NCBI GenBank assembly: GCA_019637115.1
Contig: JAHBWH010000017.1
Location: 1-64,000 of the forward strand
From: Myxococcales bacterium
GTDB taxonomy: Bacteria; Myxococcota_A; Polyangia; Polyangiales; Houyiibacteriaceae
Length of the DNA: 64,000 nucleotides
Direction: 5' to 3'
Below the pieces are notes generated by a model. It did no database searches, was not told where the DNA came from, and worked only from the letters and a program-made list of their open reading frames with translations. The position numbers and the translations under genes were made by a program. Below are positions 1 to 64,000 of this stretch, piece after piece. The first letter of the stretch is position 1. Each line of letters begins with the position of its first letter.

Positions 1-1212
1 CCGGAGGAGCCGATACGGCAGTGGGTGTGCTCGCTGCCGTGGTCGTTGCGCTACGCGATGGCCTACGACCGCCGGCTGTGCGCGGACGTGCTCGGGGCGT
101 TCATCCGCGCGCTGACGCGCTCGCTGCGTCGGCGCGCGAAGCGGCACCTGGGCCTACGCAGCGTGGACGAGGCGCAGGTGGGCGCGGTGACCTTCATCCA
201 GCGGAGCGACAGCGCGCTGCGCTTGAACGTCCACTTCCACACGCTGGCGCTCGATGGCGTGTACGTGCGCGATGCGCAGGGCGCGCTTGTCTTCCACGCG
301 CTGCCTCCGCCGAGCGGCGACGAGGTCGCGGAGGTCGCCGCGTGGACCCACGCCGGGCTGCTCGTCGTGCTCGAGCGGCACGGCCGCTCGCTCGAAGGCC
401 CGAGCGACCAGGGCGACACGCTCGTCCACGAGCAGCCCGTCCTCGCGTCCTGCTACGCCGCGTCGGCCGGAGACGTGCAGCTCCTCGGCGCGGCGCCCGG
501 CGCGAAGACCGCCAAGCTCGTCCGCCCCGTGCGCCTCGTCCCCTCGCCGACCGAAGCGCTCGCTGAGGTCGGTGGGGTGAATGTCCACGCCAAGGTCGTG
601 GTGGACGGCCGCGACCGAAAGCGCCTCGAGCGGCTCTGCCGCTACGTCGCCCGACCGCCGCTCAACCAAGAGCGCCTCGAGCTTCACGGCGACGGGCGCG
701 TCCGCCTCGCCTTCAAGGCCGCGTGGAAAGACGGCACCCACGCCGTCTTGCTCGACCCCCTCGACTTCATCGCGAGGCTCTGCGCCCTCGTCCCGCCGCC
801 GCACGTTCGCATCGATTGCGATGCGGACCATCAACGAAGTCACATGCTCCGCTACCACGGCGTCTTCGCCGCGCACTCCTCCGCGCGCGCCGAGGTCGTC
901 CTCGGCCGCGAGCCCGAGCCTCCTCCGCAGCTCCCGCTCTTCGCCCCCGCCGACCTCGCCCCGCTCGCCCCTCCCGCGCCCCAAGCATCCCGCCACCCGT
1001 GGGCCTGGCTCCTACGCCGCGTCTTCGCCGTCGACGTCACCACCTGCCCCGTCCCGGGATGCGGCGGACGCATGCGCCTCGTCGAGATCGCCAAAGGCCC
1101 CGACGACATCGCCCGCGTCCTCGCCAGCGAAGGACCTCTTCGCGCCCGCGCCCCCCCACGACGCTCCGTTCCTGCGCCTCGTCCAGGGCAGTTGTGCCTC
1201 GTCTTCGGCTGA
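1..1212 (+). CDS. IS91-family (HUH) transposase, 5' end cut by the window edge
   Basis: The frame is open from base 1, so the true start and the usual N-terminal zinc-binding part lie outside the window. The visible part has the IS91-type core: a His-Phe-His (HUH) metal motif at about residues 78-80, candidate catalytic tyrosines downstream in CRYVARPP and RYHGVFA, and a C-terminal Cys-rich finger (TCPVPGCGGRMRLVE). It ends normally in QLCLVFG, so the 3' end looks intact. IS91 elements move by single-strand rolling-circle replication. I found no terminal oriIS or terIS sequence. The element borders the accessory genes that follow and may have helped bring them in. Confidence 0.85.
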   Translation, partial: PEEPIRQWVCSLPWSLRYAMAYDRRLCADVLGAFIRALTRSLRRRAKRHLGLRSVDEAQVGAVTFIQRSDSALRLNVHFHTLALDGVYVRDAQGALVFHALPPPSGDEVAEVAAWTHAGLLVVLERHGRSLEGPSDQGDTLVHEQPVLASCYAASAGDVQLLGAAPGAKTAKLVRPVRLVPSPTEALAEVGGVNVHAKVVVDGRDRKRLERLCRYVARPPLNQERLELHGDGRVRLAFKAAWKDGTHAVLLDPLDFIARLCALVPPPHVRIDCDADHQRSHMLRYHGVFAAHSSARAEVVLGREPEPPPQLPLFAPADLAPLAPPAPQASRHPWAWLLRRVFAVDVTTCPVPGCGGRMRLVEIAKGPDDIARVLASEGPLRARAPPRRSVPAPRPGQLCLVFG

Positions 1213-1374
1213 GCACCCTCCGCTGCGATGTACCGCTCCGTCTTCTGGGGCCCCGATCGCGCGTCTCACGAGGACTACGCGGGGGTTTCGCGGGGGGCCG
1301 CTTTACCGCGCCCTCGCCGTCGTCGTGAGCCTGCCTCACCGCACCTCGCGAGCAGCTTCTCGAGCCGAGCCCGG

Positions 1375-1404
1375 TTGATTTCGGCAGTTCGGAAGTCCTA
1401 TCCT
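1375..1404 (+). promoter_or_regulatory. Candidate sigma-70-like promoter for the XRE operon
   Basis: TTGATT at 1375-1380 and TATCCT at 1399-1404 are separated by 18 bp, in a locally AT-richer stretch just upstream of the XRE regulator. The predicted start of transcription would lie about 25 bases before the ATG at 1435. This is a hand-spotted consensus match only. Confidence 0.3.
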
Positions 1405-1434
1405 CCGGCGCACGTCAACACATTCGCGTCACTT

Positions 1435-1854
1435 ATGACCGTTGCAGAAATGACTAGCCACACGCAGCGTCGGGTGATGAGCACGATCGGCGAGCGCATC
1501 GCGGGCGCCCGTGATGCTGCGAACCTCACGCAGGAAGAGCTTGCCCGTCGCCTGAAGGTGGGAACCAAGTCGGTGTGGCTATGGGAGAAGGACCAGTCGG
1601 CCCCTCGCTCGGAGACGCTTCAGCAGCTCGCCAAGGTTCTGGCTCTGGACGTGGGGTGGCTACTGACGGGAGTTGGGTCGGGTGATCGGAACACCCCCGA
1701 GTCCCACCTCGAGCGGGACGACGATCCCGCCGTCCACGACGAGTTCCTGGCGAAGTTCCTCGCCGACTTCGCGACGGAGTTCTCCCCCGAGGTCATGAAG
1801 ACCCTGCGCACACGGGCGTCTTCGGGGCCGACGGCCAGCGGCCGACGTCCCTGA
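1435..1854 (+). CDS. XRE-family helix-turn-helix regulator
   Basis: A Cro/CI-type HTH covers roughly residues 18-75: GERIAGARDAANLTQEELARRL, a recognition helix around KVGTKSVWLWEKDQSAP, then LQQLAKVLALDVGWLLTG. The C-terminal tail is acidic and then basic, and resembles no domain I know. ATGs at 1435, 1450 and 1477 are all in frame. I use 1435 because it fits the candidate promoter, but 1477 would still keep the whole HTH. The stop overlaps the next start (TGATG). As first gene of a tightly overlapped chain it is probably the autoregulator of that module. Confidence 0.85.
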   Translation: MTVAEMTSHTQRRVMSTIGERIAGARDAANLTQEELARRLKVGTKSVWLWEKDQSAPRSETLQQLAKVLALDVGWLLTGVGSGDRNTPESHLERDDDPAVHDEFLAKFLADFATEFSPEVMKTLRTRASSGPTASGRRP

Positions 1855-1937
1855 TGGGCTACGTGAAGCACCCGCAGCAGCTCGAGGCGGCGTTGGCGGG
1901 GGAGGTTCGGATCGTGTTCGAGCCGGTGAAGAAGTGA
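1854..1937 (+). CDS. 27-residue small ORF between the XRE and membrane-protein genes
   Basis: The ATG overlaps the XRE stop as TGATG, and its own end overlaps the next gene's start as GTGA, so translation of the chain appears coupled. The peptide (MGYVKHPQQLEAALAGEVRI...) is not recognised. The same frame stays open upstream and reads sensibly (GVFGADGQRPTSL before the Met). It may therefore be the displaced C-terminus of the regulator, after a frameshift, rather than a separate peptide. Confidence 0.45.
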   Translation: MGYVKHPQQLEAALAGEVRIVFEPVKK

Positions 1938-2587
1938 GCGGCGGCCCGTACCGAACGAAGACATCCGACTTTCAGGAGGTGGTATACCGCCTGGAAAAAG
2001 CGAACCTCAAATGGGACGTGTTCGCAGCGGCAAGGGCTTGTGACGATTGGCTAGATCTACTGAAGCTAACGAGGGAAGCGGAAGATCACCATCCAGCCGA
2101 ACTTGTTCAGCGTCTGGACGATGCGCTCGACACGGCTATGGAGGTGGCCTCGGAGCTTCGGGTCGGGTTCTTGGCTCGCACGCTCGGGGCGGTGATGCTG
2201 GGTGCGGCGCTCACGCTTACCCTCACGGCGCTTTCGGTCCCATGGGTCCCATACGTTGGCGGCGCCTCTACCTTAGCACTCAGCCTCTGGCAGCTATGGA
2301 ACCATCGAAGAGACCAGGCCGCCACAAAGATTGGCGCGCTGCGCACCGCGATCGACCGAGCACAAACGAAGAAAGTGGCTGGTGTGCTGGACGAGCTCCA
2401 GGAGCAGCGCCGCCTTTCCGAACAGAGATATTCAGAGGCGGAAGACCTCACAACGAAGCTTGAGAAGCTTCACAAGCTCATGCGGGTCCGCGTTGGTCTG
2501 GCTGAGGACGACCCCTTGTTTGATGTCGTTGACGCCATGGATCGAGCGTTCCATGCTGAGGAAGACGAGGAGCCGAACGACTCATGA
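1934..2587 (+). CDS. Hypothetical membrane protein with a C-terminal coiled coil
   Basis: 217 aa, GTG start overlapping the preceding ORF. There is a soluble N-terminal region of about 75 residues, then a hairpin of two hydrophobic segments at about residues 76-113 (TLGAVMLGAALTLTLTALSV and VGGASTLALSLWQL). A charged, helical, coiled-coil-like stretch follows to about residue 185 (many Glu, Lys, Arg and Gln), then an acidic tail. Codon use is less GC-extreme than in neighbours, which suggests acquisition. The gene ends in ATGA overlap with the next one. No known family was recognised. The arrangement (regulator plus small membrane proteins) resembles accessory modules of unknown function. Confidence 0.7.
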   Translation: MSGGPYRTKTSDFQEVVYRLEKANLKWDVFAAARACDDWLDLLKLTREAEDHHPAELVQRLDDALDTAMEVASELRVGFLARTLGAVMLGAALTLTLTALSVPWVPYVGGASTLALSLWQLWNHRRDQAATKIGALRTAIDRAQTKKVAGVLDELQEQRRLSEQRYSEAEDLTTKLEKLHKLMRVRVGLAEDDPLFDVVDAMDRAFHAEEDEEPNDS

Positions 2588-2805
2588 GATTCATCGGCCT
2601 GGTCCTGATCGTGTTTGCGGCCGCAGGGGTACTGGCCCTGTCGATGCTCCTGAAGGGAACGCCTCACGAGTCCATTGTCACCCATCTTCTGTTCGCGGGC
2701 CTTGGCGTCTTGCTGGGTCTTGAGTTGGGGGCTGGGCGCCGCGCCAAGATCGCGCGAGAGCGGGCAGAAGCCCGCCGCCAGCGACGCCAGTCAACAGCCG
2801 CCTGA
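2584..2805 (+). CDS. Small two-helix membrane protein
   Basis: 73 aa, overlapping the upstream gene by four bases (ATGA). It has two hydrophobic helices, about residues 4-23 and 33-51, and a very basic C-terminal tail rich in Arg and Ala, probably cytoplasmic. No family recognised. It is the last gene of the XRE-led chain and its 3' end overlaps the convergent ImmA-like gene by 15 bp. Confidence 0.65.
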   Translation: MRFIGLVLIVFAAAGVLALSMLLKGTPHESIVTHLLFAGLGVLLGLELGAGRRAKIARERAEARRQRRQSTAA

Positions 2806-3312
2806 GTCAATCAGGTCGCCCCTACCTGACCGGCCACACCCCGCTTCGCTCCTCGCCACGCCCCGGCACTGCCGCCCCACCACGCCAGCGCACCGGCCCT
2901 CGGGCATCCACGACGGTCCCGCAGGCCTCGACGGCTTCCACGGGCGCACCGCGATCATCCACGTGACCCAGTGCCGCTCGATGATCGGCTCGAGGTCCCA
3001 CGCGTGGGCGTGCAGCTCCCGCACGAGGGTGCGCCGGGGCAGCAGGAGCGCGGCGCCGATGGTGCTGGCAGTCCGCTCGCAGGACCGGTCCAACCCGCCC
3101 CTGGCGGCCAGCACGTGCCCAAGCTCGTGGGCGAGCTGCCAACGGGCCGCGATGGGTCGCGCGCGCGCCCGGAGCCACACGACGTCCCCGGCGCTGTAGG
3201 TGCGCCCCGGCGTCGGGATGATCCTGACACCGCAGGCAGCCGCGAGCTCCTCGAGCTCGACGACATCCCCTACTCGGACGTGCGCCCAGCGCCTGCCGCG
3301 CGATTCCTTCAA
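2791..3312 (-). CDS. ImmA/IrrE-like metallopeptidase, C-terminus possibly frameshifted
   Basis: The zinc-peptidase motif LAHELGHVLAA (HExxH) and a downstream Glu in ERTASTIGAALLLP match the ImmA/IrrE (DUF955) fold. Members cleave XRE-type repressors in mobile elements or stress responses. No ATG is available: I use TTG at 3312, and the frame is open for about 16 more codons upstream with plausible sequence (PIWIPPR). After about residue 115 the protein becomes Arg/Gly/Cys-rich and unlike the family. A neighbouring frame there reads VEAVEACGTVVDARGPVRW, which looks more natural. The gene may be broken by a one-base indel. It faces the XRE operon tail-to-tail. Confidence 0.6.
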   Translation of the reverse strand: MKESRGRRWAHVRVGDVVELEELAAACGVRIIPTPGRTYSAGDVVWLRARARPIAARWQLAHELGHVLAARGGLDRSCERTASTIGAALLLPRRTLVRELHAHAWDLEPIIERHWVTWMIAVRPWKPSRPAGPSWMPEGRCAGVVGRQCRGVARSEAGCGRSGRGDLIDSGGC

Positions 3313-3369
3313 CCTCGGCGGAATCCAGATCGGATGTGATCCACGCAGGTGTGACGATCAGCCCCGGCC

Positions 3370-3627
3370 TCAGTCGTAGGCGCTGCCGCGCGGGCGAACG
3401 CGCAGGATGAGGACCACGCACCGCCCGTCGTGGATCTCGTAGAGCACCCGGTACCCGCCAACGCGAATCCGCCACACACCTGGCTGCGACTTTACGGGCC
3501 GGGCATCGGGCGGGCGCGGCTCGCTCGCGAGCTCGGCGACGGCCGCGTTGATACGGGTGCGCAGCGTGGCGTCCAGGCGGTCCAGGTCTTTCTGTGCCTG
3601 CCTCGTCCACTCGATGCGATACGTCAC
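3370..3627 (-). CDS. RelE/ParE-family toxin
   Basis: 85 aa with the compact RelE/ParE pattern: YRIEWTRQAQKDLDRLD at the N-terminus, a central helix pair, and the C-terminal strand block VWRIRVGGYRVLYEIHDGRCVVLILRV. RelE members cut mRNA on the ribosome and ParE members poison gyrase; sequence alone does not decide which. The GTG start overlaps the upstream gene's stop (GTGA), so the toxin is translationally coupled to it, as expected in a toxin-antitoxin operon. The upstream protein is not a recognisable antitoxin. Confidence 0.85.
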   Translation of the reverse strand: MTYRIEWTRQAQKDLDRLDATLRTRINAAVAELASEPRPPDARPVKSQPGVWRIRVGGYRVLYEIHDGRCVVLILRVRPRGSAYD

Positions 3628-4100
3628 GCGGGGTCGGCCTCGATCGCCACGACCTCACGATCGTGGTCGGTCATCTTGGCGAGCGCGATTACGTCAACGA
3701 CCTGCTCCAGCGTCTCCTCGATCTCCTCGAGCAGAACCACGACCCGGCCCATGAGGGGCCGCAGCTCCTCGAACCCAGGCCGCACAGCGGTCGTGTCGAA
3801 GCGGTCTCTCGCGTACTGGGCGATCACGGCGACCATCGGCAGAGCCTGTTGCACCAGCGCCCCACCAGCTCGGAGCGAGTCGGCTCGCCACGCCTCGTCC
3901 GAGACCCCGTCGCGGAGCCGCAGACCCTCTTCGAGACCTTCGATCGTCTCAACAAGGGCCGCATGAACACGCTCGAGGTCTGGAGCCTTGGCACGATCGA
4001 GCTCGCGCATCGCGAAGAGCCCGCGCGCCAGCGCCTCGCCAGGAAGGTTTAGGGGCAGCGTCACCCCATGATCGTGCATCCCAGTGGAGCGGTTGTCCAT
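3624..4100 (-). CDS. Unrecognised protein coupled to the RelE/ParE toxin (possible antitoxin)
   Basis: 158 aa from the ATG at 4100, which overlaps the preceding stop as TGATG; a GTG two codons earlier is also possible. It is mostly helical and acidic, with HAALVETIEGLEEGLRL and VVLLEEIEETLEQVVDVIALAK as candidate amphipathic helices. No ribbon-helix-helix, AbrB, Phd or HTH signature is visible, and it is longer than usual RelB/ParD antitoxins. Position and overlap with the toxin are the only reasons to suspect neutralisation; the C-terminal helical end would be the likely toxin-binding part. Function unknown. Confidence 0.55.
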   Translation of the reverse strand: MDNRSTGMHDHGVTLPLNLPGEALARGLFAMRELDRAKAPDLERVHAALVETIEGLEEGLRLRDGVSDEAWRADSLRAGGALVQQALPMVAVIAQYARDRFDTTAVRPGFEELRPLMGRVVVLLEEIEETLEQVVDVIALAKMTDHDREVVAIEADPA

Positions 4101-4387
4101 CAGCACCCGCCAACCTCGACCCTCGCGTCCTCAGCGACGCATGCTTCGGAGCGGCAGAGTTGCTGCTCGACAAGGTGGACCCGCGCCATCCGGCCGGTCT
4201 CGGGGTCGACCTCGACGCAGCCCAGGTCGAACCGGAGCCGAGAAGGGCCGCAGACGTCACCGTCCGTCGGAGGCCGGGTGCACTCCCGCTCGACGCGTGT
4301 CGCCCCCTCGAGGCGATGCTGGGTGCCCTGGGTGGTGCACGGGTCGGTGAAGTCGCACGCGGACCACGGGGAGACCACACGGATCAC
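4100..4387 (-). CDS. Cys-containing hypothetical protein, start uncertain
   Basis: 95 aa from a GTG at 4387. The frame remains open about 34 codons further upstream without an ATG, with plausible sequence (DRALDAVLARLAEHHADVDGS). The protein has eight cysteines and ends in EVGGC. Its stop is fused to the next ATG as TGATG, which argues that it is translated and belongs to the toxin operon. No signal peptide or known domain was seen. It may be the 3' part of a decayed longer gene. Confidence 0.4.
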   Translation of the reverse strand: MIRVVSPWSACDFTDPCTTQGTQHRLEGATRVERECTRPPTDGDVCGPSRLRFDLGCVEVDPETGRMARVHLVEQQLCRSEACVAEDARVEVGGC

Positions 4388-4812
4388 CGAACCGTCGACG
4401 TCCGCGTGGTGCTCGGCCAGCCGCGCCAGGACCGCGTCGAGGGCGCGGTCCGGCTCGGTCGAGGAGGAGCGCGGGTGAGGGTGCTTCGGTCACGGGCGAG
4501 GGGGCCGTAGCGTAGACGGGAAAGGGCGTCCGCGCCGCCCGGATGGGGCCGTGGCCGAGCGGCGGCTCGCCGGGCCGCGGCGCTCCATTTCGGCGCAGCT
4601 CGGACGTCGAAGCACGCAGTGAATCAGGCTCGGGCTGGCAGGCGATGAGGTCTTATCGGTCGGCGACCCGTGGCTCGGATCCCCGAACCGCGCAGGGGCA
4701 GCTCGGGTTGGTGCTCCCGCCGTTGCGCGCGGCCTCAGCAACCACGGAGTGGGGCGAGCGCGTCGTCGCGCTGGTCGGGCGGACCTCGCGCGGGTAGGGT
4801 CGCGCCTACGCC
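4388..4812. other. Gene-poor stretch upstream of the reverse-transcriptase-like gene
   Basis: Contains only the open but start-less extension of the Cys-containing ORF on the minus strand (to about 4488) and noise ORFs. No structured RNA, retron-like msr/msd or clear promoter could be identified by eye. The promoters of the flanking divergent genes must lie here. Confidence 0.5.
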
Positions 4813-7197
4813 ATGCAAGACGATGCCACCGCGATCCGCGCCTTCATCGCGCAGCGGAAGCTGGGCGAGCTCAAGCGATATCGGGCCCGCTTGTTCGCCG
4901 AGTACGACGCCGTCGAGGCGGCCGCCTCGGCGGCGTCCACGCCCGTCGAGCGGCTGCGCGCGCTCTACGACGGATTGCGATCCATTCAGGTGAGCGGTCA
5001 GGCCATCCACCCGGAGGTCAGGAATCTCGACGCGGTGCTCTTCGGCGCCGACGACGAGGCGCAGCTCGCGCTCGTGGCGCAGTGGATCGAGCGCCTCGAG
5101 GCCATCGTCCGGCAAGGGCGGGCCCGGGCCGACGCCATCACGCTCTTCGGAGGTTTGCTTGGCGAGCGGCTCGACGCGGACCGGAGCACGCCGACCTCCG
5201 GCGACGCTGTCGCCGAGGGACTCGCGATCGCCGGCTCCGACGGCCCGCCCGTCGACCTTCCCGCCGTCGTGCGGCGGCTCGAAGCGTCGCTCGGGGAGGC
5301 GGAGCTCGCACGCGCGCGGGCCATGGTCGCCGAGCACAGCGCGAGGAGCCTCGAGCCGAGCGCGGCCGGCGACGTGGCGTCGCTCCTCGGCCGTCTGGCG
5401 GCGCGACGAGAGCTGCCTCGGGCGACGCGCGACCTGCTGCGAGGCCTCGCGGCCTCGGACCCGGAGAAGGGACCGTCCGCCCTCGCCAAGGAGCTCGGCG
5501 CCGCCCTCACGCTGGCGTGGGAGGACCTTGACGCGTGGCGGCCGGCGCCCATCGCGCTCACGCCGAGCTGGGCGCGGACGCGGTGGCGGGTGGCGCCCCG
5601 GATGCGGATCGTCGATCTCGTCCTGACGGAGCTCATCGGCGAGGCCGTGGACGACATCGTCACCCGGGTCGGGGGGCACGCACGCGTCAACCGCCTTGCG
5701 CGCTCGCGGCGTCTGATCGAGCTGAGCGCGCCCGAGGTCATCATCGCCAACGAGCGCCGCATGCTGGACCAGACGAGCGACCTGCGCGGGCTGAGCCGTC
5801 CCTTCTTCTGGCGCGGCGGCGAGAGGCCGCCCGAGGGTGCCAGCCCGCTCGAGGCCTTCGACGCGGCGGGGCCGATCGGGCGCCGGCGCATGGGAGCGCT
5901 GCTCTCGATCGCGAGCGGCGCGCTGGACGGCGAGTACGAGGGCTACGGCGACGGAGACACCGCCATCGCGCAGGCCTTCGCGCTCGTCGGCGCCGAGCTC
6001 GCCCTCGCGCGCGCGCTCCGGCCCGCGGAGCCAGCCGTCGTGATCAAGACCGACCTGCGCCACTTCTTCCCAGCGATGCCCCACGCGCTGGCGCTCGGCC
6101 TCTTGCGTTGGCTCGGCACGGACCCGCGGCTGGTCGACGCCGTCGAGCGCGTGTTGTCTGCGCCCCTGGGCCCGGCCGAGGAGGTGCCGCGTCGCGGGAT
6201 GCCGCTTCGGCTCGGGCTCTCGCGCGCGCTCGGCTCGCTGGTCATGGCAGCCCTGGTCGGCTCCGTGCGCGCGGCGGCGGACGTCATCGCCGTCGACCTC
6301 GTCGACGACCTCGTCTTGATCGCGCGCTCGAACGAGGAGGCGGTGGCGGCGTGGGAGGCCCTCCGGGCGTTCGTCTCGGACGCGGGTTTGGAGCTCAACG
6401 AGGACAAGACCGGCAGCGTCTGCGTGGGTGGCGAGCGCGATCCGCGGCTCCCGCTCGGTCCGGTGCGATGGGGCATGCTCGAGCTCGACGCGTCGGGCGG
6501 CTGGCGGCTCGACGACCAAGCCATCGATGGCTTCGCCGAGATCAGCCGCGCGCGGATCGAAGCGCATGGCGCGCTGCTCGATCGCGTCGCCATGTACGGT
6601 GAGCAGCTTCGGTATCTGTCGACCTGGCTGGCGCCGGCGGCCGACCTCGGCCCGGACCACGGCGAGGCGGTGCAGCGCGCGGTCGCGCGCTTCGACGCGA
6701 TGTCGTTCGGCGGCGGGCAGGTGGGCCTTCGGGCGATGCTGCGGGCGGAGCTCTCCTCTCGCTTCCTCGACGGCGACGCGCTCGGGCTGCCGGACGCCTG
6801 GCTTCACTGGCCGATCACCGCCGGAGGGTTGGGCGTGCCTCACTCCGGGACGGAGCTCGCATCCGTGCGCGCCGCGCGCGCCGCCCGAGAGCCGGTGCCG
6901 CGGCCGGCCGCACCGCCGAGCGAGCGCGATCCGGACTGGGCGGCGTGGTACCAGCACCGCCTCGAGCTGGTCGAGCCGGTCGAACCCGAGGAGACCCCCG
7001 AGGGCGCGGCGCTCGTGGAGCGCTTCATCGCCCGCGGCGCCAAGGTGCGCGGCGAGCCGCAGGACGATCTCGCGCCGGTCTGGCGGTGGGTGCTGGCGAC
7101 CTTCGGGCCGAGCATCCTGACGCACTTCGGGACCTTCGACTTCCTCCGTTCGGATCTCGTGCCGCTCGACGTGATTCGGAGCGGTGGCCCAGGCTGA
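4813..7197 (+). CDS. Stand-alone reverse-transcriptase-like protein with LVDD active site
   Basis: 794 aa. The C-terminal half has RT palm motifs in order: motif A with Asp414 in VIKTDLRHFFP; motif B around residues 461-478, RGMPLRLGLSRALGSLVM, with Gln of the usual PQG replaced; motif C LVDD at 496-499 (Asp498, Asp499), where YxDD is usual; and motif D with Lys532 in LNEDKTG. Both catalytic Asp pairs are kept, so activity is possible. The first 400 residues are helical and resemble no retron, group II intron or DGR RT. There is no maturase, HNH or protease part. A WPITAGGLG motif lies at 666-674. It most resembles the non-mobile cellular rvt genes (first described mainly from fungi, with rare bacterial members); this link rests on memory of family features. 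No partner gene is adjacent. Confidence 0.75.
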   Translation: MQDDATAIRAFIAQRKLGELKRYRARLFAEYDAVEAAASAASTPVERLRALYDGLRSIQVSGQAIHPEVRNLDAVLFGADDEAQLALVAQWIERLEAIVRQGRARADAITLFGGLLGERLDADRSTPTSGDAVAEGLAIAGSDGPPVDLPAVVRRLEASLGEAELARARAMVAEHSARSLEPSAAGDVASLLGRLAARRELPRATRDLLRGLAASDPEKGPSALAKELGAALTLAWEDLDAWRPAPIALTPSWARTRWRVAPRMRIVDLVLTELIGEAVDDIVTRVGGHARVNRLARSRRLIELSAPEVIIANERRMLDQTSDLRGLSRPFFWRGGERPPEGASPLEAFDAAGPIGRRRMGALLSIASGALDGEYEGYGDGDTAIAQAFALVGAELALARALRPAEPAVVIKTDLRHFFPAMPHALALGLLRWLGTDPRLVDAVERVLSAPLGPAEEVPRRGMPLRLGLSRALGSLVMAALVGSVRAAADVIAVDLVDDLVLIARSNEEAVAAWEALRAFVSDAGLELNEDKTGSVCVGGERDPRLPLGPVRWGMLELDASGGWRLDDQAIDGFAEISRARIEAHGALLDRVAMYGEQLRYLSTWLAPAADLGPDHGEAVQRAVARFDAMSFGGGQVGLRAMLRAELSSRFLDGDALGLPDAWLHWPITAGGLGVPHSGTELASVRAARAAREPVPRPAAPPSERDPDWAAWYQHRLELVEPVEPEETPEGAALVERFIARGAKVRGEPQDDLAPVWRWVLATFGPSILTHFGTFDFLRSDLVPLDVIRSGGPG

Positions 7198-7248
7198 GCG
7201 AGCCGACGGGCGCGGGTCGAGACGTGGCGCTACGGCCGCCGCCGCGCG

Positions 7249-8964
7249 CTACCCGAGGTAGCGGTACAGCGAGCGCAGGCTCACGCCGAGCGCGGCCGCG
7301 GTCGCCTCGCGGTTCCCGTCGTGGCGCTCGAGCGCGCTGCGCACGTAGTCGGTGACGAAGCGCTCGCGTGCGTCGGAGAGCGGCAGAAGCTCGGCCGGCG
7401 GCGGGAAGCTCGAGGGCCGGGCGGTCCCGAGCTGTAGATCGTCCGGGGTGATGGTCTCGCTTTCGCAGAGCAGCGCCGCGCGACGCATCGCCGCGCGGAG
7501 CTCTCGCACGTTGCCTGGCCACGAGTGGCGCATCAGCGCGCGCTCGGCGGCGGGCGAGAGCGGGCGCGCGGGCACCCCGAGCTCCTTCTCGGCCTGGCGC
7601 GAAAAGAGCCCCGCGAGCAGGGTGACGTCGTCACCTCGCTCGCAGAGCGAGGGCAGCACGAGCGTGATCTCTTGGAGGCGGAAGAGCAGGTCGCGCCGGA
7701 AGCGACCCGCGGCGACCTCCGCCTCGAGGTCCTTGTGCGTCGCGGCGACCAGACGGAAGTCGACCTCGCGCGGCTCACCATCGCCGACCCGCGTGACCCG
7801 GCGCTCTTCGAGCACCCGAAGGAGCGCGGCCTGCATCGAGAGCGGCATGTCGCCGAGCTCGTCGAGGAAGAGCGTCGAACCGTGCGCTCGCTCGATGACG
7901 CCCTTCCGATCGGCGATCGCGCCCGTATAGGCGCCGCGCTTCGCGCCGAAGAGCTCGGTCGCCAGCAGCGACTCGGGCACGGCCGAGCAGTTCAGCGCCA
8001 CCATCGGCGCGCGCGCTCGCGCGCTCGCGTGGTGGATCGCGCGAGCGACCATCTCCTTGCCGGTGCCAGTGTCGCCGAGGATGAGCACGCTCAGCTCGCT
8101 CGGGCCCACCTTCTGCACCAGGCGTCGGAGCTCGTGCATCGACGCGTGCTCTCCGACGAGCAGGTAGTCCGCCGCGCCGCCTTGCCCCGCGGTGCGGCGG
8201 AGCTGGGCGAGGAGCGGCAGCACGAGCGAGCCGACGACGCGAAGATCGTCGACCTGGTGCTCGGCGAAGCGCGCCCGGGTGCCCCGCTTGCCGAGGAAGA
8301 TCGCCCCGAGCACCGAGCGTCCGAGCACCATCGGGACGCAGAGCACCGAGCGCAGCTCGAGCGCCGCGACGCTCGGCACCTCGCCGTAGCGGCCGTGGGC
8401 AGGCGCGTCGACGAGGCAGACGGGCTCGCCGCGGGTCAAGACGTCGCGGACGAGCGTGTCCGAGAGGAGCGCCGCGCCATCGTCGAGGGTGCGGCCGTCG
8501 CGATGCTCCGCGACGGGCACGGTGTAGTCGCCGGCCTCTTCGAGGACGAGCGCGCCGGTGTCGGCTTCGGTCGCGTGCAGGAGCTCGCGCAAGAGGGTGC
8601 GCAGGGCGGCCGTGGGGCTCTCGGCGTCACCGAGCGCCAGCGCGAGCCGCTCGACGGGCAGGCGCGGCGCCGTAGTCTCGTCGTCCGAGAGGGCGTCGTC
8701 GGGCCACGTGAGCGACGCGCCGTCGCGCTCGACCGTCTCCCCTCGCGCGAGCACCACGACCTCGCCGCTCTCGAGGAAGCGCAGCTCGACGAGGCCGTCG
8801 TCCCGCTGCTTGAGGATCGCCCACTGTCGGGGCAGCGACGGCGCTCGGACGTCCGCGCGCGGATCGGCGCCGATCGTCGTGACGCGCTTGGCGAGGGCGC
8901 GCCGCGTCGGGGCCGCGCCTGGGCTCGGGACGAGGAGGATCTCCACGGGGTCGTCGGCGCTCAT
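7249..8964 (-). CDS. Sigma-54-dependent activator with FHA and GAF sensory domains
   Basis: 571 aa. The N-terminal ~100 residues have an FHA-like pattern, a GAF-like domain spans about 110-260, then comes the AAA+ core. Walker A GDTGTGKE starts at residue 297, the sigma-54 contact loop is GAYTGA at 344-349 (Tyr for the usual Phe), and Walker B is in TLFLDELGDM. A Fis-type HTH ends the protein (NREATAAALGVSLRSLYRYL). Such enhancer-binding proteins remodel sigma-54 RNA polymerase; the FHA domain reads phosphothreonine, linking it to Ser/Thr kinases such as the next gene on the same strand. A 240-bp spacer with hairpins separates the two, so they are probably not one operon. Confidence 0.93.
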   Translation of the reverse strand: MSADDPVEILLVPSPGAAPTRRALAKRVTTIGADPRADVRAPSLPRQWAILKQRDDGLVELRFLESGEVVVLARGETVERDGASLTWPDDALSDDETTAPRLPVERLALALGDAESPTAALRTLLRELLHATEADTGALVLEEAGDYTVPVAEHRDGRTLDDGAALLSDTLVRDVLTRGEPVCLVDAPAHGRYGEVPSVAALELRSVLCVPMVLGRSVLGAIFLGKRGTRARFAEHQVDDLRVVGSLVLPLLAQLRRTAGQGGAADYLLVGEHASMHELRRLVQKVGPSELSVLILGDTGTGKEMVARAIHHASARARAPMVALNCSAVPESLLATELFGAKRGAYTGAIADRKGVIERAHGSTLFLDELGDMPLSMQAALLRVLEERRVTRVGDGEPREVDFRLVAATHKDLEAEVAAGRFRRDLLFRLQEITLVLPSLCERGDDVTLLAGLFSRQAEKELGVPARPLSPAAERALMRHSWPGNVRELRAAMRRAALLCESETITPDDLQLGTARPSSFPPPAELLPLSDARERFVTDYVRSALERHDGNREATAAALGVSLRSLYRYLG

Positions 8965-9014
8965 CGCGCAGAGCCTAGCAGTCCCTAGTTCTTCAACGGA
9001 GCCGCGTGTTTTGG

Positions 9015-9142
9015 GTGGGCTTTGCCCACTGGAGGGGGTCTTTTCGAAAGACCCCAGAAAGAAGAGGCAGTCCGTTGAGGAACGGAGCGCTGCGACGGAC
9101 TGCGCGTCGATGGGAGGCTCCGCCCGTCTCTCGCGGGCGGAG
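9015..9142. repeat. Cluster of four intergenic hairpins
   Basis: Between the kinase and the sigma-54 activator genes: GTGGGC-ttt-GCCCAC at 9015-9029; GGGGTCTTT-tcg-AAAGACCCC at 9035-9055; CAGTCCGT at 9068-9075 pairing with ACGGACTG at 9095-9102; CTCCGCCCG-7nt-CGGGCGGAG at 9118-9142. Some may end kinase transcription (minus strand). A degenerate relative of the second hairpin (TCTCTCGAAGACCCC) lies at 9147-9161, so this may be an interspersed palindromic repeat family. Confidence 0.6.
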
Positions 9143-9204
9143 GGTGTCTCTCGAAGACCCCGGAAGGCGGGTCGGCTCGTGAAGAGTCCGGGGAGGCTCC
9201 GCTC

Positions 9205-10872
9205 TCACTTCTTGCGGGGCGGAGGCCGACGCGTGCTCTGGCTCTTCTCGCGGCCCTTTGCGGGGCGGGCTTCCTTCGCGTCGCCACGGGCGAGCTGGGC
9301 CCAGCGGTTCTCGGCGGGGACCGTCATGTCGTCGAAGAGCCCGTCGATGTCGGGGGCGTCGCGGCGGGCAGCCTCGATCGTCTGGGCGCTGCGGGCCGTG
9401 GACGCTCCCTTCTTCAGGTCGAGGAGCTTGCTCAGCGCGCGCTCGGCGTTGGACTCCGTGAGGTCGTCGTCGTCGTCGCCTCCCGCCATCGGGGCGAGGG
9501 GGACGAGCCCGGCCAGCGCGAGGTCGACACCAGGCGTGTCGTCGTCGAAGAGGGGTGGAAGGTCGGTCTGCGATCCTTCGTCCTGCGGTACGGGCCGCTT
9601 CGTGTCGGTCGAGCTCACCTCGACGAGGTCGTCGTCGTCGAGGAAGGGCACCGAGGGGCGCCCGCTCGCGTCACCGTCCTCGACGATCCAATCGCTCGAG
9701 TCGATGGGCTCAACCGTCCCTGGGCGACGCTCCTCGAGCGTGTCGACGCGAAGCGGCACCGTGTGGCGGCGAGGCGGCGCGTCGGCCCGTGGCGCCTCCA
9801 CGCGTGGCGCCTCCACTCGCGGCGCCTCCACTCGCGGCGCCTCCGCTCGCGGCGCCTCCACTGCCGCCGCAGGCGTCTGCGCGGGCGTGTGCTCGTGGGC
9901 GTCGCCAAAGCGCTCCTCGGGGAAGAGCGAGCGGACGTGCGCCGCGACGTGCTCCCGCTTCATCACGAGGCGTTGCTCGTACATGAAGGTGATGAGCGCC
10001 TCTTGCATCTCGACCGCCGACCGGAAGCGCCGCGACGGCTCGGCCTCCAGCGCGTGACGGATGATCGCCTCGAGCTCTGGGGGCACGTCGGGTCGCAGCT
10101 CGCGGAGGGACGGGATCTCGGCCTTCTGAATCGCGAGGACCGTATCCAGATCGCTCCTGCGAACGAAGAGGCGCTCGCCGCTCAGCCACTCGAAGAGGCA
10201 GATCCCGAGGCTGAAGAGGTCGCTCCGGCTGTCGATCGTCTGCCCCCGCACCTGCTCGGGCGAGAGGTACGCGAGCTTGCCCTTCACGACCCCGGCCTCG
10301 GTGGCGACGAGCCGCCCGGCGGCTTTCGCCAGCCCGAAGTCGATGACCTTCACCCCGCCCTCGAACGACACGAGGATGTTCGAGGGGGAGATGTCGCGGT
10401 GGATCAGCCCGAGGGGTTTGCCGCCTTGACCCATCGCCTCGTGCGCGTGCGCGAGCGCCTCGCAGACACGCGTGGCGACGAAGAGGACGAAGGGGATCGG
10501 CAGGGGCTCCCAGCGCGCGCGCTGGCGCGCGGTGATGGCGCCCATGTCGCGCCCGTACACGTACTCCTGCGAGATGTAGTAGGTCTCGCCGACGCGGCCG
10601 AGGTTGAAGATCTGCGCGATGTGCGGGTGCGAGAGCTGCACCGCGATCTTCGCTTCGTCGATGAACATCTGGACGAAGGTCTCGTCCTCGGCGACGTGCG
10701 GGAGGATCCGCTTGATCGCGACGAGGCGCTCGAAGCCCTCCTCGCCCCGCTGCCGCGCGAGGAAGACCTCCGCCATCCCGCCCGCGCCGATACGCTCGAT
10801 GAGCTCGTACGCGCCGAATTTCGAGGAACCCACCACCGCCCGAGCTTCGCGGCACGACGCCTCCGCGGTCAA
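9205..10872 (-). CDS. Cytoplasmic serine/threonine protein kinase with repeat tail
   Basis: 555 aa. The Hanks-type kinase domain covers about residues 18-285: glycine loop IGAGGMAEVFLA, catalytic Lys in LVAIKRIL, HRDISPSN catalytic loop, DFG in VIDFGLAKA, then YLSPEQVRG. No membrane segment is visible, unlike many bacterial kinases. After residue 330 comes a low-complexity acidic tail that includes five or six copies of a five-residue unit (VEAPR/AEAPR) encoded by a 15-bp repeat at about 9796-9870, and a basic C-terminus. Start at ATG 10872; GTGs further in would also keep the domain. A plausible upstream partner for the FHA regulator next door. Confidence 0.92.
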   Translation of the reverse strand: MTAEASCREARAVVGSSKFGAYELIERIGAGGMAEVFLARQRGEEGFERLVAIKRILPHVAEDETFVQMFIDEAKIAVQLSHPHIAQIFNLGRVGETYYISQEYVYGRDMGAITARQRARWEPLPIPFVLFVATRVCEALAHAHEAMGQGGKPLGLIHRDISPSNILVSFEGGVKVIDFGLAKAAGRLVATEAGVVKGKLAYLSPEQVRGQTIDSRSDLFSLGICLFEWLSGERLFVRRSDLDTVLAIQKAEIPSLRELRPDVPPELEAIIRHALEAEPSRRFRSAVEMQEALITFMYEQRLVMKREHVAAHVRSLFPEERFGDAHEHTPAQTPAAAVEAPRAEAPRVEAPRVEAPRVEAPRADAPPRRHTVPLRVDTLEERRPGTVEPIDSSDWIVEDGDASGRPSVPFLDDDDLVEVSSTDTKRPVPQDEGSQTDLPPLFDDDTPGVDLALAGLVPLAPMAGGDDDDDLTESNAERALSKLLDLKKGASTARSAQTIEAARRDAPDIDGLFDDMTVPAENRWAQLARGDAKEARPAKGREKSQSTRRPPPRKK

Positions 10873-10955
10873 TGAGGTTCCTCCGGACAGTGGTCGCGCC
10901 TACGATGCATCGCGACCGCGGCGCGACGAGGCGCCACGTCCGACGCGACGCGCGC

Positions 10956-11618
10956 TCACTCGGCCGCGTTCGGATCCGGGATCCAGCGAGGCCGCCCCAT
11001 GTAGCGGACCACTGCGTCCTCGAAGGTGCCGGCGACCCAGCTGTTCTGGAAGTCGTTGCCGTTGCCGCGGAAGACCGCGACGACCTTCCCGGAGGCCCGC
11101 CCCGCGTCCTGGAAGATGGAGCCCTCGGGGTTCCAGGGCTCGACCTCCCACTTCGTGATGTGAACGATGTACGCCGTGCTGGTGTTCCAGCTCGTCGTGC
11201 GGGTCGGGTCGTCGGGCTTCTTGATCTGGAAGTAGCCGCCGCCCCTCTGCTCGATCGTGTGGGTGTAGGTCCCGACGCCGAGCTCTTGCGGCAACCCCGA
11301 GAGGTTCACGCTCTCGGCGTCGGCGCTCCCGCCGACGGCCGTGGGTCGATCGAGCGCCTCGGTCGAGAGCGTGAGGCCCCACTCGTCGAAGCGGGGCTGG
11401 AAGTACACGGCCTGGATCGCGATCTCGCGTCCGTTGGCGACGCCCTTCGCCGGGAAGCCCGGGATGGCGTCGACCGAGAGGCTCTCGGTGTACTCGAAGG
11501 TGGTGGGCGCGGCGGGCGCCGCCGCAGCGGTCGCCGGGGCCTCGCTCGCGTCGCTCGCGTCGCTGCAGGCCGAGAGCCCGCCGAGGGCGAGCAAGATGAG
11601 GATCGAACGTCGAAACAT
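10956..11618 (-). CDS. Lipoprotein of unknown function
   Basis: 220 aa with a signal peptide ending in lipobox LSAC (Cys at about residue 18), then an Ala/Ser/Asp linker and a mature domain of about 180 residues rich in Tyr, Thr and Gly. No known domain was recognised. It reads as a beta-rich envelope protein. It precedes the kinase gene on the same strand with an 83-bp gap, so co-transcription is possible but unproven. Confidence 0.8.
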   Translation of the reverse strand: MFRRSILILLALGGLSACSDASDASEAPATAAAAPAAPTTFEYTESLSVDAIPGFPAKGVANGREIAIQAVYFQPRFDEWGLTLSTEALDRPTAVGGSADAESVNLSGLPQELGVGTYTHTIEQRGGGYFQIKKPDDPTRTTSWNTSTAYIVHITKWEVEPWNPEGSIFQDAGRASGKVVAVFRGNGNDFQNSWVAGTFEDAVVRYMGRPRWIPDPNAAE

Positions 11619-11890
11619 GCTGATGACTCCTGTCGAGCGGCACGTTGGCCGCGTGGTGCGCCCCTATCTCAAGGTTCGTGCCGACCTCGTGGCGCGCTCC
11701 TCGTTCGCGCTCGCGCGGCCCGTGTGACGGGCTTGTCAGTCACCCGTGCCATCGATGTCACCAGCGCCGACGAGCGCCCCTGCTGGCGACCACCCCGCGC
11801 GATTCGCGAGCGGTTCGAGCGGTCGAACCACGCTCCGCGGTGAGAGGCTGGCGACGGCTCCTCGCAAAGAAGCTGGTAAGCTGCGCCGCG

Positions 11891-14203
11891 ATGCCCGCCG
11901 TGGGTCCGTACGAGCTGCTCGAAGCGATCGGAGAGGGGGGCATGGCGCGGGTCTGGCGGGCTCGCGCCCCCGAGGGCCACGAGGTCGCCGTGAAGGTGCT
12001 CCACGCGGGTGGGCAGGCCGGCCCGGCGGACGTCGCGCGCTTCGAGCGCGAGGTCCGCGCCCTCGCGCGGGTCGAGCACCCGAGCCTCATCGCGTTGCTC
12101 GATCACGGGGTCGACGAGGCGATGGGGCCCTGGCTCGCGATGCCGCTCCTGCGAGGGATGACCTTGCGCGATTGCTTCGCGGGCAAGCGGCTCGCCCCCG
12201 AGGCGGCGCTCGTCGTGCTCGCCCCCGTCGTCGACGCGCTCGCGGCGCTCCACGACGAGGGCCTCGTCCACCGTGACGTCAAGCCGGAGAACGTGGTCCT
12301 CGACCCGCTCGGCGCCGTCACGCTCGTCGACCTCGGCCTCGCGCTCGGCGAGGAGGACACGCGCCACACGCGCGAGGGAGAGGTCACCGGCTCGCTGCCG
12401 TACATGTCGCCCGAGCGCATCGAGGGGCGCGAGGTCTCGGCGAGCGCGGACGTCTGGGCGCTCGGGGTCATGTTCTACGAGCTCGTGGCCGGCGCGCGGC
12501 CCTTCGCGCGCTCGCGACCAGGCGAGGAGGTCGCCGCGATCCTCGCGGGAGCCTTCCCGCCACTCGACGAGGTCGACCCGCGCGTCGCGCCCGAGCTGGC
12601 GTCGCTGGTCTCGTCGTGTCTCGCCGCCGACCCGTCCCGCCGACTGGATCACGCGGGCGCGCTCGCGGAGCGGTGGCGGCCATGGCGGAGCTGGCCCGAC
12701 CACGGGATCAAGCGAGGCGTCGTCTCCGTGCTCACGGATCCGGAGGCGTTCGCGCGGCAGGTCGCGGGGGCCGTCGCCTCGGACGCGCGCGCCCGGGCGG
12801 AGGACGCCCTGCGGGAGAGCGATCGTTTCGGCGCCATCCGGCACCTCGAGCGCGCGCTCGCGTATCGTCCCGGCGACGCCGCGGTCGCCGAGCTCGTCGA
12901 CCGGATCGCGAGCGGCGACGCGCTGCCCGAGGGCGCGATCTCGCCTGCCGCCCCCGTCTCAACGGCGGCGCACCCCGTGCGCGACCCGCGGCGTCGCTGG
13001 CTGCTCCCGCTGGCTGCCGTCTTCGGCGTCGCCGTGCCCGCCACCATCGGGCTCGTCTGGCTCGACGAGGACGCGCCTCGGATGCGCGCCGTCGACGCGA
13101 GCGCGCTCGCGGCTTCGCTCGACGCGGGCGTCGCGGACGCGGGCGGCGCAGACGTGGGCGTCGCGGACGCCGGGGAGCCGCTCGTCTTCCGCCGGATCCC
13201 GCTGCACCTGCTCGGCAACGATGACCCCGTCACGCTCGACGACGTGCCCGCCGCCGACGGGGAGCCCCTCGTGGAGCGCAGCGCGCTCAGCGCCGACCCG
13301 GAGGACGCCCTGCGGGTGGCGATCCGTGGGCTCGAGGACGATCCGACGGACGTCGCGCTCCGCGTCGACGAGGCGATGGCCATGCTCTCGCTCGGTCGGC
13401 GCGCGGAGGGCCTCGCGCGCCTCGACGCGCTCGAGGCCGAGCACTCGGACGACGCGAAGGTGATGACCGCCGTCGGCTTCGTCGCCATGCGACGCGCGGA
13501 CTACGCGCGCGCCGACGCGGCCTTCGACGCAGCGCTCGCGCTCGAACCGGATCACGTCCCCGCGCTCCGCCACCGCGGGATGCTCCGGCGACGTCTCGGG
13601 CGTACCCGCGACGCCTACGAGGATCTCGTACGTGTGCTCGAGCTCGAGCCCGACAACGTCTACGCGCTCGCAGAGATCACCGACGCGTACCAGCGCGCGC
13701 AGCGCGTCGCCGACGCGCTGCCGCTGCTCGAGCGGCTCACGCGGAACTACCCGACGAACGTCGAGGCGTGGATCGGCCTGTCCATCTCGCGAGACGCGAG
13801 CGGCGACGTGGAGGGCGCGATCGCGGCGATCGAGCGCGCGCTCGCGATCCTGCCCGACCGCGAGAAGGCGCACCACATGCGCTGCACGCTCTTGGCTCGA
13901 AACCAACGGCCTGGCGCTCGCGCCGCGTGTGACGCTGCGATCGAGCGGCTCCCGAACGAGCCGGATCTGCTCGCGGCGCGCGCCCTCGATCGCGCGCGGC
14001 TCGGCGATGTCCAGGGCGCTCTCGCGGATGCCGACCGCGCGGTCGAGCTCGCGCCGAACGTCGCGCGCCACTACGCCAACCGCGCGATCCTCCGTGGTCG
14101 TTCGGGGGACGAGCCCGCCGCCTACGCAGACCTGCGGAGGGCGTGCGCGCTCGGTGACGCGCGCTCCTGCGACCGGCTCCGCATGAGCGGCTTGCCGCCC
14201 TGA
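11891..14203 (+). CDS. Transmembrane serine/threonine kinase with TPR sensor domain
   Basis: 770 aa from ATG 11891, where VGPYELLEAIGEGGMARVW begins the kinase; the open frame further upstream is not protein-like. The kinase domain occupies residues ~4-260 (AVKVL lysine, HRDVKPENVV, a DLG motif in VDLGLALGEED instead of DFG, YMSPERIEG). One membrane helix lies at about 367-390 (WLLPLAAVFGVAVPATIGLVWL), followed by a low-complexity linker with DAGVADAG repeats. Tetratricopeptide repeats fill roughly 460-760, placed outside the cytoplasm by topology, as a putative protein-binding sensor. A gap of 272 bp separates it from the divergent lipoprotein. Confidence 0.92.
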   Translation: MPAVGPYELLEAIGEGGMARVWRARAPEGHEVAVKVLHAGGQAGPADVARFEREVRALARVEHPSLIALLDHGVDEAMGPWLAMPLLRGMTLRDCFAGKRLAPEAALVVLAPVVDALAALHDEGLVHRDVKPENVVLDPLGAVTLVDLGLALGEEDTRHTREGEVTGSLPYMSPERIEGREVSASADVWALGVMFYELVAGARPFARSRPGEEVAAILAGAFPPLDEVDPRVAPELASLVSSCLAADPSRRLDHAGALAERWRPWRSWPDHGIKRGVVSVLTDPEAFARQVAGAVASDARARAEDALRESDRFGAIRHLERALAYRPGDAAVAELVDRIASGDALPEGAISPAAPVSTAAHPVRDPRRRWLLPLAAVFGVAVPATIGLVWLDEDAPRMRAVDASALAASLDAGVADAGGADVGVADAGEPLVFRRIPLHLLGNDDPVTLDDVPAADGEPLVERSALSADPEDALRVAIRGLEDDPTDVALRVDEAMAMLSLGRRAEGLARLDALEAEHSDDAKVMTAVGFVAMRRADYARADAAFDAALALEPDHVPALRHRGMLRRRLGRTRDAYEDLVRVLELEPDNVYALAEITDAYQRAQRVADALPLLERLTRNYPTNVEAWIGLSISRDASGDVEGAIAAIERALAILPDREKAHHMRCTLLARNQRPGARAACDAAIERLPNEPDLLAARALDRARLGDVQGALADADRAVELAPNVARHYANRAILRGRSGDEPAAYADLRRACALGDARSCDRLRMSGLPP

Positions 14204-14350
14204 GGGCTTCGAAGCCCGTCGCTGACGCGGACACCGACGCGGATGCGGACACGGACGCGATGACCGGGTCCGATGGTGACCAAGACAGGGACACGGACGT
14301 GGGGATGCGAACAGGGACACGGACAGGGACACGGACAGGGACGCGGAAGC
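14204..14350. repeat. Palindrome plus degenerate hexanucleotide repeat after the kinase
   Basis: A perfect 14-bp palindrome, GGGCTTCGAAGCCC, sits immediately after the kinase stop (14204-14217) and may act as a terminator. It is followed by a degenerate 6-bp repeat (GACACG/GACAGG type) to about 14350. The rest of the gap to 14486 holds nothing clear apart from a GGAGGA at 14420-14425 lacking a well-placed start codon. Confidence 0.55.
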
Positions 14351-14486
14351 ACGATGGCCTGCGGCGAGGCGTCCGGATGTCCGAAATTATTGGCATATCT
14401 GCTTCGATCTACCTCGTTTGGAGGAGAAGCCTGACAGGGTCCGCCGCGCCCTTGTCACAGAGCGGCGCTTCGCGAATCCTGTTCCG

Positions 14487-14663
14487 ATGCAGACTCTCGA
14501 GGGCCTCTTTCCAGGCAACTCTGGGAAGCTCCTGGTGGCCCGGATCATCCTGAGGTACTCGATGCCCGAGCTGGCTCGCATCCCTCGCGACCGCGCGCTC
14601 GACCCGGAGCTCGTCCAACGCCTCCTCCGGTACAAGCGCGAGCTCAGTGGAGGTGCCTCGTGA
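14487..14663 (+). CDS. Small hypothetical protein upstream of the V4R-like gene
   Basis: 58 aa from ATG 14487; a TTG at 14418 would add 23 residues. The sequence is helical and basic (GKLLVARIILRYSMPELARIP). It ends in a GTGA overlap with the next gene, which supports translation and coupling. No family recognised. Confidence 0.5.
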   Translation: MQTLEGLFPGNSGKLLVARIILRYSMPELARIPRDRALDPELVQRLLRYKRELSGGAS

Positions 14664-15895
14664 CCCGCCGGCTCGCGCCCATCGCGGCGCTCCCTCATGG
14701 ACGGCTCGTTCGCGCGCGAGAGCCCTTCGTCTTCCACTGCAACCACTACAACCGGTGGCTCCAGAGCACCCTGCTGCTCAACCCGGAGCTCGGGATGGCC
14801 GAGGTCATCGTGACCGCGGCGGAGGAGGTCGCGCACCAGGCGATCACACAGTCGGCGGCCGAGCTTGGCGCGACCACCCCGTCGGCGGTCGCCGCGGTCG
14901 CCGAAGATCTCTTCGCGGAGCACGGCTTCGGCCGGGTCGACCTCTCGGGTGTCTCCGAGCAGGGCGGCAGGGCTCGCTTCTCGTCGTCCCACTACGGGCA
15001 GTGCCTCGTGCCGGACGCGCCGGGTTCGTTCGCGGAGCCACAGAGCCTCTTCGACCGAGGTTTCGTCGCGGCAGCGGCGGCGGCGATGGCGGGCCTGCCG
15101 GCCGGCGCGTTCGAGGCCGCGACCGTCGCGTGTTTCTCCGTCGGCGACGACTACGGCGAGGTGGTCCTGCGTCGACGCGCCGTCCCCGCCCGCCTGACGA
15201 TCTCGCCCGGAGAGGGCGTGAGCTTCTCCGAGGAGGCGCCGCCTCCGCCCTTCGCCGACACCTCCGTGGACGAAGCGAGCATCCTCGCGGCGCTGGCGGG
15301 GCTGTCGTTCGCGGGCAACGAAGAGGGCCTCGTCCCGCGTTTCGGCGTGATCCTCACGCACCACTTCGCCAACTTCTATGACCGCATCTCGAACGAGCTC
15401 GTGCGTCGCATGAACGAGAGCGACATGCGCGACGCGGCCGAGATGCTGCTCGTCGACGCGGGACGTCGCTGCGGCTTCCACACGTTCGGCGGGATCATGA
15501 GCAGCGCCGAGTGGGATGCGGTCGTGCGGCCGCAGCTCGCCACGAAGGGCGACTGGGTCCACGGGATGGTCGCGGTCGTCAACGCGCTGGGTTGGGGCGT
15601 GTGGCGCGTGCAGGAGCACAGCGAGCGTCGGCTCGTCGTGCGCATCTACGACGACTACGAGAGCCGTGGTTACGCGGGCACCTATGGGAAGGCGGCCGGC
15701 CCCCTGTGCTACCTCGCGCAGGGCGGGGTCGAGAGCATCATGAACCTCGTCTATTTGGGCGGCATCGACGCCAAGCCGGCCCTCGACGACGCGCTCTACG
15801 ACGCGGTGATCGACGCGGACGAGACCTACCGCGCGACGCAGACGCGCTGCATGGCCGCAGGCGATCCCTACACGGAGATCGTCGCGGAGCGTTGA
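14660..15895 (+). CDS. V4R-like domain protein
   Basis: 411 aa. The N-terminus has a conserved-looking FHCNHYNRWLQ. The C-terminal ~170 residues carry features of the V4R (4-vinyl reductase-like) small-molecule-binding domain: GRRCGFHTFGGIMSS, and near the end a Cys followed by GDP (RCMAAGDPYTE), which I recall as typical of V4R. Proteins with V4R include BchJ-type proteins and BzdV-type proteins of anaerobic aromatic degradation. No membrane segment. It overlaps the small ORF before it and is four bases from the cysteine desulfurase fusion after it, so the three form one operon. Assignment to V4R is moderate. Confidence 0.5.
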   Translation: MTRRLAPIAALPHGRLVRAREPFVFHCNHYNRWLQSTLLLNPELGMAEVIVTAAEEVAHQAITQSAAELGATTPSAVAAVAEDLFAEHGFGRVDLSGVSEQGGRARFSSSHYGQCLVPDAPGSFAEPQSLFDRGFVAAAAAAMAGLPAGAFEAATVACFSVGDDYGEVVLRRRAVPARLTISPGEGVSFSEEAPPPPFADTSVDEASILAALAGLSFAGNEEGLVPRFGVILTHHFANFYDRISNELVRRMNESDMRDAAEMLLVDAGRRCGFHTFGGIMSSAEWDAVVRPQLATKGDWVHGMVAVVNALGWGVWRVQEHSERRLVVRIYDDYESRGYAGTYGKAAGPLCYLAQGGVESIMNLVYLGGIDAKPALDDALYDAVIDADETYRATQTRCMAAGDPYTEIVAER

Positions 15896-15899
15896 CTGC

Positions 15900-17495
15900 G
15901 TGAGCGTCCGAGTCGAGCGGCGACGGGACTGCCAGGACGGACTCCACTTCGAGGTCTTCCACGCGCTCTCGGACGCGCTGGCTTGGCGTGGGGTCTTGCG
16001 TGCCTTCGGCGACGGCGCGCTCGTGCGCGAGGAGCGTTGGGGGCCAGTGCACGTGCGGACGGCGATCGTGCCCTTCCAGCTCGAGGGGCGCGTCGGTGAT
16101 CGCCCGGGACGTGTCGACGTCGTCTTCCGCGTCGGCACCTCGCGGCAGACGCGAGCCCTCTGGCTCGGATGGCTCGAGGACGCGCTCGAGGCGCTCGCGC
16201 AGGCCGCGGGCGGCGCGGGCCCAACGAACGACCCTGTCGACTCCATTGACTCTGTCGACCCTGTCAGCTCCGTCGACTCCGTCGACTCTGTCGACTCTGT
16301 CGGCTCCGTCGGCTCCGTCGACCCTGCCGACTCCGTCGACCCTATCGGCTCCGTCGAGCGCTCGAGCTCGGAGCCCGCGTACTTCGACGCCGCGGCGCAT
16401 GCGCCCTGCGATCCCCGCGTGATCGAGCTCGTCGCGGAGCTCCTCGCGCGCCCGGGGAACGCCGCCAGCTCGCACGTGCATGGGCGGGCCGCCGCCGGTC
16501 ACCTCGACGAGGCCACCCTGGCCGTACGCGAGGCCGTGGGTGGCGCCCACGAGGTCGTGTGGACGAGCGGCGCGACCGAGGCGAACGCGCTCGCCATCCT
16601 CCGCCGCCTGGGGCCTGACCGAACGAGCGACGCGCGAGCTCACGCCCTCGGCGTCGAGGGCGCCCATCCGTCCCTCCTCGGACCGCTCGCCGAAGCGTCG
16701 AGGCGAGGCGCGGAGGTGGAGCTCGTGCCGCTCGAGGCCGACGGGCGCGTCGACGTCGAGCGGCTCTGTGCGCGTGTACGGCCCGACACCCAGCTCGTCA
16801 GCCTCCCGCACGTGAGCTCCGTGACCGGGGTCGTGCAGCCGCTCGCGGCGCTCGCGGCGCGGCTGCCCCCAGGTCCCACGCTGCACGTCGACGCCGCGCA
16901 GTCGTTCGTGCGAGACGACGGGGCGCTCGCGCACCCACGCATCGACGCCATCTCGATGAGCGCGCACAAGATCGGCGGCCCGCCTGGCGTCGGCGCGCTC
17001 GTCTTGCGTCATCCTCGCGGGCTCGCATCGAGCGGTGAGCCCATCCGTCGCGGCACCGCGCCGGTCGCGCTCATCGCTGGGCTCGGCCTCGCGGTCCGGC
17101 TCGAGCGCGAGGAAGGGGCCGCGCGCCAACGCGCACGCGCGCGTGTCCGGGAGCGCCTCCTTCAGGCGCTCGCGCCGCTCGGGCCCGTGCCCGTGACGCG
17201 GGCGCCCACGGCGTCACACATCGCTTGCGTACGCTTCCCAGGGTTCGACGCGCGCGCGCTCCAGCTCGTGCTCGGCGCTCGGATCTCGGCGTCGCTCGGG
17301 TCGGCCTGCAGCGCTGGCAGCCCGACCCCGAGCCACGAGCTGCTCGCGATGGGCCTCGCGCCTGCGCTCGCGGCCGAGGCGATCCGCTTCTCGTGGACGC
17401 ACGAGAGCGAGGTGCCGTCGCTCGCGGACCTGCTCGCCCGCGTCACGTCCGCGTCCGACCGCCAGCGCGCGCTGGTCGCGCCGCGCAGAGCGTAA
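15900..17495 (+). CDS. Cysteine desulfurase-like protein fused to an unknown N-terminal domain
   Basis: 531 aa, GTG start. Residues 1-105 form an unrecognised domain (DGLHFEVFHALSDALAWRGVLRA). A linker of Val-Asp-Ser/Gly-Ser triplets follows (~112-155), encoded by a 9-bp-like repeat (GACTCCGTC). From about 160 to the end is a class V, PLP-dependent NifS/IscS-type domain: WTSGATEAN, a PLP-binding Asp in HVDAAQSF, Schiff-base Lys in SMSAHKIGGPPG, and the active-site Cys in SLGSACSAGSPTPS. It should release sulfur from cysteine. No scaffold (IscU-like) gene is nearby; the preceding V4R-like protein is the best partner candidate. Confidence 0.85.
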   Translation: MSVRVERRRDCQDGLHFEVFHALSDALAWRGVLRAFGDGALVREERWGPVHVRTAIVPFQLEGRVGDRPGRVDVVFRVGTSRQTRALWLGWLEDALEALAQAAGGAGPTNDPVDSIDSVDPVSSVDSVDSVDSVGSVGSVDPADSVDPIGSVERSSSEPAYFDAAAHAPCDPRVIELVAELLARPGNAASSHVHGRAAAGHLDEATLAVREAVGGAHEVVWTSGATEANALAILRRLGPDRTSDARAHALGVEGAHPSLLGPLAEASRRGAEVELVPLEADGRVDVERLCARVRPDTQLVSLPHVSSVTGVVQPLAALAARLPPGPTLHVDAAQSFVRDDGALAHPRIDAISMSAHKIGGPPGVGALVLRHPRGLASSGEPIRRGTAPVALIAGLGLAVRLEREEGAARQRARARVRERLLQALAPLGPVPVTRAPTASHIACVRFPGFDARALQLVLGARISASLGSACSAGSPTPSHELLAMGLAPALAAEAIRFSWTHESEVPSLADLLARVTSASDRQRALVAPRRA

Positions 17496-17530
17496 GCCAG
17501 TCGCGCTCGGGAGCGTGGGTGCGAAACGCT

Positions 17531-17734
17531 CCGGACGCGGACTTCGGACGCGGACTTCGGATGCGGACTTCGGACGCGGACTTTGGACGCGGTCCGGACA
17601 CCGACTCCGGAGGCCGACTCCGGACACCGACTCCGGAGGCCGACTCCGGACGCCGACCCCGGACGCCGACCCCGGACGCCGACCCCGGACGCCGACCCCG
17701 GACGCCGACCCCGGACGCCGACCCCGGACGCCGA
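17531..17734. repeat. 13-bp tandem minisatellite
   Basis: About 16 copies of a 13-bp unit in two subfamilies: GGACGCGGACTTC-like copies first, then GACTCCGGACACC grading into GACCCCGGACGCC. The 13-bp period does not preserve a reading frame, so the array is non-coding even though every frame is open. It lies 3' of the desulfurase fusion. Confidence 0.9.
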
Positions 17735-18117
17735 TTTCGAACAAAGGGACGGTCCCAAACGATGACGAGGGCTCTCCCCCGCATGATCCGCGCGTGGCGC
17801 GTCGGCCCTGCGCATCATCCGCGCCAACGTCTCATGGCGGATGGGCTGCCGGGAATGTTCGCAACGTTGTTGGCGGAACTGCGACCCATCCTCCGATGTC
17901 CCCAGCAGGGGAAGTGGACGATGTGGCACATCTCCTGCTGTGACGTCCCCGCAGGCACCCCATTTCTTCTCGTGCGCCCAGTTCCTTCGCGATTTTGATG
18001 ACAAATCCGCAACGCAGGGTGTGCCGCGACGACATCAGAGTGTGACTGAGACTCACGCCGTGTGAGGAAAGCGCCACAGGTCCGGCGCACCCATGGACCT
18101 GACAGGAGCGAGCTCCC
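17735..18117. promoter_or_regulatory. AT-richer leader of the glycosyltransferase gene with hairpin next to the RBS
   Basis: No convincing gene is found here. The stretch is clearly less GC-rich than its surroundings. CAGGTCC (18077-18083) pairs with GGACCTG (18095-18101) around an 11-nt loop, and the ribosome site AGGAG (18104-18108) follows three bases later, ahead of ATG 18118. The stem could affect initiation. Confidence 0.45.
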
Positions 18118-19521
18118 ATGACCTCCGTCCCTGCCCTCCCAGAGCACCGACCCGCGGCCCCCCCCGAGGGACTCCGCCGCATCGGTATCCTGAACGATTA
18201 CGTCCGCATCCCCTACGCGAACGGCTCGTCCTTCGCGTCGCAGTTCCTCTTCCGCGAGCTCAGCGCGCGCGGCCTCGAGGTGACGGTGGTCGGGCCCGAG
18301 GACCCCGAGGCGACCCCGGACGATCTCCCCGAGCGGAGCGTGCTGCTCCCCGCGTTGCCCCTCCGGACCCACCCGGGGGTGCACCTCGCGATGCCCACCC
18401 TCGAGGGTCTCCGCAAGGTCGCCGCGCAGCACTTCGACCTCGTGCTCGCGCAGACGTGCAACGCCCTCATGGACGTCGGCGTCTGGCTGCGCGCCACCCA
18501 GCGGGTCCCGCTGATGATGGTCAACACGGTGCACCTGCCCAGCGTCTACAACACGCTCCTGCCCGAGCGCCTCGACCGGAGCGCCGCGGTTCACTGGGCC
18601 TTCCGAGAGGTCCTCGTGCCCTTCGCGGAGAGCCAGACGGTCGACGCCTACAACCGCGGCGACGGGCTGGTCGTGCTGTCGAAGGGGCTCGAGACCTACT
18701 GGCGCGAGCGGGGCGTCGAGGTCCCCATCCACGTGATCGGGCGCGCGGTCGATCCCGTCGTCTTCAACCGCACGCCCGGCGCCGATCCCTTCCCCGCGGC
18801 CGCGAAGCGCGGCGGTCGGCTCCTGGTCGTCTGCCGCCACGTCCGCGAGAAGGGCATCGCCCGTCTCTTGCGGATCTTCGCGCACCGCGTGGCGCCGGCG
18901 AAGCCGAACGCGACCCTCACGCTCGTCGGCGACGGCCCGGACCACGAGACCTTCAAGGCGCTCGCCGAAGAGCTCCGCATCGCCGACCGCGTCTTCTTCG
19001 TCGGCGAGCAGCCGCTCCTCTCGATGTCGACGTGGTATGCGCACGCCGATGTCTTCGTCTACACGTCGCTCAGCGAGACCTATGGCCAGGTCGTCACCGA
19101 AGCCCTCTGGTGCGGCCTGCCGGTGGTCGCGTTCGAGGACGGCATGGGCGTGAGCGGTCAGGTCGCGCACGGTCACGACGGCGAGCTCATCGCGCCCGGG
19201 CCCGACGAGGCCGTCGCGGACGCGAGCTTCGCGCACGCGACGCTGCGGCTGCTCTCGGACGCCAAGCGTCGGCAGCGCTTCGGCGCCGAGGCGACGCGGC
19301 GAGCCCACCTGCGCGCAGACCCCGAGCGCTGCATTGCGCGCTACTTCGAGGCCTTCGAGGTCGCGCGCCAGCACTGCCGGAGGTCTCCGACGACCTCGAA
19401 GCGCGAGGAGCTCACGGTGCTCGGGCGATGGGCAGGTGTCCACTCCGCCGCGGCCGCGCTCGGGCTGCTGCGCCCCCCTGCGCACGTCCCGACGAACGTG
19501 AGCGTGCCGCGCTGGGGCTGA
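18118..19521 (+). CDS. GT-B glycosyltransferase, GT4-like
   Basis: 467 aa, with AGGAG nine bases upstream of the ATG. The N-terminal Rossmann half begins IGILNDYVRIPYANGSS. The C-terminal nucleotide-sugar domain has the GT4 signatures VCRHVREKGI, LVGDGPDHE and VYTSLSETYGQVVTEALWCGLPVVAF (EX7E). GT4 retaining enzymes of this kind build glycolipids or capsular glycans; overall it resembles glycosyl transfer to diacylglycerol or phosphatidylinositol-type acceptors, but the acceptor cannot be told. No signal peptide. Monocistronic, with a long leader. Confidence 0.9.
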   Translation: MTSVPALPEHRPAAPPEGLRRIGILNDYVRIPYANGSSFASQFLFRELSARGLEVTVVGPEDPEATPDDLPERSVLLPALPLRTHPGVHLAMPTLEGLRKVAAQHFDLVLAQTCNALMDVGVWLRATQRVPLMMVNTVHLPSVYNTLLPERLDRSAAVHWAFREVLVPFAESQTVDAYNRGDGLVVLSKGLETYWRERGVEVPIHVIGRAVDPVVFNRTPGADPFPAAAKRGGRLLVVCRHVREKGIARLLRIFAHRVAPAKPNATLTLVGDGPDHETFKALAEELRIADRVFFVGEQPLLSMSTWYAHADVFVYTSLSETYGQVVTEALWCGLPVVAFEDGMGVSGQVAHGHDGELIAPGPDEAVADASFAHATLRLLSDAKRRQRFGAEATRRAHLRADPERCIARYFEAFEVARQHCRRSPTTSKREELTVLGRWAGVHSAAAALGLLRPPAHVPTNVSVPRWG

Positions 19522-19630
19522 GCTCGCGCCTGCTCCGCCGACGAACGCGAGCGGCGTCGGGTCGCACGCGCTCGCGCGGTTGCGCTCTCTCCCGCGCGCA
19601 CCCTTCACGAGGCCTGATACCCTCGCGCCC

Positions 19631-21430
19631 ATGGTGCGATTCCTCGTCGTCGTGCTCGCCTCGCTCCTCGCCTGCGGCGACGACGCGCCCGCGCCGCCCG
19701 CGCCCGAGGCCCCGCTCGACGTCGCGGCGCTGCTCGCCTCCCGGCGCGTCGACTGGGCGGCCGACGAGCGCGCGCGCGCGATCGAGGAGGGGCGCGCCGC
19801 GCTCGAGCGGCACGAGTGCAGCCGCTGCCACTCGTTCGGCGCGGAGGGCGACCTCGGCCACGTCGCGCCGGCGGGCCGCTCCGACCATTGCACGAGCTGC
19901 CACCAATGGCTGAAAGGCATGCAGCCCGGCGATCGCCACTTCGATCTGCTCGCGTCGCGCTACGGCGAGGACGTCGTCCGACGCTACCAGCGCGTCATCG
20001 ATCACTACCAAGAGGTGCCCGACCTCCACCGCTTCGCCGAGCGCATCGAGCCTCGCTGGATCGACGAGTTCCTGCGGGAGCCCTACGACCTGCGCCCCGC
20101 GATGGGCGAGACGATGCCGCGCCTCGCGCTCGGCGACGCCGACCGTCGCGCGATCGTTCGGTACTTCGCGGCCGTCGCGGGCGTGGCCGATCCCGCCGCT
20201 GGTCCCGCCGCTGGTCCCGCCGCTGCTCTCGTCGCGCCGGCCCCCTCGCCCGCGGCGCTGGCCGAAGGTCGTCAGCTCTTCCTCACCCGTGGCTGCGTCG
20301 CGTGCCACACCTTCGGCAACCTCGACACCGGCACGTCGCGTGACGCCTTCACGCGCGCGAGCCTGCCCACCCGGCTCGCGCCGAACCTCCGCTTCACGCG
20401 GGAGCGGATGTCGCGCGAGCTCGTGGTCGCGTGGATCCTCGAGCCGACCGAGCTCCTCGCCAGCACCCGCATGCCGAAGCTGATCTTCGCGCGCCACGAG
20501 GCGGAGCGCCTCGCCGACTTCTTGCTCCACGCCGACGTCGCCGTACCACCCGCCCCGGCGGCGCCCTCGCTCGCGCCGCCGCCGGCGGTCGAGCGCGCGG
20601 TCGGTTGGGCGGAGGTGAAGGATCGTGTGCTCGGCCGCATCTGCGTGCACTGCCACATGAACGATCACGAGCGCGACCTCGGCCCGGGCAACGAGGGGGG
20701 CTTTGGCTGGCCCGGGAGCCGCCTCGCGATGCGCACGTACGAGATGCTCGTGCGGGGCGCGGTCGATCCAGCCTCGGGAGAGCGCTACTCCGTGCTCGAG
20801 CCGCGCCCTGGGCAGTCCGAGGCCCCGCTCGTGCTCGCGATGATGACGAGGCGGCACGAGGAGCTGCGCGATCACGTCGCGGCCTTCGAGGATCACGCGC
20901 GGCCCGCGTACCCCACCGTCCGAGAGGGGATGCCGCTCGGGATGCCGCTCGGTCTGCCCTCCATCCCGGACGACGAGGTCGCGCTCGTGCGCGCGTGGAT
21001 CGCGCAAGGCTGCCCGGGCCCGACCGAGGTGACGGGCATGCCGGGGATCACGGACGGCCTCCTCGTGCCCGACGGACCGATCGAGCCCAACCGCGGGTGT
21101 GAGCGCCGGGACCCCGCCGACGCGCGCCCGAGCTGGGCCGACCAGCCGCCGCCCGCTTGGGAGCGCCCGGCGGAGCGCCCGTCGAACGAGCGCCCGTCGA
21201 ACGAGGGACAGTCGAACGAGGGACAGTCGAACGAGGGACAGTCGAACGAGGGACAGTCGAACGAGCGCTCGGCGGAGCGCCCGTCGAATGAGGGACAGTC
21301 GAACGAGCGCCCGTCGAACGAGCGACAGTCGAACGAGCGTCCGGCGGAGCGCTCGTCGAACGAGCGCCCTGCGAACGAGCGCCCTGCGCCGCCGACCGAG
21401 GGCGCGAGAACGGAGCGCCGGGGGCGTTGA
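19631..21430 (+). CDS. Tetrahaem c-type cytochrome lipoprotein
   Basis: 599 aa from ATG 19631; signal peptide with lipobox LLAC, so lipid-anchored and exported. Four CxxCH haem sites: CSRCH (Cys63), CTSCH (Cys87), CVACH (Cys222) and CVHCH (Cys338). Met-containing loops such as RMPKL could supply axial ligands. An Ala/Gly/Pro repeat links the second and third haem domains. The C-terminal ~90 residues are 5-residue repeats (SNEGQ, SNERP and AERPS types) and probably disordered. Role: periplasmic or surface electron transfer. The stop overlaps the TTG of the following transporter gene. Confidence 0.88.
   Translation: MVRFLVVVLASLLACGDDAPAPPAPEAPLDVAALLASRRVDWAADERARAIEEGRAALERHECSRCHSFGAEGDLGHVAPAGRSDHCTSCHQWLKGMQPGDRHFDLLASRYGEDVVRRYQRVIDHYQEVPDLHRFAERIEPRWIDEFLREPYDLRPAMGETMPRLALGDADRRAIVRYFAAVAGVADPAAGPAAGPAAALVAPAPSPAALAEGRQLFLTRGCVACHTFGNLDTGTSRDAFTRASLPTRLAPNLRFTRERMSRELVVAWILEPTELLASTRMPKLIFARHEAERLADFLLHADVAVPPAPAAPSLAPPPAVERAVGWAEVKDRVLGRICVHCHMNDHERDLGPGNEGGFGWPGSRLAMRTYEMLVRGAVDPASGERYSVLEPRPGQSEAPLVLAMMTRRHEELRDHVAAFEDHARPAYPTVREGMPLGMPLGLPSIPDDEVALVRAWIAQGCPGPTEVTGMPGITDGLLVPDGPIEPNRGCERRDPADARPSWADQPPPAWERPAERPSNERPSNEGQSNEGQSNEGQSNEGQSNERSAERPSNEGQSNERPSNERQSNERPAERSSNERPANERPAPPTEGARTERRGR
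21175..21390 (+). repeat. In-frame 15-bp repeat encoding the cytochrome tail
   Basis: Successive 15-bp units (TCGAACGAGGGACAG and TCGAACGAGCGCCCG types) encode SNEGQ/SNERP. The central copies are nearly identical, which indicates recent expansion; the reading frame is preserved. Confidence 0.85.
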
Positions 21431-24400
21431 AGGAGCGGGCGCGACGGCTCTTCGGCATCCCCGACGGGCACGGCGCCCGCGCGGTTCGGCTCGTCACGCT
21501 CGTCTTCGGGCTCAACGTCGCGCTCGCGTTCCTCAAGACCGCCCAGAACGGGCTCTTCCTCGAGGTCTTCGCGCGGGACGCGATCCCCTGGGCGTTCGCG
21601 GCGAGCGCGCTCGTCCTGGCGCTCGCGAGCTCGCTCTGCGTGAGCCTCGCGCCACGGCTCGGCGCGACGCGCCTCGCGCGCAGCGCGCTCGTCGTGAGCG
21701 TCGCCGCGCTCCTCGGCGCCTACGCGCTCGTCACCCTCCACGACGTCCCGGCCACACACTTCCTCACCTACGTGATCGCCGAGACCGTCAGCGGCGTCCT
21801 CGTCGTGCAGCTCTGGTCCGTCGTCGCGATCGCCTGCGACGCCCGCACCGCGCGCAAGATCCTGCCCCTCGCCGGGCTCGGCGGCGGGCTCGCGTGGACC
21901 GTCGCGGGCCTCGCGACCGGCCCCCTCGGGCACGCCTTCGGCGCCGCGTCGCTCCTGCTCGTCTCGCCGCTCGTGCTCCTCGTCGCGCTCGCGCTCCTCG
22001 TCTCGATCGCGCGGCGCGACGTGAGCGAGCGCGCGCCCGGCCGCGCGCGCGCGGGAGGCCTGCTCGCGAGCTGGCTCGAGGGCTTTCGTTTCGTCGCGGG
22101 CGACCCGTTGATGCGCCTCGTCGCGCTGCTCGCGGTGCTCGCGCTCCTCAACGAGCAGCTCCTCGACTTCGCGCTGATGGCCACCGCGCAGAAGACGCTC
22201 TCGGGGGCCGAGGCGCTGAGCGAATTCTTCGGGCGCTACTACGCGATCACGAGCGCGATCTCGCTCGTGCTCCTGGCGGGCGCGTCGGGGCGGCTGCTCG
22301 CCGGGCTCGGCGTGACGCGCGCGCTGCTGGCGGCCCCGGCGCTGATCTGCGTCGCGGCCTTCGTCGCGGTCGCCGCGCCGAGCCTGACGACCGTGGTGCT
22401 GCTCCGCGGCGTCGGGCGCGTGCTCAAGCAGTCGCTCTGGTCGTCCGCCAACGAGCAGCTCCAGACGCCGCTCCCGAGCGTGCGCCGCTCCCAAGCGCGC
22501 GCGGCGGTGCGCGGGGTCATCGCGCCCGTGGGGTACGCGCTCGGTGCGCTCGTCCTCACCACCTTGCCCTCGGATCTCGACGTGCGTTGGCTCGCGGCGC
22601 TCGTCCTGCTGAGCGCGCTCGCGATGGCCATCGCCGTCGCGACGCGGACCCGCACGGCCTATCGCGCCGCGCTCGTCCGTGCGATCGACGAGCGCCGCGT
22701 GCTGCTCGGGAGCCCACGCGCGCACGCGACCAAGCCGCTCGACGTCGAGGCCGAGGCGGCGCTCGTCGCCGAGCTCGGCGCGGACGACCCCGCGCGCGCG
22801 GCGCTCGCCGCCGAGCTGCTCGGGCTCTCGGGCGCGCGCGACGCCGAGCCTCTGCGAGACGCGCTTTGCCATCAGGCCGAAGAGGTGCGACACGCGGCGC
22901 TCCGCGCGCTCGTCCGGCTGGAGCCGCCATGGCTCGAGGAGGCGTTGGTCTCGGCGCTCGATTCCTCGGGGGACCTCGCGCTGCGACGCGAGGCGCTGCG
23001 CGCGCTCGGCGCGTCGCCGCGCCTCTCGGACGCCACGCTCTCGACGCTCGGGTCGCTCGGAAAGCAGTGGGTCGAGGCGGCGTCGGCGGACTCGGCCACG
23101 GACACGCACACGTACGCGGCCACGGGGACGGCGACGGACTCGAACGCGGACTCGGACTCGGACTCGAACTCGGACTCGAACTCGAACTCGGACTCGAACT
23201 CGGACTCGAACTCGGACTCGGACTCGGACTCGGACTCGGACTCGGACTCGGACACGAGTTCGGACTCGGACTCGGACACGAATTCGGCCACGGACACGAA
23301 TTCGGACTCGGACTCGGACGCGAATTCGGCCACGGCCACGGCCACGGCCTCGTACGCGGCCACGGACACGGCCACGCACTCGGCCGCCGCGCGCACCCTC
23401 GCAGCGACCGCACGCGCAGTGTTCTTGCAGCGCACGCGCGAGGGAGCCGCGCTCGGCGCGGCGTTGCTCCCGCTCCTGCGACGGCGGGAGAGTCTGCCTG
23501 CGGCGCTCGACGCGCTCGACCCGCGCGCGCTCGACGCGCGGGGCGTGCTCTCCGAGCTCGCGCGCTGGCTCGAGCCGAAGGCGACCGACCGGGAAGGCCG
23601 CGCGCGCGTCGCCGATCCGGAGGCCGCGCTGCTCGTCGCCGACGTGGCGGTGCGACTGCGCGTCGCGGCGCTCTTGCCCGACGTCGTCCGGCTCCTCGAG
23701 GACGAGCGCGTCGCCGCGCCGACCGCGCGCCTGCTCGCCGGGCTCGGCGAGGCGGGCCTCGCTGGTCCCGTGCTGAGCGGCACCGAGACGCAGGCGGCCA
23801 GCGTGAGCCGGCTCGCGAGCCGGATCGCGCGCGTCTCCGATCCAAGCGGACGCGTCGCCAGCGACGAGGGGGAGCGCGTGACCGAGGCGCTGGTGATGCG
23901 CCTGCTCCAGCACCCGAGCGAGCCACTCCGCCGCCACACCGCCGAGGCGCTCGGGCTCGCGGTCGCGCGAGGACGACGCGCGCCGCTGCCGCGCGAGGTC
24001 GTCGCGCCGCTCCTCGCGCGTGATCTCGAGCGGGCTTACCAGCTCTACTCGATCCTCGCGGGCATCGCGCACGACGATGGGAAGCCGGATTGGGAGGTGG
24101 AGCCGGAGTACCAGTTCCTCGCGCACGAGATCGAGCTGCTCGTCGAGCGCGCGCGCCGATCGGTGCTCGGGCTGCTCGTCCTGATGGGGCGCAAGCGTCT
24201 GGTCGACGCGGTCGAGGTCGGGCGGCGCCGAGCGAGCGCGTCGCGCGACGCGCAGGTCGCCGAGCTCCTCGAGCTCGGGCTCGATCGCGAGCTCTCGCGG
24301 CGCGTCGTACCGCTCTTCGAGCGGCTCTCCTTGCGGGAGCGCGTCGCCGCTGCGTCGCGGCTCGGACTCCTCGACGAGCGCGCGTTCGCCAGCCCGCTGG

Positions 24401-24993
24401 ACGGCATCGCCGCGCTCGGCGACCCTCACTTGCGCCGCTGCGCGCGGCTCACCTACGGTGAGAGGCTTCGGACGAGCGAGCCGGGCGCCGCGGGGGTCGA
24501 CGCCGCAGCCGGCGAGCCGACCCGGGCGCCTCCCGCCGAGCTCCCGTGCACCGCAGACGACGACGCGATGATCCCGCTCTACGAACGGCTCCGGTTCCTA
24601 CGCAGCGTGCCGCTCTTCCGCGACCTCGAGAGCGACGACGTCATCCAGCTCGCGGAGCGGGTCGAGCACGTGGAGCTCCGCCGCGGCGAGGTCGTCTTCA
24701 CGAAGGGGGATCCTGGCGAGGACCTCTACCTCGTCGCGCGCGGGAAGGTGGCGATCGTCGACGGGGACCGCGACGTCGCCGTGCTCGGCGAGCGCGAGCT
24801 CTTCGGCGAGCTCGCCATCCTCGACCACCAACCCCGGAGCGCCGACGCGATCGTCCGCGAGGACGCCGTGCTCCTTCGCCTGCGCGGCGCCGACGTGGAC
24901 GAGCTGCTCGAGCGCCGGCCCGGCGCGATGCGCGAGATCGTCCGCGTCCTGGCGCATCGGCTCCGGGAGAGTGGGCGACGTCGAGCAGAGTGA
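21427..24993 (+). CDS. Membrane translocase (Npt/ADP-ATP-like) with HEAT-like and cyclic-nucleotide-binding domains
   Basis: 1188 aa, TTG start overlapping the previous stop. Residues ~15-425 form about a dozen membrane helices of MFS/NTP-NDP exchanger type (LVFGLNVALAFLKTAQNGLFLE, AETVSGVLVVQLWSVVAIA). Soluble helical repeats resembling HEAT follow (ARAALAAELLGLSG, HQAEEVRHAALRALV), are interrupted at ~565-650 by an Asp/Ser/Asn/Thr repeat, and continue to ~1030. The last ~130 residues are a cyclic-nucleotide-binding domain (VPLFRDLESDDVIQLAERVE, FTKGDPGEDLYLV, FGELAILDHQPRSADA). Substrate unknown. The layout suggests transport or signalling gated by cNMP. Confidence 0.85.
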   Translation: MKERARRLFGIPDGHGARAVRLVTLVFGLNVALAFLKTAQNGLFLEVFARDAIPWAFAASALVLALASSLCVSLAPRLGATRLARSALVVSVAALLGAYALVTLHDVPATHFLTYVIAETVSGVLVVQLWSVVAIACDARTARKILPLAGLGGGLAWTVAGLATGPLGHAFGAASLLLVSPLVLLVALALLVSIARRDVSERAPGRARAGGLLASWLEGFRFVAGDPLMRLVALLAVLALLNEQLLDFALMATAQKTLSGAEALSEFFGRYYAITSAISLVLLAGASGRLLAGLGVTRALLAAPALICVAAFVAVAAPSLTTVVLLRGVGRVLKQSLWSSANEQLQTPLPSVRRSQARAAVRGVIAPVGYALGALVLTTLPSDLDVRWLAALVLLSALAMAIAVATRTRTAYRAALVRAIDERRVLLGSPRAHATKPLDVEAEAALVAELGADDPARAALAAELLGLSGARDAEPLRDALCHQAEEVRHAALRALVRLEPPWLEEALVSALDSSGDLALRREALRALGASPRLSDATLSTLGSLGKQWVEAASADSATDTHTYAATGTATDSNADSDSDSNSDSNSNSDSNSDSNSDSDSDSDSDSDSDTSSDSDSDTNSATDTNSDSDSDANSATATATASYAATDTATHSAAARTLAATARAVFLQRTREGAALGAALLPLLRRRESLPAALDALDPRALDARGVLSELARWLEPKATDREGRARVADPEAALLVADVAVRLRVAALLPDVVRLLEDERVAAPTARLLAGLGEAGLAGPVLSGTETQAASVSRLASRIARVSDPSGRVASDEGERVTEALVMRLLQHPSEPLRRHTAEALGLAVARGRRAPLPREVVAPLLARDLERAYQLYSILAGIAHDDGKPDWEVEPEYQFLAHEIELLVERARRSVLGLLVLMGRKRLVDAVEVGRRRASASRDAQVAELLELGLDRELSRRVVPLFERLSLRERVAAASRLGLLDERAFASPLDGIAALGDPHLRRCARLTYGERLRTSEPGAAGVDAAAGEPTRAPPAELPCTADDDAMIPLYERLRFLRSVPLFRDLESDDVIQLAERVEHVELRRGEVVFTKGDPGEDLYLVARGKVAIVDGDRDVAVLGERELFGELAILDHQPRSADAIVREDAVLLRLRGADVDELLERRPGAMREIVRVLAHRLRESGRRRAE
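23134..23373 (+). repeat. In-frame hexanucleotide repeat (GACTCG type)
   Basis: Runs of GACTCG with GAACTCG, GACACG, GCCACG and similar variants encode a Ser-Asp/Asn/Thr linker of about 80 residues inside the HEAT-like region. The 6-bp period keeps frame; variants cluster at the ends, as expected of slippage-expanded repeats. Confidence 0.9.
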
Positions 24994-25066
24994 GCGCTCG
25001 ACCGTGCGGAAGGGCGCGCGACGTACCGCGTCGAACGAACGCGGAGTCGAGTGGCCGCTCCGCGCC

Positions 25067-25951
25067 TCAGCCTCGGCGAGTCGAGGCCGACGGAGGCGCG
25101 CCGAAGCGCGCGCGGTAGGCGCGCGAGAAGGCCGCGAGGCTCCGGTAGCCGACGGCCATCGCGACCTCGCTGACCGAGGTCGCGTCGTGGGCGAGGCGGA
25201 CGCGCGCTTCGTCGAGCCGGCGGGCGCGCACGTACGCGAGCGGGCTCAGGCCGAGCTCGCGCTGAAACGCACGTCGGAGCGAGGACGAGCTCGCGCCCGA
25301 GCGTCGCGCGAGCGCGACCTGGTCGACCTCGTCGAAGAGGTGCGCCTCGAGGTAGGCGAGGGCGCGCCGGACCGTCGGCGAGCGGCCCGCGAGGAACGAG
25401 GTGCGCGCGTGGGCGTCGTCTTGCTCGCGCGCGAGGAAGTAGAGCTCCTTGAGCAGCTCGGTCTCGAGGAAGCGCGTCGCGTCGTTGTCGCGCCTGCGGC
25501 AGACCGCGCGCTCGAAGACATACCGCTGCGCGAGCTCGTTCATCCACGTGGTCCTCGGGAGGTGGCGCGACCGTGAGAGGATGCGTCCCAAGAGCTCGGG
25601 ATCGATCTGCCCGGCGTACGTCGCGACGCACCGCTCGACGAGCGCGGGGTGCAGCTCGAAGAGCGCGAGGCGCGACACCGGGCTCGTGAAGGCGGCGCGC
25701 GCGACGTCGCCCGCGGCGAGCAGGACGAGCCCGCCCACGTCGAGGGGAACGCCTCCGTCCGCGCCCAGGACGTCGCCGACGAGCTCGCCCACCGTCGGCT
25801 CGAGCACGAAGAGCAGTCGCGGCCGCGCGCTCGAGCGGAGCGCCCAGCGGCGTCGCGCGCGGTGCTCGTACGCGATGCCGAGCGGCGGCGCTGGATCGTC
25901 GAACCGCTCGACCACCTCGGCTCGAGCTTCTCTCTGCGTCCCCTCGCTCAC
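25067..25951 (-). CDS. AraC-family transcriptional regulator
   Basis: 294 aa from GTG 25951; upstream in-frame sequence is not protein-like. The N-terminal ~170 residues are a probable cupin-type effector domain. The C-terminal double HTH is clear: VRRALAYLEAHLFDEVDQVALARRSGASSSSLRRAFQRELG and then the AraC signature region LARLDEARVRLAHDATSVSEVAMAVGY with FSRAYRARFG. It is divergent from the PQQ-dehydrogenase/amylase operon across 152 bp, and so could regulate it in response to sugar; this is inference. Confidence 0.88.
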   Translation of the reverse strand: MSEGTQREARAEVVERFDDPAPPLGIAYEHRARRRWALRSSARPRLLFVLEPTVGELVGDVLGADGGVPLDVGGLVLLAAGDVARAAFTSPVSRLALFELHPALVERCVATYAGQIDPELLGRILSRSRHLPRTTWMNELAQRYVFERAVCRRRDNDATRFLETELLKELYFLAREQDDAHARTSFLAGRSPTVRRALAYLEAHLFDEVDQVALARRSGASSSSLRRAFQRELGLSPLAYVRARRLDEARVRLAHDATSVSEVAMAVGYRSLAAFSRAYRARFGAPPSASTRRG

Positions 25952-26103
25952 GGCGCCATCGTAACCCCCCTGCCCGGAAGTTCGAGCCGGAGGCGTGCGC
26001 CGAAGAGCGAGGCGGGCGCGGGATCGGGAGCCGTGCGCGTCGCGAGCAAGAGGATGCGCGTGGCGAGCAAACCTCCGCGAGGCGCGCGCTTCAACCTCGG
26101 TGC

Positions 26104-28869
26104 ATGTCCGATGCCTCTCGTGGCCACCTCTCCACCTCATCGTCACCTGCGACGAGGCGCGTCCTCGCCGCGCGCGCGCCTCGCCACGTTCGTCCGTCGG
26201 TCGGTCGTCTCCGCCCCTTCGTCGGGTGCGCGCTCGGCGTCGCCTCGAGCGTGCTCTGGCTGATGGGCTGCGATCCGTCGTCGCAGGCGGCCACCGCGAC
26301 CCTCGAGCGACGCCCCACCAACACGAGCTGCGTGGCGCCTCCGCGGCCGTCCGGCGGCGCTCGTCTCCGCCTCGAGCCGGTCTTCTCTTCGGTGCGGCCG
26401 AGCCGCGCCGTGGCGATGCTCGAGGTCGAGGCCGACAGGTTCTTGCTCGCCGAGCAGGCGGGGCGTCTATCTGTCTTCGATCGCGCAGGCGGCCCGGCGC
26501 GCCTCTTCGCCGACCTCACCGATCGCGTCGACGCGAGCGAGTACGAGGGCGGCCTGCTCGGCGTCGCGCTCCACCCGGACTTCGCGCGCAATCGATGGGT
26601 CTTCGTCTCGTACACCGCGCGCGTCGCGGGGCGCCTGACCTCTCGGGTCTCCCGCTTCGAAGCGTCGACGAGCGGCGACCGGCTGCTCACCGCTTCCGAG
26701 CGCGTGGTCCTCGAGGTCGCTCAGCCCGCGGCGAACCACAACGGCGGGCACGTCGCGTTCGGGCCTGACGGAATGCTCTACGTCGCGCTCGGCGACGGCG
26801 GCGGCGCGAACGACCCCTTCCGCACCTCGCAGGATCTGGGGTCGCTGCTGGGGAAGATCCTTCGCCTGGACGTCGGTCGGATCCCCTACGCGATCCCGGC
26901 GGACAACCCGTTCCGTGGCGTCAGCGGCGCGCGCGCCGAGATCTGGGCCTACGGCCTGCGCAACCCGTGGCGCTTCTCGTTCGATCGCGCGACCGGCGCG
27001 CTCTACGCCGGGGACGTCGGGCAGGACGAGCGCGAGGAGATCAACCTCATCGTCCGCGGAGGCAACTACGGGTGGAGCCTCCGCGAGGGCACGCGCTGCC
27101 TCCGCGCGGGCTGCGAGCGCGACGGGCTCATCGACCCGGTCGTGGAGTATGGCCGCGACGCAGGCATCTCCGTGACTGGCGGCTACGTCTATCGTGGCGC
27201 CGAGATCTCGTGGCTCGCGGGTCGTTACGTCTTCGGAGACTTCGGGTCGGGCAACGTCTGGGCGCTCGACGAAGATGCCCGCTCGGGGACGGCGCGGATG
27301 GAGCGCGTCGCCGATGGCTCGGGCGTCTCGATCGTCTCGTTCGCGGAGGACCGGCGCGGAGAGCTCTATGTCCTCGGCTGGGCGCCCTCACAGGGACGCA
27401 TCTACCGGCTCGTCGCCGATCGTAGCCCGACGGTCGACCTCCCCGAGCGCCTCTCCGCCACCGGCTGCGTCGACCCCGCGCGGCCCTGGCTGCCCGCGTC
27501 CGGGCTGATCCCCTACGACGTCGCGGCGCCGCTCTACTCCGACGACGCCGACAAGGCGCGCTGGATCGCGCTACCCGAGGGCACGCGGATCGCGACGCGG
27601 CCCGACGGAAGCCTCGAGCTCCCGATTGGCGCCGTGCTCGTCAAGCAGTTCGCGCGCGCCGGGCGGCTGCTCGAGACCCGTCTGCTCGTTCGGCACGATG
27701 ACGGCGAGTGGGCCGGGTACACCTACGTCTGGAACGAGGCGCAGACGGACGCGACGCTCGCCCGCGGCGCCACGCGGATCCCCGCCGCCGATTGGGACGT
27801 GCCCTCGCGCGGCGATTGTCTGCGCTGCCACACCGAGGCGGCGGGGCGGGTGCTCGGCTTTCGCCTCCCGCAGCTGGCGCGTGAGGTCGGCGGCGCCGAC
27901 CAGATCGACACCTTCGCGCGCATCGGGCTCTTCGACCGCCGGGACGTCCGCGCGCCCTTCGCGCTGCCCGATCCCTTCGACGCGGACGCGGCGCCGCTCG
28001 ACGCGCGCGCTCGGGCCTACCTCGACGTGAACTGCGGGAGCTGTCATCTGCCCGGCGGCCCGGGCCGCGGGGCGTTCGATCTGCGCTTCGAGACCCCGTA
28101 CGAGGCGCAGGGGCTCTGCGACGCGCGGCCAGCGCTCGGCGATCGTGGGCTGCGCGACGCGCGCCTCGTCGCGCCAGGCGCCCCCGAGCGCTCCGTGCTC
28201 GCGCATCGAATGCGCGGGCGCGGCGAAGGCCAGATGCCTCCGCTCGGGACGACGCGCCGTCACGACGCGGGGACGGAGCTGGTCGACGCCTGGATCCGAT
28301 CGCAGCGGGGCTGCGAGGGGAGCGACCGCCGACGCACAGTCATCCTCTTTCGCCGCGAGACCCAGCCGGGCCAAGACATCTTCATCCGCGGTGGGCTCGA
28401 TCATGGGCAGATGGCAGGCCGCGGCGTCACGTGCACCGCGGAGAACCTCCGCTGCGCCATCCCCATCGTCAGCCTCAACCCCTTCTTCGGGCGAGGCGAC
28501 GCTTGGCTCGACTGGTACGGGCGCGAGCCTGGGCAGCCTTCCGACGCCTTCGGGACGCCGCTCGCTTGGACCACCGATCGATGGCCCTCCGCGTGGGGGG
28601 CGCGCCGGACGGTCGCCGAGCACGGCTTCGGAGAGACTCCGCTCAATCGCGTCGGCCCCCACGCTTGGATGCTCGACGTCGAGATGGACTGCGCGCGAAC
28701 GATCGACGGCTGGTTCGAGTTCAAGGCCTACCTGCGCGGCGGGGGCGGATGGGAGCCAGACGTCTCCCAGAGCGGCACGCCCTATCGATCGAACAACCAC
28801 TTCGGCCGGTGCGGGCACCTCAACGTGGTGTCCTGGGGTTCGGGCACGCTGCAGGCGACGCCGCTATGA
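26104..28869 (+). CDS. PQQ-type sugar dehydrogenase fused to cytochrome and starch-associated domains
   Basis: 921 aa. An unusually long signal region ends in lipobox LMGC (~residue 55). Residues ~85-440 are a six-bladed soluble-glucose-dehydrogenase-like domain (GLLGVALHPDFARNRWVFVSY, NHNGGHVAFGPDGMLYVALGDGG, IWAYGLRNPWRFSFD, NYGWSLREG). A cytochrome region of the planctomycete/PQQ-associated kind follows with two haem sites, CLRCH (Cys572) and CGSCH (Cys644). The last ~190 residues (TQPGQDIFIRGG, LDWYGREPGQ, WFEFKAYLRGG) match a domain I recall at the ends of some bacterial alpha-amylases. Expected role: oxidising starch-derived sugars at the surface. It overlaps the amylase gene (ATGA). 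Confidence 0.85.
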   Translation: MSDASRGHLSTSSSPATRRVLAARAPRHVRPSVGRLRPFVGCALGVASSVLWLMGCDPSSQAATATLERRPTNTSCVAPPRPSGGARLRLEPVFSSVRPSRAVAMLEVEADRFLLAEQAGRLSVFDRAGGPARLFADLTDRVDASEYEGGLLGVALHPDFARNRWVFVSYTARVAGRLTSRVSRFEASTSGDRLLTASERVVLEVAQPAANHNGGHVAFGPDGMLYVALGDGGGANDPFRTSQDLGSLLGKILRLDVGRIPYAIPADNPFRGVSGARAEIWAYGLRNPWRFSFDRATGALYAGDVGQDEREEINLIVRGGNYGWSLREGTRCLRAGCERDGLIDPVVEYGRDAGISVTGGYVYRGAEISWLAGRYVFGDFGSGNVWALDEDARSGTARMERVADGSGVSIVSFAEDRRGELYVLGWAPSQGRIYRLVADRSPTVDLPERLSATGCVDPARPWLPASGLIPYDVAAPLYSDDADKARWIALPEGTRIATRPDGSLELPIGAVLVKQFARAGRLLETRLLVRHDDGEWAGYTYVWNEAQTDATLARGATRIPAADWDVPSRGDCLRCHTEAAGRVLGFRLPQLAREVGGADQIDTFARIGLFDRRDVRAPFALPDPFDADAAPLDARARAYLDVNCGSCHLPGGPGRGAFDLRFETPYEAQGLCDARPALGDRGLRDARLVAPGAPERSVLAHRMRGRGEGQMPPLGTTRRHDAGTELVDAWIRSQRGCEGSDRRRTVILFRRETQPGQDIFIRGGLDHGQMAGRGVTCTAENLRCAIPIVSLNPFFGRGDAWLDWYGREPGQPSDAFGTPLAWTTDRWPSAWGARRTVAEHGFGETPLNRVGPHAWMLDVEMDCARTIDGWFEFKAYLRGGGGWEPDVSQSGTPYRSNNHFGRCGHLNVVSWGSGTLQATPL

Positions 28870-30572
28870 GCGCGCGCCTCGGGGTCACCTCGTTGGTTGC
28901 GTCGTGGACGGCGCTGGCGAGCTGCGCGTCGTCGCGGGGAGTTCTCCACGACGCCGGCCCCGTGGACGCCGGCCTGGCCGACGTCGCGCGGTGGGACGCC
29001 GACGTGGGCGACGCGGAGGAACCGCTCGATGCGCCGGGTCTGATGGACGCTGGGGTCTCCGACGCGACGCCGCTGGCTCGTGCGTGGGAGGATGAGGTCC
29101 TCTACCTCGTCCTCCCCGATCGCTTCGTGAACGGAGATCCCACCAACGACCTCGGAGACGACGCGCGTTGCCACGATCCCGAAGACCCGCGCCTCTTCCA
29201 CGGGGGCGATTGGGCAGGCCTCGCGGCGCGCGCACCCTACCTCCGAGCGCTCGGCGTCACGGCGGTGTGGATCACGCCGCCCTATCGCCAGGTCGGTCTC
29301 GCCGCGCGCGGCTGCGGCTACCACGGCTACTGGGCGGATCTTCGCGTGCCCGACGACGGCGCCCTCGAGCCGCGGCTCGGAGACGAGGCGGCGCTCACGG
29401 CGCTGGTCGACGCGATGCACGCAGAGGGGATCCGCGTGCTCTTCGACCTCGTCGTGAACCACCCTGGCCGCGCGGCGACCATCGTCGGGCAACGACCGGA
29501 GTGGTTCAACGACGACGAGGGGTGCGAGGCGCGGGGGCCGCGAGACCTCGAGTGCTCCTTGAACGGGCTCCCCGACTTCGACCATCGGCGCGCCGACGTG
29601 GCGGCCTACGTCACGGAGGTCAGCGCGGGCTGGGTGCGTCGCTTCGACTTCGACGGCATCCGAATGGACACCGTCAAGCACGTCGAGCCTGCGTACTTCC
29701 GCGACTGGTTCTTCCCCGCCGTCCGCGCCATCCGCGAGGACCTCTTCGTGGTCGGGGAGATCTTCGACGTGGGCGACCTCGGGCGACTCGAGACCTACTT
29801 CCCGACTGGCTTCGACTCCTTCTTCAACTTCCCGCTGCACGCGGCGCTGGTCGACTCGTTCGCGTCGTTGCGCTCGGTCGACCTCGTGGCGTCGCGCGTC
29901 GAAGAGACGTGGCGTCGCTTCGGCGAGCGGAGCCTGCGGCTCGCGAACTTCCTCGACAACCACGACGTCCCGCGCTTCGTTCACCGGCCCGGCCTCTCCG
30001 TTTCCGGAGCGGAGATCGCCGCGCGGCACCGGCTCGGGCTCGCCGCGCTCTTCACGCTGCCCGGCATTCCCCAGCTCTACTACGGCGCCGAGCTTGGAAT
30101 GTATGGCGGGGACGACCCCGACAACCGGCGCGACATGCCCGCCTGGGCCTTCGACGCAGAGGCGCGCGCGGGCTCGCGACCCGGCTTCGCGGGAGACCCC
30201 GCCGAGACCTTCGCGTGGGTCCAGCGGCTCGCGAGGCTGAGGCGAGACGCCGACGCGCTGCGACGCGGCGGCTACCTCGAGCTCTGGCGGCAGAACGGCG
30301 CGGCGCGGGCCAACGTCCATGCGTTCCTCCGAGCGACCGACGACGACCTCGCGATCGTGGTGCTGCACGCGGCGACGACGCCGCGATCGTTCGTGCTTCC
30401 ACTCCTGGACCACCCGGGCCTGAGCCCGAGGGAGCGGCGCCGTCTGGAAGAAGGGACCTCCCTCGTCGACGCACTCGGCTCGGGCATCGAGGCGCGCGTG
30501 GAGGGCGGCAGCGTGACCCTCCCGCTCTCGCCGCTCGGTGCCCTGGTGCTGCGACCAGGCGCCGCGCGTTGA
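28866..30572 (+). CDS. Alpha-amylase, glycoside hydrolase family 13, lipoprotein
   Basis: 568 aa; ATG overlaps the previous stop. Signal peptide with Cys in ALASC, then an Asp/Ala-rich spacer, then a GH13 barrel from about residue 75. The conserved regions are present: DLVVNHPG, nucleophile Asp268 in FDGIRMDTVKH, acid/base Glu298 in FVVGEIFD, and Asp367 in FLDNHD. The protein should cut internal alpha-1,4 bonds of starch-like glucans outside the cell. Its partner upstream carries a dehydrogenase with an amylase-type accessory domain, so hydrolysis and oxidation look coordinated in one operon. Confidence 0.93.
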   Translation: MSARLGVTSLVASWTALASCASSRGVLHDAGPVDAGLADVARWDADVGDAEEPLDAPGLMDAGVSDATPLARAWEDEVLYLVLPDRFVNGDPTNDLGDDARCHDPEDPRLFHGGDWAGLAARAPYLRALGVTAVWITPPYRQVGLAARGCGYHGYWADLRVPDDGALEPRLGDEAALTALVDAMHAEGIRVLFDLVVNHPGRAATIVGQRPEWFNDDEGCEARGPRDLECSLNGLPDFDHRRADVAAYVTEVSAGWVRRFDFDGIRMDTVKHVEPAYFRDWFFPAVRAIREDLFVVGEIFDVGDLGRLETYFPTGFDSFFNFPLHAALVDSFASLRSVDLVASRVEETWRRFGERSLRLANFLDNHDVPRFVHRPGLSVSGAEIAARHRLGLAALFTLPGIPQLYYGAELGMYGGDDPDNRRDMPAWAFDAEARAGSRPGFAGDPAETFAWVQRLARLRRDADALRRGGYLELWRQNGAARANVHAFLRATDDDLAIVVLHAATTPRSFVLPLLDHPGLSPRERRRLEEGTSLVDALGSGIEARVEGGSVTLPLSPLGALVLRPGAAR

Positions 30573-30646
30573 GGCGCTCGAGCGCGACCACGACGGGTGG
30601 TCGTGCCGAGCTGTTGCGTGTCTCTCGTGCATCGCCCAACCCCCGC

Positions 30647-30868
30647 TCACGTTTCGGCTGCGCCCTCGTAGCCGGCCTCACGGAGAGCCCCGATCAGCTC
30701 GTCGAGCGGGCTCGGGCCCTCGTGCTTCACGAAGGCCTTGCGCTCGCGCACACTCACGCGGACGTCGGTGACGCCTTTGATCTCGCGAAGGGCCCCATCG
30801 ATGTGATGCGCGCATGACCTGCAGGTCATCCCCACCACCTGGATTGTGATCTCTCGATTCTCGGTCAT
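30647..30868 (-). CDS. HMA-domain copper chaperone
   Basis: 73 aa from ATG 30868 (AAGGGG upstream); an in-frame ATG at 30901 would add eleven residues. The single heavy-metal-associated domain has the metal site MTCRSC followed by HH, and the beta-alpha-beta pattern TIQVVGMTCRSC, VSVRERKAFVKHEG, LIGALREAGYEG. Such proteins carry Cu(I) to CopA-type ATPases. It has its own copy of the CGTAAT-16-CGTC element, placed across the end of the multicopper oxidase gene. Confidence 0.9.
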   Translation of the reverse strand: MTENREITIQVVGMTCRSCAHHIDGALREIKGVTDVRVSVRERKAFVKHEGPSPLDELIGALREAGYEGAAET

Positions 30869-30938
30869 ATCCTCGGCCCCTTTCGAGCGCTGGTTCGCCA
30901 TCACGCCGATGCGACGCATGCCTCGCTCACACACAGAA

Positions 30939-30964
30939 GACGCGCGCGGTCACCAACGATTACG
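30939..30964 (-). promoter_or_regulatory. Candidate ECF promoter of the copper chaperone
   Basis: Read on the minus strand: CGTAAT (30964-30959), 16-bp spacer, CGTC (30942-30939). Spacing is identical to three other copies in this locus. The TAA in the -35-like box is also the stop codon of the multicopper oxidase. Confidence 0.6.
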
Positions 30965-32336
30965 GATTGATTCGGTCGGCGCGCATTCGCGCGGGGTCGG
31001 CGGGACCAGCGACCGTGCCGGCGGGGTGTTGGTACCAGGCGTGGGGAGCAGCGCTCTCGGGCTGCTCGCGCACCTTGAGGAGGGTGAACATGCCACCCAT
31101 GTCCACGTAGCTGAATGGGCCGGGGCCGCCACGCATCGGCAGCGAGTTCGGCGGGATCTCCATATCCATTTCGCCCATGCCGCCCATCCCGGTCTGGCCC
31201 ATCGACATGAACTCCGGCAGTACGCGCGACATCCGGCGGTCGAGCGTGCGGGTGTCGGCGCCGACCATGGGAGGCAAGCCGTGGCCCATCTGTGTCATCA
31301 CGTGATGGGTCATGTGGCAGTGCATCGCCCAGTCCCCCGGTTCCGTTGGTGTCAACTCGATCACCCGCGTGCTGCCCACCGGCACGAGCACGGTCGTCTC
31401 CGGGTACTGCGCGCTCCGGGGAACGAAGCCGCCGTCGGTCGCCGTCACCACGAAGCTCACGCCGTGGATGTGGATTGGGTGATGGTGCATCGGCGACAGG
31501 TTGCCGAGCCGAATCCGCACTCGCTCGCCCACCCCCACGAGCAGCGGCTCAGTGGCGGGATACGACTTTCCGTTGAACGTGAGGACGTTGAAGTCGGTCA
31601 TCTCGTTGGGGTCGGGACGACTTGCGCCCACACCGAGCTTCCACTCGTGAGTCATCAGCGCGAAATCGCGAGCCACGCGCGGCCCGACGGGGCGGCGCGG
31701 GTGGACCACGAGCATCCCCACCATGCCCAGCGCGATCTGGGTCATCTCGTCGTGGTGCGAGTGGTACATGAAGGTGCCGGGATGGCGGAGATCGAGCTCG
31801 TAGACCCAGGTTTCCCCACGCGGGATCGGCCGCTGGTTGAGCCCCGAGACGCCGTCCATCCCGTTCGGGAGGATCACGCCGTGCCAGTGCACGGTGGTCG
31901 GCTCAGGCAGCCGGTTCGTCACGTACACGCGGATGCGGTCGCCCTCGACCGCCTCGATCGTGGGGCCCGGTGCGTGCCCATTGTAGCCCCACACGCGCGC
32001 CCGCATCCCAGGAGCGAACTCGTGGTCGAGCTCCTCGGCAACCAGGTGCCCGACCTTGACGCCGTCTCGGATCGCCCAGCGCAGGCTCGTGCCGTTCGGC
32101 GTCACGACCTGCGGGCCCACGGCGCGGGCCCGCGGACGTGCGTCGACGAGCAGACCGCCCTGCCCGGTGTCACCGCGTGAAGGCACGTCGGCGGACGGAT
32201 GGGCCGGCCCACCGCCGGTTGATGTTTCAGCCAACGCCTGCTCACGCGCCTCCTGCGCGCTCGCCCGGCCTGCCCGCATCAGAACCGCGGTCCCTGCCGC
32301 GGCTCCGCTCCAACGAAGAAACGATCGACGCTCCAT
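30960..32336 (-). CDS. Multicopper oxidase, Tat-exported
   Basis: 458 aa from ATG 32336, with GGAGGA eight bases upstream; a longer frame exists but lacks support. It has a twin-arginine leader, MERRSFLRW. Copper ligands appear in the expected order: HWHGVILPNG and MYHSHHDEM for the trinuclear centre in the N-terminal domain, then HHHPIHIHG and HCHMTHHVMTQMG at the C-terminal end. Met-rich segments (MGQTGMGGMGEMDM) suggest cuprous oxidase activity, as in CueO/CuoB-type enzymes that oxidise toxic Cu(I) in the periplasm. One base separates it from the upstream TolC-like gene, so they share an operon. Confidence 0.93.
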   Translation of the reverse strand: MERRSFLRWSGAAAGTAVLMRAGRASAQEAREQALAETSTGGGPAHPSADVPSRGDTGQGGLLVDARPRARAVGPQVVTPNGTSLRWAIRDGVKVGHLVAEELDHEFAPGMRARVWGYNGHAPGPTIEAVEGDRIRVYVTNRLPEPTTVHWHGVILPNGMDGVSGLNQRPIPRGETWVYELDLRHPGTFMYHSHHDEMTQIALGMVGMLVVHPRRPVGPRVARDFALMTHEWKLGVGASRPDPNEMTDFNVLTFNGKSYPATEPLLVGVGERVRIRLGNLSPMHHHPIHIHGVSFVVTATDGGFVPRSAQYPETTVLVPVGSTRVIELTPTEPGDWAMHCHMTHHVMTQMGHGLPPMVGADTRTLDRRMSRVLPEFMSMGQTGMGGMGEMDMEIPPNSLPMRGGPGPFSYVDMGGMFTLLKVREQPESAAPHAWYQHPAGTVAGPADPARMRADRINP

Positions 32337-32337
32337 C

Positions 32338-33747
32338 TCAGTGTCCTCCTCCGAGCCCGTCACCTGCGGCCGGAACAGAGCCGATCGATGCCGGGGCAAC
32401 GCTCGCTCGACGACCGCGGACGAGCGCGTCCACCTCCGCGCGGGCAGTCCAGTACACGCGGAGCGCCTCGATGGCCTCGAGCTCCGCTGCGAGCTGCGCT
32501 CGCAGCGCCGCGACGAGCTGGAAGACGCCGACCTGCATCGCGTTGTACTGGAGCAGGGTCTGTCGGAGAACGTGCTGGCGCGCGGGCACGATCACTTCGG
32601 TGTACTGCCGCGCCCGCAGCTCGGCCGACGCGAGGCGATTTCGCGCGTCCCGGGCCGCCGAGCGGATCTCGATCGCGGCGCCCTCGTGGCGCTCCATGAG
32701 CGCGTCGAAGCGCGCCTCGTGCGCCGCGGTGGTGCCCTCGTTGCGATCGAAGATGGGCAACGAGATGCTCGCGCCGCCGCCCAACCGTCGTGTCTGCCCC
32801 TCCTGCTCGGCGTGCACGCCTACACGGAGGTGAGGGATCCAGCCCTCGGCGCGAGCGAGTCTGATGCGGCGCCCGGTCGCCTCGAGGCGCAATTGCATCT
32901 CGCGAAGCTCGAGGCTCGACTCGATGGCCATTCGCTCCAGCTGCTCAGTGAGCGCGCCCGCATTCGACGCCTCCGACTCGAGACGGAGAGGCTCTGCGAT
33001 CGTCCACTGCGTCGCGTGCCCGTGGAGGCCGAGGAGACGACTCAACCGCTCTCGGGCCTCCGCCCGCGCGAGTTCGAGCTCTGCCGTGGTGGCGCGCGCT
33101 TCCTCGTAGGCGGCGATCTGCGTCGCGACGTCGAGCTCGGGGACGTTGCCTGCCTGGAAGAGCATCACCGCCGCATCGCGGGCCGCTGCGATCGCGTCCA
33201 GCGCGCGCATTCCCACCTCGAGTCGCTGTTCGGCGGCCTGCGCTGCATAGAACGCCGCACGGACCTCGTACTCCGTCTCCACCACCCGCGCAGCGGCGCG
33301 AAGGCGCGCTGCCTCGAGGTCTCGGCTCGCTGCCTGGACGCGCAGGGGGGTGAGCAGTGCCCGAGTGATCTCGAGGGCGGCGAAGAGCTCGAGCTGGAAC
33401 GATTGGCCGGGGTCTCGCTGCGGACGGAAGTCGACCTCGATCTCGGGGTTCGGAAGGAGACTCGCCTGGCGGAGGGCCCCGCGCTCCACGCCGAGTTCGC
33501 GGAGGGAGGCGCGGAGCTCGCGGTTGCGGGCGATCGCGACGCGAACCGCGCGCTCGGCGTCGAGGGGCCGCGCCAGCAGCGTGTCGATCTCCGCGTCGAG
33601 CTCCGCGCCAACGGGAGCGAGCACGCCCTCCGGTAGCTGCCATCCACCGAGCCGCTCGATGCGCAGGAGGTCGCTGCGGATCGAGGTCGTCGCGCAGCCG
33701 GAGAGCGCTAGCGCGAGGGCGCAGAGTGCTCGGAGGTCAGTGCGCAT
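32338..33747 (-). CDS. Outer-membrane efflux protein, TolC/CusC-like lipoprotein
   Basis: 469 aa from ATG 33747. Lipobox LSGC gives an outer-membrane lipid anchor as in CusC/OprM. The body shows two long helical repeats typical of the family (AALEITRALLTPLRVQAASRDLEAARLR, ARDARNRLASAELRARQYTEVI). These proteins form the outer-membrane channel of heavy-metal efflux systems. No RND pump or periplasmic adaptor gene is in the operon, so it may serve a pump encoded elsewhere or act with the oxidase. It starts inside the upstream small gene (11-bp overlap). Confidence 0.9.
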   Translation of the reverse strand: MRTDLRALCALALALSGCATTSIRSDLLRIERLGGWQLPEGVLAPVGAELDAEIDTLLARPLDAERAVRVAIARNRELRASLRELGVERGALRQASLLPNPEIEVDFRPQRDPGQSFQLELFAALEITRALLTPLRVQAASRDLEAARLRAAARVVETEYEVRAAFYAAQAAEQRLEVGMRALDAIAAARDAAVMLFQAGNVPELDVATQIAAYEEARATTAELELARAEARERLSRLLGLHGHATQWTIAEPLRLESEASNAGALTEQLERMAIESSLELREMQLRLEATGRRIRLARAEGWIPHLRVGVHAEQEGQTRRLGGGASISLPIFDRNEGTTAAHEARFDALMERHEGAAIEIRSAARDARNRLASAELRARQYTEVIVPARQHVLRQTLLQYNAMQVGVFQLVAALRAQLAAELEAIEALRVYWTARAEVDALVRGRRASVAPASIGSVPAAGDGLGGGH

Positions 33748-34006
33748 GATGGGCTCGGTCCGTCTCGTGCGACGTCGCGGGCACGGACTCGTTCGCGTGC
33801 TCGAGAGCCTCCCAACCCTCGGCGGGCTCACCGGGGAGCGGCGGGTCCTCGCGGAGGGCGCGCGCGATCACGACCGGCACCGCAGGCTGCGCGTCTGGGG
33901 ACGCGGCCCAGGTGGTGGGCACCGTGGCGGGGAAGCTACGTGCGCACGCGCCGAGGAGCGTGGCAAGCAAGAGCGGGAGGATCGAGAGCGGTCGCGGGGG
34001 CATCAT
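33737..34006 (-). CDS. Small lipoprotein heading the copper efflux operon
   Basis: 89 aa; adjacent ATGs at 34006 and 34003 with GGAG upstream. Signal peptide with lipobox LGAC. The mature part is short, Pro/Ala-rich, and ends His-rich (HETDRAHHAH), which may bind metal. The 11-bp overlap with the TolC-like gene indicates coupling. It lies only about 18 bases downstream of the candidate ECF promoter. No named family. Confidence 0.75.
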   Translation of the reverse strand: MMPPRPLSILPLLLATLLGACARSFPATVPTTWAASPDAQPAVPVVIARALREDPPLPGEPAEGWEALEHANESVPATSHETDRAHHAH

Positions 34007-34023
34007 TGGGCTCCATCGCTGCT

Positions 34024-34049
34024 GACGGGGCCGACCCCTTCGCATTACG
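34024..34049 (-). promoter_or_regulatory. Candidate ECF promoter of the lipoprotein-TolC-oxidase operon
   Basis: Read on the minus strand: CGTAAT (34049-34044), 16-bp spacer, CGTC (34027-34024). The implied leader to ATG 34006 is very short but includes GGAG. It forms an inverted pair with the sigma-gene promoter (CATTACGG 34043-34050 / CCGTAATG 34092-34099). Confidence 0.65.
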
Positions 34050-34092
34050 GTCGCCCTGCGCGACCTTCGCCGCCGAGAGAAGACGCGACACC

Positions 34093-34118
34093 CGTAATGA
34101 CGACGGACCCTTTGCGTC
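34093..34118 (+). promoter_or_regulatory. Candidate autoregulated ECF promoter of the sigma gene
   Basis: CGTAAT (34093-34098), 16-bp spacer, CGTC (34115-34118), about 65 bases before the sigma-factor ATG. Same boxes and spacing as upstream of the other copper genes, as expected for a sigma factor that controls its own gene. Confidence 0.65.
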
Positions 34119-34182
34119 GGGGGAGAGTCGAGTTGGAGCTGGCGCTCGTGAGGCTCCTGCCCCACATCACAGGAGACGATCG

Positions 34183-34797
34183 ATGTGCGAGAAGAACCGA
34201 AATCGCCAGAGCGATGCTGAGCTCGTGGAAGCGCCTGAGAACGGTGCCTCGGTGGAGGCGGAGCGCCCCGAACTCGTGGCAGCGCTCGTGGAGAATCACC
34301 GCGCTTTCCTACTGTTCCTCGAACGGCGCCTCGGCGATCGCGCTCTCGCGGAGGACGTGCTTCAGGACGCATTCGTCCGCAGCGCCGAGAAGGTCGACAC
34401 GCTCCGGGACCAGACGGCCCTCGTCCCGTGGTTCTACCGCGTGCTCCGGAACGCGATCGTCGACCACCAGCGCAAGCGGGGCACGGCCCACCGCGCGCTG
34501 GCGGAGCTCGCCGCCGAGCTGGAGACCCAGCGCGCGGGCACGGATACACATGGCGCCATCTGCGGGTGCATCATGGAGCTCGCTCGCACGCTCAAGCCCG
34601 AGTACGCCGAGGCGCTGACCCGCATCGAGGTCGAGGGCGTGTCCGTGAAGCGCTACGCCGAGGAGGCCGGCATCACGAGCAGCAACGCGGGGGTGCGCGT
34701 CTTCCGCGCCCGCGCCGCGCTCCGAAAGCAGGTCCAGAAGTCGTGCGGCACCTGTGCGACGCACGGCTGCGTGGACTGCACCTGCCGTCGCCCCTGA
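34183..34797 (+). CDS. CorE-like ECF sigma factor with Cys-rich metal-sensing C-terminus
   Basis: 204 aa from ATG 34183, with AGGAG upstream. Region 2 is FLLFLERRLGDRALAEDVLQDAFVRS with WFYRVLRNAIVDHQRKR. Region 4 is LKPEYAEALTRIEVEGVSVKRYAEEAGITSSNAGVRVFRARAAL. The linker has Cys-Gly-Cys and the last 18 residues are a Cys cluster (CGTCATHGCVDCTC). In Myxococcus xanthus, CorE-type (ECF44) sigma factors have no anti-sigma partner and are switched by copper binding to such a Cys-rich tail. The copper-gene surroundings, and the absence of an anti-sigma gene here, fit this. Confidence 0.92.
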   Translation: MCEKNRNRQSDAELVEAPENGASVEAERPELVAALVENHRAFLLFLERRLGDRALAEDVLQDAFVRSAEKVDTLRDQTALVPWFYRVLRNAIVDHQRKRGTAHRALAELAAELETQRAGTDTHGAICGCIMELARTLKPEYAEALTRIEVEGVSVKRYAEEAGITSSNAGVRVFRARAALRKQVQKSCGTCATHGCVDCTCRRP

Positions 34798-35028
34798 GTT
34801 CGGCGTGCCCGCTGACCCGTTGCTCGTACACGAGACGATGGGTGACGGCGCTCGGAGCGGCGGCTCCTCTCCACGCCCGCGGGTCGCACGACCGCGAGCG
34901 CCATCTCGTGTCCAGACCTCCGAAGAGGAAGGCGCTGCGGCCCAAGACGAGGGCTCGTGCGTTTGGAGCGTGTACCACGTCCCATCGACGCATGACCGTA
35001 CCTGGACATGACGCCCGTGGGACCCCTG

Positions 35029-35400
35029 TCAGCGCGCTTCCACGATGATCGTGGCGCGCACCATGTTCATCCCGCAGCGGAACTCGTGCTCGCCAGGCGC
35101 CAGAGTGGGCAGGTCGATGACGACCGGCTGGTGGGGCGGGAGCTCCCGCCGGATGCTCAGGGACGGGAACACGACCTCGCGGGTGCACGAGGAGTACTCG
35201 TGGCGGACGAAACGGAGACGTACGCGCTCGCCCGCGCGTATCGTGATGCGGTGGGGCGTGTAGCCGCCTCGGACGACGACCTCGATCTCACGCACATCCG
35301 ACGAGTCCTGGGCCGTTGCGCGCGACGGAGCCGGTCCGCGCAGAGCCCCAACGAGCGACGCGGCAACGGCGATGGCAGTGACGATGGACTTCTTCTTCAT
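35029..35400 (-). CDS. Exported cupredoxin-domain protein
   Basis: 123 aa. Signal peptide to about residue 31 (AVAASLVGAL...ATAQ), then a single cupredoxin-like beta domain: VVVRGGYTPHRITIRAGERVRLRF, RHEYSSCTREVVFP and a C-terminal HEFRCGMNMVRATIIV. The His, Cys, Cys and Met residues in these loops could bind copper. The gene follows copA by 42 bp on the same strand, so they are probably co-transcribed. Role: periplasmic copper binding or shuttling. Confidence 0.88.
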   Translation of the reverse strand: MKKKSIVTAIAVAASLVGALRGPAPSRATAQDSSDVREIEVVVRGGYTPHRITIRAGERVRLRFVRHEYSSCTREVVFPSLSIRRELPPHQPVVIDLPTLAPGEHEFRCGMNMVRATIIVEAR

Positions 35401-35442
35401 GTGGATGGCCTCTCGTTGTGGTCGGCGCGCGCGCGCCGCAGG

Positions 35443-37836
35443 TTACGCGCGATGCGGGGCTCCGAACGCCCGGAGCCGCAACGAGTTGAGCAGCACCGAG
35501 ACGCTCGAGAGCGCCATCGCGGCGCTCGCGATGACCGGCGAGAGCTGCCATCCCGTGAACGGATAGAGCAGGCCCGCGGCGATCGGGATCCCGATCAGAT
35601 TGTAGATGAACGCCCAGAAGAGGTTCTGGCGGATGTTGCGCATCGTCTGTCGCGATAGGCGCAACGCGACGGGGAGCTTCGCGATCCCGCCCTCCAAGAG
35701 CGCGACGTCGGCTGCGGCGATCGCGATGTCGGTACCGCTGCCGATCGCGACACCCACGTCCGCGCCAGCGAGCGCCGGTGCATCGTTCACGCCGTCGCCG
35801 ACCATCGCGACGATGCGCCCGCGTGCTCGCTCGCTGGTCACGACCGAGGCTTTGTCCTCTGGCTTCACCTCGGCGATGACCCGAGCGATGCCGAGATCGG
35901 CTGCCACCGCCCGAGCCGTCCGCTCGCGGTCCCCGGTGACCATCGCGACCTCGATGCCTAGGCGCTGGAGCACAGCGACCGTGATCTTCGCGTCGTCAGT
36001 CGCCCGATCCGCGACGGCGACCATACCAGCCAGGCGCCCGTCCACCCCGACGAACGATGGCGTGCGACCGCGGGACGCGAGCTCATCCGCAGCGTGTTCG
36101 AGCGGCTCGGTGTCGATCCCCGCGCGTGACAACCAGGCGCTCGTGCCGACGCGCACGACGCGGGCCCCCACGCTTGCTTGGATCCCGTAACCTGGTGTGC
36201 TCGAGAAGCCGTCCGCGCTCGTGGGGAGTGCGCCGCGCGCGAGCGCGCCGTCGACGATGGCGCGCGCGATCGGGTGCTCGCTCTCCTTCTCGACGGAGGC
36301 GACGAGCGAGAGCAGCTCGTGCTCGTCGTGCGCGATCGCGACCACGTCCGTGAGCTCGGGTTTGCCCGCGGTGAGCGTGCCCGTCTTGTCGAGGAGCACG
36401 GTGTCGATGCGGCTCGCCGCCTCGAGCGCCGCCCCGCCCTTCACGAGCACACCTAGCTCGGCGCCGCGTCCAGTCCCCACGGCCACCGCGGCCGGAGTCG
36501 CCAGGCCAAGCGCACATGGGCACGCGATGACGAGCACCGCGACGAAGCGCTCGATGGCGATCGCGATCCCATCCTGCGTCGGGTCGAGCAGTGTCCATGC
36601 GACGAATGTGACCGCGGCGATCCCCACCACCACCGGGACGAACCAGCCGCTGATGACGTCGGCGAGACGCGCGATCGGCGCCTTGGTCCCTTGCGCCTGC
36701 TCGACGGCCTCGACGATGCGGGCGAGCGCAGTGTCCTTGCCAGTGCGGCCGACGCGGAACGTGAGCGATCCACTCTGGTTCATCGTGCCACCGAACACAC
36801 GCGCCCCGATCGCCTTGTCGAGCGGCATGCTCTCGCCGGTGAGCATCGACTCGTCGACCGCTGAGCGTCCGCGCACGACCTCGCCGTCGGTCGGAATGCG
36901 CTCGCCCGGGCGCACGAGCACGAGATCTCCGCGCCGAAGCGCCTCGACCGCGACGTCCTCTTCTCCGTCTCCGTCTCCGTCGCCGTCGCCGTCGCCGTCG
37001 CCGACGCCGTCGCCGACGCCGATCAGGCGACGGGCGGTCTTCGGCTGCAGGGCGACGAGTCCGCGCACGGCATCAGCGAGGCGCTTCTTCGCTTGGCTCT
37101 CGAGCAGCTTCCCGAGGAGCACGAAGGTGATGATCGCGCCGGCCGCCTCGAAGTAGACGTGGGGGACCATGCCGTGCTCCGCGTGGGGGAAGAGGTGCGG
37201 CGCGATCACTGCGGCCGTCGAGTACGCGAACGCGGCGCCGGTTCCGATGGCGACGAGCGTGTTCATGTCGCTCGTGCGGTGCCTCGCGGCCATCCAAGCG
37301 AGACGGAAGAAGCGTCGCCCTGGGCCCAGCACCACGATGCTCGCGAACAGCAGCTGGATCGCGCGCCCAGTGGGACCGTCGGCGCCGGGGATCGCTCCGT
37401 GCGACATCCCGAGCACGAGCAGGGGCAGGGTGGCCAGCGCCGAGACGCCGAGATCGCGCACCAGCGCGCGGCGCTGCTCGTCGTCGATCTTCTCGTGCTG
37501 CTCCGCGCGTGTCGTCGCCGTGCCTGCGTTCGAACTCGCCGATCCTTCTTCTCCGGCGTCGATCGGCAGGATGACCTCGTAGCCGGCGTCGACGACCGCC
37601 CGAGCGAGCGCGGGCTCACCCGTACGCCGCGCATCGAAGCTCACGGTCGCACGCTCGGTCGCGAAGCTCACGGCTGCGCTGGCCACTCCGTCGATGCGGG
37701 TGAGCGCCCGCTCCACGCGCTGTACACACGAGGCGCACGTCATACCGCGGATCGGAAGATCCACCGTCAGGAGTGAGACCGCTTCGGTTCGCGGCTCGAG
37801 GTCCGTCGCCCTGCCCGATCGAGTCTTGCCGTCCAT
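35443..37836 (-). CDS. copA: Copper-exporting P1B-type ATPase
   Basis: 797 aa. An N-terminal HMA domain with GMTCASC precedes eight membrane helices. The P1B-1 signature CPC is in [11 protein letters not shown] (~residue 438). Other motifs: TGESMPL actuator loop, DKTGT with phosphorylated Asp483, an HP pair ([12 protein letters not shown]), and [25 protein letters not shown] Gly-Asp repeat ([10 protein letters not shown]...), encoded by a hexanucleotide run at about 36960-37020, sits just ahead of the actuator domain and is not typical of the family. It exports Cu(I) from the cytoplasm. ATG 37836 lies about 38 bases from the candidate ECF promoter. Confidence 0.95.
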
Positions 37837-38201
37837 ATCTCGTCCTCCGGCGCCTTCGCGCGTCGAGAAGGAAGACGGGCCCCCTCCTGGACGATTACGC
37901 GGGATCGGTGGGCATCACGATCTCGCCTCGTCGTGGAGATGGTGCGCGGGCGGCACACCCGGGGTTCACGATGTGCGCAACCCTCGGCGCTCGGCCCTTC
38001 CCGGCGCGGAGAGCCCTCATCCTTCGCGACACCAATCGCGTCCCGTCGCGCGGCGCGCCACTCGTCGGGTCCCGGGGACGAGGTCGTTCGCCTCCAGCGC
38101 GGACCGCATTTCCGAACCTTGCTGCCCCGACGCGGCGACCGTCACGGAGGCGTCCTTCAGGGCACCTTATCGGCGACAGGGACTCGTGCTACCTCCTGGT
38201 C
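37837..38201. other. Intergenic region between copA and the DUF155 gene
   Basis: Holds the candidate copA promoter. The remaining ~300 bp up to the DUF155 gene has open frames on both strands but nothing protein-like, and no clear promoter for the rightward gene was seen. Confidence 0.5.
37874..37899 (-). promoter_or_regulatory. Candidate ECF promoter of copA
   Basis: Read on the minus strand: CGTAAT (37899-37894), 16-bp spacer, CGTC (37877-37874). Same motif and spacing as the other three copper promoters. Confidence 0.65.
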
Positions 38202-39008
38202 GTGGGGATCCCGCTCTTCTCCCTCGACCGCGTCCGTGTCCGCGCCCTCTACCTCGGACAGCGCATCGACACGCGCTCGCTCGAGGCCAACCGGTTGGCC
38301 ACGCAGCCCTTGGTCGTCGAAGCGGGCGCGGGAGGCGTGGCGGTGATCTTCCGGTACGGGGTCGTCGTCCTCTGTGGCGTGAGCGCGGTCGAAGAGGCGA
38401 GCTTCCTGCGGCACCTGGCGGCGCTGGTCTCCGAGCCCTTCGAGACGCCCCGGGGCGACGAGCTCACGCTCGTGGTCGACGCGGAGGCGGCCGAAGGGGC
38501 GACGACGCTGCCGGACGGCGCCGCGGCGGTCCGCGCGATCGACCTCGCGCGCCTGCAGGTGGTGGCGGACGTGCTCGCGAAGAACGTCGTGCTCGATTAC
38601 TTCGAGGAGACGCTCCGCGAGGGCTTCGAGACCGTCGAGCCGCTCGCGAAGGAGCTCGCGCGGGGCGGTAAGGGCAAGCTGCGGGGCCGCGAGCTCGCGG
38701 GCCACATCGGCCGGGCGTTGTTGGTGCAGACCAAGACCGTCGGTCGCGTCGAGGTCTCCGAGAAGCCCGACGTCCTCTGGGACGCGCCTGCGCTCGAGCG
38801 GCTCTACCAGCGCCTCGAGGACGAGTACGAGCTGACGGATCGGCACGCGGCGCTCGAGCGCAAGCTCGTCCTCGTCGCGGGCACGGCGCAGACGCTCCTC
38901 GACCTGCGCAACCACGAGCGGAGCCTGCGCGTCGAGTGGTACATCGTCGCGCTCATCGCGGCAGAGATCGGGCTGACGCTCTACGAGCTCTTCCTGCATC
39001 CGCACTGA
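38202..39008 (+). CDS. DUF155/RMD1-family membrane-anchored protein
   Basis: 268 aa from GTG 38202; the start is uncertain because no ATG or clear RBS precedes the conserved part. It begins VRVRALYLGQRIDTRSLEA and continues FRYGVVVLCGVSAVEEASFLRHL, DVLWDAPALERLYQRLEDEYEL and ALERKLVLVAGTAQTLLDLRNHERSLRVEWYIVALIAAEIGLTLYELF. This is the DUF155 layout of yeast Rmd1 and human RMND1, with one C-terminal membrane helix. The bacterial function is not established. Gene spacing suggests it stands alone. Confidence 0.85.
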   Translation: MGIPLFSLDRVRVRALYLGQRIDTRSLEANRLATQPLVVEAGAGGVAVIFRYGVVVLCGVSAVEEASFLRHLAALVSEPFETPRGDELTLVVDAEAAEGATTLPDGAAAVRAIDLARLQVVADVLAKNVVLDYFEETLREGFETVEPLAKELARGGKGKLRGRELAGHIGRALLVQTKTVGRVEVSEKPDVLWDAPALERLYQRLEDEYELTDRHAALERKLVLVAGTAQTLLDLRNHERSLRVEWYIVALIAAEIGLTLYELFLHPH

Positions 39009-39050
39009 ACGCTCGGGGGCGGGCCCACGCCCGAGGGGGTTCGCCGCACG

Positions 39051-39235
39051 TCGCGGACTTCGCCGCGCGTGAGCTCGCGGTCGCGGACTTAGCCGCGTGT
39101 CGAGCGCTCGCGGGTCGCGGACTTCGCCGCGCGTCCAGCGCTCGCGGGTCGCGGACTTCGCCGCGCGTCGAGCGCTCTCGGGTCGCGGACTTCGCCGCGC
39201 GTCGAGCGCTCGCGGGTCGTCGTCGCGGACGAGCG
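39051..39235. repeat. 34-bp tandem repeat with a 10-bp palindromic core
   Basis: Units begin with TCGCGGACTT at 39081 (shortened first copy from 39051), 39115, 39149 and 39183, then decay. Each full unit contains the perfect palindrome CGAGCGCTCG. The 34-bp period does not keep frame. The array fills most of the gap between the DUF155 gene and the convergent lipoprotein gene; the rest of 39009-39311 holds an inverted CTCGGG/CCCGAG stem just after the DUF155 stop. Confidence 0.85.
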
Positions 39236-39311
39236 CTCGCGCTCGCGGATCTCAGCGCGCGGCGGAGGTGGGCCGCAAATCTCGGTCTGCGCGTCGGACG
39301 TGCATCGCGCC

Positions 39312-39854
39312 TCAGCGACGAGGCACGACCTCCCCGATACGCGCCTCACCTTCGACGCGCTCGACGACGGGGGCGCCGCACGCGAGCCAGTTGCGCAGCG
39401 CTTCGAGGCCCTCGTGCGAGTCGACGTAGTCCAGTCGAGCGCCGTCCGCCCGGCGATAGCGTGGGGAGTCGGCGTGAGGGATCTCGGTCGCGCGACCCCA
39501 AGGCGGCATCGTTCCGCGCTCCACCTCGTGGAGGATCGCGCGTGGGCGGCGGGTGATCTGGTCGCGTCCCGCCGCGAGGCGCGCGAGCGCGGGCTCGTCG
39601 TCTCCGCTGACGATCGCGACGTCGAAGTCGAGCCCCGCCGGCGCACCGAAGCGGTCCGCGCCCTCCGCCGCCGCGCTGTGGCAGAAGCGCGCGCGCCCGC
39701 ACGAGACGTGCACGAGGGCCTGCCCCTCGTAGGCGGGGAGGCCGTCGTCGTCGTACACGACCCGCTGCGCCGCGGCGTCGTCGCAGACCCCGAGCTCGGG
39801 CGCGCACGCGAGGGACAGGAAGAGGCACGAGAGCGAGAGGGGTAGCGCGCGCAT
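39312..39854 (-). CDS. Lipoprotein with a cytochrome-like Cys-His motif
   Basis: 180 aa; signal peptide with lipobox SLAC. The mature protein has HVSCGRARFCHSAAAEG, where Cys and the Cys-His pair are separated by five residues rather than the two of CxxCH, and a MPPWG segment as found in planctomycete-type cytochromes. It may be a non-standard or degenerate haem site. It follows the P460-like gene by six bases, so the two form an operon and could act together in electron transfer. Confidence 0.75.
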   Translation of the reverse strand: MRALPLSLSCLFLSLACAPELGVCDDAAAQRVVYDDDGLPAYEGQALVHVSCGRARFCHSAAAEGADRFGAPAGLDFDVAIVSGDDEPALARLAAGRDQITRRPRAILHEVERGTMPPWGRATEIPHADSPRYRRADGARLDYVDSHEGLEALRNWLACGAPVVERVEGEARIGEVVPRR

Positions 39855-39860
39855 GGCAGT

Positions 39861-40310
39861 TCATTCGGGCAAGAAGAGGCCCCTGACGAAGTCGTCGCCG
39901 ATCGCGTGGCAGCCCGTGCAGAGCGTCGGCGCGCCGGAGTAGAGCGTCCGCCCCGAGGCCTTCCACTCGGCCCAGAACCACTCGCCGTCGCGCTTCTCCA
40001 TCGCGGCGATGAGCCAGAGGCGGTCGCGCCGGAACCCGTCCTTGACGATGAGCGCGCCGTCCGACCACTCGCGCAGGCCCGGGGTCGCGAGGTCCTCCTC
40101 GGCCTGGTCGTTGAGGTAGAGGATGACCTCGGTGCCGTGGGCGTTGCGGCTCGGGACTGGCGTCTCGTAGCCCGGCGCGCGCGACCACTCGGTGTAGCGC
40201 TCGGCGACGAGCCGATCCCACAGCGCCGCGGCGCGCTCGGGATCTTGGTCGTCGCCGCACGCCGTCACGAACGCGACGGCGCAGCAGATGATGACGAGTC
40301 GCCCCCTCAT
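39861..40310 (-). CDS. Cytochrome P460-like haem lipoprotein
   Basis: 149 aa from ATG 40310; lipobox VTAC at about residue 16. A compact beta-rich domain (GTEVILYLNDQAEEDL, GALIVKDGFRRDRLWLIAAMEKRDGEWFWAEWKASG) ends with one haem site CTGCH (Cys131), the layout of the cytochrome P460/cytochrome c'-beta family. Family members oxidise hydroxylamine or bind NO. Whether a Lys-haem cross-link is present cannot be told. First gene of a two-gene operon. Confidence 0.8.
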   Translation of the reverse strand: MRGRLVIICCAVAFVTACGDDQDPERAAALWDRLVAERYTEWSRAPGYETPVPSRNAHGTEVILYLNDQAEEDLATPGLREWSDGALIVKDGFRRDRLWLIAAMEKRDGEWFWAEWKASGRTLYSGAPTLCTGCHAIGDDFVRGLFLPE

Positions 40311-40460
40311 GGTCGCGATTGTTCCTGGCGAACCGGCGGGCTGCAAGGCTCGCCTCGTCGACGGCCGCGAGCCGACCGCGTCGACGAGTCGCGAAACCCT
40401 CTTTTGGTCGACGGGTGGCTCGATCGGTCCCGCGTCGCCGCGCGGAGTCCTCGACGGTTT

Positions 40461-41513
40461 TCAGTCGAAGCAGCCGGCGAGCAGCGGGTCCGTGTCGATC
40501 CACGTCGCGAACGCGGCGGGCGCGTCCTCGTCGGCGAGGACGGTGTGGAAGCCGCGCTTGAGCGTCGGCGCGAGCGTGGTGGCGCGGAGCCACTCGTCGC
40601 GCGAGAAGGGATCGGCGCGCAGGGTCTCCCAGACCCCCGTGCGCTCGAAGAGGGTGGCGATGCGCGCCGTGTGGTGACCGCCCTGCAGGCGGCTGATCAG
40701 ATACGTCGCGAGCCCCACCTGCAGGCCATGCAGCCGGGGGCGCGCGGCGACCACGTCGAGCGCGTGCGAGACGAGGTGCTCGCTGCCGCTCGCGGGTCGT
40801 GACGAGCCGGCGAGCTCCATCGACACGCCGTTGAGCATGAGGGCGGTCGCGAGCAGACGGAGCCCCTCTGGGTCGTCCTTCGGATGCGCGATGAACTGCA
40901 TCACGGTCGCGTCCGAGAGCAGCGCGGCGAGGTCGTCGATCGGCGTCCCGTCGTGATGGAAGGCGCGCTTCCAATCCGCGACGGCGGTGAGCTTCGCGAC
41001 CAGGTCTCCGACGCCCGAGCAGAAGAGGGGCCGCGGCGCGCGCCCGCAGACCTCGGTGTCCACGACGACCGCTTGGGGGAGGTGGCTCGCGAAGGCGCGC
41101 CGACGCCCTCGGACGGTCAGGCTCGATTGTGGGCTGGCGAAGCCGTCGTTCGAGAGCGAGGTCGGCACCGCGAAGAACGGGCGGCGGGCGAGGAACGCGA
41201 CGTACTTCGCGACGTCCAGCGCCTTCCCGCCGCCGAGGCCCACCACCGCGCCGACGTCGGCGGGGAGGGCCTCGAAGAGCGCGACGGCGTGCTCGAAGCT
41301 CGCGTCCACGACGGCCGAGGGCCCGTCCAACCTCACGCCTTCGGCGGCCGCGCCGTCCGTCACCGCGGTGACGATGCCCTCGGGAAGGCCCTCGCTGACG
41401 AAGAACGCCGCGGACCGGTGACCCTCCCGGCGCAAGTAGATCCCGACGCGCGCGATCGCGCCCGGCTTGATGCGCACCAGGTGAGGGAGCGAGACGGTCC
41501 GAGCGCCGATCAT
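40461..41513 (-). CDS. Glycerol-1-phosphate dehydrogenase-like oxidoreductase
   Basis: 350 aa. Group III metal-dependent alcohol dehydrogenase fold: NAD(P) site GLGGGKALDVAKYVAF, then PTSLSNDGFASP, and metal ligands in the GSEHLVSHALD region with later His residues. The pattern matches AraM/EgsA-type sn-glycerol-1-phosphate dehydrogenases, which reduce dihydroxyacetone phosphate to G1P. In bacteria this is unusual and might feed archaeal-like or ether lipids; no prenyl-transferase gene is near. It could instead be a 2-deoxy-scyllo-inosose-type relative. Divergent from the sulfurtransferase gene. Confidence 0.85.
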   Translation of the reverse strand: MIGARTVSLPHLVRIKPGAIARVGIYLRREGHRSAAFFVSEGLPEGIVTAVTDGAAAEGVRLDGPSAVVDASFEHAVALFEALPADVGAVVGLGGGKALDVAKYVAFLARRPFFAVPTSLSNDGFASPQSSLTVRGRRRAFASHLPQAVVVDTEVCGRAPRPLFCSGVGDLVAKLTAVADWKRAFHHDGTPIDDLAALLSDATVMQFIAHPKDDPEGLRLLATALMLNGVSMELAGSSRPASGSEHLVSHALDVVAARPRLHGLQVGLATYLISRLQGGHHTARIATLFERTGVWETLRADPFSRDEWLRATTLAPTLKRGFHTVLADEDAPAAFATWIDTDPLLAGCFD

Positions 41514-41688
41514 CGCCGGACGCTACGCGCTCTCGGAGAGCGCGACCACCGCTCTTGGGCCGCCGCGCCTGCGCCCAGACTTCGAGGTGGGCTCACGGTC
41601 GGGGTGGGGCCTTGCGAGGTGGTGCGCGTCGCTCGTGCCCCTCGTCGAGGAGCTTGGGATGGAGGAGAGAGCGGCGTACCGTTCGCCG

Positions 41689-42507
41689 ATGCTGCCGACT
41701 CCGCTGGTCACGGTCGATTGGGTGAGGGCGAACCTCGACGAGGTGCGCGTGCTCGATGCGCGTGGCGGGCCGAAGGCGCGTGAGGGGTATGACGCCGCGC
41801 ACGTACGCGGGGCGCATTTCGCCGACCTCGAGCGTGACCTCTCGGCGCCCGACGATCCTGCGCGGGGGGGTCGACATCCGCTGCCACCGATCGACGCCTT
41901 CCGCGCGACGCTCGGTCGCTGGGGGATAGGACCAGAGACGCCCGTCGTGATCTACGACACCAGCGGTGGGGTGCTCGCCGCGGCGCGCGCGTGGTGGATG
42001 TTGCGGGCGGTGGGGCACGAGGCCGTCGCCGTCCTCGACGGGCCCTGGGACGCGCTCCCCACGACGGACGTCGCCCCGGCGCCCGCGATGGCGCCCCCTT
42101 ATCCAGCGCGGACCGAGGGGTGGGCGCTGCCCACGGTGGAGGCCGACGAGGTGGACCTGCGCCGGGTCGACCCTGCGTGGCGCGTGATCGACGTCCGCGC
42201 GCCCGAGCGCTTCGAGGGTCGCGTCGAGCCGCTCGATCCCGTCGCCGGTCACATCGCGGGCGCGGTCAACCTCCCGTGCGCCGCCAACCTCGAGGGCGGG
42301 CGCTTCCTCGACTCAGCGAAGCTCCGGGAGCGCTTCGAGGCGTTCGGGGTGCCGCCCGAGCGCCTCGTCTTGAACTGCGGCTCGGGGGTCACGGCCTGCC
42401 ACACCCTGCTGGCGCTCGAGCACGCCGGGCTGCCGGGAGCGTCGCTCTACGTGGGCTCGTGGAGCGAGTGGTGCAGGAGCGGGCGCCCGCAGGCTCGCGG
42501 CGCGTGA
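41689..42507 (+). CDS. Sulfurtransferase with two rhodanese domains
   Basis: 272 aa from ATG 41689 (an in-frame ATG at 41659 is possible). The first rhodanese domain lacks the catalytic Cys (VVIYDTSGG). The second has Cys in NCGSGVTACHTLLAL, the CGSGVTA loop of 3-mercaptopyruvate sulfurtransferases. Family enzymes move sulfane sulfur from thiosulfate or 3-mercaptopyruvate to thiols or cyanide. No export signal, so cytoplasmic. Stands alone. Confidence 0.9.
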   Translation: MLPTPLVTVDWVRANLDEVRVLDARGGPKAREGYDAAHVRGAHFADLERDLSAPDDPARGGRHPLPPIDAFRATLGRWGIGPETPVVIYDTSGGVLAAARAWWMLRAVGHEAVAVLDGPWDALPTTDVAPAPAMAPPYPARTEGWALPTVEADEVDLRRVDPAWRVIDVRAPERFEGRVEPLDPVAGHIAGAVNLPCAANLEGGRFLDSAKLRERFEAFGVPPERLVLNCGSGVTACHTLLALEHAGLPGASLYVGSWSEWCRSGRPQARGA

Positions 42508-42560
42508 GCCCCCACGAGGGTTGCGACGTGGGCGCAGACCGACCCCGGCGCGACGGAATG

Positions 42561-42584
42561 AAAACGCCGCCTCGAAGGGCGGCG
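42561..42584 (-). terminator. Rho-independent terminator of the tRNA gene
   Basis: On the minus strand CGCCGCC, a six-base loop, GGCGGCG, then TTTTC, starting about 12 bases after the tRNA 3' end. Confidence 0.85.
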
Positions 42585-42595
42585 GTTCCGTTGGG

Positions 42596-42669
42596 TGGCG
42601 ATGGTAGGAGTCGAACCTACGACCTAGCGCGTATGAAACGCCCGCTCTAGCCACCTGAGCTACATCGCC
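42596..42669 (-). tRNA. tRNA-Met (CAT)
   Basis: 74 nt on the minus strand. Acceptor GGCGATG pairs with CATCGCC, D-stem GCTC/GAGC, anticodon loop TTCATAC with CAT after T33, five-base variable loop, T-arm GTAGG-TTCGACT-CCTAC, discriminator A. CCA is not encoded (CCC follows). It resembles elongator Met tRNA; the Ile(CAT, lysidine) type cannot be fully excluded. A terminator follows. Confidence 0.93.
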
Positions 42670-42760
42670 AGCGGGAGGCGGAATATTGGCGGCAGTCTGG
42701 CCGGTGTCAAGGACGGTTGTGGGGAGGGCGGAGCCTGGTCTCGGCGATGTGGTCGACCAG

Positions 42761-42904
42761 GACTTCTTTCACCGCCACCGCAACATCTCCGCCGGGCAGT
42801 CGGGGGCAGTCGGGGACGGGGGGTGGTGGGGCAGAGTGTTGGGGGCAGGGGCAGGGGCAGGGGACTGCTCGACTTCTTTCACCGCCACCGCAAGGTCTCC
42901 GCCG
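42761..42904. repeat. Duplicated 3' end of tolB
   Basis: A 34-bp segment at 42871-42904, covering the last tolB codons and stop, recurs at 42761-42794 with two mismatches (32/34). The copy encodes EMLRWR-stop where tolB has ETLRWR-stop. It lies between tolB and the tRNA-Met gene. Confidence 0.9.
42794..42863 (+). other. Two adjacent potential G-quadruplex tracts
   Basis: The plus strand has G-runs at 42794, 42802, 42812, 42818 and 42828, then a very regular G5-CA-G4-CA-G4-CA-G4 at 42841-42863. Both satisfy the usual four-run quadruplex pattern. They are downstream of tolB, on its template strand. Confidence 0.7.
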
Positions 42905-44168
42905 CGCCTCGGATCACCAGGTTCTGGTTCGCGCCCTCGGGGTTTGCGATGAAGATGCCGCCGCGCGACGAGGCGAAGGCGATCATGCGGCAGTCGGGCG
43001 AGAAGGCCGGGTCCTTGTTCGAGCCCTGGCCCTGGGTGATCCGCGTGTACTGCTGGGTCGCGACGTTCACCGTGAAGATGTCGAAGCCGCCGCTGCGGCC
43101 GGTGAAGGCGAGCAGGTTCTGGTCGCCGCGCGCGCACCACGACGGCGTCTGGTTGTGCTCGCCGCGGAAGGTCACCCGGCGGACGCCGCTGCCGTCGGCG
43201 CCCATCACGAAGATCTGCGGGCTGCCATGGCGCGTCGAGACGAAGGCGATCTGCCCGCCAGGCCCACACGAGGGGCTGACGTCGATCGCGGGGTGGCGCG
43301 TGATGCGGCGGACGTCCGTGCCGTCGGTCGCGGCGCTGTAGATCTCGCTGTTGCCGTCGCGGGTCGACGTGAAGTAGACGCGGCCCCCGCAGACCGTCGG
43401 GCCCATGTTGAGGCCTTCGCCGTCGATGATGCGGCGCCCGCTCGCGTTCGAGTGGGTGATGAACATCCCCGTCTCGGTGAGCTTCGAGTACCAGATGCCC
43501 CCCGGCCCGAACGAGGGGAGCATGTTCACGCCGTTGCCGTCGCTGACGCGCCCGACGTTGTGCCCGTCCCAGTCGGCGATGTAGACGTCTTTGCGGCCCG
43601 GGCCCGCGCGCCGCGCGAAGATCATGCGGCTGTCGAACGAGCCCGCCGTGCCCGTGAGCTGGCGGAGCACCTCGTTCGCGAACTGGTGCATGAAGCCGCG
43701 GAGCTCACCCTGCCCGCCGCGGTAGGTGCGCGTGAGCGTCGCGGTGGTCCCGCGGGCGAGCTCGTAGAGGCGCATCTCGACCTCGATCTGGTTGCCGCTG
43801 CCCCGGATCTCCCCCTTGATGACGCCCTGCGCGCCGACCGCGCTCCACGGCGACGCCGTGATGTTCAGCCCCTCGCGCTCGAGGTCGGCGATGAAGCTGC
43901 GCGAGTCGAGGACCTGGAAGAGGCTGACGAGCGTCAGGTCGTTGCGCAGCACCTCCGCGCCCGACGAGCCGAGCGCCGCGTTCCCGCGCAGGTTCGGGAT
44001 CGCGATCTTGTAGAGGCTCCGCTCCGGCGAGTCGATCTCGATGACGACGCCGCGCTCGGGCAGGGGTTGGTCACCGTCGGGGCGGTCCTGAGACCGGCCG
44101 GGGACGACCACGAGCGCGAGCGCCGCGATCGCGGCGCCGAGGGCGAGCAGGGTAGGGAGTCGCTTCAT
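42879..44168 (-). CDS. tolB: Tol-Pal system beta-propeller protein
   Basis: 429 aa from ATG 44168, preceded by GGAG; an ATG at 44183 is also in frame. Signal peptide (LLALGAAIAALALVV). The N-terminal domain is IAIPNLRGNAALGSSGAEVLRNDLTLVSLFQVLD; WD-like propeller repeats follow (SDGNGVNMLPSFGPGG, FTSTRDGNSEIYSA, FVSTRHGSPQIFVMGADGSGVRRVT). TolB links TolA and Pal in the periplasm for outer-membrane constriction during division. Last gene of the tol cluster; no pal gene follows. Confidence 0.95.
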   Translation of the reverse strand: MKRLPTLLALGAAIAALALVVVPGRSQDRPDGDQPLPERGVVIEIDSPERSLYKIAIPNLRGNAALGSSGAEVLRNDLTLVSLFQVLDSRSFIADLEREGLNITASPWSAVGAQGVIKGEIRGSGNQIEVEMRLYELARGTTATLTRTYRGGQGELRGFMHQFANEVLRQLTGTAGSFDSRMIFARRAGPGRKDVYIADWDGHNVGRVSDGNGVNMLPSFGPGGIWYSKLTETGMFITHSNASGRRIIDGEGLNMGPTVCGGRVYFTSTRDGNSEIYSAATDGTDVRRITRHPAIDVSPSCGPGGQIAFVSTRHGSPQIFVMGADGSGVRRVTFRGEHNQTPSWCARGDQNLLAFTGRSGGFDIFTVNVATQQYTRITQGQGSNKDPAFSPDCRMIAFASSRGGIFIANPEGANQNLVIRGAAETLRWR

Positions 44169-44260
44169 CGATTGGCTCCGCATGAGGGACCGAACGATCC
44201 CACCCTTCGACGCTGCGTGCCACCCCGAGCTTCACTGGTGCCTCGAGGGTGGGAGGCGGC

Positions 44261-45091
44261 TCAAGGCTGGGAGGCGTGGCGGCCGCGGAAACGCAGGGTG
44301 AAGGGCGTGCCCACGTAGTCCGGCCGCACGAGCAGCGGCGGCTCCGGGATGGTCACGCCCTGCGCCCGGAGGCGCTCGATCTGCGCGATCACCGACTGGT
44401 CGAAGTCGGCGTTGGCGCTCTCGCCGCGGGTCCGGAACGACTGGATCTGCAGATCCTCGCCGACCGTGATCGTCACGTCGACGTTGAGGTCGCGGAGCTG
44501 GTCGCGGGCGATCGTCTCGGGGACCGTCCAGCCGCGCCGGAAGAAGACGTAGAGCTGACCCGCGTAGACGTCGCCGGCCGAGGCGGTCGTCTCCGTGCCC
44601 TCCTCGATGCCATCCGGGCTGCCCTCTTGCTCGCGCTGCTCGGCGATCTCGGCGAAGAGGTCGGCGCGGTTGAGCAGCCGCGTCATCGGATCGTCCATCG
44701 GGTTCGGCGGGCGCGGGCCGGCGTCGGGCATCTCGCGCCGCTCGCGCGGGTTCTGCGAGATCGCCGTCGTGTCGGGCGGCGCGGTGTCCTGGACTGGGAC
44801 GCGGCGGTTGGGGAGCTCTTGCTGGAAGTCGCGCCCGAGCTTCACGAAGCGCGCCGCGATGATCTCGCGCTCCTCGACGACCGGGGGCGCGTCGTCCTCC
44901 GTCGCCACGCTCGCGAGCACGTCCCCGAAGAACGCGTAGCCGATCGCGATCCCGCCGATCACGAGCGCGAAGATGCCGCTGAAGCCCAGCCCGCCGACGA
45001 TGGCCGCGCCTGTCAGCCAAGCCGCGTGGAGGGCGGACGGCGGCGTCCAATCCTTCGGCTCGACGTGCATGCGCGTGGGCTGTCGGTACAT
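44261..45091 (-). CDS. tolA: TolA/TonB-like energy-transducing protein
   Basis: 276 aa. A cytoplasmic N-terminus (~28 residues) precedes one membrane helix (LTGAAIVGGLGFSGIFALVIGGIAIGYAF) and a Pro-rich, charged periplasmic linker. The C-terminal ~85 residues resemble the TonB/TolA C-terminal domain (YVFFRRGWTVPETI, VTITVGEDLQIQSFRTRG). Position between tolR and tolB supports a TolA role; the linker is much shorter than in E. coli TolA. Confidence 0.85.
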   Translation of the reverse strand: MYRQPTRMHVEPKDWTPPSALHAAWLTGAAIVGGLGFSGIFALVIGGIAIGYAFFGDVLASVATEDDAPPVVEEREIIAARFVKLGRDFQQELPNRRVPVQDTAPPDTTAISQNPRERREMPDAGPRPPNPMDDPMTRLLNRADLFAEIAEQREQEGSPDGIEEGTETTASAGDVYAGQLYVFFRRGWTVPETIARDQLRDLNVDVTITVGEDLQIQSFRTRGESANADFDQSVIAQIERLRAQGVTIPEPPLLVRPDYVGTPFTLRFRGRHASQP

Positions 45092-45104
45092 GGCGGGCAG
45101 GCGC

Positions 45105-45557
45105 TCACTCTTGGGGCATGCGCGGGCCGGGGATCTCCGCGGCGCCGCCTGCTGGGTCCGTGACGAGACCCAGCTTCTCGATGCCGGCTTGGCGGACGGT
45201 CGAAAAAACCCGGAGCACGAAGCCGTAGGGCACCGTGCGGTCCGCCCGGACGTAGATCTCGCTCTCCTCCTGGAGCCGGGCGTTGTTCAAGAGCGCCGCC
45301 TCGAGCTCGTCGGCGGGGACCTCGTCGACCCCGAGGTAGACCCGCTGGTCGGCGTCGATCGAGAGGATCAGCTTCTCCTCGTCCATCTCCATCCGCGGCG
45401 CGCGTGTCTGGGGCAGGTCGACCTCGACGCCCGTCGTCATCATCGGCGCGGCGATCATGAAGATGATGAGCAAGACGAGCATGACGTCGACGAGCGGCGT
45501 CACGTTGATCTCGCCCATCGGGGCTCTGCCGCCCCCGCCTCCGCTGCTCATGCCCAT
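45105..45557 (-). CDS. tolR: Biopolymer transport protein TolR/ExbD
   Basis: 150 aa. A Gly-rich N-terminus is followed by [23 protein letters not shown], the single helix with the essential Asp of the ExbD/TolR family, and then a periplasmic domain ([43 protein letters not shown]). With TolQ it forms the proton channel that drives TolA. Thirteen bases separate it from the tolA-like gene. Confidence 0.95.
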
Positions 45558-45584
45558 CGCACGTCCTCCATCTTCCTCGGAGAG

Positions 45585-46334
45585 TCAGCGCAGGAAGTGC
45601 CGGCGCACGATGTTGAGGTAGTCCTTCGAGAAGGTCTCGAGCTCGCTCTCGAGCACGCGGATGCGCCGGACGAAGAAGTTGTAGGCCATCACGGCGGGGA
45701 TCGCGGCGACGAGGCCGATCGCCGTCGCGATCAGCGCCTCGGCGATGCCGGGCGCGACGACGTCGAGGCTGGCGCTCGCCTGCGCGCCGATGTTCAGGAA
45801 GGAGTCCATGATGCCCCAGACGGTCCCGAAGAGGCCGATGAAGGGGGCCGTCGCGCCAGTGGTCGCGAGGAAGGGGAGCATCATCTCCATGGTGGTCAGC
45901 TCGACCGTCGCGCTCCGCTGCAGCGCGCGCTCGACGCTGTCGAGGTCGTCGCTCTGGCCTCCGGCGCCCATCACGCGCGCGAGCTCGACGTAGCCGGCCT
46001 TGAAGACCGCCGCGAGCGGCGAGCCGTCGAAGCTCCGGAGCCGCGCGTAGATCGTCTCGAGCCGCTCGGTGCTCCACCCGTTCTCTTCGCCCTCCCAGAA
46101 CGTCGCCAAGAAACGCCGGCTGCGGGCTGCGGCCTGGCTGAGTCGCACGAACTTCGCGCCCATGATGAAGAGGCAGACGAGCCCCATCACCGTGAGCGTG
46201 ATGATGACGAGCTTCACCGCGAGGGAGGCGTGGAGGATCAGCTCCCACGGATCGAGCGGGGCGTTGCCGCCCGAGGCGCTCGGGGAGGCCCCGGTTTGGA
46301 GGCTGACGAGGCTCGCGAAGATGACCTGTTCCAT
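45585..46334 (-). CDS. tolQ: Proton channel protein TolQ/ExbB
   Basis: 249 aa from ATG 46334. Three membrane segments: the first at about residues 38-60 ([21 protein letters not shown]), then two in the C-terminal half, including [27 protein letters not shown] and [27 protein letters not shown], which match the MotA/TolQ/ExbB family. First gene of the tolQ-R-A-B cluster, divergent from the next rightward gene. Confidence 0.95.
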
Positions 46335-46448
46335 ACGCGCCTCGCGTTGAACCACGGGGCCCGCTGCGGGTCAAACCCCGCGAACGCTTGCGTCCTCGCG
46401 CGAGGGGGGCACCATGGGGGCGCCGCCCCCCGCCGCGCGGGGCGCGCC

Positions 46449-48713
46449 ATGGGTGCGTGTATGTGGGTTCGTGACGACGCGGCGGGGCGCCGCCTAAGAG
46501 GCCAAGGCCTATTCGAGGTCGGCGAGCGACCGCGGATACCAGGAACGAGCTTCGGGTTGGGGGCGGCAGGAGCGTGGTTGGCTCTGGCCTTGGGGGTCGC
46601 CGGGTGTGGGGACGACGACGTCGGTCCGCTCGACGCGCGCGTCCCGGACGCGCCGCATGACGCCTCCGAGCGCGACGCCCCGGACGGAGAGGTCGAGCCG
46701 CCCCCGCGCTACCTCCGCTTCGTCCGCGTGATGATGGAGGGCGAGCCAGCGCAGATTACCGACTTCGCGTTCGTCCCGGGCGCCGACGGGGCGCCGACCG
46801 ACGAGCTCCTCGCCACGACGCGCGATGGGCGGCTGCTGCACTACGAGCTCGCCGATGGCCGCGCGACGATGCGCGGCGAGCTCGCGATCCCGGGGGTCTT
46901 CGTCAACCTCGACTGCGGCCTCATCTCGCTCACCTTCGCGCCGGACTTCGTCGAGAGCGGGCACGTGTACCTCGGGCAGTGCTTCTCGCGCTACGAGAGC
47001 GGCGTCGTGCGTGTCCGCTTCGCGCCGCCGCGCTACGAGCTCGCGGCCGACGACGTCGTCGAGGTGCTCCGCTACGGGGACGACGAGGCAACCCACCCGT
47101 GGCACAACGTCGGCTCGATCGGCTTCGACGGCGACGTGTTGTGGGCGCTCTTCGGCGACAAGACGCGCCCGCCGACCGCAGAGGATCCCGCCGACCCGCT
47201 CGGCAGCATCATCCGCGTCGTGCCGCGCACGGACGGCGGTTACGACCCGGCGCCCGACAACCCGCGCGCGCTCGGCGACGCGCGCTTCCACCCGGACGTC
47301 TACGCCTACGGCCTGCGCTCGCCGTGGAAGGGCGTGCTCTCGGAGGGGCGCTTCTACCTCGGCGACGTCGGCAACTTCCGCGTCGAAGAGGTGAACGTGG
47401 TCGATCGCGCGGGCGCCTTCCTCGGCTGGCCGCGGGCCGAGGGGCCATGCGGGGAAGGGTGCGCCGACATCCCCGATCCGGTCGTGGACCCGGTGGTGCA
47501 CTGGACACACCGAGCGGACCACCCCTTCCTGGCCGACGACCCCTTCGCGATCGCCCGCACGGGGCGGGTCGCCTACGTCGGGCTGCGCTACCCGGCGGTC
47601 GACGACGACGACCCTTACCGCGGCGTCCTCGACGGCGCGGTGCTCTACGGCGACGCCTGCGTGGGCTTCGTGCGCGCGCTCGAGGTGGACGACGCCGGCG
47701 CGCTGGTCCGCGACGAGGGGGTAGGCCACCTCGTCGGCGCGAGCGGCTGGCAGGTCGGCGCGGATGGTCACGTCTACGCCACGAGCTTCGGCCGGTGCAC
47801 CTCCGTGCGCGACGCGGTCTACCTGCCTGGCGGCTTCTGGCGCGCCGAGCTCGCGGAGCGTCCGACGGATGTCGGTCGCGTCGAAGGCTTCCCCGACCGC
47901 CTCTCGGAGTATGGCCTCTTTCCGGAGGCGCCCGTCCTCGACAACGTCCCGACGGGCGCGCTGCCCTTCGAGCCGGCCTTCCCGATGTGGACCAACGGCA
48001 TGGGCAAGCTCCGCCACGTCGTGCTCGACGCGGGCGGTGAGCTCCGCCGCGTCGGCGACGAGTACGTCGCCCCGGAGGGAGCCCTCTTCTTCAAGACCTT
48101 CCTCGCGGATGCGCCAGAGGGGTCGAGCGGTCACCCCGTCGAGACGCGCGTCATCCGCGTCGGCGAGGAGGGCGCGCTCGAGTACGCGGCGTACCTCTGG
48201 AACGCAGAGGGCACCGACGCCGAGCGCCTCGACCTGCGCACGCCGGAGCCGGTCGAGATTCGGGTCCTCGGCGAGGCGCTCACGCACGAGGTGCCGAGCC
48301 GCATCCAATGCGTGGCGTGCCACGAGGCCGGCGCGCGCCGCATCCTCGGCTTCACGCCGCTGCAGATCGACGACGGACTCGCCGACGTCGAGGACGACGC
48401 GCTCCGCGAGGTGCTCGGTTGGGCCTACGGCAATTGCGCGCATTGCCACGACGGCAGCGGCGGCCCGGACGCGAGCTTCTCGATGCTCCCGGACGTCTTC
48501 TTGGACAACACCCTCGACCACCCGACGGAGGGCAGCGCGAGCGGCGTCGGCGTACGCGTCGTGCCAGGGGACCCGGACGCGAGCGCGCTCGTCATCGCGC
48601 TCTCCGGCGGCGACGACGCCTCGGGCCTTCGGCCCATGCCACCGCTGGGCGTTCAGCGCCGGGACGACGAAGCGCTCGAGCGCCTGCGAGCGTGGATCTC
48701 CGCGTTGCCCTGA
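46449..48713 (+). CDS. PQQ-type dehydrogenase-like lipoprotein with dihaem cytochrome domain
   Basis: 754 aa from ATG 46449. The start is doubtful because the signal peptide proper (GAAGAWLALALGVAGC, lipobox VAGC) begins ~35 residues in; a TTG near 46556 would give a normal leader. Residues ~80-440 form a glucose/sorbosone dehydrogenase-like propeller (LISLTFAPDFVESGHVYLG, DVYAYGLRSPWKGVL, FYLGDVGNFRVEEVN). The C-terminal part has two haem sites, CVACH (Cys621) and CAHCH (Cys663). Same architecture as the amylase-linked dehydrogenase at 26.1 kb but without its starch-associated end; the two are paralogues. Substrate unknown. Confidence 0.83.
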   Translation: MGACMWVRDDAAGRRLRGQGLFEVGERPRIPGTSFGLGAAGAWLALALGVAGCGDDDVGPLDARVPDAPHDASERDAPDGEVEPPPRYLRFVRVMMEGEPAQITDFAFVPGADGAPTDELLATTRDGRLLHYELADGRATMRGELAIPGVFVNLDCGLISLTFAPDFVESGHVYLGQCFSRYESGVVRVRFAPPRYELAADDVVEVLRYGDDEATHPWHNVGSIGFDGDVLWALFGDKTRPPTAEDPADPLGSIIRVVPRTDGGYDPAPDNPRALGDARFHPDVYAYGLRSPWKGVLSEGRFYLGDVGNFRVEEVNVVDRAGAFLGWPRAEGPCGEGCADIPDPVVDPVVHWTHRADHPFLADDPFAIARTGRVAYVGLRYPAVDDDDPYRGVLDGAVLYGDACVGFVRALEVDDAGALVRDEGVGHLVGASGWQVGADGHVYATSFGRCTSVRDAVYLPGGFWRAELAERPTDVGRVEGFPDRLSEYGLFPEAPVLDNVPTGALPFEPAFPMWTNGMGKLRHVVLDAGGELRRVGDEYVAPEGALFFKTFLADAPEGSSGHPVETRVIRVGEEGALEYAAYLWNAEGTDAERLDLRTPEPVEIRVLGEALTHEVPSRIQCVACHEAGARRILGFTPLQIDDGLADVEDDALREVLGWAYGNCAHCHDGSGGPDASFSMLPDVFLDNTLDHPTEGSASGVGVRVVPGDPDASALVIALSGGDDASGLRPMPPLGVQRRDDEALERLRAWISALP

Positions 48714-48887
48714 CCGCCCACGCCTCGGCGAGACGGGTCGTCTTCGTCGCGCATCGCCATGGCTCGTCCACGGGCTGCGCGTCTCCGTATGGGCGCCCAG
48801 ATGACGAGGGCGCCCACGGTTAGCGGCCTGCGCGGCGGTGATTGTGCGTTGCCCTCGGTTCGGTCGGTGCCATAGCGTCCGCGTCTC

Positions 48888-51806
48888 ATGGACCGTCGCC
48901 GACGACTCATCGAGCTGGGGGTGGCGCTCGCGATCGCCCTCCTCGGGGGGCTGCTTGGTCGAGGCGTGGTCGCCTCGTGGCTCGCGGTCGCGGGGGGCCT
49001 GGCCGCCTTCGCCTTCGCCGTCCCGCTGCTCGCGCCGTGGGCGCGGGCGCTGCTCGCGCGGGCCGAACGCCAGGCGCCGCGGCTCGTCCGCGCTGCGCCA
49101 GGTGCCGCGGTCGTCTTCGCCGCGCTCGTCCCGTTCCGAGGCGTGCTCGTCGGCGAGGTGCCGCTCGGCCACGATCACCCCGTCCACCTCGCGCGCGCTT
49201 GGCACTTCGTCCACGAGTCGCTCGGCCGCGGGCGCTTGCATGGTTTCAGCGAGCTCTGGTTCGCGGGCTGGCCCGCCGGCTACGACTACCCCATCGGCGG
49301 AGACCTCTGGGTCTCCACGTTCTACCTCGCGACCTTCGGGGCGTTCGGGTGGACGCTGACCTACGGGATCGCGGTCGCCGCGATGTACGCCGTCGTCGTC
49401 CACGCCCACTACACGTTCGGCCGTGTCTACCTCGGCCGCGCGGCGGGCGTCCTGGTCGGAGCCCTCGCGCTCCTCGACCGAGGGGCCGGCAACGAGGGGG
49501 GCTGGAGCTACACGATCGAATGGGGCGTGTGGCCCTTCGCGCTCGGCATGGCGTTCGTGCTCTACACGCTCAGCCTCCTCGACGGGGTCGCGCGCGAGGG
49601 CGGCGCGCGGCGCATCGCGTGGGCGGCGCTGCCCGCGGCGTTCTCCGTTCTCTGCCACCCCTTCGCCATCGTGGCCTACGTCGTGGCGGTGCCGCTCTTC
49701 TTGCTCGCGCGCGGAGCCCAGCCGCCGACGTCGTCCGAGCGCTGGGCGGGCGTGGCGGCGAGGTGCGCCGCGGCGGTCGGGCTCGGGGTGGGGCTCAGCG
49801 CGGCGTGGCTCTTCCCCTTCGTGGCGAGCGGCGACTGGTTCCTGCGCTTCGGCGATCTCTACGTGCCCGTGGAGGAGGTCGCGCGGCGCCTCCTGCGCGG
49901 CGAGCTCTACGGGTGGGCGCCGCTCATCTCGGTCCTCGCGATCGTCGGCGCGGCGCGCTCGTTCCGCCGCCGGATCCCCGTCGGTGTGTTCTGCGCGGGG
50001 CTCGCGCTCCTGGCGCTCGTGGCCTCGTCGCGCACCTTCGTCGAGGCGCTCGATCTCGGCGCGTACTCGTCGTCCCTGATGCGCATCCCCTTCCAACGGA
50101 TGGCGTATCTGGTGAAGCCCGCGGCTTTCGTGCTCGTCGCGATCGCGCTCTTCGGCGGCCGCCGCGGCCGCGTGGGGGCGTCCGCACCATCGTCCGCACC
50201 ATCGTCCGCACCATCGTCCGCACCATCGTCCGCACCATCGTCCGCACCATCGTCCGCACCATCGTCCGCACCATCGTCCGCACCATCGTCCGCACCATCC
50301 GAGGCGACGTCCGAGCCATCGCCCCCACCAGCCGAGGCGATGTCGCTGGCGTCCGAGGCGCTGCATGTCGCAGGGTCGACCGCGCCGTCGACATCGCGCG
50401 CGACGTGGTGGCCGACACGCTACGTCGTGCTCGCGGCGCTCGCGTTCGCACCCCTCGTCCTCCCGCTCCTCTCGGAAGCGCGCGCGTACCTCCCCAACTT
50501 CGCCGTCGCGACCGACGTCGCGCTCGAGGGGGAGCTGCGCGCGTTCAGCGCGTGGCTGGACGCACGGCGGGCCGAGGATCCCGACTTCTACCGCGTCGCC
50601 TACGTCGACGGCAGCGAGGACCACGACCTCAAGGCCGCCATCGCGTTCACCGGCCGGCCGGCGCTCCACTCGGGCTTCACGCCCGCGACCACCTACCGGC
50701 ACCGCTACGATCGTGTCGACCCTGCGCTCTACCGCGTGCTCGGCGTCCGCTACGTGGTCGCGAGGTCCCCGCTCACCGAGCCCTGGGCCGAGCCGCTCGA
50801 GCGCTTCGGGCGCCTGCACGTGCACGGGCTCCGCGCGCCGCGCACCGAGCGCGTCACGCTCGAGGGAGAAGGGCGCGTCGAGGTGCTGCGCTTCGAGCCG
50901 GAGGGCGCGGGCGTCGAGCTCCGCGTCTCGGGCGCGGCGCCGGGCGACCGCCTCGTCCTGCACGTCGGGAGCTTCTCCGGCTGGCGCGCTTGGCGTGACG
51001 GCGCCCCGCTCGAGGTCGAGAGCCGACCGCTGGCTGGCCACGAGGGCTTCGTCTCGGTGCCGGCGGCCGATGGGCGGACGCGCCTCGCGTTCGTCCGCGG
51101 CACGTCTGAGCACGTCGGGCTCGTGGTCAGCCTGTTGGCGATGCTCGCGCTCGGCCTCCTCTTCGCGCGATCGCGTTGGCCCGCGGGCGTCACCGCGCGT
51201 CTCGATCGAGCGGGGGCGTTTCTTGGTGCGCGGACTCGCAGGCTCGCGGCAGGGGCGGTGACGCTCGTCGCGCTCGTGTTCCTCGCCGTCGCGCTCACAC
51301 GGCCGCCGCCGCGCGCGCTGGTCGACCGGCTCGCGGGCATCCAGGTAGACCTCGTCCGAGGCGACCGAGCAGATCGATGCGAGCGCGAGGGTGACCGGCA
51401 CCAATGCTCGGACGAGGACTGGAACTACGTCGGGCGCAAATACCAGTGGTTCGCATACCCAGGAGCGGTGCACCCCACCGAGGGAGAGGTGCGGCGCTGC
51501 GTCTGGGCGCATCCAGTCGTGGGCGCCGACCTCCGGTTGCGGGTGCCGGGCGTGAGGTTGGGTGACGCGATCGAGGGGGGCCACGCGCTCATGAACCGCG
51601 GGGCGGGCGCGCTCTCCCTCACCGCCTACGTCGACGGCGAGGTGGTCGATCAAGTCGGCGGGCCGACGGGGCCAGCATACATCTGGCGCCCCTTCTCTCT
51701 GCGGACCGGCGCGCTGGCGGGCCGCGTCGTCGATCTCGATCTGGTCGTTCGCAGCACTGGAGCCGGGCCCTGGCACTACTGCTTCGACGTCGACCTGCCT
51801 CGCTGA
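48888..51806 (+). CDS. Large polytopic membrane protein, probable glycosyltransferase-like (PTPS-related/YfhO-like)
   Basis: 972 aa. Many membrane helices fill residues ~5-420, a few occur near 480-510, and two or more near the C-terminus (~745-805). The first loop holds GHDHPVHLARAWHFVHESL and WFAGWPAGYDYPIGGDLW, the charged exo-loop pattern of GT-C-type or 6-pyruvoyl-tetrahydropterin-synthase-related membrane proteins. A 40-residue Ser-Ala-Pro-Ser repeat sits at ~432-471. The C-terminal soluble part looks beta-rich. Family placement is tentative. Confidence 0.7.
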   Translation: MDRRRRLIELGVALAIALLGGLLGRGVVASWLAVAGGLAAFAFAVPLLAPWARALLARAERQAPRLVRAAPGAAVVFAALVPFRGVLVGEVPLGHDHPVHLARAWHFVHESLGRGRLHGFSELWFAGWPAGYDYPIGGDLWVSTFYLATFGAFGWTLTYGIAVAAMYAVVVHAHYTFGRVYLGRAAGVLVGALALLDRGAGNEGGWSYTIEWGVWPFALGMAFVLYTLSLLDGVAREGGARRIAWAALPAAFSVLCHPFAIVAYVVAVPLFLLARGAQPPTSSERWAGVAARCAAAVGLGVGLSAAWLFPFVASGDWFLRFGDLYVPVEEVARRLLRGELYGWAPLISVLAIVGAARSFRRRIPVGVFCAGLALLALVASSRTFVEALDLGAYSSSLMRIPFQRMAYLVKPAAFVLVAIALFGGRRGRVGASAPSSAPSSAPSSAPSSAPSSAPSSAPSSAPSSAPSSAPSEATSEPSPPPAEAMSLASEALHVAGSTAPSTSRATWWPTRYVVLAALAFAPLVLPLLSEARAYLPNFAVATDVALEGELRAFSAWLDARRAEDPDFYRVAYVDGSEDHDLKAAIAFTGRPALHSGFTPATTYRHRYDRVDPALYRVLGVRYVVARSPLTEPWAEPLERFGRLHVHGLRAPRTERVTLEGEGRVEVLRFEPEGAGVELRVSGAAPGDRLVLHVGSFSGWRAWRDGAPLEVESRPLAGHEGFVSVPAADGRTRLAFVRGTSEHVGLVVSLLAMLALGLLFARSRWPAGVTARLDRAGAFLGARTRRLAAGAVTLVALVFLAVALTRPPPRALVDRLAGIQVDLVRGDRADRCEREGDRHQCSDEDWNYVGRKYQWFAYPGAVHPTEGEVRRCVWAHPVVGADLRLRVPGVRLGDAIEGGHALMNRGAGALSLTAYVDGEVVDQVGGPTGPAYIWRPFSLRTGALAGRVVDLDLVVRSTGAGPWHYCFDVDLPR
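50181..50300 (+). repeat. Ten perfect copies of a 12-bp in-frame repeat
   Basis: TCCGCACCATCG repeated ten times encodes (SAPS)10 in a loop of the large membrane protein. Copies are identical, so the expansion is recent; diverged copies (SEATSEPS) follow. Confidence 0.95.
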
Positions 51807-51937
51807 GGGGAGCGCCGCAACGCGGGAGCGACGTAACGTAGTTCGCGACGCTGTCGTACGTTGACGACGAACCGCCGACCGCTACCGTGCGGCGTCGATC
51901 CCGCGCGCGGGAACGATCGCGAGAAGGAGCGCGGCGA

Positions 51938-53566
51938 ATGCGCAGCACGAACGGTCTCTGTCTGGCCCTCCTCTTCGCCTTCGCCTGCGGCGACGACACC
52001 CCACCGCCGAGCGTGACGGGGCCGCCCGAGCCGCCGGTGAGCTACGTGTCGCTCCTGCGAGAGGTCGCGTCGCTCGACGAGCTCGCCGCCCCGCGCGGTG
52101 AGCGCACGTGGCAATCGTCGAGCTTCGATCCGGCGTCGGACGACCCCTCGGAGCTCACGCTGACCAGCTGGTTTGCGAACGCAGATCACGGAAACTTCCA
52201 CGGCACCGTGCGTGTGGCGGGGCGGCGCGAGCTCGTCATGGCTCACGTCGAGGGGCCGGGGGTGCTGACGCGCATCTGGAGCGCGAACCCCATGGGCACC
52301 TTGCGGATCTACGTCGACGACCTCGACGTGCCGGCGATTGAAGCGTCGATGGAGGCGCTGCTCTCGGGGGAAGACCCCCGCTTCCCAGAGCCCTTCGCGT
52401 ACGTCGCTGGCGAGGGGTACACCTTCCTCGCGCCCGTGCCCTTCTCGGAGCGGCTCCGCGTCACGGCCGACGAGGGCGAGCGGCCTGCCTCGGGGGTGGG
52501 CCTCTATTTCCACGTCGGCTACCGCGTCTTCACGGCCGGCACCGAGGTCGAGCCATGGTCCGAGGCGCTCCACGCCGCCTCCGCGGACGTGCGCGAGGAG
52601 GTCCGGCAGCGTCTCGAGGATCCGCGTCGCCTCGAGACCGGCCGACGCGAGCCCTTCGCGCTGCGCGCGGGGGAGCCCTTCACCCTCGAGGGCCCCGCGA
52701 CGATCCGCGCGCTGACGCTCCGGCCGGAGCGCTACGACGAGGCGACCCTGCGCGCGGCGGTGCTCTCGATCGCGTTCGACGGCGTCGAGACCGTGCGGGC
52801 GCCGCTCGGCGACTTCTTCGGTCACGGCCCGGGCCTCGTCCCCTTCCAGACCCTCGTGACGGAGATGGACGACGACGGCACGCTCGTGACGCGCTTCCCG
52901 ATGCCCTTCGCGCGGGAGGCGACGATCACCGTCGAGTCGCCGACGCCGCTCTCGATCGAGGGCGAGCTGCGCGTCGACGCGCCGATCGAGACCCCGTGGC
53001 GCTTCTTCGCGCGTTGGCGCGACGAGGGGCTGGGCCGCTCTCAACCTCGCCGCGATCTGCGCATCGCCGGCATCGCGGGGGAGGGCGCGTTCGTCGGGCT
53101 CGTCTACCAGATCGGCAACGGCGAGCACAGCTGGTGGGGGGAGGGCGACGAGAAGATCTACATCGACGGCGAGACCTTCCCCTCGTGGTTCGGCACCGGC
53201 ACCGAGGACTACTTCGGTTATGCCTTCTGCTCGCTCGAGGCCTTCGCGCGGCCGACGCACGCGCAGACGAGCTCGGCGTCGCCAGATCGCGTGGGCAACG
53301 CGTGCCGGCCCGACGTGAGCCACCGCGGGCGGGTCTCGAACGTTCGCTGGCACGCCTTCGATCCGATCCGCTTCTCTCGGGGCCTCGTCTTCGACCTCGA
53401 GCTCTGGCATTGGTGGTTCGCGGACGTGAGCATCCGGACGCTCTCGTATTGGTACGGCGACCCGTCCGCCGCGAACGACTTCGAGGAGCTCGCGCCGGGC
53501 TCGGAGCTCGAGTCCGTGGAGTCGCTCCGGACGGGGATGCTCCCGGACGAGCGCTTCGAGCCCTGA
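51938..53566 (+). CDS. GH172 (DUF2961) family glycosidase-like lipoprotein
   Basis: 542 aa from ATG 51938, with AAGGAG eight bases upstream. Signal peptide with lipobox FAC. The DUF2961 core is clear: GPGVLTRIWSANPMGTLRIYVDD, PMPFAREATITVES, WWGEGDEKIYIDGETFPSWFGTGTEDYFGYAF. DUF2961 is now glycoside hydrolase family 172, which includes alpha-fructofuranosidase/difructose-anhydride synthase and D-arabinanases acting on furanosyl glycans. The Glu-Asp pairs in GEGDEK and GTEDYFG are candidate catalytic residues. Surface-anchored; stands alone. Confidence 0.88.
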   Translation: MRSTNGLCLALLFAFACGDDTPPPSVTGPPEPPVSYVSLLREVASLDELAAPRGERTWQSSSFDPASDDPSELTLTSWFANADHGNFHGTVRVAGRRELVMAHVEGPGVLTRIWSANPMGTLRIYVDDLDVPAIEASMEALLSGEDPRFPEPFAYVAGEGYTFLAPVPFSERLRVTADEGERPASGVGLYFHVGYRVFTAGTEVEPWSEALHAASADVREEVRQRLEDPRRLETGRREPFALRAGEPFTLEGPATIRALTLRPERYDEATLRAAVLSIAFDGVETVRAPLGDFFGHGPGLVPFQTLVTEMDDDGTLVTRFPMPFAREATITVESPTPLSIEGELRVDAPIETPWRFFARWRDEGLGRSQPRRDLRIAGIAGEGAFVGLVYQIGNGEHSWWGEGDEKIYIDGETFPSWFGTGTEDYFGYAFCSLEAFARPTHAQTSSASPDRVGNACRPDVSHRGRVSNVRWHAFDPIRFSRGLVFDLELWHWWFADVSIRTLSYWYGDPSAANDFEELAPGSELESVESLRTGMLPDERFEP

Positions 53567-53717
53567 CGCCGCGCTGCACTTCGAGTGTAGCGCGTTGCAC
53601 ACGATGTGCGCCTTCCGCTCGCGGAGAGCTCCATCGCGCGGTGCTCTCCGCTCGGCATGTGTCTTGCGCAGCTGTCCGGCTGTGGCCCGGCGTGAGCCGG
53701 CGGATCGATGAGGTACC

Positions 53718-55928
53718 ATGCGCGGGATGATGGGGATGGTGGTTCGGTCCAGCGGGTCGCGGTGCGGCCGTAACGCAGCTCGTGAACAGCGATGGTCGCG
53801 CGCTCGCGCGGCGAGCCAGCGCGACCCGGACACCCGCGCGTCGGGGGAGACGCGCCGGACGCGCGAGGCCTCCGCCGAGCGCGCTCGGTGGACGAGGAGG
53901 TGGCTCCCCACGCTCTGTCTGTCCTCGATGCTCATGCTCGCGTGCGGCGGCGATGACGGTGGCACCGATGGCGGCGGAACCGACGCCGAGTTCGACGCGA
54001 ACCCGTCGGGGCCCTGCCAGAGCCATGACGACTGTCAGGACGGTCGGTTCTGCAATGGGAGCGAGCGATGTGACCCCGCGGCGCCGAGCGCCGACGCGCG
54101 AGGCTGCGTGCCCGGAGAGGCTCCGTGCGCAGTCTCCGAGTGCGAAGAGGCCGCCCGTCGGTGCCCCGAATGTCCGGACGCGGACGGCGACGGGTACACG
54201 TCCGCGCGCTGCGGTGGGGACGATTGTGACGACGCCGACCCCTCGATTCATCCGGGAGCCGTCGAGGTCTGCGACCCGCTCCACGTCGACGAGGACTGTG
54301 ATCCAAGCACCTTCGCGGGGCCCGAGGGCGACCTCGACGCGGACGGCCACATCTCGAGCCGATGCTGCAACTTCCAGCCGAGCGGCGCCCTCCTCTGCGG
54401 GGACGACTGCGACGACGAGGATCCCGCCATCCACCCAGGTCAGCCCGACATCTGCGACGGGGTGGACAACAACTGCAGCGGCGTCATCGACGAGCACCCG
54501 AACCTCGAGTTCTGTCGGGACGCCGACATGGACGGATTCGGCGACCCGGCGGTCCGCGTGACGGCGTGCTTTGCCCCGCCTGGCTACGTCGTCGACTGCA
54601 CCGACTGCGACGACACACGAGACTTCGTCCGCCCCGGCGCGCCAGAGATCTGTGACGGGACGTCCGAGACGCCCGGCCTCGACGAGAACTGCAACGGCGA
54701 GTCCGACGAGGGTTGCGACTGCTCTCCGGTCGGCCTCGAGCGACCTTGCGGACCTCCGGCGTCGTTGACGTCGACCGGGGAGTGTCGGCCGGGCGTGCAG
54801 ACGTGTCGGACGCGGCCGGGGGGCACCGAGTGGAGCTCCTGCGTCGACGCCGTCGTGCCTCGCGAGGAGCTCTGCAACGGGCTCGATGACGACTGCGACG
54901 GTACGGTCGACGAGACGTTCTCGTGCATCCGGGGCACCGTCGAGACGGGGACGAACGCCTGTGGTCGCGCGGGGAGTCGTACCTGCAACTCCGCGTGCGC
55001 GTGGAGCCCCGCCGTCCTCGGCACCGCAGAGACCGTGTCGACGTGCGACTATTGCGACGACACGGGGACGGGGTTTTCGGCCGAGATGGGGTTCGCGACC
55101 GCCAGCGCCGACTTCGCGTTCACGAAGTCGACGCTGGGCGGGACGCGATATTACGAGGTCGAGGCGGCGCTCGGTGGAAACTCGGAGTGCTGGCACGCCA
55201 CCCGCTGCGAGCTCGTGGGGACCGGCACGGGAGGCCACCTGACGACGCCCCCGCGCACGAATTTCAACAAGCGCGGTGCGGTGTACTCCGAGCATCATCA
55301 CGTCGCTGGCTACGGGCCGATCCGATTCGAGGCCGAGGTCTTCGTCGATGTCCCGGGGCAGAACGTCGTTCCAGGCGACGGCGTCGCGCTCGTCGTGGTG
55401 GGCGGTCCCGGCGCGGCGTCGTGGCTCGGCGCCGGCGCCGAGCAGCTCGGGGTCCCGCGCGATCGGGACGGCGTCGCGGTCGAGTGGCGCTTCTTCGACG
55501 CCGACAACCCGAGCGTGACCGCCGACTCGCTCGTCTTGCGTCGGCTCAGCGCGGCCGGCGCCGACCCGATCGTCCTCCGCGCGGCGGGCTTCCCCGACCA
55601 CATCGTGCTGCGCTCGGCGTCCGACTTCACCTACCGCGCGGGGCTGCGGCTCGAGCTCACGCCCGAGGTCCCAGGTGCGACCGGCACCACGGCGATGCGC
55701 GTCTCGTTCCGCTTCTACACCACGTCGTGGGGCCCGTGGACGACGTACCTCTCGTGCGGCCACGCCGGTGAGCCGGCGTGCGGCGCGAGCGTCGTCGCGG
55801 GGCAGACGTACCGCTTCGGCGTCACGGGCGCGACCGCGCCCTCTCGCTCCTCGATGATTCGGTTCCGGACCGACGACCTCGAGGGTCAACCACCGCCGAA
55901 CGGACGCCTCGAGGGGATGTGCCCGTGA
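53718..55928 (+). CDS. MopE-like Cys-rich lipoprotein, first of a tandem pair
   Basis: 736 aa from ATG 53718; the signal (LPTLCLSSMLMLAC) starts ~60 residues in, so the real start may be internal and non-ATG. The mature N-terminal half has repeated acidic Cys motifs: CPDADGDGYTS, CDDADPSIHPGAVEVCD and CDGVDNNCSGVIDE, the pattern of the MopE/Cu-binding repeat (Pfam MopE) and of thrombospondin-3-like calcium loops. The C-terminal ~280 residues are beta-rich, lectin-like (FEAEVFVDVPGQNVVPGDGVALVVVGG). Probably surface-exposed metal- or glycan-binding protein. Overlaps its paralogue (GTGA). Confidence 0.83.
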   Translation: MRGMMGMVVRSSGSRCGRNAAREQRWSRARAASQRDPDTRASGETRRTREASAERARWTRRWLPTLCLSSMLMLACGGDDGGTDGGGTDAEFDANPSGPCQSHDDCQDGRFCNGSERCDPAAPSADARGCVPGEAPCAVSECEEAARRCPECPDADGDGYTSARCGGDDCDDADPSIHPGAVEVCDPLHVDEDCDPSTFAGPEGDLDADGHISSRCCNFQPSGALLCGDDCDDEDPAIHPGQPDICDGVDNNCSGVIDEHPNLEFCRDADMDGFGDPAVRVTACFAPPGYVVDCTDCDDTRDFVRPGAPEICDGTSETPGLDENCNGESDEGCDCSPVGLERPCGPPASLTSTGECRPGVQTCRTRPGGTEWSSCVDAVVPREELCNGLDDDCDGTVDETFSCIRGTVETGTNACGRAGSRTCNSACAWSPAVLGTAETVSTCDYCDDTGTGFSAEMGFATASADFAFTKSTLGGTRYYEVEAALGGNSECWHATRCELVGTGTGGHLTTPPRTNFNKRGAVYSEHHHVAGYGPIRFEAEVFVDVPGQNVVPGDGVALVVVGGPGAASWLGAGAEQLGVPRDRDGVAVEWRFFDADNPSVTADSLVLRRLSAAGADPIVLRAAGFPDHIVLRSASDFTYRAGLRLELTPEVPGATGTTAMRVSFRFYTTSWGPWTTYLSCGHAGEPACGASVVAGQTYRFGVTGATAPSRSSMIRFRTDDLEGQPPPNGRLEGMCP

Positions 55929-57793
55929 GGGCGTCCGTCGTGGTCCTCGTCGTCACGATGGCGGCTTGTGGCGGCGAGGACGCGCTGCGTGACGCCGAGG
56001 TCGATGGCGGCGCGTCGTGCGCGGATGACCTCGCGTGCGACGACGGCGTGTTCTGCAACGGCGCGGAGCGTTGCGATCCGTCGAACGCGAGCGCCGACGC
56101 GCGGGGCTGCGTCTCCGCAAGCGAGTCTCCCTGCAGCGCCGGAGGGATCTGCTTCGAGCTCGATCGGACGTGCCGAGAGTGTCCGGACGCCGACGGTGAT
56201 GGGTTCGCCGACGTACGGTGCGGCGGCACCGACTGCGACGACGCGGACCCCGCCATCCACCCCGCCGCGACCGAGGTCTGCGACCCCGACCACGTGGACG
56301 AGGACTGCGATCCGAGCACGCTCGCGGGTCCCGAAGGCGACGTCGACGGTGACGGGTACGTCTCGACCGGCTGCTGCAACCCGCAACCGAGCGGGCGGCT
56401 CTCGTGTGGCGACGACTGCGACGACGCCGATCCGTCGATTCATCCCGGCGCCCTCGAGATCTGCGACATGCGCGACAACGACTGCGACGGCCGCGTCGAC
56501 GAGAACCCGACGAACGAGTTCTGCCGTGACCTGGACAGCGACGGATTCGGCGATCCGCTCGTCCGCGTCGTCGCATGCTTCGCCCCACCGGGCTTCGTCA
56601 CGAACTGCACCGACTGCGACGACACGCGCGCCTTCGTATATCCGGGCGCGACCGAGATCTGTGATGAAGGGGTCGGGGGCAACCCTCCGCTCGACGAGAA
56701 CTGCAACGGCTCGATCAACGAGGGCTGCGCGTGTGTGGTCGGCGCCGAGATGGCGTGCGGCCCAGCGCTGGTGGGCGCCTGTCGGCCGGGCTTGCAGATG
56801 TGTGAGCCGCAGGGGGGCGGCGACGCCAGGACCGAGTGGAGCGCGTGCGTGGGCGCCGTCCTCCCTCGTGCCGAGCTCTGCAACGGGGTCGACGACGACT
56901 GCGACGGCGCGATCGACGAGGACTTCGAGTGCGTGGGCGGCGAGGTCGCGACGGGCACGAACCGCTGCGGACGCTCGGGTACGCGCGTGTGTACGGACGG
57001 GTGCCGATGGGACCGGGAAGACTTCGGGATCTCGAACGAGTCCGTGTCGACCTGCGACTATTGCGACGACACCGGGTTCGGCATCGCGGCGGAGCTGGCG
57101 GTCGCGACGCAGCAGAAGGCCCTCTCGCTCGGCGCGAGCGCGACGGCCGTCGGTCATTGGGTCTCTTCGGGCGCAGGGGGATACCTCGCCGGACCCACGG
57201 GCGGAGCGTTCTTCGCTCAGGCGGAGACGCTCGGGCACCGGCTCTCGGCGCGGGTCGGGTTGAACGTGGAGCGATCGAGCGGGAGCGACACGACGAGCAC
57301 CGGCTGGGCGTTCGCCGTCGTCGAGGGGCCCGACGTCGTGGTTGGCGAGCTCGGCGCGGGCCAGCTCCTCGGCGTGCCGCAGGGCCGTGACGGGCTCGCG
57401 GTCGAGTGGCACCTCGCTCGCCCCGGCGCGCCGGCGAGGGTGCTCACGCGCGCGCTGCGCGCGACGGCCCACGATCCCGTCGAGCACGAGGCGAGCGTCG
57501 GGACGGATCGCGAGATGGACCTCCGCGTCACCATCGAGCCCGACCTGCCGCGGACCGACGCGAACGAGACCCGCGTCCTCGTCGAGCAGCGCACGGGTCG
57601 CGGTGCCGCGACGTCCGTCGAGTCGCAAGCTTGGGAGCGAGTTGGCGGCTGCGGCGGTGTCGGTGAGCCACCGTGTGGTGTCCGCTTGGTCGCAGGGCGC
57701 TCGTATCGGTTCGGAGTGACCGCCACGACGTCGACGGCGTCGACGTTCAGCGCGCGCGCCGTCGACCTCGCGCTCTCGGGGCTCTGTCGCTGA
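55925..57793 (+). CDS. MopE-like Cys-rich lipoprotein, second of a tandem pair
   Basis: 622 aa from GTG 55925, which overlaps the preceding stop. Lipobox MAAC at about residue 14. Same order of Cys motifs as the upstream gene (CDDADPAIHPAATEVCD, CDMRDNDCDGRVDE, CNGVDDDCDGAIDE) and the same kind of beta-rich C-terminal domain, which is shorter here. A clear tandem duplicate, diverged in the C-terminus. Coupled translation suggests the two act together at the cell surface. Confidence 0.85.
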   Translation: MRASVVVLVVTMAACGGEDALRDAEVDGGASCADDLACDDGVFCNGAERCDPSNASADARGCVSASESPCSAGGICFELDRTCRECPDADGDGFADVRCGGTDCDDADPAIHPAATEVCDPDHVDEDCDPSTLAGPEGDVDGDGYVSTGCCNPQPSGRLSCGDDCDDADPSIHPGALEICDMRDNDCDGRVDENPTNEFCRDLDSDGFGDPLVRVVACFAPPGFVTNCTDCDDTRAFVYPGATEICDEGVGGNPPLDENCNGSINEGCACVVGAEMACGPALVGACRPGLQMCEPQGGGDARTEWSACVGAVLPRAELCNGVDDDCDGAIDEDFECVGGEVATGTNRCGRSGTRVCTDGCRWDREDFGISNESVSTCDYCDDTGFGIAAELAVATQQKALSLGASATAVGHWVSSGAGGYLAGPTGGAFFAQAETLGHRLSARVGLNVERSSGSDTTSTGWAFAVVEGPDVVVGELGAGQLLGVPQGRDGLAVEWHLARPGAPARVLTRALRATAHDPVEHEASVGTDREMDLRVTIEPDLPRTDANETRVLVEQRTGRGAATSVESQAWERVGGCGGVGEPPCGVRLVAGRSYRFGVTATTSTASTFSARAVDLALSGLCR

Positions 57794-57901
57794 GGCTACC
57801 GCCTCGGACTCGCACGTCGACGTCGGCCTCGGCGAAGGTCGACCACCGCTCGGTGGCGTTCATGGGGGCTCCGTCGTCGACGCAGACCGACCGGCGGCTC
57901 C

Positions 57902-58753
57902 TCAGCAGGGGGCCGGCGGGAGCAGCTCGGGGTCGGAGGGACGCTCGCGCTCGCGCAAGAGCTGCGCGACGCGCGCGGCGGTCGGGCGGCGCGCTGGATC
58001 GGGCTCGAGGCACGACTGCACGACGCGAGCGAGGACGTGGTCGTCGATGTCGAGGGCCACGGGGGCTTCGTGGAGGGCACGCTCGGCGATCTGCCGGAGC
58101 GGCTCGCGGAACGAATGCGGCGTGGGCGCCTTCCCCGTGAGCAGCTCTTGGAGCAGGCAGCCCAGGGCGTAGAGATCCGTCGCGGGGCTCGGATGCGCGC
58201 CCAGGATCGCCTCGGGCGCGAGGTAGCCGATCGTGCCGAGCACTTGCCCCGGTCGCGTGAGCACGGACGCTAGGCCGCGGACCAGGCCGAAGTCGAAGAG
58301 CACCACGCGGTCGCGCGTGAGCAGGACGTTCGTGGGCTTGATGTCGCGGTGGATGAGCCCGTGGGCGTGGACGTGCGCGAGCGCCTCGGCGAGCGCGCTC
58401 GCGATGCGGCGCACCTCCGCGACGCTGGGTCGCCAACCCGCCGAGAGCCGCTTGCCGAGGGTCTCGCCGACGAGCAGCTCCATCACGAGCAGCGGCGGGT
58501 CCTGATGATGTCCGAGCACCCGCACCACGGAGGGGTGCTCCAAGAAATGGAGCGCGTCCGCCTCGCGGATGAAGCGCTCGGTCGCCTGCGGTCCGCGCAG
58601 GCGCAAGAGCTTCACCGCCACCTGACGCTCATCGCGGATGTCCATCGCGACGAAGACGTCGCTGGTGGCGCCCGACCCGATGCGCCCTTCGAGTCGGTAA
58701 CGGTCCGCGATGATCTCTCCGAGATCGAACGAGGTCATCGACGACGAAGTCAT
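57902..58753 (-). CDS. Soluble serine/threonine protein kinase
   Basis: 283 aa from ATG 58753, with GGAGG five bases upstream. A minimal Hanks-type kinase: glycine loop IGSGATSDVFVA, Lys in VAVKLL, HRDIKPTNVLL, FDFGLVRG, GYLAPEAILGAHPSPATDLYALG. It ends soon after the domain with no sensor or membrane region, so it must rely on partners. Convergent with the MopE-like pair; no co-transcribed gene. Confidence 0.93.
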   Translation of the reverse strand: MTSSSMTSFDLGEIIADRYRLEGRIGSGATSDVFVAMDIRDERQVAVKLLRLRGPQATERFIREADALHFLEHPSVVRVLGHHQDPPLLVMELLVGETLGKRLSAGWRPSVAEVRRIASALAEALAHVHAHGLIHRDIKPTNVLLTRDRVVLFDFGLVRGLASVLTRPGQVLGTIGYLAPEAILGAHPSPATDLYALGCLLQELLTGKAPTPHSFREPLRQIAERALHEAPVALDIDDHVLARVVQSCLEPDPARRPTAARVAQLLRERERPSDPELLPPAPC

Positions 58754-58938
58754 GACACCTCCCGATCGACTCGGCGAGCAGGATTCGTGCGAAGTTACTT
58801 GGCCGCAACACAGCGTCCGACGGCACTGGAATTCGCCCGTCCCGAGCAGACCGCTCGGCCGCATGCGCGAGCTTCGCGCTCTTCCTCGCGTCCCGCGTAC
58901 GCGCTCGTCTCAGGCGCGATCGTGCTCGCGGGGCGCCC

Positions 58939-61527
58939 TCAGCGGCGCAGCCAGACCGGGTTGCTGACGGCGAAGGGCATCGAGCCGCCGCGGGCCTCGT
59001 ACGCGGTGTCGCCGGCGGCGTGGAAGATCACCCAGCTCCCCGCGGGCGCGACGTCGACCTCGATGGTCGCCCGCGCGCGCACCACGGGATCCTCCTCGTC
59101 GGCGTCCTCGGGCGTGATGGGCAGCATCTCGACGGTGTTCCCGTCCACGATCACCTCGAGGCGGTCGACCGCCACGTGCGCGGCGGCCCGGACGACGACC
59201 TCGAAGGTCGCGACGGCACCGACTCCGGTCGCTTCTCGACCGGGGCCGACGTCGTCGGGGCCGCGCACGTCGAGGAAGACGCCGCCGCTGATCACGCTCC
59301 GCCCCTCGTCGATCGCTGCCTGGAAGACCCGCGGGTCGAGGCCGCGGATCGTGTCCGTGCCGACCTCGGCGCAGGTGCGCGGGTAGCCGACCGGCGAGCC
59401 GTAGATCCCGTGGCTGTCGGACGAGCCGACCGCGACGACCCGTCGGCCGGCGTTCAAGAGGCCGAACCAATCGCGCACGTTGGCGTCGCGTTCGCGCTCG
59501 AGGTTCGAGTTGTTGAAGACCTCGACGACCGTGAACTCTTCGTCCCATTGATCGGCGTCGCGCACGCTGCCCGTGATCGGATCGAAGCCGATGTCGGCGA
59601 AGTAGGCCTGCGTGCGCCCGGCCGTGCGCGGGTGGTTGATGATGAGCGTCGGCGCCTCGGGGCGCGCGCGGACTCGCGCGAAGAGCTCGGGCGCGCGCAG
59701 GCCGTACCAGGAGATCGCGCCGTCGCTCGGGAGGTTCGCGTCGGGCTCGAGCGGGAAGACGTTGAAGTGCCCGTAGCCGAAGGTCGTCAGCTCGAGGCCG
59801 CCGTAACCCCGGGCGAAGTCCGCGAGGCCGAGGTCGTCGATCAGGGGTTGGAAGTCGCTCACGAACTCGTGCTCGGTGCGCACGACCACGTCGACGCCGT
59901 CGGCCACGAGGCCGAGGACCTTCAGCGCGCCAGGATCCGCCGAGTCGACCGAGCGATGGGTGTGCACGTGCAGATCGCCGCAGAGCACGCCCGGCTGGAC
60001 GATCGCGCGGACGAGCTCCGCGAGGAAGGGCGAGGCCTCGCCGGCCTCGAGCTCGAGATCGGTCTCGACGATCTCGTAGGTCGGGCCGCGTGAGATCCGG
60101 AGCGTGTAGGCGCCGGGCGCCACCTCGAGCGTCGCCTCGCCGCTCGCCGCGTAGACGAGCGCGGCGCGACCTTGGCCGAACGAGCGCTCGCCGAGCTCGG
60201 GCGGCGCCACCGGCAGCGGCGTGCCGGCGCGCGCGAAGGGCTCGACGCGCGCGGGGAGCAACGTGCCGGCGTCGGCGTCGCGGACCTCGACGGGTAGGCG
60301 CGCCGTCGCGGGGAGATCGATCGCGGGCTCGGTGATCGGGAAGGGGCCCGCGAGGGGCAAGCTCGGCCGCCAGACCCAGAGCTCGGTGGCGCGTGCGTCC
60401 ACGGGGACGTCGAAGCGTCCGTCCTCGTCGACGTCGAAGCGTGTGACGTGCGACCCCTCCCCCGCGGTGACGTGGACGCGGCCTTCGCGGAGCGGCTCGC
60501 CCGCGACCGTGACGCGACCTGCGAGGCGCGTCGTGCTCTCGCCCGCGAGGTCGGCGAGCGCGGCCTGCACGTCCGGCAGGTTGGCCCCGATGACGACGCG
60601 GCCGAGCGAGATGCTCCCCTCGGCGCAGGGAGCCAGCAGGAAGCCGCCGGACGCGAAGAGATCGGCGCCGCCAGTCTGGAAGAAGGGCGTGAGCGGCTCG
60701 TCCTCGCCGGCCCAGGCGTAGCTGGTCGCGACGCGGTCCCGCTGGCCGCTGCCGTCGAAGATCACGTGCGGCGTGGCGCTCGAGGCCGCGACGAAGCCCG
60801 TGCCCGGGCTCCACGCCGGCATGCGGTAGCTCTGGAAGAACGCCTGGAGCGCCCCGATCGGCGCGCGCAGCGGGGTGGTCCCGGCGCGGACCGAGAGGCG
60901 CACGCTGGCGTGGCGCGCGCCCGGCTCGAGCGTGTAGTCCAGCGCGGCGGGCGCTCCCTCGAGGTTCTGAGGGAGGAGCGCGTCGAGCACGGTGCCGAAG
61001 GCCTCGAGGCGCGCGAGCGGGCCCACCACGCGGATCGCCGCCGCGCCGCCGTCGGTGCCGTCGTTCATCACCGTCACGCTCTCGGTCGCGACCAGGAAGC
61101 GCTGGAGCGCGAGGATCACGATGCCGAAGTCCGCGGGGGCGACGAGCGCGCCGTCCTCCACGAGCGCCGCCCCGACGAGCCGTCCGCCGTGCGGATCGTA
61201 GGCCTCGCCCGGGACGTCGCGCGCGCTCACCAAGAGCGCGACGTGCTCGTTCGCGAGCACGAAGTCGCCGGGCCGCCAGCGCGCGAGCCCCATCCGGTCG
61301 ACGGGCAGCTCGCTCGCCTCGAGGCGCCCGGCGCGGGCCTCCCCCGGAGGCAACGAGAGCGGATCGAGGGCGCCGTCCGCGTCGCCGGCCTCGAAGGCCC
61401 CGAGCGGCGTGCAGGCCATCGGCGCGTCGGGCGCGTCGGTGTCGGCGTCGGCGGGAGGGGTCACGTCATCGTCGCCGCAGCCGAGGAGGAACGCGGTGAC
61501 GAGAAGCAGACGGAGCGGACGAAGCAT
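58939..61527 (-). CDS. CehA/McbA-type PHP metallohydrolase lipoprotein
   Basis: 862 aa from ATG 61527; lipobox LLGC at about residue 17. An N-terminal region of ~400 residues is beta-rich; a carboxypeptidase-regulatory-like strand block (~400-520) follows; the C-terminal third is a PHP-type metal hydrolase starting GDLHVHTHRSVDS, with further ligands in VVRTEHEF, INHPRT, and VGSSDSHG. CehA/McbA enzymes hydrolyse phosphoesters or carbamates. The natural substrate here is unknown; the long N-terminal part suggests a bulky extracellular one. Longer frame extensions upstream run into the hexanucleotide repeat and are not coding. Confidence 0.85.
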   Translation of the reverse strand: MLRPLRLLLVTAFLLGCGDDDVTPPADADTDAPDAPMACTPLGAFEAGDADGALDPLSLPPGEARAGRLEASELPVDRMGLARWRPGDFVLANEHVALLVSARDVPGEAYDPHGGRLVGAALVEDGALVAPADFGIVILALQRFLVATESVTVMNDGTDGGAAAIRVVGPLARLEAFGTVLDALLPQNLEGAPAALDYTLEPGARHASVRLSVRAGTTPLRAPIGALQAFFQSYRMPAWSPGTGFVAASSATPHVIFDGSGQRDRVATSYAWAGEDEPLTPFFQTGGADLFASGGFLLAPCAEGSISLGRVVIGANLPDVQAALADLAGESTTRLAGRVTVAGEPLREGRVHVTAGEGSHVTRFDVDEDGRFDVPVDARATELWVWRPSLPLAGPFPITEPAIDLPATARLPVEVRDADAGTLLPARVEPFARAGTPLPVAPPELGERSFGQGRAALVYAASGEATLEVAPGAYTLRISRGPTYEIVETDLELEAGEASPFLAELVRAIVQPGVLCGDLHVHTHRSVDSADPGALKVLGLVADGVDVVVRTEHEFVSDFQPLIDDLGLADFARGYGGLELTTFGYGHFNVFPLEPDANLPSDGAISWYGLRAPELFARVRARPEAPTLIINHPRTAGRTQAYFADIGFDPITGSVRDADQWDEEFTVVEVFNNSNLERERDANVRDWFGLLNAGRRVVAVGSSDSHGIYGSPVGYPRTCAEVGTDTIRGLDPRVFQAAIDEGRSVISGGVFLDVRGPDDVGPGREATGVGAVATFEVVVRAAAHVAVDRLEVIVDGNTVEMLPITPEDADEEDPVVRARATIEVDVAPAGSWVIFHAAGDTAYEARGGSMPFAVSNPVWLRR

Positions 61528-61586
61528 CGGGGCAGGATGCGTGATCCGAGCGCGGCGGAAAAGGGTTGCCTCGGCGTTCGGTCGAC

Positions 61587-61883
61587 TCAGCCGAAGTGCT
61601 CGACCGGCTGAGCGAGCACGAAGGGTTGGACGATGGCGATGACGAAGCGCGCGGTCCCGGCGTCGGCCCAGGCGCGCGCTTGCGCGGCGCTCGGCCTCGC
61701 GAGCTGCCCCGCCTCGAGCCAAGCGCCGACCTCGGCCGAGCGGTCCTCGGCCACCGCGACGGCGACGTCGAGGAGCGAGACGCCCTCGGCGACGACGAAG
61801 AGCGCGTCGCGGGCGAAGTGGGGGGCGAGGGTCGACCAGCCCGTAGGCAGGAGCTCGGCGGCCAGCTTCTCTCGGAGGTCCAC
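61587..61883 (-). CDS. DUF2288-family small protein
   Basis: 98 aa from GTG 61883. LREKLAAELLPTGWSTLAPHFARDALFVVAEGVSLLDVAVAVAEDRSAEVGAWL and ARAWADAGTARFVIAIVQPFVLAQP match the DUF2288 pattern I recall (LREKLxxE, HFARG, AEDdxxxVxxWL, PWVLVQ). Function unknown. It is followed on the same strand by the PHP hydrolase gene after 59 bp; a hexanucleotide repeat lies directly upstream. Confidence 0.7.
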   Translation of the reverse strand: MDLREKLAAELLPTGWSTLAPHFARDALFVVAEGVSLLDVAVAVAEDRSAEVGAWLEAGQLARPSAAQARAWADAGTARFVIAIVQPFVLAQPVEHFG

Positions 61884-61961
61884 GCCGCGCCCTACCACGC
61901 CGCGATCCGCTCGCAACGCGCGAGACGTCTCGGGTCGGCTCCGCGCGCCTCCGCGGGCTCT

Positions 61962-62141
61962 CGTCCACGTGCGCGTGCGCGTCCACGTGCACGTGGACGA
62001 CGTGGACGTGCACGTCCACGACGTCCACGTCCACGACGGTCCACGTCCACGTCCACGTGCGCGTGCGCGTGCGCGTGCACATCCACGTCCACGTGCGCGT
62101 GCGCGTCCACGTGCGCGTCCACGGCCAGGTCCACGTGCGCG
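61962..62141. repeat. Intergenic hexanucleotide repeat with nested palindromes
   Basis: GTCCAC, GTGCGC and GTGGAC hexamers alternate for about 180 bp. Two perfect 18-bp palindromes are embedded: GTCCACGTGCACGTGGAC at 61981-61998 and GTGGACGTGCACGTCCAC at 62002-62019. It fills most of the 334-bp gap 61884-62217, immediately upstream of the DUF2288 gene; no gene is credible here despite open frames. Confidence 0.9.
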
Positions 62142-62217
62142 TCTAGAGGCCAATACGCGACACGGACACGGACGCCCGCGCCAACACCGTCGTGCGCCTC
62201 TCGTCAGACCCCCCTCG

Positions 62218-62826
62218 TCAGAGTCGGACCATCACGCCGAGGTTCGCCTGCGCGATACCGAAGGTCGTCAGGCGGTCTCCCACGTGGCTCGACCAGCCAC
62301 CGTCATGCGTCTCGTGGCCGAAGTAGAGGATGCCGCGCACGTCGAGCCCGAGGCTCACGAAGCGTCCGAGCGCGAGCTCGAGGCCCAGGCCTCCGTGCAC
62401 GCCGAAGTGGATGTCGTGCGTCGCCTGCACACCCTCGCGCTGCGGGTTGCGGAAGCTGAAGACCGCGCACATCCCGGCGAGCGGGCGCAGCCGGAGGTGG
62501 CGGCCGAGTCGGATGGGCACCGCGAGATCGAAGCCGATGGGGATGTCGACGCGGCGCTGGTCGGGATCTCGGACCGAGAAGCCCTCCGCAAAGACGTCGA
62601 CGCCGAGCAGCCGGAGCGGCTCCCAGCGCAAACGTGCCCCTCCGCCGAGCGCCTCGGCGTAACCGGCGCGCCCGGCGACGTGCACGCCGACCCCGAACGC
62701 ACGATCGAACGCGTGGCGTTGCGACCACGGGACGAGGTCGCGCGTGTCGTCGGCGGACGCGACGGTTGGAGCGAGCGCCGCCGCGAGCAGCAGCGGGGCG
62801 AGGACGAGGTGAGGGGCGCGTTGCAT
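62218..62826 (-). CDS. Outer-membrane beta-barrel-like protein
   Basis: 202 aa from ATG 62826. Cleavable signal peptide (LVLAPLLLAAALAPTVASA). The mature part is alternating hydrophobic/polar strands (FGVGVHVAGRAGYAE, HFGVHGGLGLELALGRFVSLGLDVRGILYFG) ending in QANLGVMVRL, with an aromatic/hydrophobic C-terminus suited to BAM-dependent insertion. No specific family. Stands alone. Confidence 0.75.
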   Translation of the reverse strand: MQRAPHLVLAPLLLAAALAPTVASADDTRDLVPWSQRHAFDRAFGVGVHVAGRAGYAEALGGGARLRWEPLRLLGVDVFAEGFSVRDPDQRRVDIPIGFDLAVPIRLGRHLRLRPLAGMCAVFSFRNPQREGVQATHDIHFGVHGGLGLELALGRFVSLGLDVRGILYFGHETHDGGWSSHVGDRLTTFGIAQANLGVMVRL

Positions 62827-62976
62827 CGCGGGGGGCCACAGCACCGAGCGTGCCAATGCGAGAGTGCGGTTCGCGTTCCGGCGGCGTTCGCCCGTGATTC
62901 GCGGAGAGCCCGTCTCGTCGAAGCTCGCGCGGGGTCGGCGCTGGCTCCGCGCTCGCTCCACCACTCGTGAACGAGC

Positions 62977-63079
62977 GTGCGCACCCTTGCGCACCATTGC
63001 ATGGCCGCGTGTTCACGTGTGCTTCGACACGCGTGCGTCGAACGTTCGCGCGATCCCGGCAACGCGCGATCGCGCGTTG
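62977..63079. promoter_or_regulatory. Inverted repeats upstream of kdsA
   Basis: The 355-bp gap 62827-63181 holds no gene. It contains a hairpin GTGCGCA-CCCT-TGCGCAC (62977-62994) and a perfect 20-bp palindrome CAACGCGCGATCGCGCGTTG (63060-63079), about 100 bases before the kdsA ATG. The palindrome could be an operator; its core includes GCGATCGC. Confidence 0.4.
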
Positions 63080-63181
63080 AACGAACGGCACGTCGCGCGC
63101 ACCAGAGCGGCGGTGCCCATGGACTGACGAGCTCGCTCGCGCGTGGCGCGCGCCGTGGGTTCTGCCAGGCTTGGGGCCGAC

Positions 63182-64000
63182 ATGAAGATCGCCGGACACG
63201 AGATCGGGCCCCGAGAACCGCTTTTCCTGATTGCGGGCCCCTGCGTCATCGAGAGCGAGGAGCTCTGCTTCGAGGTCGCGACCACGATGCGTGACCTCTG
63301 CGCGAAGCTGGGGATCCCCTACGTCTTCAAGGCGAGCTTCGACAAGGCCAACCGAACGAGCGGCGGGAGCTTCCGTGGGCCCGGGCTCGAGGCGGGGCTC
63401 GCGGTGCTCGAGAAGGTGAAGCAGCGGCTCGGGGTGCCCGTGCTCACCGACGTGCACGAGGACACCCCGCTCGCCGAGGTCGCCGCGGTCGTCGACATCC
63501 TCCAGACGCCGGCCTTCCTCGTGCGCCAGACGAACTTCATCGAGCGCGTCGCCCGGGCCGGCAGGCCGGTGAACGTGAAGAAGGGTCAGTTCCTCGCGCC
63601 GTGGGACATGAAGCACGTCGTCGAGAAGCTGCGCGCGGCGGGGAACGACGAGGTGATGGTCTGCGAGCGCGGCGTGAGCTTCGGTTACAACACGCTGGTG
63701 AGCGACATGCGCGGGCTCGCGTGGATGCGCGAGACGGGCGCGCCGGTCGTCTTCGACGCGACCCACTCCGTGCAGCAGCCGGGCGGCCAGGGGACGACGA
63801 GCGGCGGCCAATCGCAGCTCGTGCCCGTGCTCACGCGCGCCGCCGTCGCGGCCGGCATCGCGGGGCTCTTCATGGAGACCCACCCCGACCCGAGCCAAGC
63901 CCTCAGCGACGGGCCGAATATGTGGCCGATGGCGCGCATGGAGGAGCTCCTCTCGGTCGTCGTCGAGCTCGACCGCGTGGTGAAGCGCCAGCCCTACGCC
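63182..64000 (+). CDS. kdsA: 3-deoxy-D-manno-octulosonate 8-phosphate synthase, 3' end outside the window
   Basis: 273 codons are visible and the frame is still open at the window end. Strong family matches: [123 protein letters not shown]. The enzyme condenses arabinose 5-phosphate with phosphoenolpyruvate to make Kdo-8-phosphate for lipopolysaccharide, in the cytoplasm. A Cys in the GPCVIES loop and the His, Glu and Asp set suggests the metal-dependent type, to be judged with the full sequence. Confidence 0.96.

Follow-up and report, generated by a model that had tools for sequence, protein, structure and literature searches.

The gene at positions 4813 to 7197 of a Myxococcales genome segment encodes a reverse transcriptase (RT) that an initial annotation, made from the sequence alone, took to be a stand-alone enzyme outside several known RT classes and reminiscent of the cellular rvt genes. 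To which family does this RT belong, and what, if anything, distinguishes it from its relatives? We addressed both questions in the window (the whole 64,000-nucleotide stretch analyzed) and across bacterial genomes, plasmids and phages.

An intact reverse transcriptase gene

The open reading frame is intact, with an ATG at 4813, a stop codon ending at 7197 and no internal stops, and encodes a 794-residue protein (P0001). The features to which we refer below are as follows.

4813..7197, plus strand: UG37 / bacterial rvt-type RT (P0001), 794 aa (open reading frame; PADLOC RT_UG37; Pfam RVT_1)
4813..5550, plus strand: predicted N-terminal all-helical region, residues 1 to about 246, coiled-coil-like, with long helices 2-40 and 82-122 (AlphaFold secondary structure)
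5551..5601, plus strand: finger strands and RT motif 2, residues 247-263 (two strands in the AlphaFold model; R259 invariant in 13 members)
5602..6030, plus strand: insertion ("loop 2a") separating RT motif 2 from motif A, spanning roughly residues 264-406 (R259-D414 spacing)
5686..5781, plus strand: RNA-polymerase beta' clamp-helix-like hairpin, about residues 292-323, VNRLARSRRLIELSAPEVIIANERRMLDQTSD (rpoC models, own-genome RpoC, PDB RNA polymerase beta' chains, AlphaFold)
6037..6072, plus strand: RT motif A, VIKTDLRHFFPA, catalytic D414 (D invariant in 13 members)
6196..6225, plus strand: equivalent of RT motif B, GMPLRLGLSR, residues 462-471, without PQG (G462 and P464 invariant)
6298..6309, plus strand: RT motif C, LVDD, residues 496-499, with D498 and D499 (both D invariant)
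6805..6834, plus strand: HWPITAGGLG block, residues 665-674, a UG37 signature after the palm (W666, P667, G671, G672 and G674 invariant in 13 members)
7075..7134, plus strand: C-terminal block, PVWRWVLATFGPSILTHFGT, with V756 in place of the YWRW tyrosine and F764 in place of the second tyrosine (column survey)

A Pfam scan placed RVT_1 at residues 403-536 (E = 4.6e-10, above the cut-off). Motif A reads KTDLRHFF around D414, and D498 and D499 lie in the LVDD of motif C, bearing out the initial description of an RT with both catalytic aspartate sites and without PQG, in the right coordinates and frame. An antisense open reading frame of 796 aa (4735-7125, minus strand) overlaps the gene; family matches are all on the plus strand. 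Modeling with AlphaFold from 13 homologues gave a confident structure (pLDDT 82.5, pTM 0.83), with a predicted first helix of 39 residues and a second of 41 in the N-terminal region. The best PDB fold matches of the model were the RT cores of R2, LINE-1, group II and DRT9, with query TM values mostly about 0.24 to 0.38. Because the closest solved structures are RT cores at such values, the palm is real and the complete architecture is absent from the PDB, where neither sequence nor fold searches recovered an rvt-like full-length match; a fold search of BFVD returned nothing beyond generic RT and RdRp palms. The structure model had been put forward earlier as a check of the palm fold, and the palm is present in it. 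We conclude that the gene is a genuine, intact, single-copy reverse transcriptase.

P0001 is a divergent member of UG37

The PADLOC RT_UG37 profile matched P0001 with E = 3.3e-130 and 433.5 bits, spanning residues 9-788 of 794 and profile positions 6-768 of 778, whereas the second-best PADLOC RT model, UG17, reached 33.5 bits. By this profile match P0001 is a divergent member of UG37 (very probably bacterial rvt) and no new RT class, UG37 having already been catalogued. The earlier profile-search proposal led to a catalogued class, neither retron nor group II. The gene indeed falls outside retrons, group II introns, diversity-generating retroelements (DGRs) and CRISPR-linked RTs, but a claim that it fits no known class is incorrect, given the full-length UG37 match. 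A literature search for UG37 itself returned unrelated papers, the UG/Abi classification paper and the main rvt papers lying outside its reach.

Several candidates were rejected along the way. A group II intron RT was set aside on a score of 33.5 bits against the 300-bit TIGR04416 cut-off and the absence of an Rfam hit near the gene. For a retron RT, the NCBIfam retron RT family models did not match P0001 at E values up to 1 and an Rfam hit was again absent; the PADLOC RT_outgroup model (retron class) matched at E = 0.002. The DGR and cas-RT readings were ruled out by profile scores together with context.

Thirteen UG37 members from two phyla share a common domain layout. The block KLxEL...HPEVxNL...GRxRA is conserved in the N-terminal region of all 13, and motif C varies as [LFMA][VIN]DD. 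The non-YxDD motif C, the long helical N terminus and the WP..AGG block, initially regarded as oddities of this gene, are therefore traits of UG37 as a whole.

UG37 is sparsely distributed and stands alone

Full-length UG37 proteins were found in 3 of 379 genomes drawn from throughout the Myxococcota, with two additional genomes from a class sample, and in 11 of 301 genomes of the Chloroflexota, the phylum of Herpetosiphon aurantiacus. No UG37 match was detected in 72,556 plasmids or 50,697 phages, and a scan of IMG/VR with the 13-sequence alignment found no relatives. Against genome contigs, P0001 alone as a query found no relatives; a three-sequence alignment found five loci, four of which were UG37.

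The RT is single copy in its own genome. All-against-all comparison of ten UG37 loci and the window revealed no shared neighbor gene beyond kinases of a generic kind and two pairs resembling chance matches. In the window, the gene is flanked by a transposase-like open reading frame, a GAF/sigma-54 activator and Ser/Thr kinases. The putative transposase (window positions 25-1212, plus strand; Pfam Y2_Tnp, E = 4e-19) lies about 3.6 kb upstream of the RT. Among the neighbors no defence-specific gene was found; PADLOC scores were confined to Ser/Thr kinases of a generic kind plus a sigma-54 regulator, and the models hit were broad kinase and AAA families. Likewise, no Rfam family was found around the gene, and no retron- or DGR-type repeats, repeat pair or cas gene near it. 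These results agree with the initial view of a stand-alone, single-copy, nonmobile gene accompanied by neither a noncoding RNA repeat nor a partner gene.

Two other loci merit description. The UG37 gene of H. aurantiacus (L008:8941-12355) begins 28 bp behind a hisG-like open reading frame on the same strand and is possibly in an operon with histidine synthesis; at this single locus, the arrangement fits a link to starvation. The UG37 homologue at L060:7911-11498 (G843) continues in frame, just after DDDIPF, into an open reading frame that by eye resembles ATP-grasp, either a fusion or an assembly error.

UG37 as the probable bacterial branch of the rvt genes

A bacterial RVT, HaRVT, was reportedly the subject of a biochemical study by Yushenova and Arkhipova in 2018, and we take its source organism to be H. 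aurantiacus. The RVT_1 matches in the H. aurantiacus genome comprise group II-type RTs, a retron-type RT, an RT beside a cas1-like open reading frame, and one RT of 786 aa that is a UG37 homologue of P0001 over its full length. Because the other RTs of that genome are group II, retron or cas1 linked, the UG37 gene is, by elimination, most probably the only one that could be the published HaRVT.

Found in eukaryotes and a small number of bacteria, rvt genes are single-copy RT genes marked by a large insertion that separates RT motifs 2 and 3 (PMC5718144). In P0001 the spacing between R259 and D414 is 154 residues; the interval from motif 2 to motif A is 112 to 165 residues in UG37 versus 57 to 64 in the group II, retron and cas1-linked RTs of H. 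aurantiacus. On the strength of the HaRVT elimination and this rvt-type insertion, which is one hallmark of the family, UG37 very probably represents the bacterial branch of the rvt genes, as compared among bacterial sequences. The likeness to rvt genes proposed initially is thereby upheld as most probable, with the qualification that the lineage is already catalogued as UG37. RVTs are reported to polymerize without a template, to be induced by inhibition of protein synthesis, and to help cells withstand amino acid starvation and antibiotics (PMC3520738; PMC10680173). If UG37 is bacterial rvt, the stress-responsive rvt and defence-linked UG RT literatures, now apart in the literature searched, would be joined.

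At the C terminus, P0001 differs from its relatives. The YWRW tyrosine (column 756) is a tyrosine in 12 of 13 UG37 members and is replaced in P0001 alone (V756); the second C-terminal tyrosine is F764. According to the 2018 HaRVT study, conserved tyrosines near the C terminus reportedly prime synthesis (protein priming). Because both are missing, P0001 may not self-prime in the manner reported for HaRVT. In addition, the tails of four homologues (L003, EYDDVPF; L034, LEEHPF; L021, NDGDDLF; and L038, DDDIPF, which then reads on) resemble the C-terminal tip of single-strand-binding protein, a feature that P0001 lacks.

The insertion carries a copy of the RNA polymerase clamp-helix tip

Within the insertion, ahead of the palm, P0001 contains a hairpin overlooked in the initial annotation that resembles the tip of the RNA polymerase beta' clamp helices. 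NCBIfam rpoC models match the segment (E = 4e-4), RpoC from the same genome aligns with it at 59% identity over about 32 residues without gaps, and it matches many PDB RNA polymerase beta' chains with weak E values. The segment was detected by NCBIfam, PHROGs and BLAST; a Pfam scan did not detect it in UG37 proteins. Five of 13 UG37 members matched rpoC models independently (best E = 9e-5), and direct comparison with RpoC identified as carriers P0001, L003, L005 and L037 from the Myxococcota and L028 from the Chloroflexota, whereas the hairpin is missing in Herpetosiphon, L021, L034, L029 and L038. With E. coli or own-genome RpoC as the query, the five carriers outscored 2600 shuffled UG37 sequences, 13 reversed sequences and five other RTs. 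Among carriers, identity is higher over the segment (44 to 62%) than over the whole protein (30 to 45%). AlphaFold predicts helices at residues 289-303 and 308-318 of P0001, broken at a conserved AP tip, with pLDDT of about 88 to 92; in the H. aurantiacus homologue, the equivalent region has no RpoC match and a model confidence of about 50 to 58.

The P0001 segment aligns without gaps to residues 273-302 of E. coli beta'. In the sigma-32 holoenzyme structure, the beta' clamp-helix residues that contact sigma region 2 are R275, R278, R281, L282, L285, I291, E295 and M298 (PMC10216364). All eight are identical in P0001 (R294, R297, R300, L301, L304, I310, E314 and M317), as they are in L003, L005 and L028, with six of eight identical in L037. 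Overall, 38 of 40 contact positions are kept in the five carriers, a count equalled by 0.07% of random position sets; at noncontact clamp-helix positions, the carriers are 27 to 45% identical to E. coli. The beta' mutants R275Q, E295K and A302D are deficient in holoenzyme formation (PMC8321222); the A302 position is not kept in UG37, where it is T, V or R. The clamp-helix mimic inside the UG37 RT lineage is what is new here, and in the literature searched we found no description of an RNA polymerase clamp-helix mimic inside an RT.

A separate stand-alone clamp mimic was encountered in the Myxococcales metagenome-assembled genome contig JAEUKE010000008.1 (L010:7769-9325, plus strand). This 518-aa protein is not an RT; it combines part of RpoC domain 1, in which the clamp helices are intact (Pfam RNA_pol_Rpb1_1, E = 7e-13), with a C terminus that weakly resembles SUFU (E = 0.002).

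In a UG37 tree built without the insertion and rooted at the midpoint, carriers of the hairpin lie to either side of the deepest split, and the hairpin requires three changes and defines no single clean clade; the tree contains one long branch, and its root and branching order are uncertain. Since carriers fall on both sides of the midpoint split, the hairpin is probably ancestral, with one old origin and later losses, including that in Herpetosiphon. The only bacterial RVT that we know to have been studied biochemically would therefore lack the mimic.

What the hairpin may do

The best explanation of these data as a whole, to which we assign a probability of roughly 50%, is a stand-alone UG37/rvt stress RT that performs untemplated synthesis and whose hairpin docks sigma region 2. 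The RT would be a domesticated, chromosomal, stand-alone enzyme that, by analogy with studied RVTs, probably oligomerizes through its N-terminal helices and, to judge from the literature, probably performs template-free nucleotide addition once translation fails or amino acids run short. The hairpin, judging by its sequence and predicted fold, would dock sigma region 2. A beta' coiled coil is reported to induce binding of the nontemplate strand by sigma70 (Young et al. 2001, cited in PMC8321222), and docking could therefore either withhold sigma or offer the RT single-stranded, promoter-like DNA. In the first, speculative option, the docked hairpin would keep free sigma off the core polymerase; in the second, equally speculative, sigma would deliver such DNA to the active site of the RT, for use as primer or substrate. 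Untemplated DNA synthesis would thereby be tied to the transcription state of the stressed cell.

The hairpin of P0001 thus suggests a link between reverse transcription and the control of gene expression. We propose tentatively, at somewhat less than even odds, that one lineage of rvt/UG37 RTs captures sigma by means of its beta' clamp-helix copy, such that under stress untemplated DNA synthesis would either vie with transcription initiation for sigma or share it. If so, a sigma-docking surface conserved in one branch of UG37 would offer a concrete, testable partner. The retained contact residues are suggestive of sigma binding and fall short of proof, because conservation of those positions in RpoC may have any cause. 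Counting against docking are the extent of the sequence match, about 32 residues only, and the loss of the A302 position, since A302D harms holoenzyme formation. Docking would also not be essential to the RT, because the family fold is kept in Herpetosiphon, L021, L034, L029 and L038, which lack the hairpin.

An unlikely alternative makes UG37 an anti-phage defence RT whose hairpin is a decoy for phage proteins that target or co-opt the host RNA polymerase through its beta' clamp helices (e.g., phage sigma factors), binding of which triggers infection-stopping DNA synthesis. Decoys of phage targets are a known idea in defence. UG37 is filed under DRT in PADLOC, and numerous UG RTs are proven defence enzymes (PMC12632851). 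However, defence-specific neighbors and a conserved partner gene are absent, the PADLOC scores nearby being generic; UG37 is missing from the plasmids and phages searched; the H. aurantiacus gene follows a hisG-like open reading frame by 28 bp; and RVTs are reported to respond to starvation and antibiotics (PMC10680173, PMC3520738).

Sigma need not be the partner, since the beta' clamp helices are also bound by NusG and RfaH (PMC9226497). A hairpin that docks NusG, RfaH or a NusG-like factor would tie the RT to elongating polymerase or coupled translation. Retention of the sigma-contact set (38 of 40) compared with 27 to 45% E. coli identity at the remaining clamp-helix positions counts against this reading, which we rate improbable, an argument that is not decisive because NusG contacts overlap. 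We give a similarly low rating to the idea that the hairpin is an RNA polymerase-like helical fold merely aiding finger packing or oligomerization of the RT, binding no transcription factor. The segment is short and has been lost in several members that retain the RT, as this idea would have it, but it is conserved above the protein average, is absent from other RTs, and keeps the charged beta' contacts R275, R278, R281 and E295, which packing does not obviously demand. Finally, assignment to one of the mobile or classical classes (retron, group II intron, DGR or CRISPR-linked RT) is refuted at the sequence level. Group II, retron and Drt models give the palm weak scores that stay far under their cut-offs (33.5 versus 300 bits for group II), whereas the UG37 match is full length at 433 bits, and the surroundings of the gene yielded neither intron RNA nor msr-msd, repeat pair or cas gene.

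Comparison with known systems

The protein-primed RTs AbiK/AbiA and DRT9 belong, like P0001, to the UG assemblage. DRT9 occurs among the PDB fold matches of P0001 and AbiK among its weak sequence matches; the full-length fold is unmatched (query-normalized TM of about 0.3), the N- and C-terminal domains of P0001 differ, and no known noncoding RNA family was found beside the gene. Compared with the clamp helices of RpoC, P0001 has the hairpin tip only, embedded in an RT, with the rest of RpoC absent. To RT_UG37 (PADLOC PDLC03776; unknown-group / DRT catalogue) P0001 is alike in its full-length profile match; the top-scoring members are Chloroflexota proteins (about 1200 to 1290 bits), from which the Myxococcota protein P0001 is divergent, and P0001 has the clamp-helix hairpin whereas the Herpetosiphon members do not. 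With the rvt RTs (HaRVT and Neurospora RVT), P0001 shares a single-copy, stand-alone gene, a long N terminus, the insertion between motifs 2 and 3, and a conserved C-terminal domain; it differs in that both C-terminal tyrosines are gone (V756 and F764) and in that its insertion bears a beta'-like hairpin.
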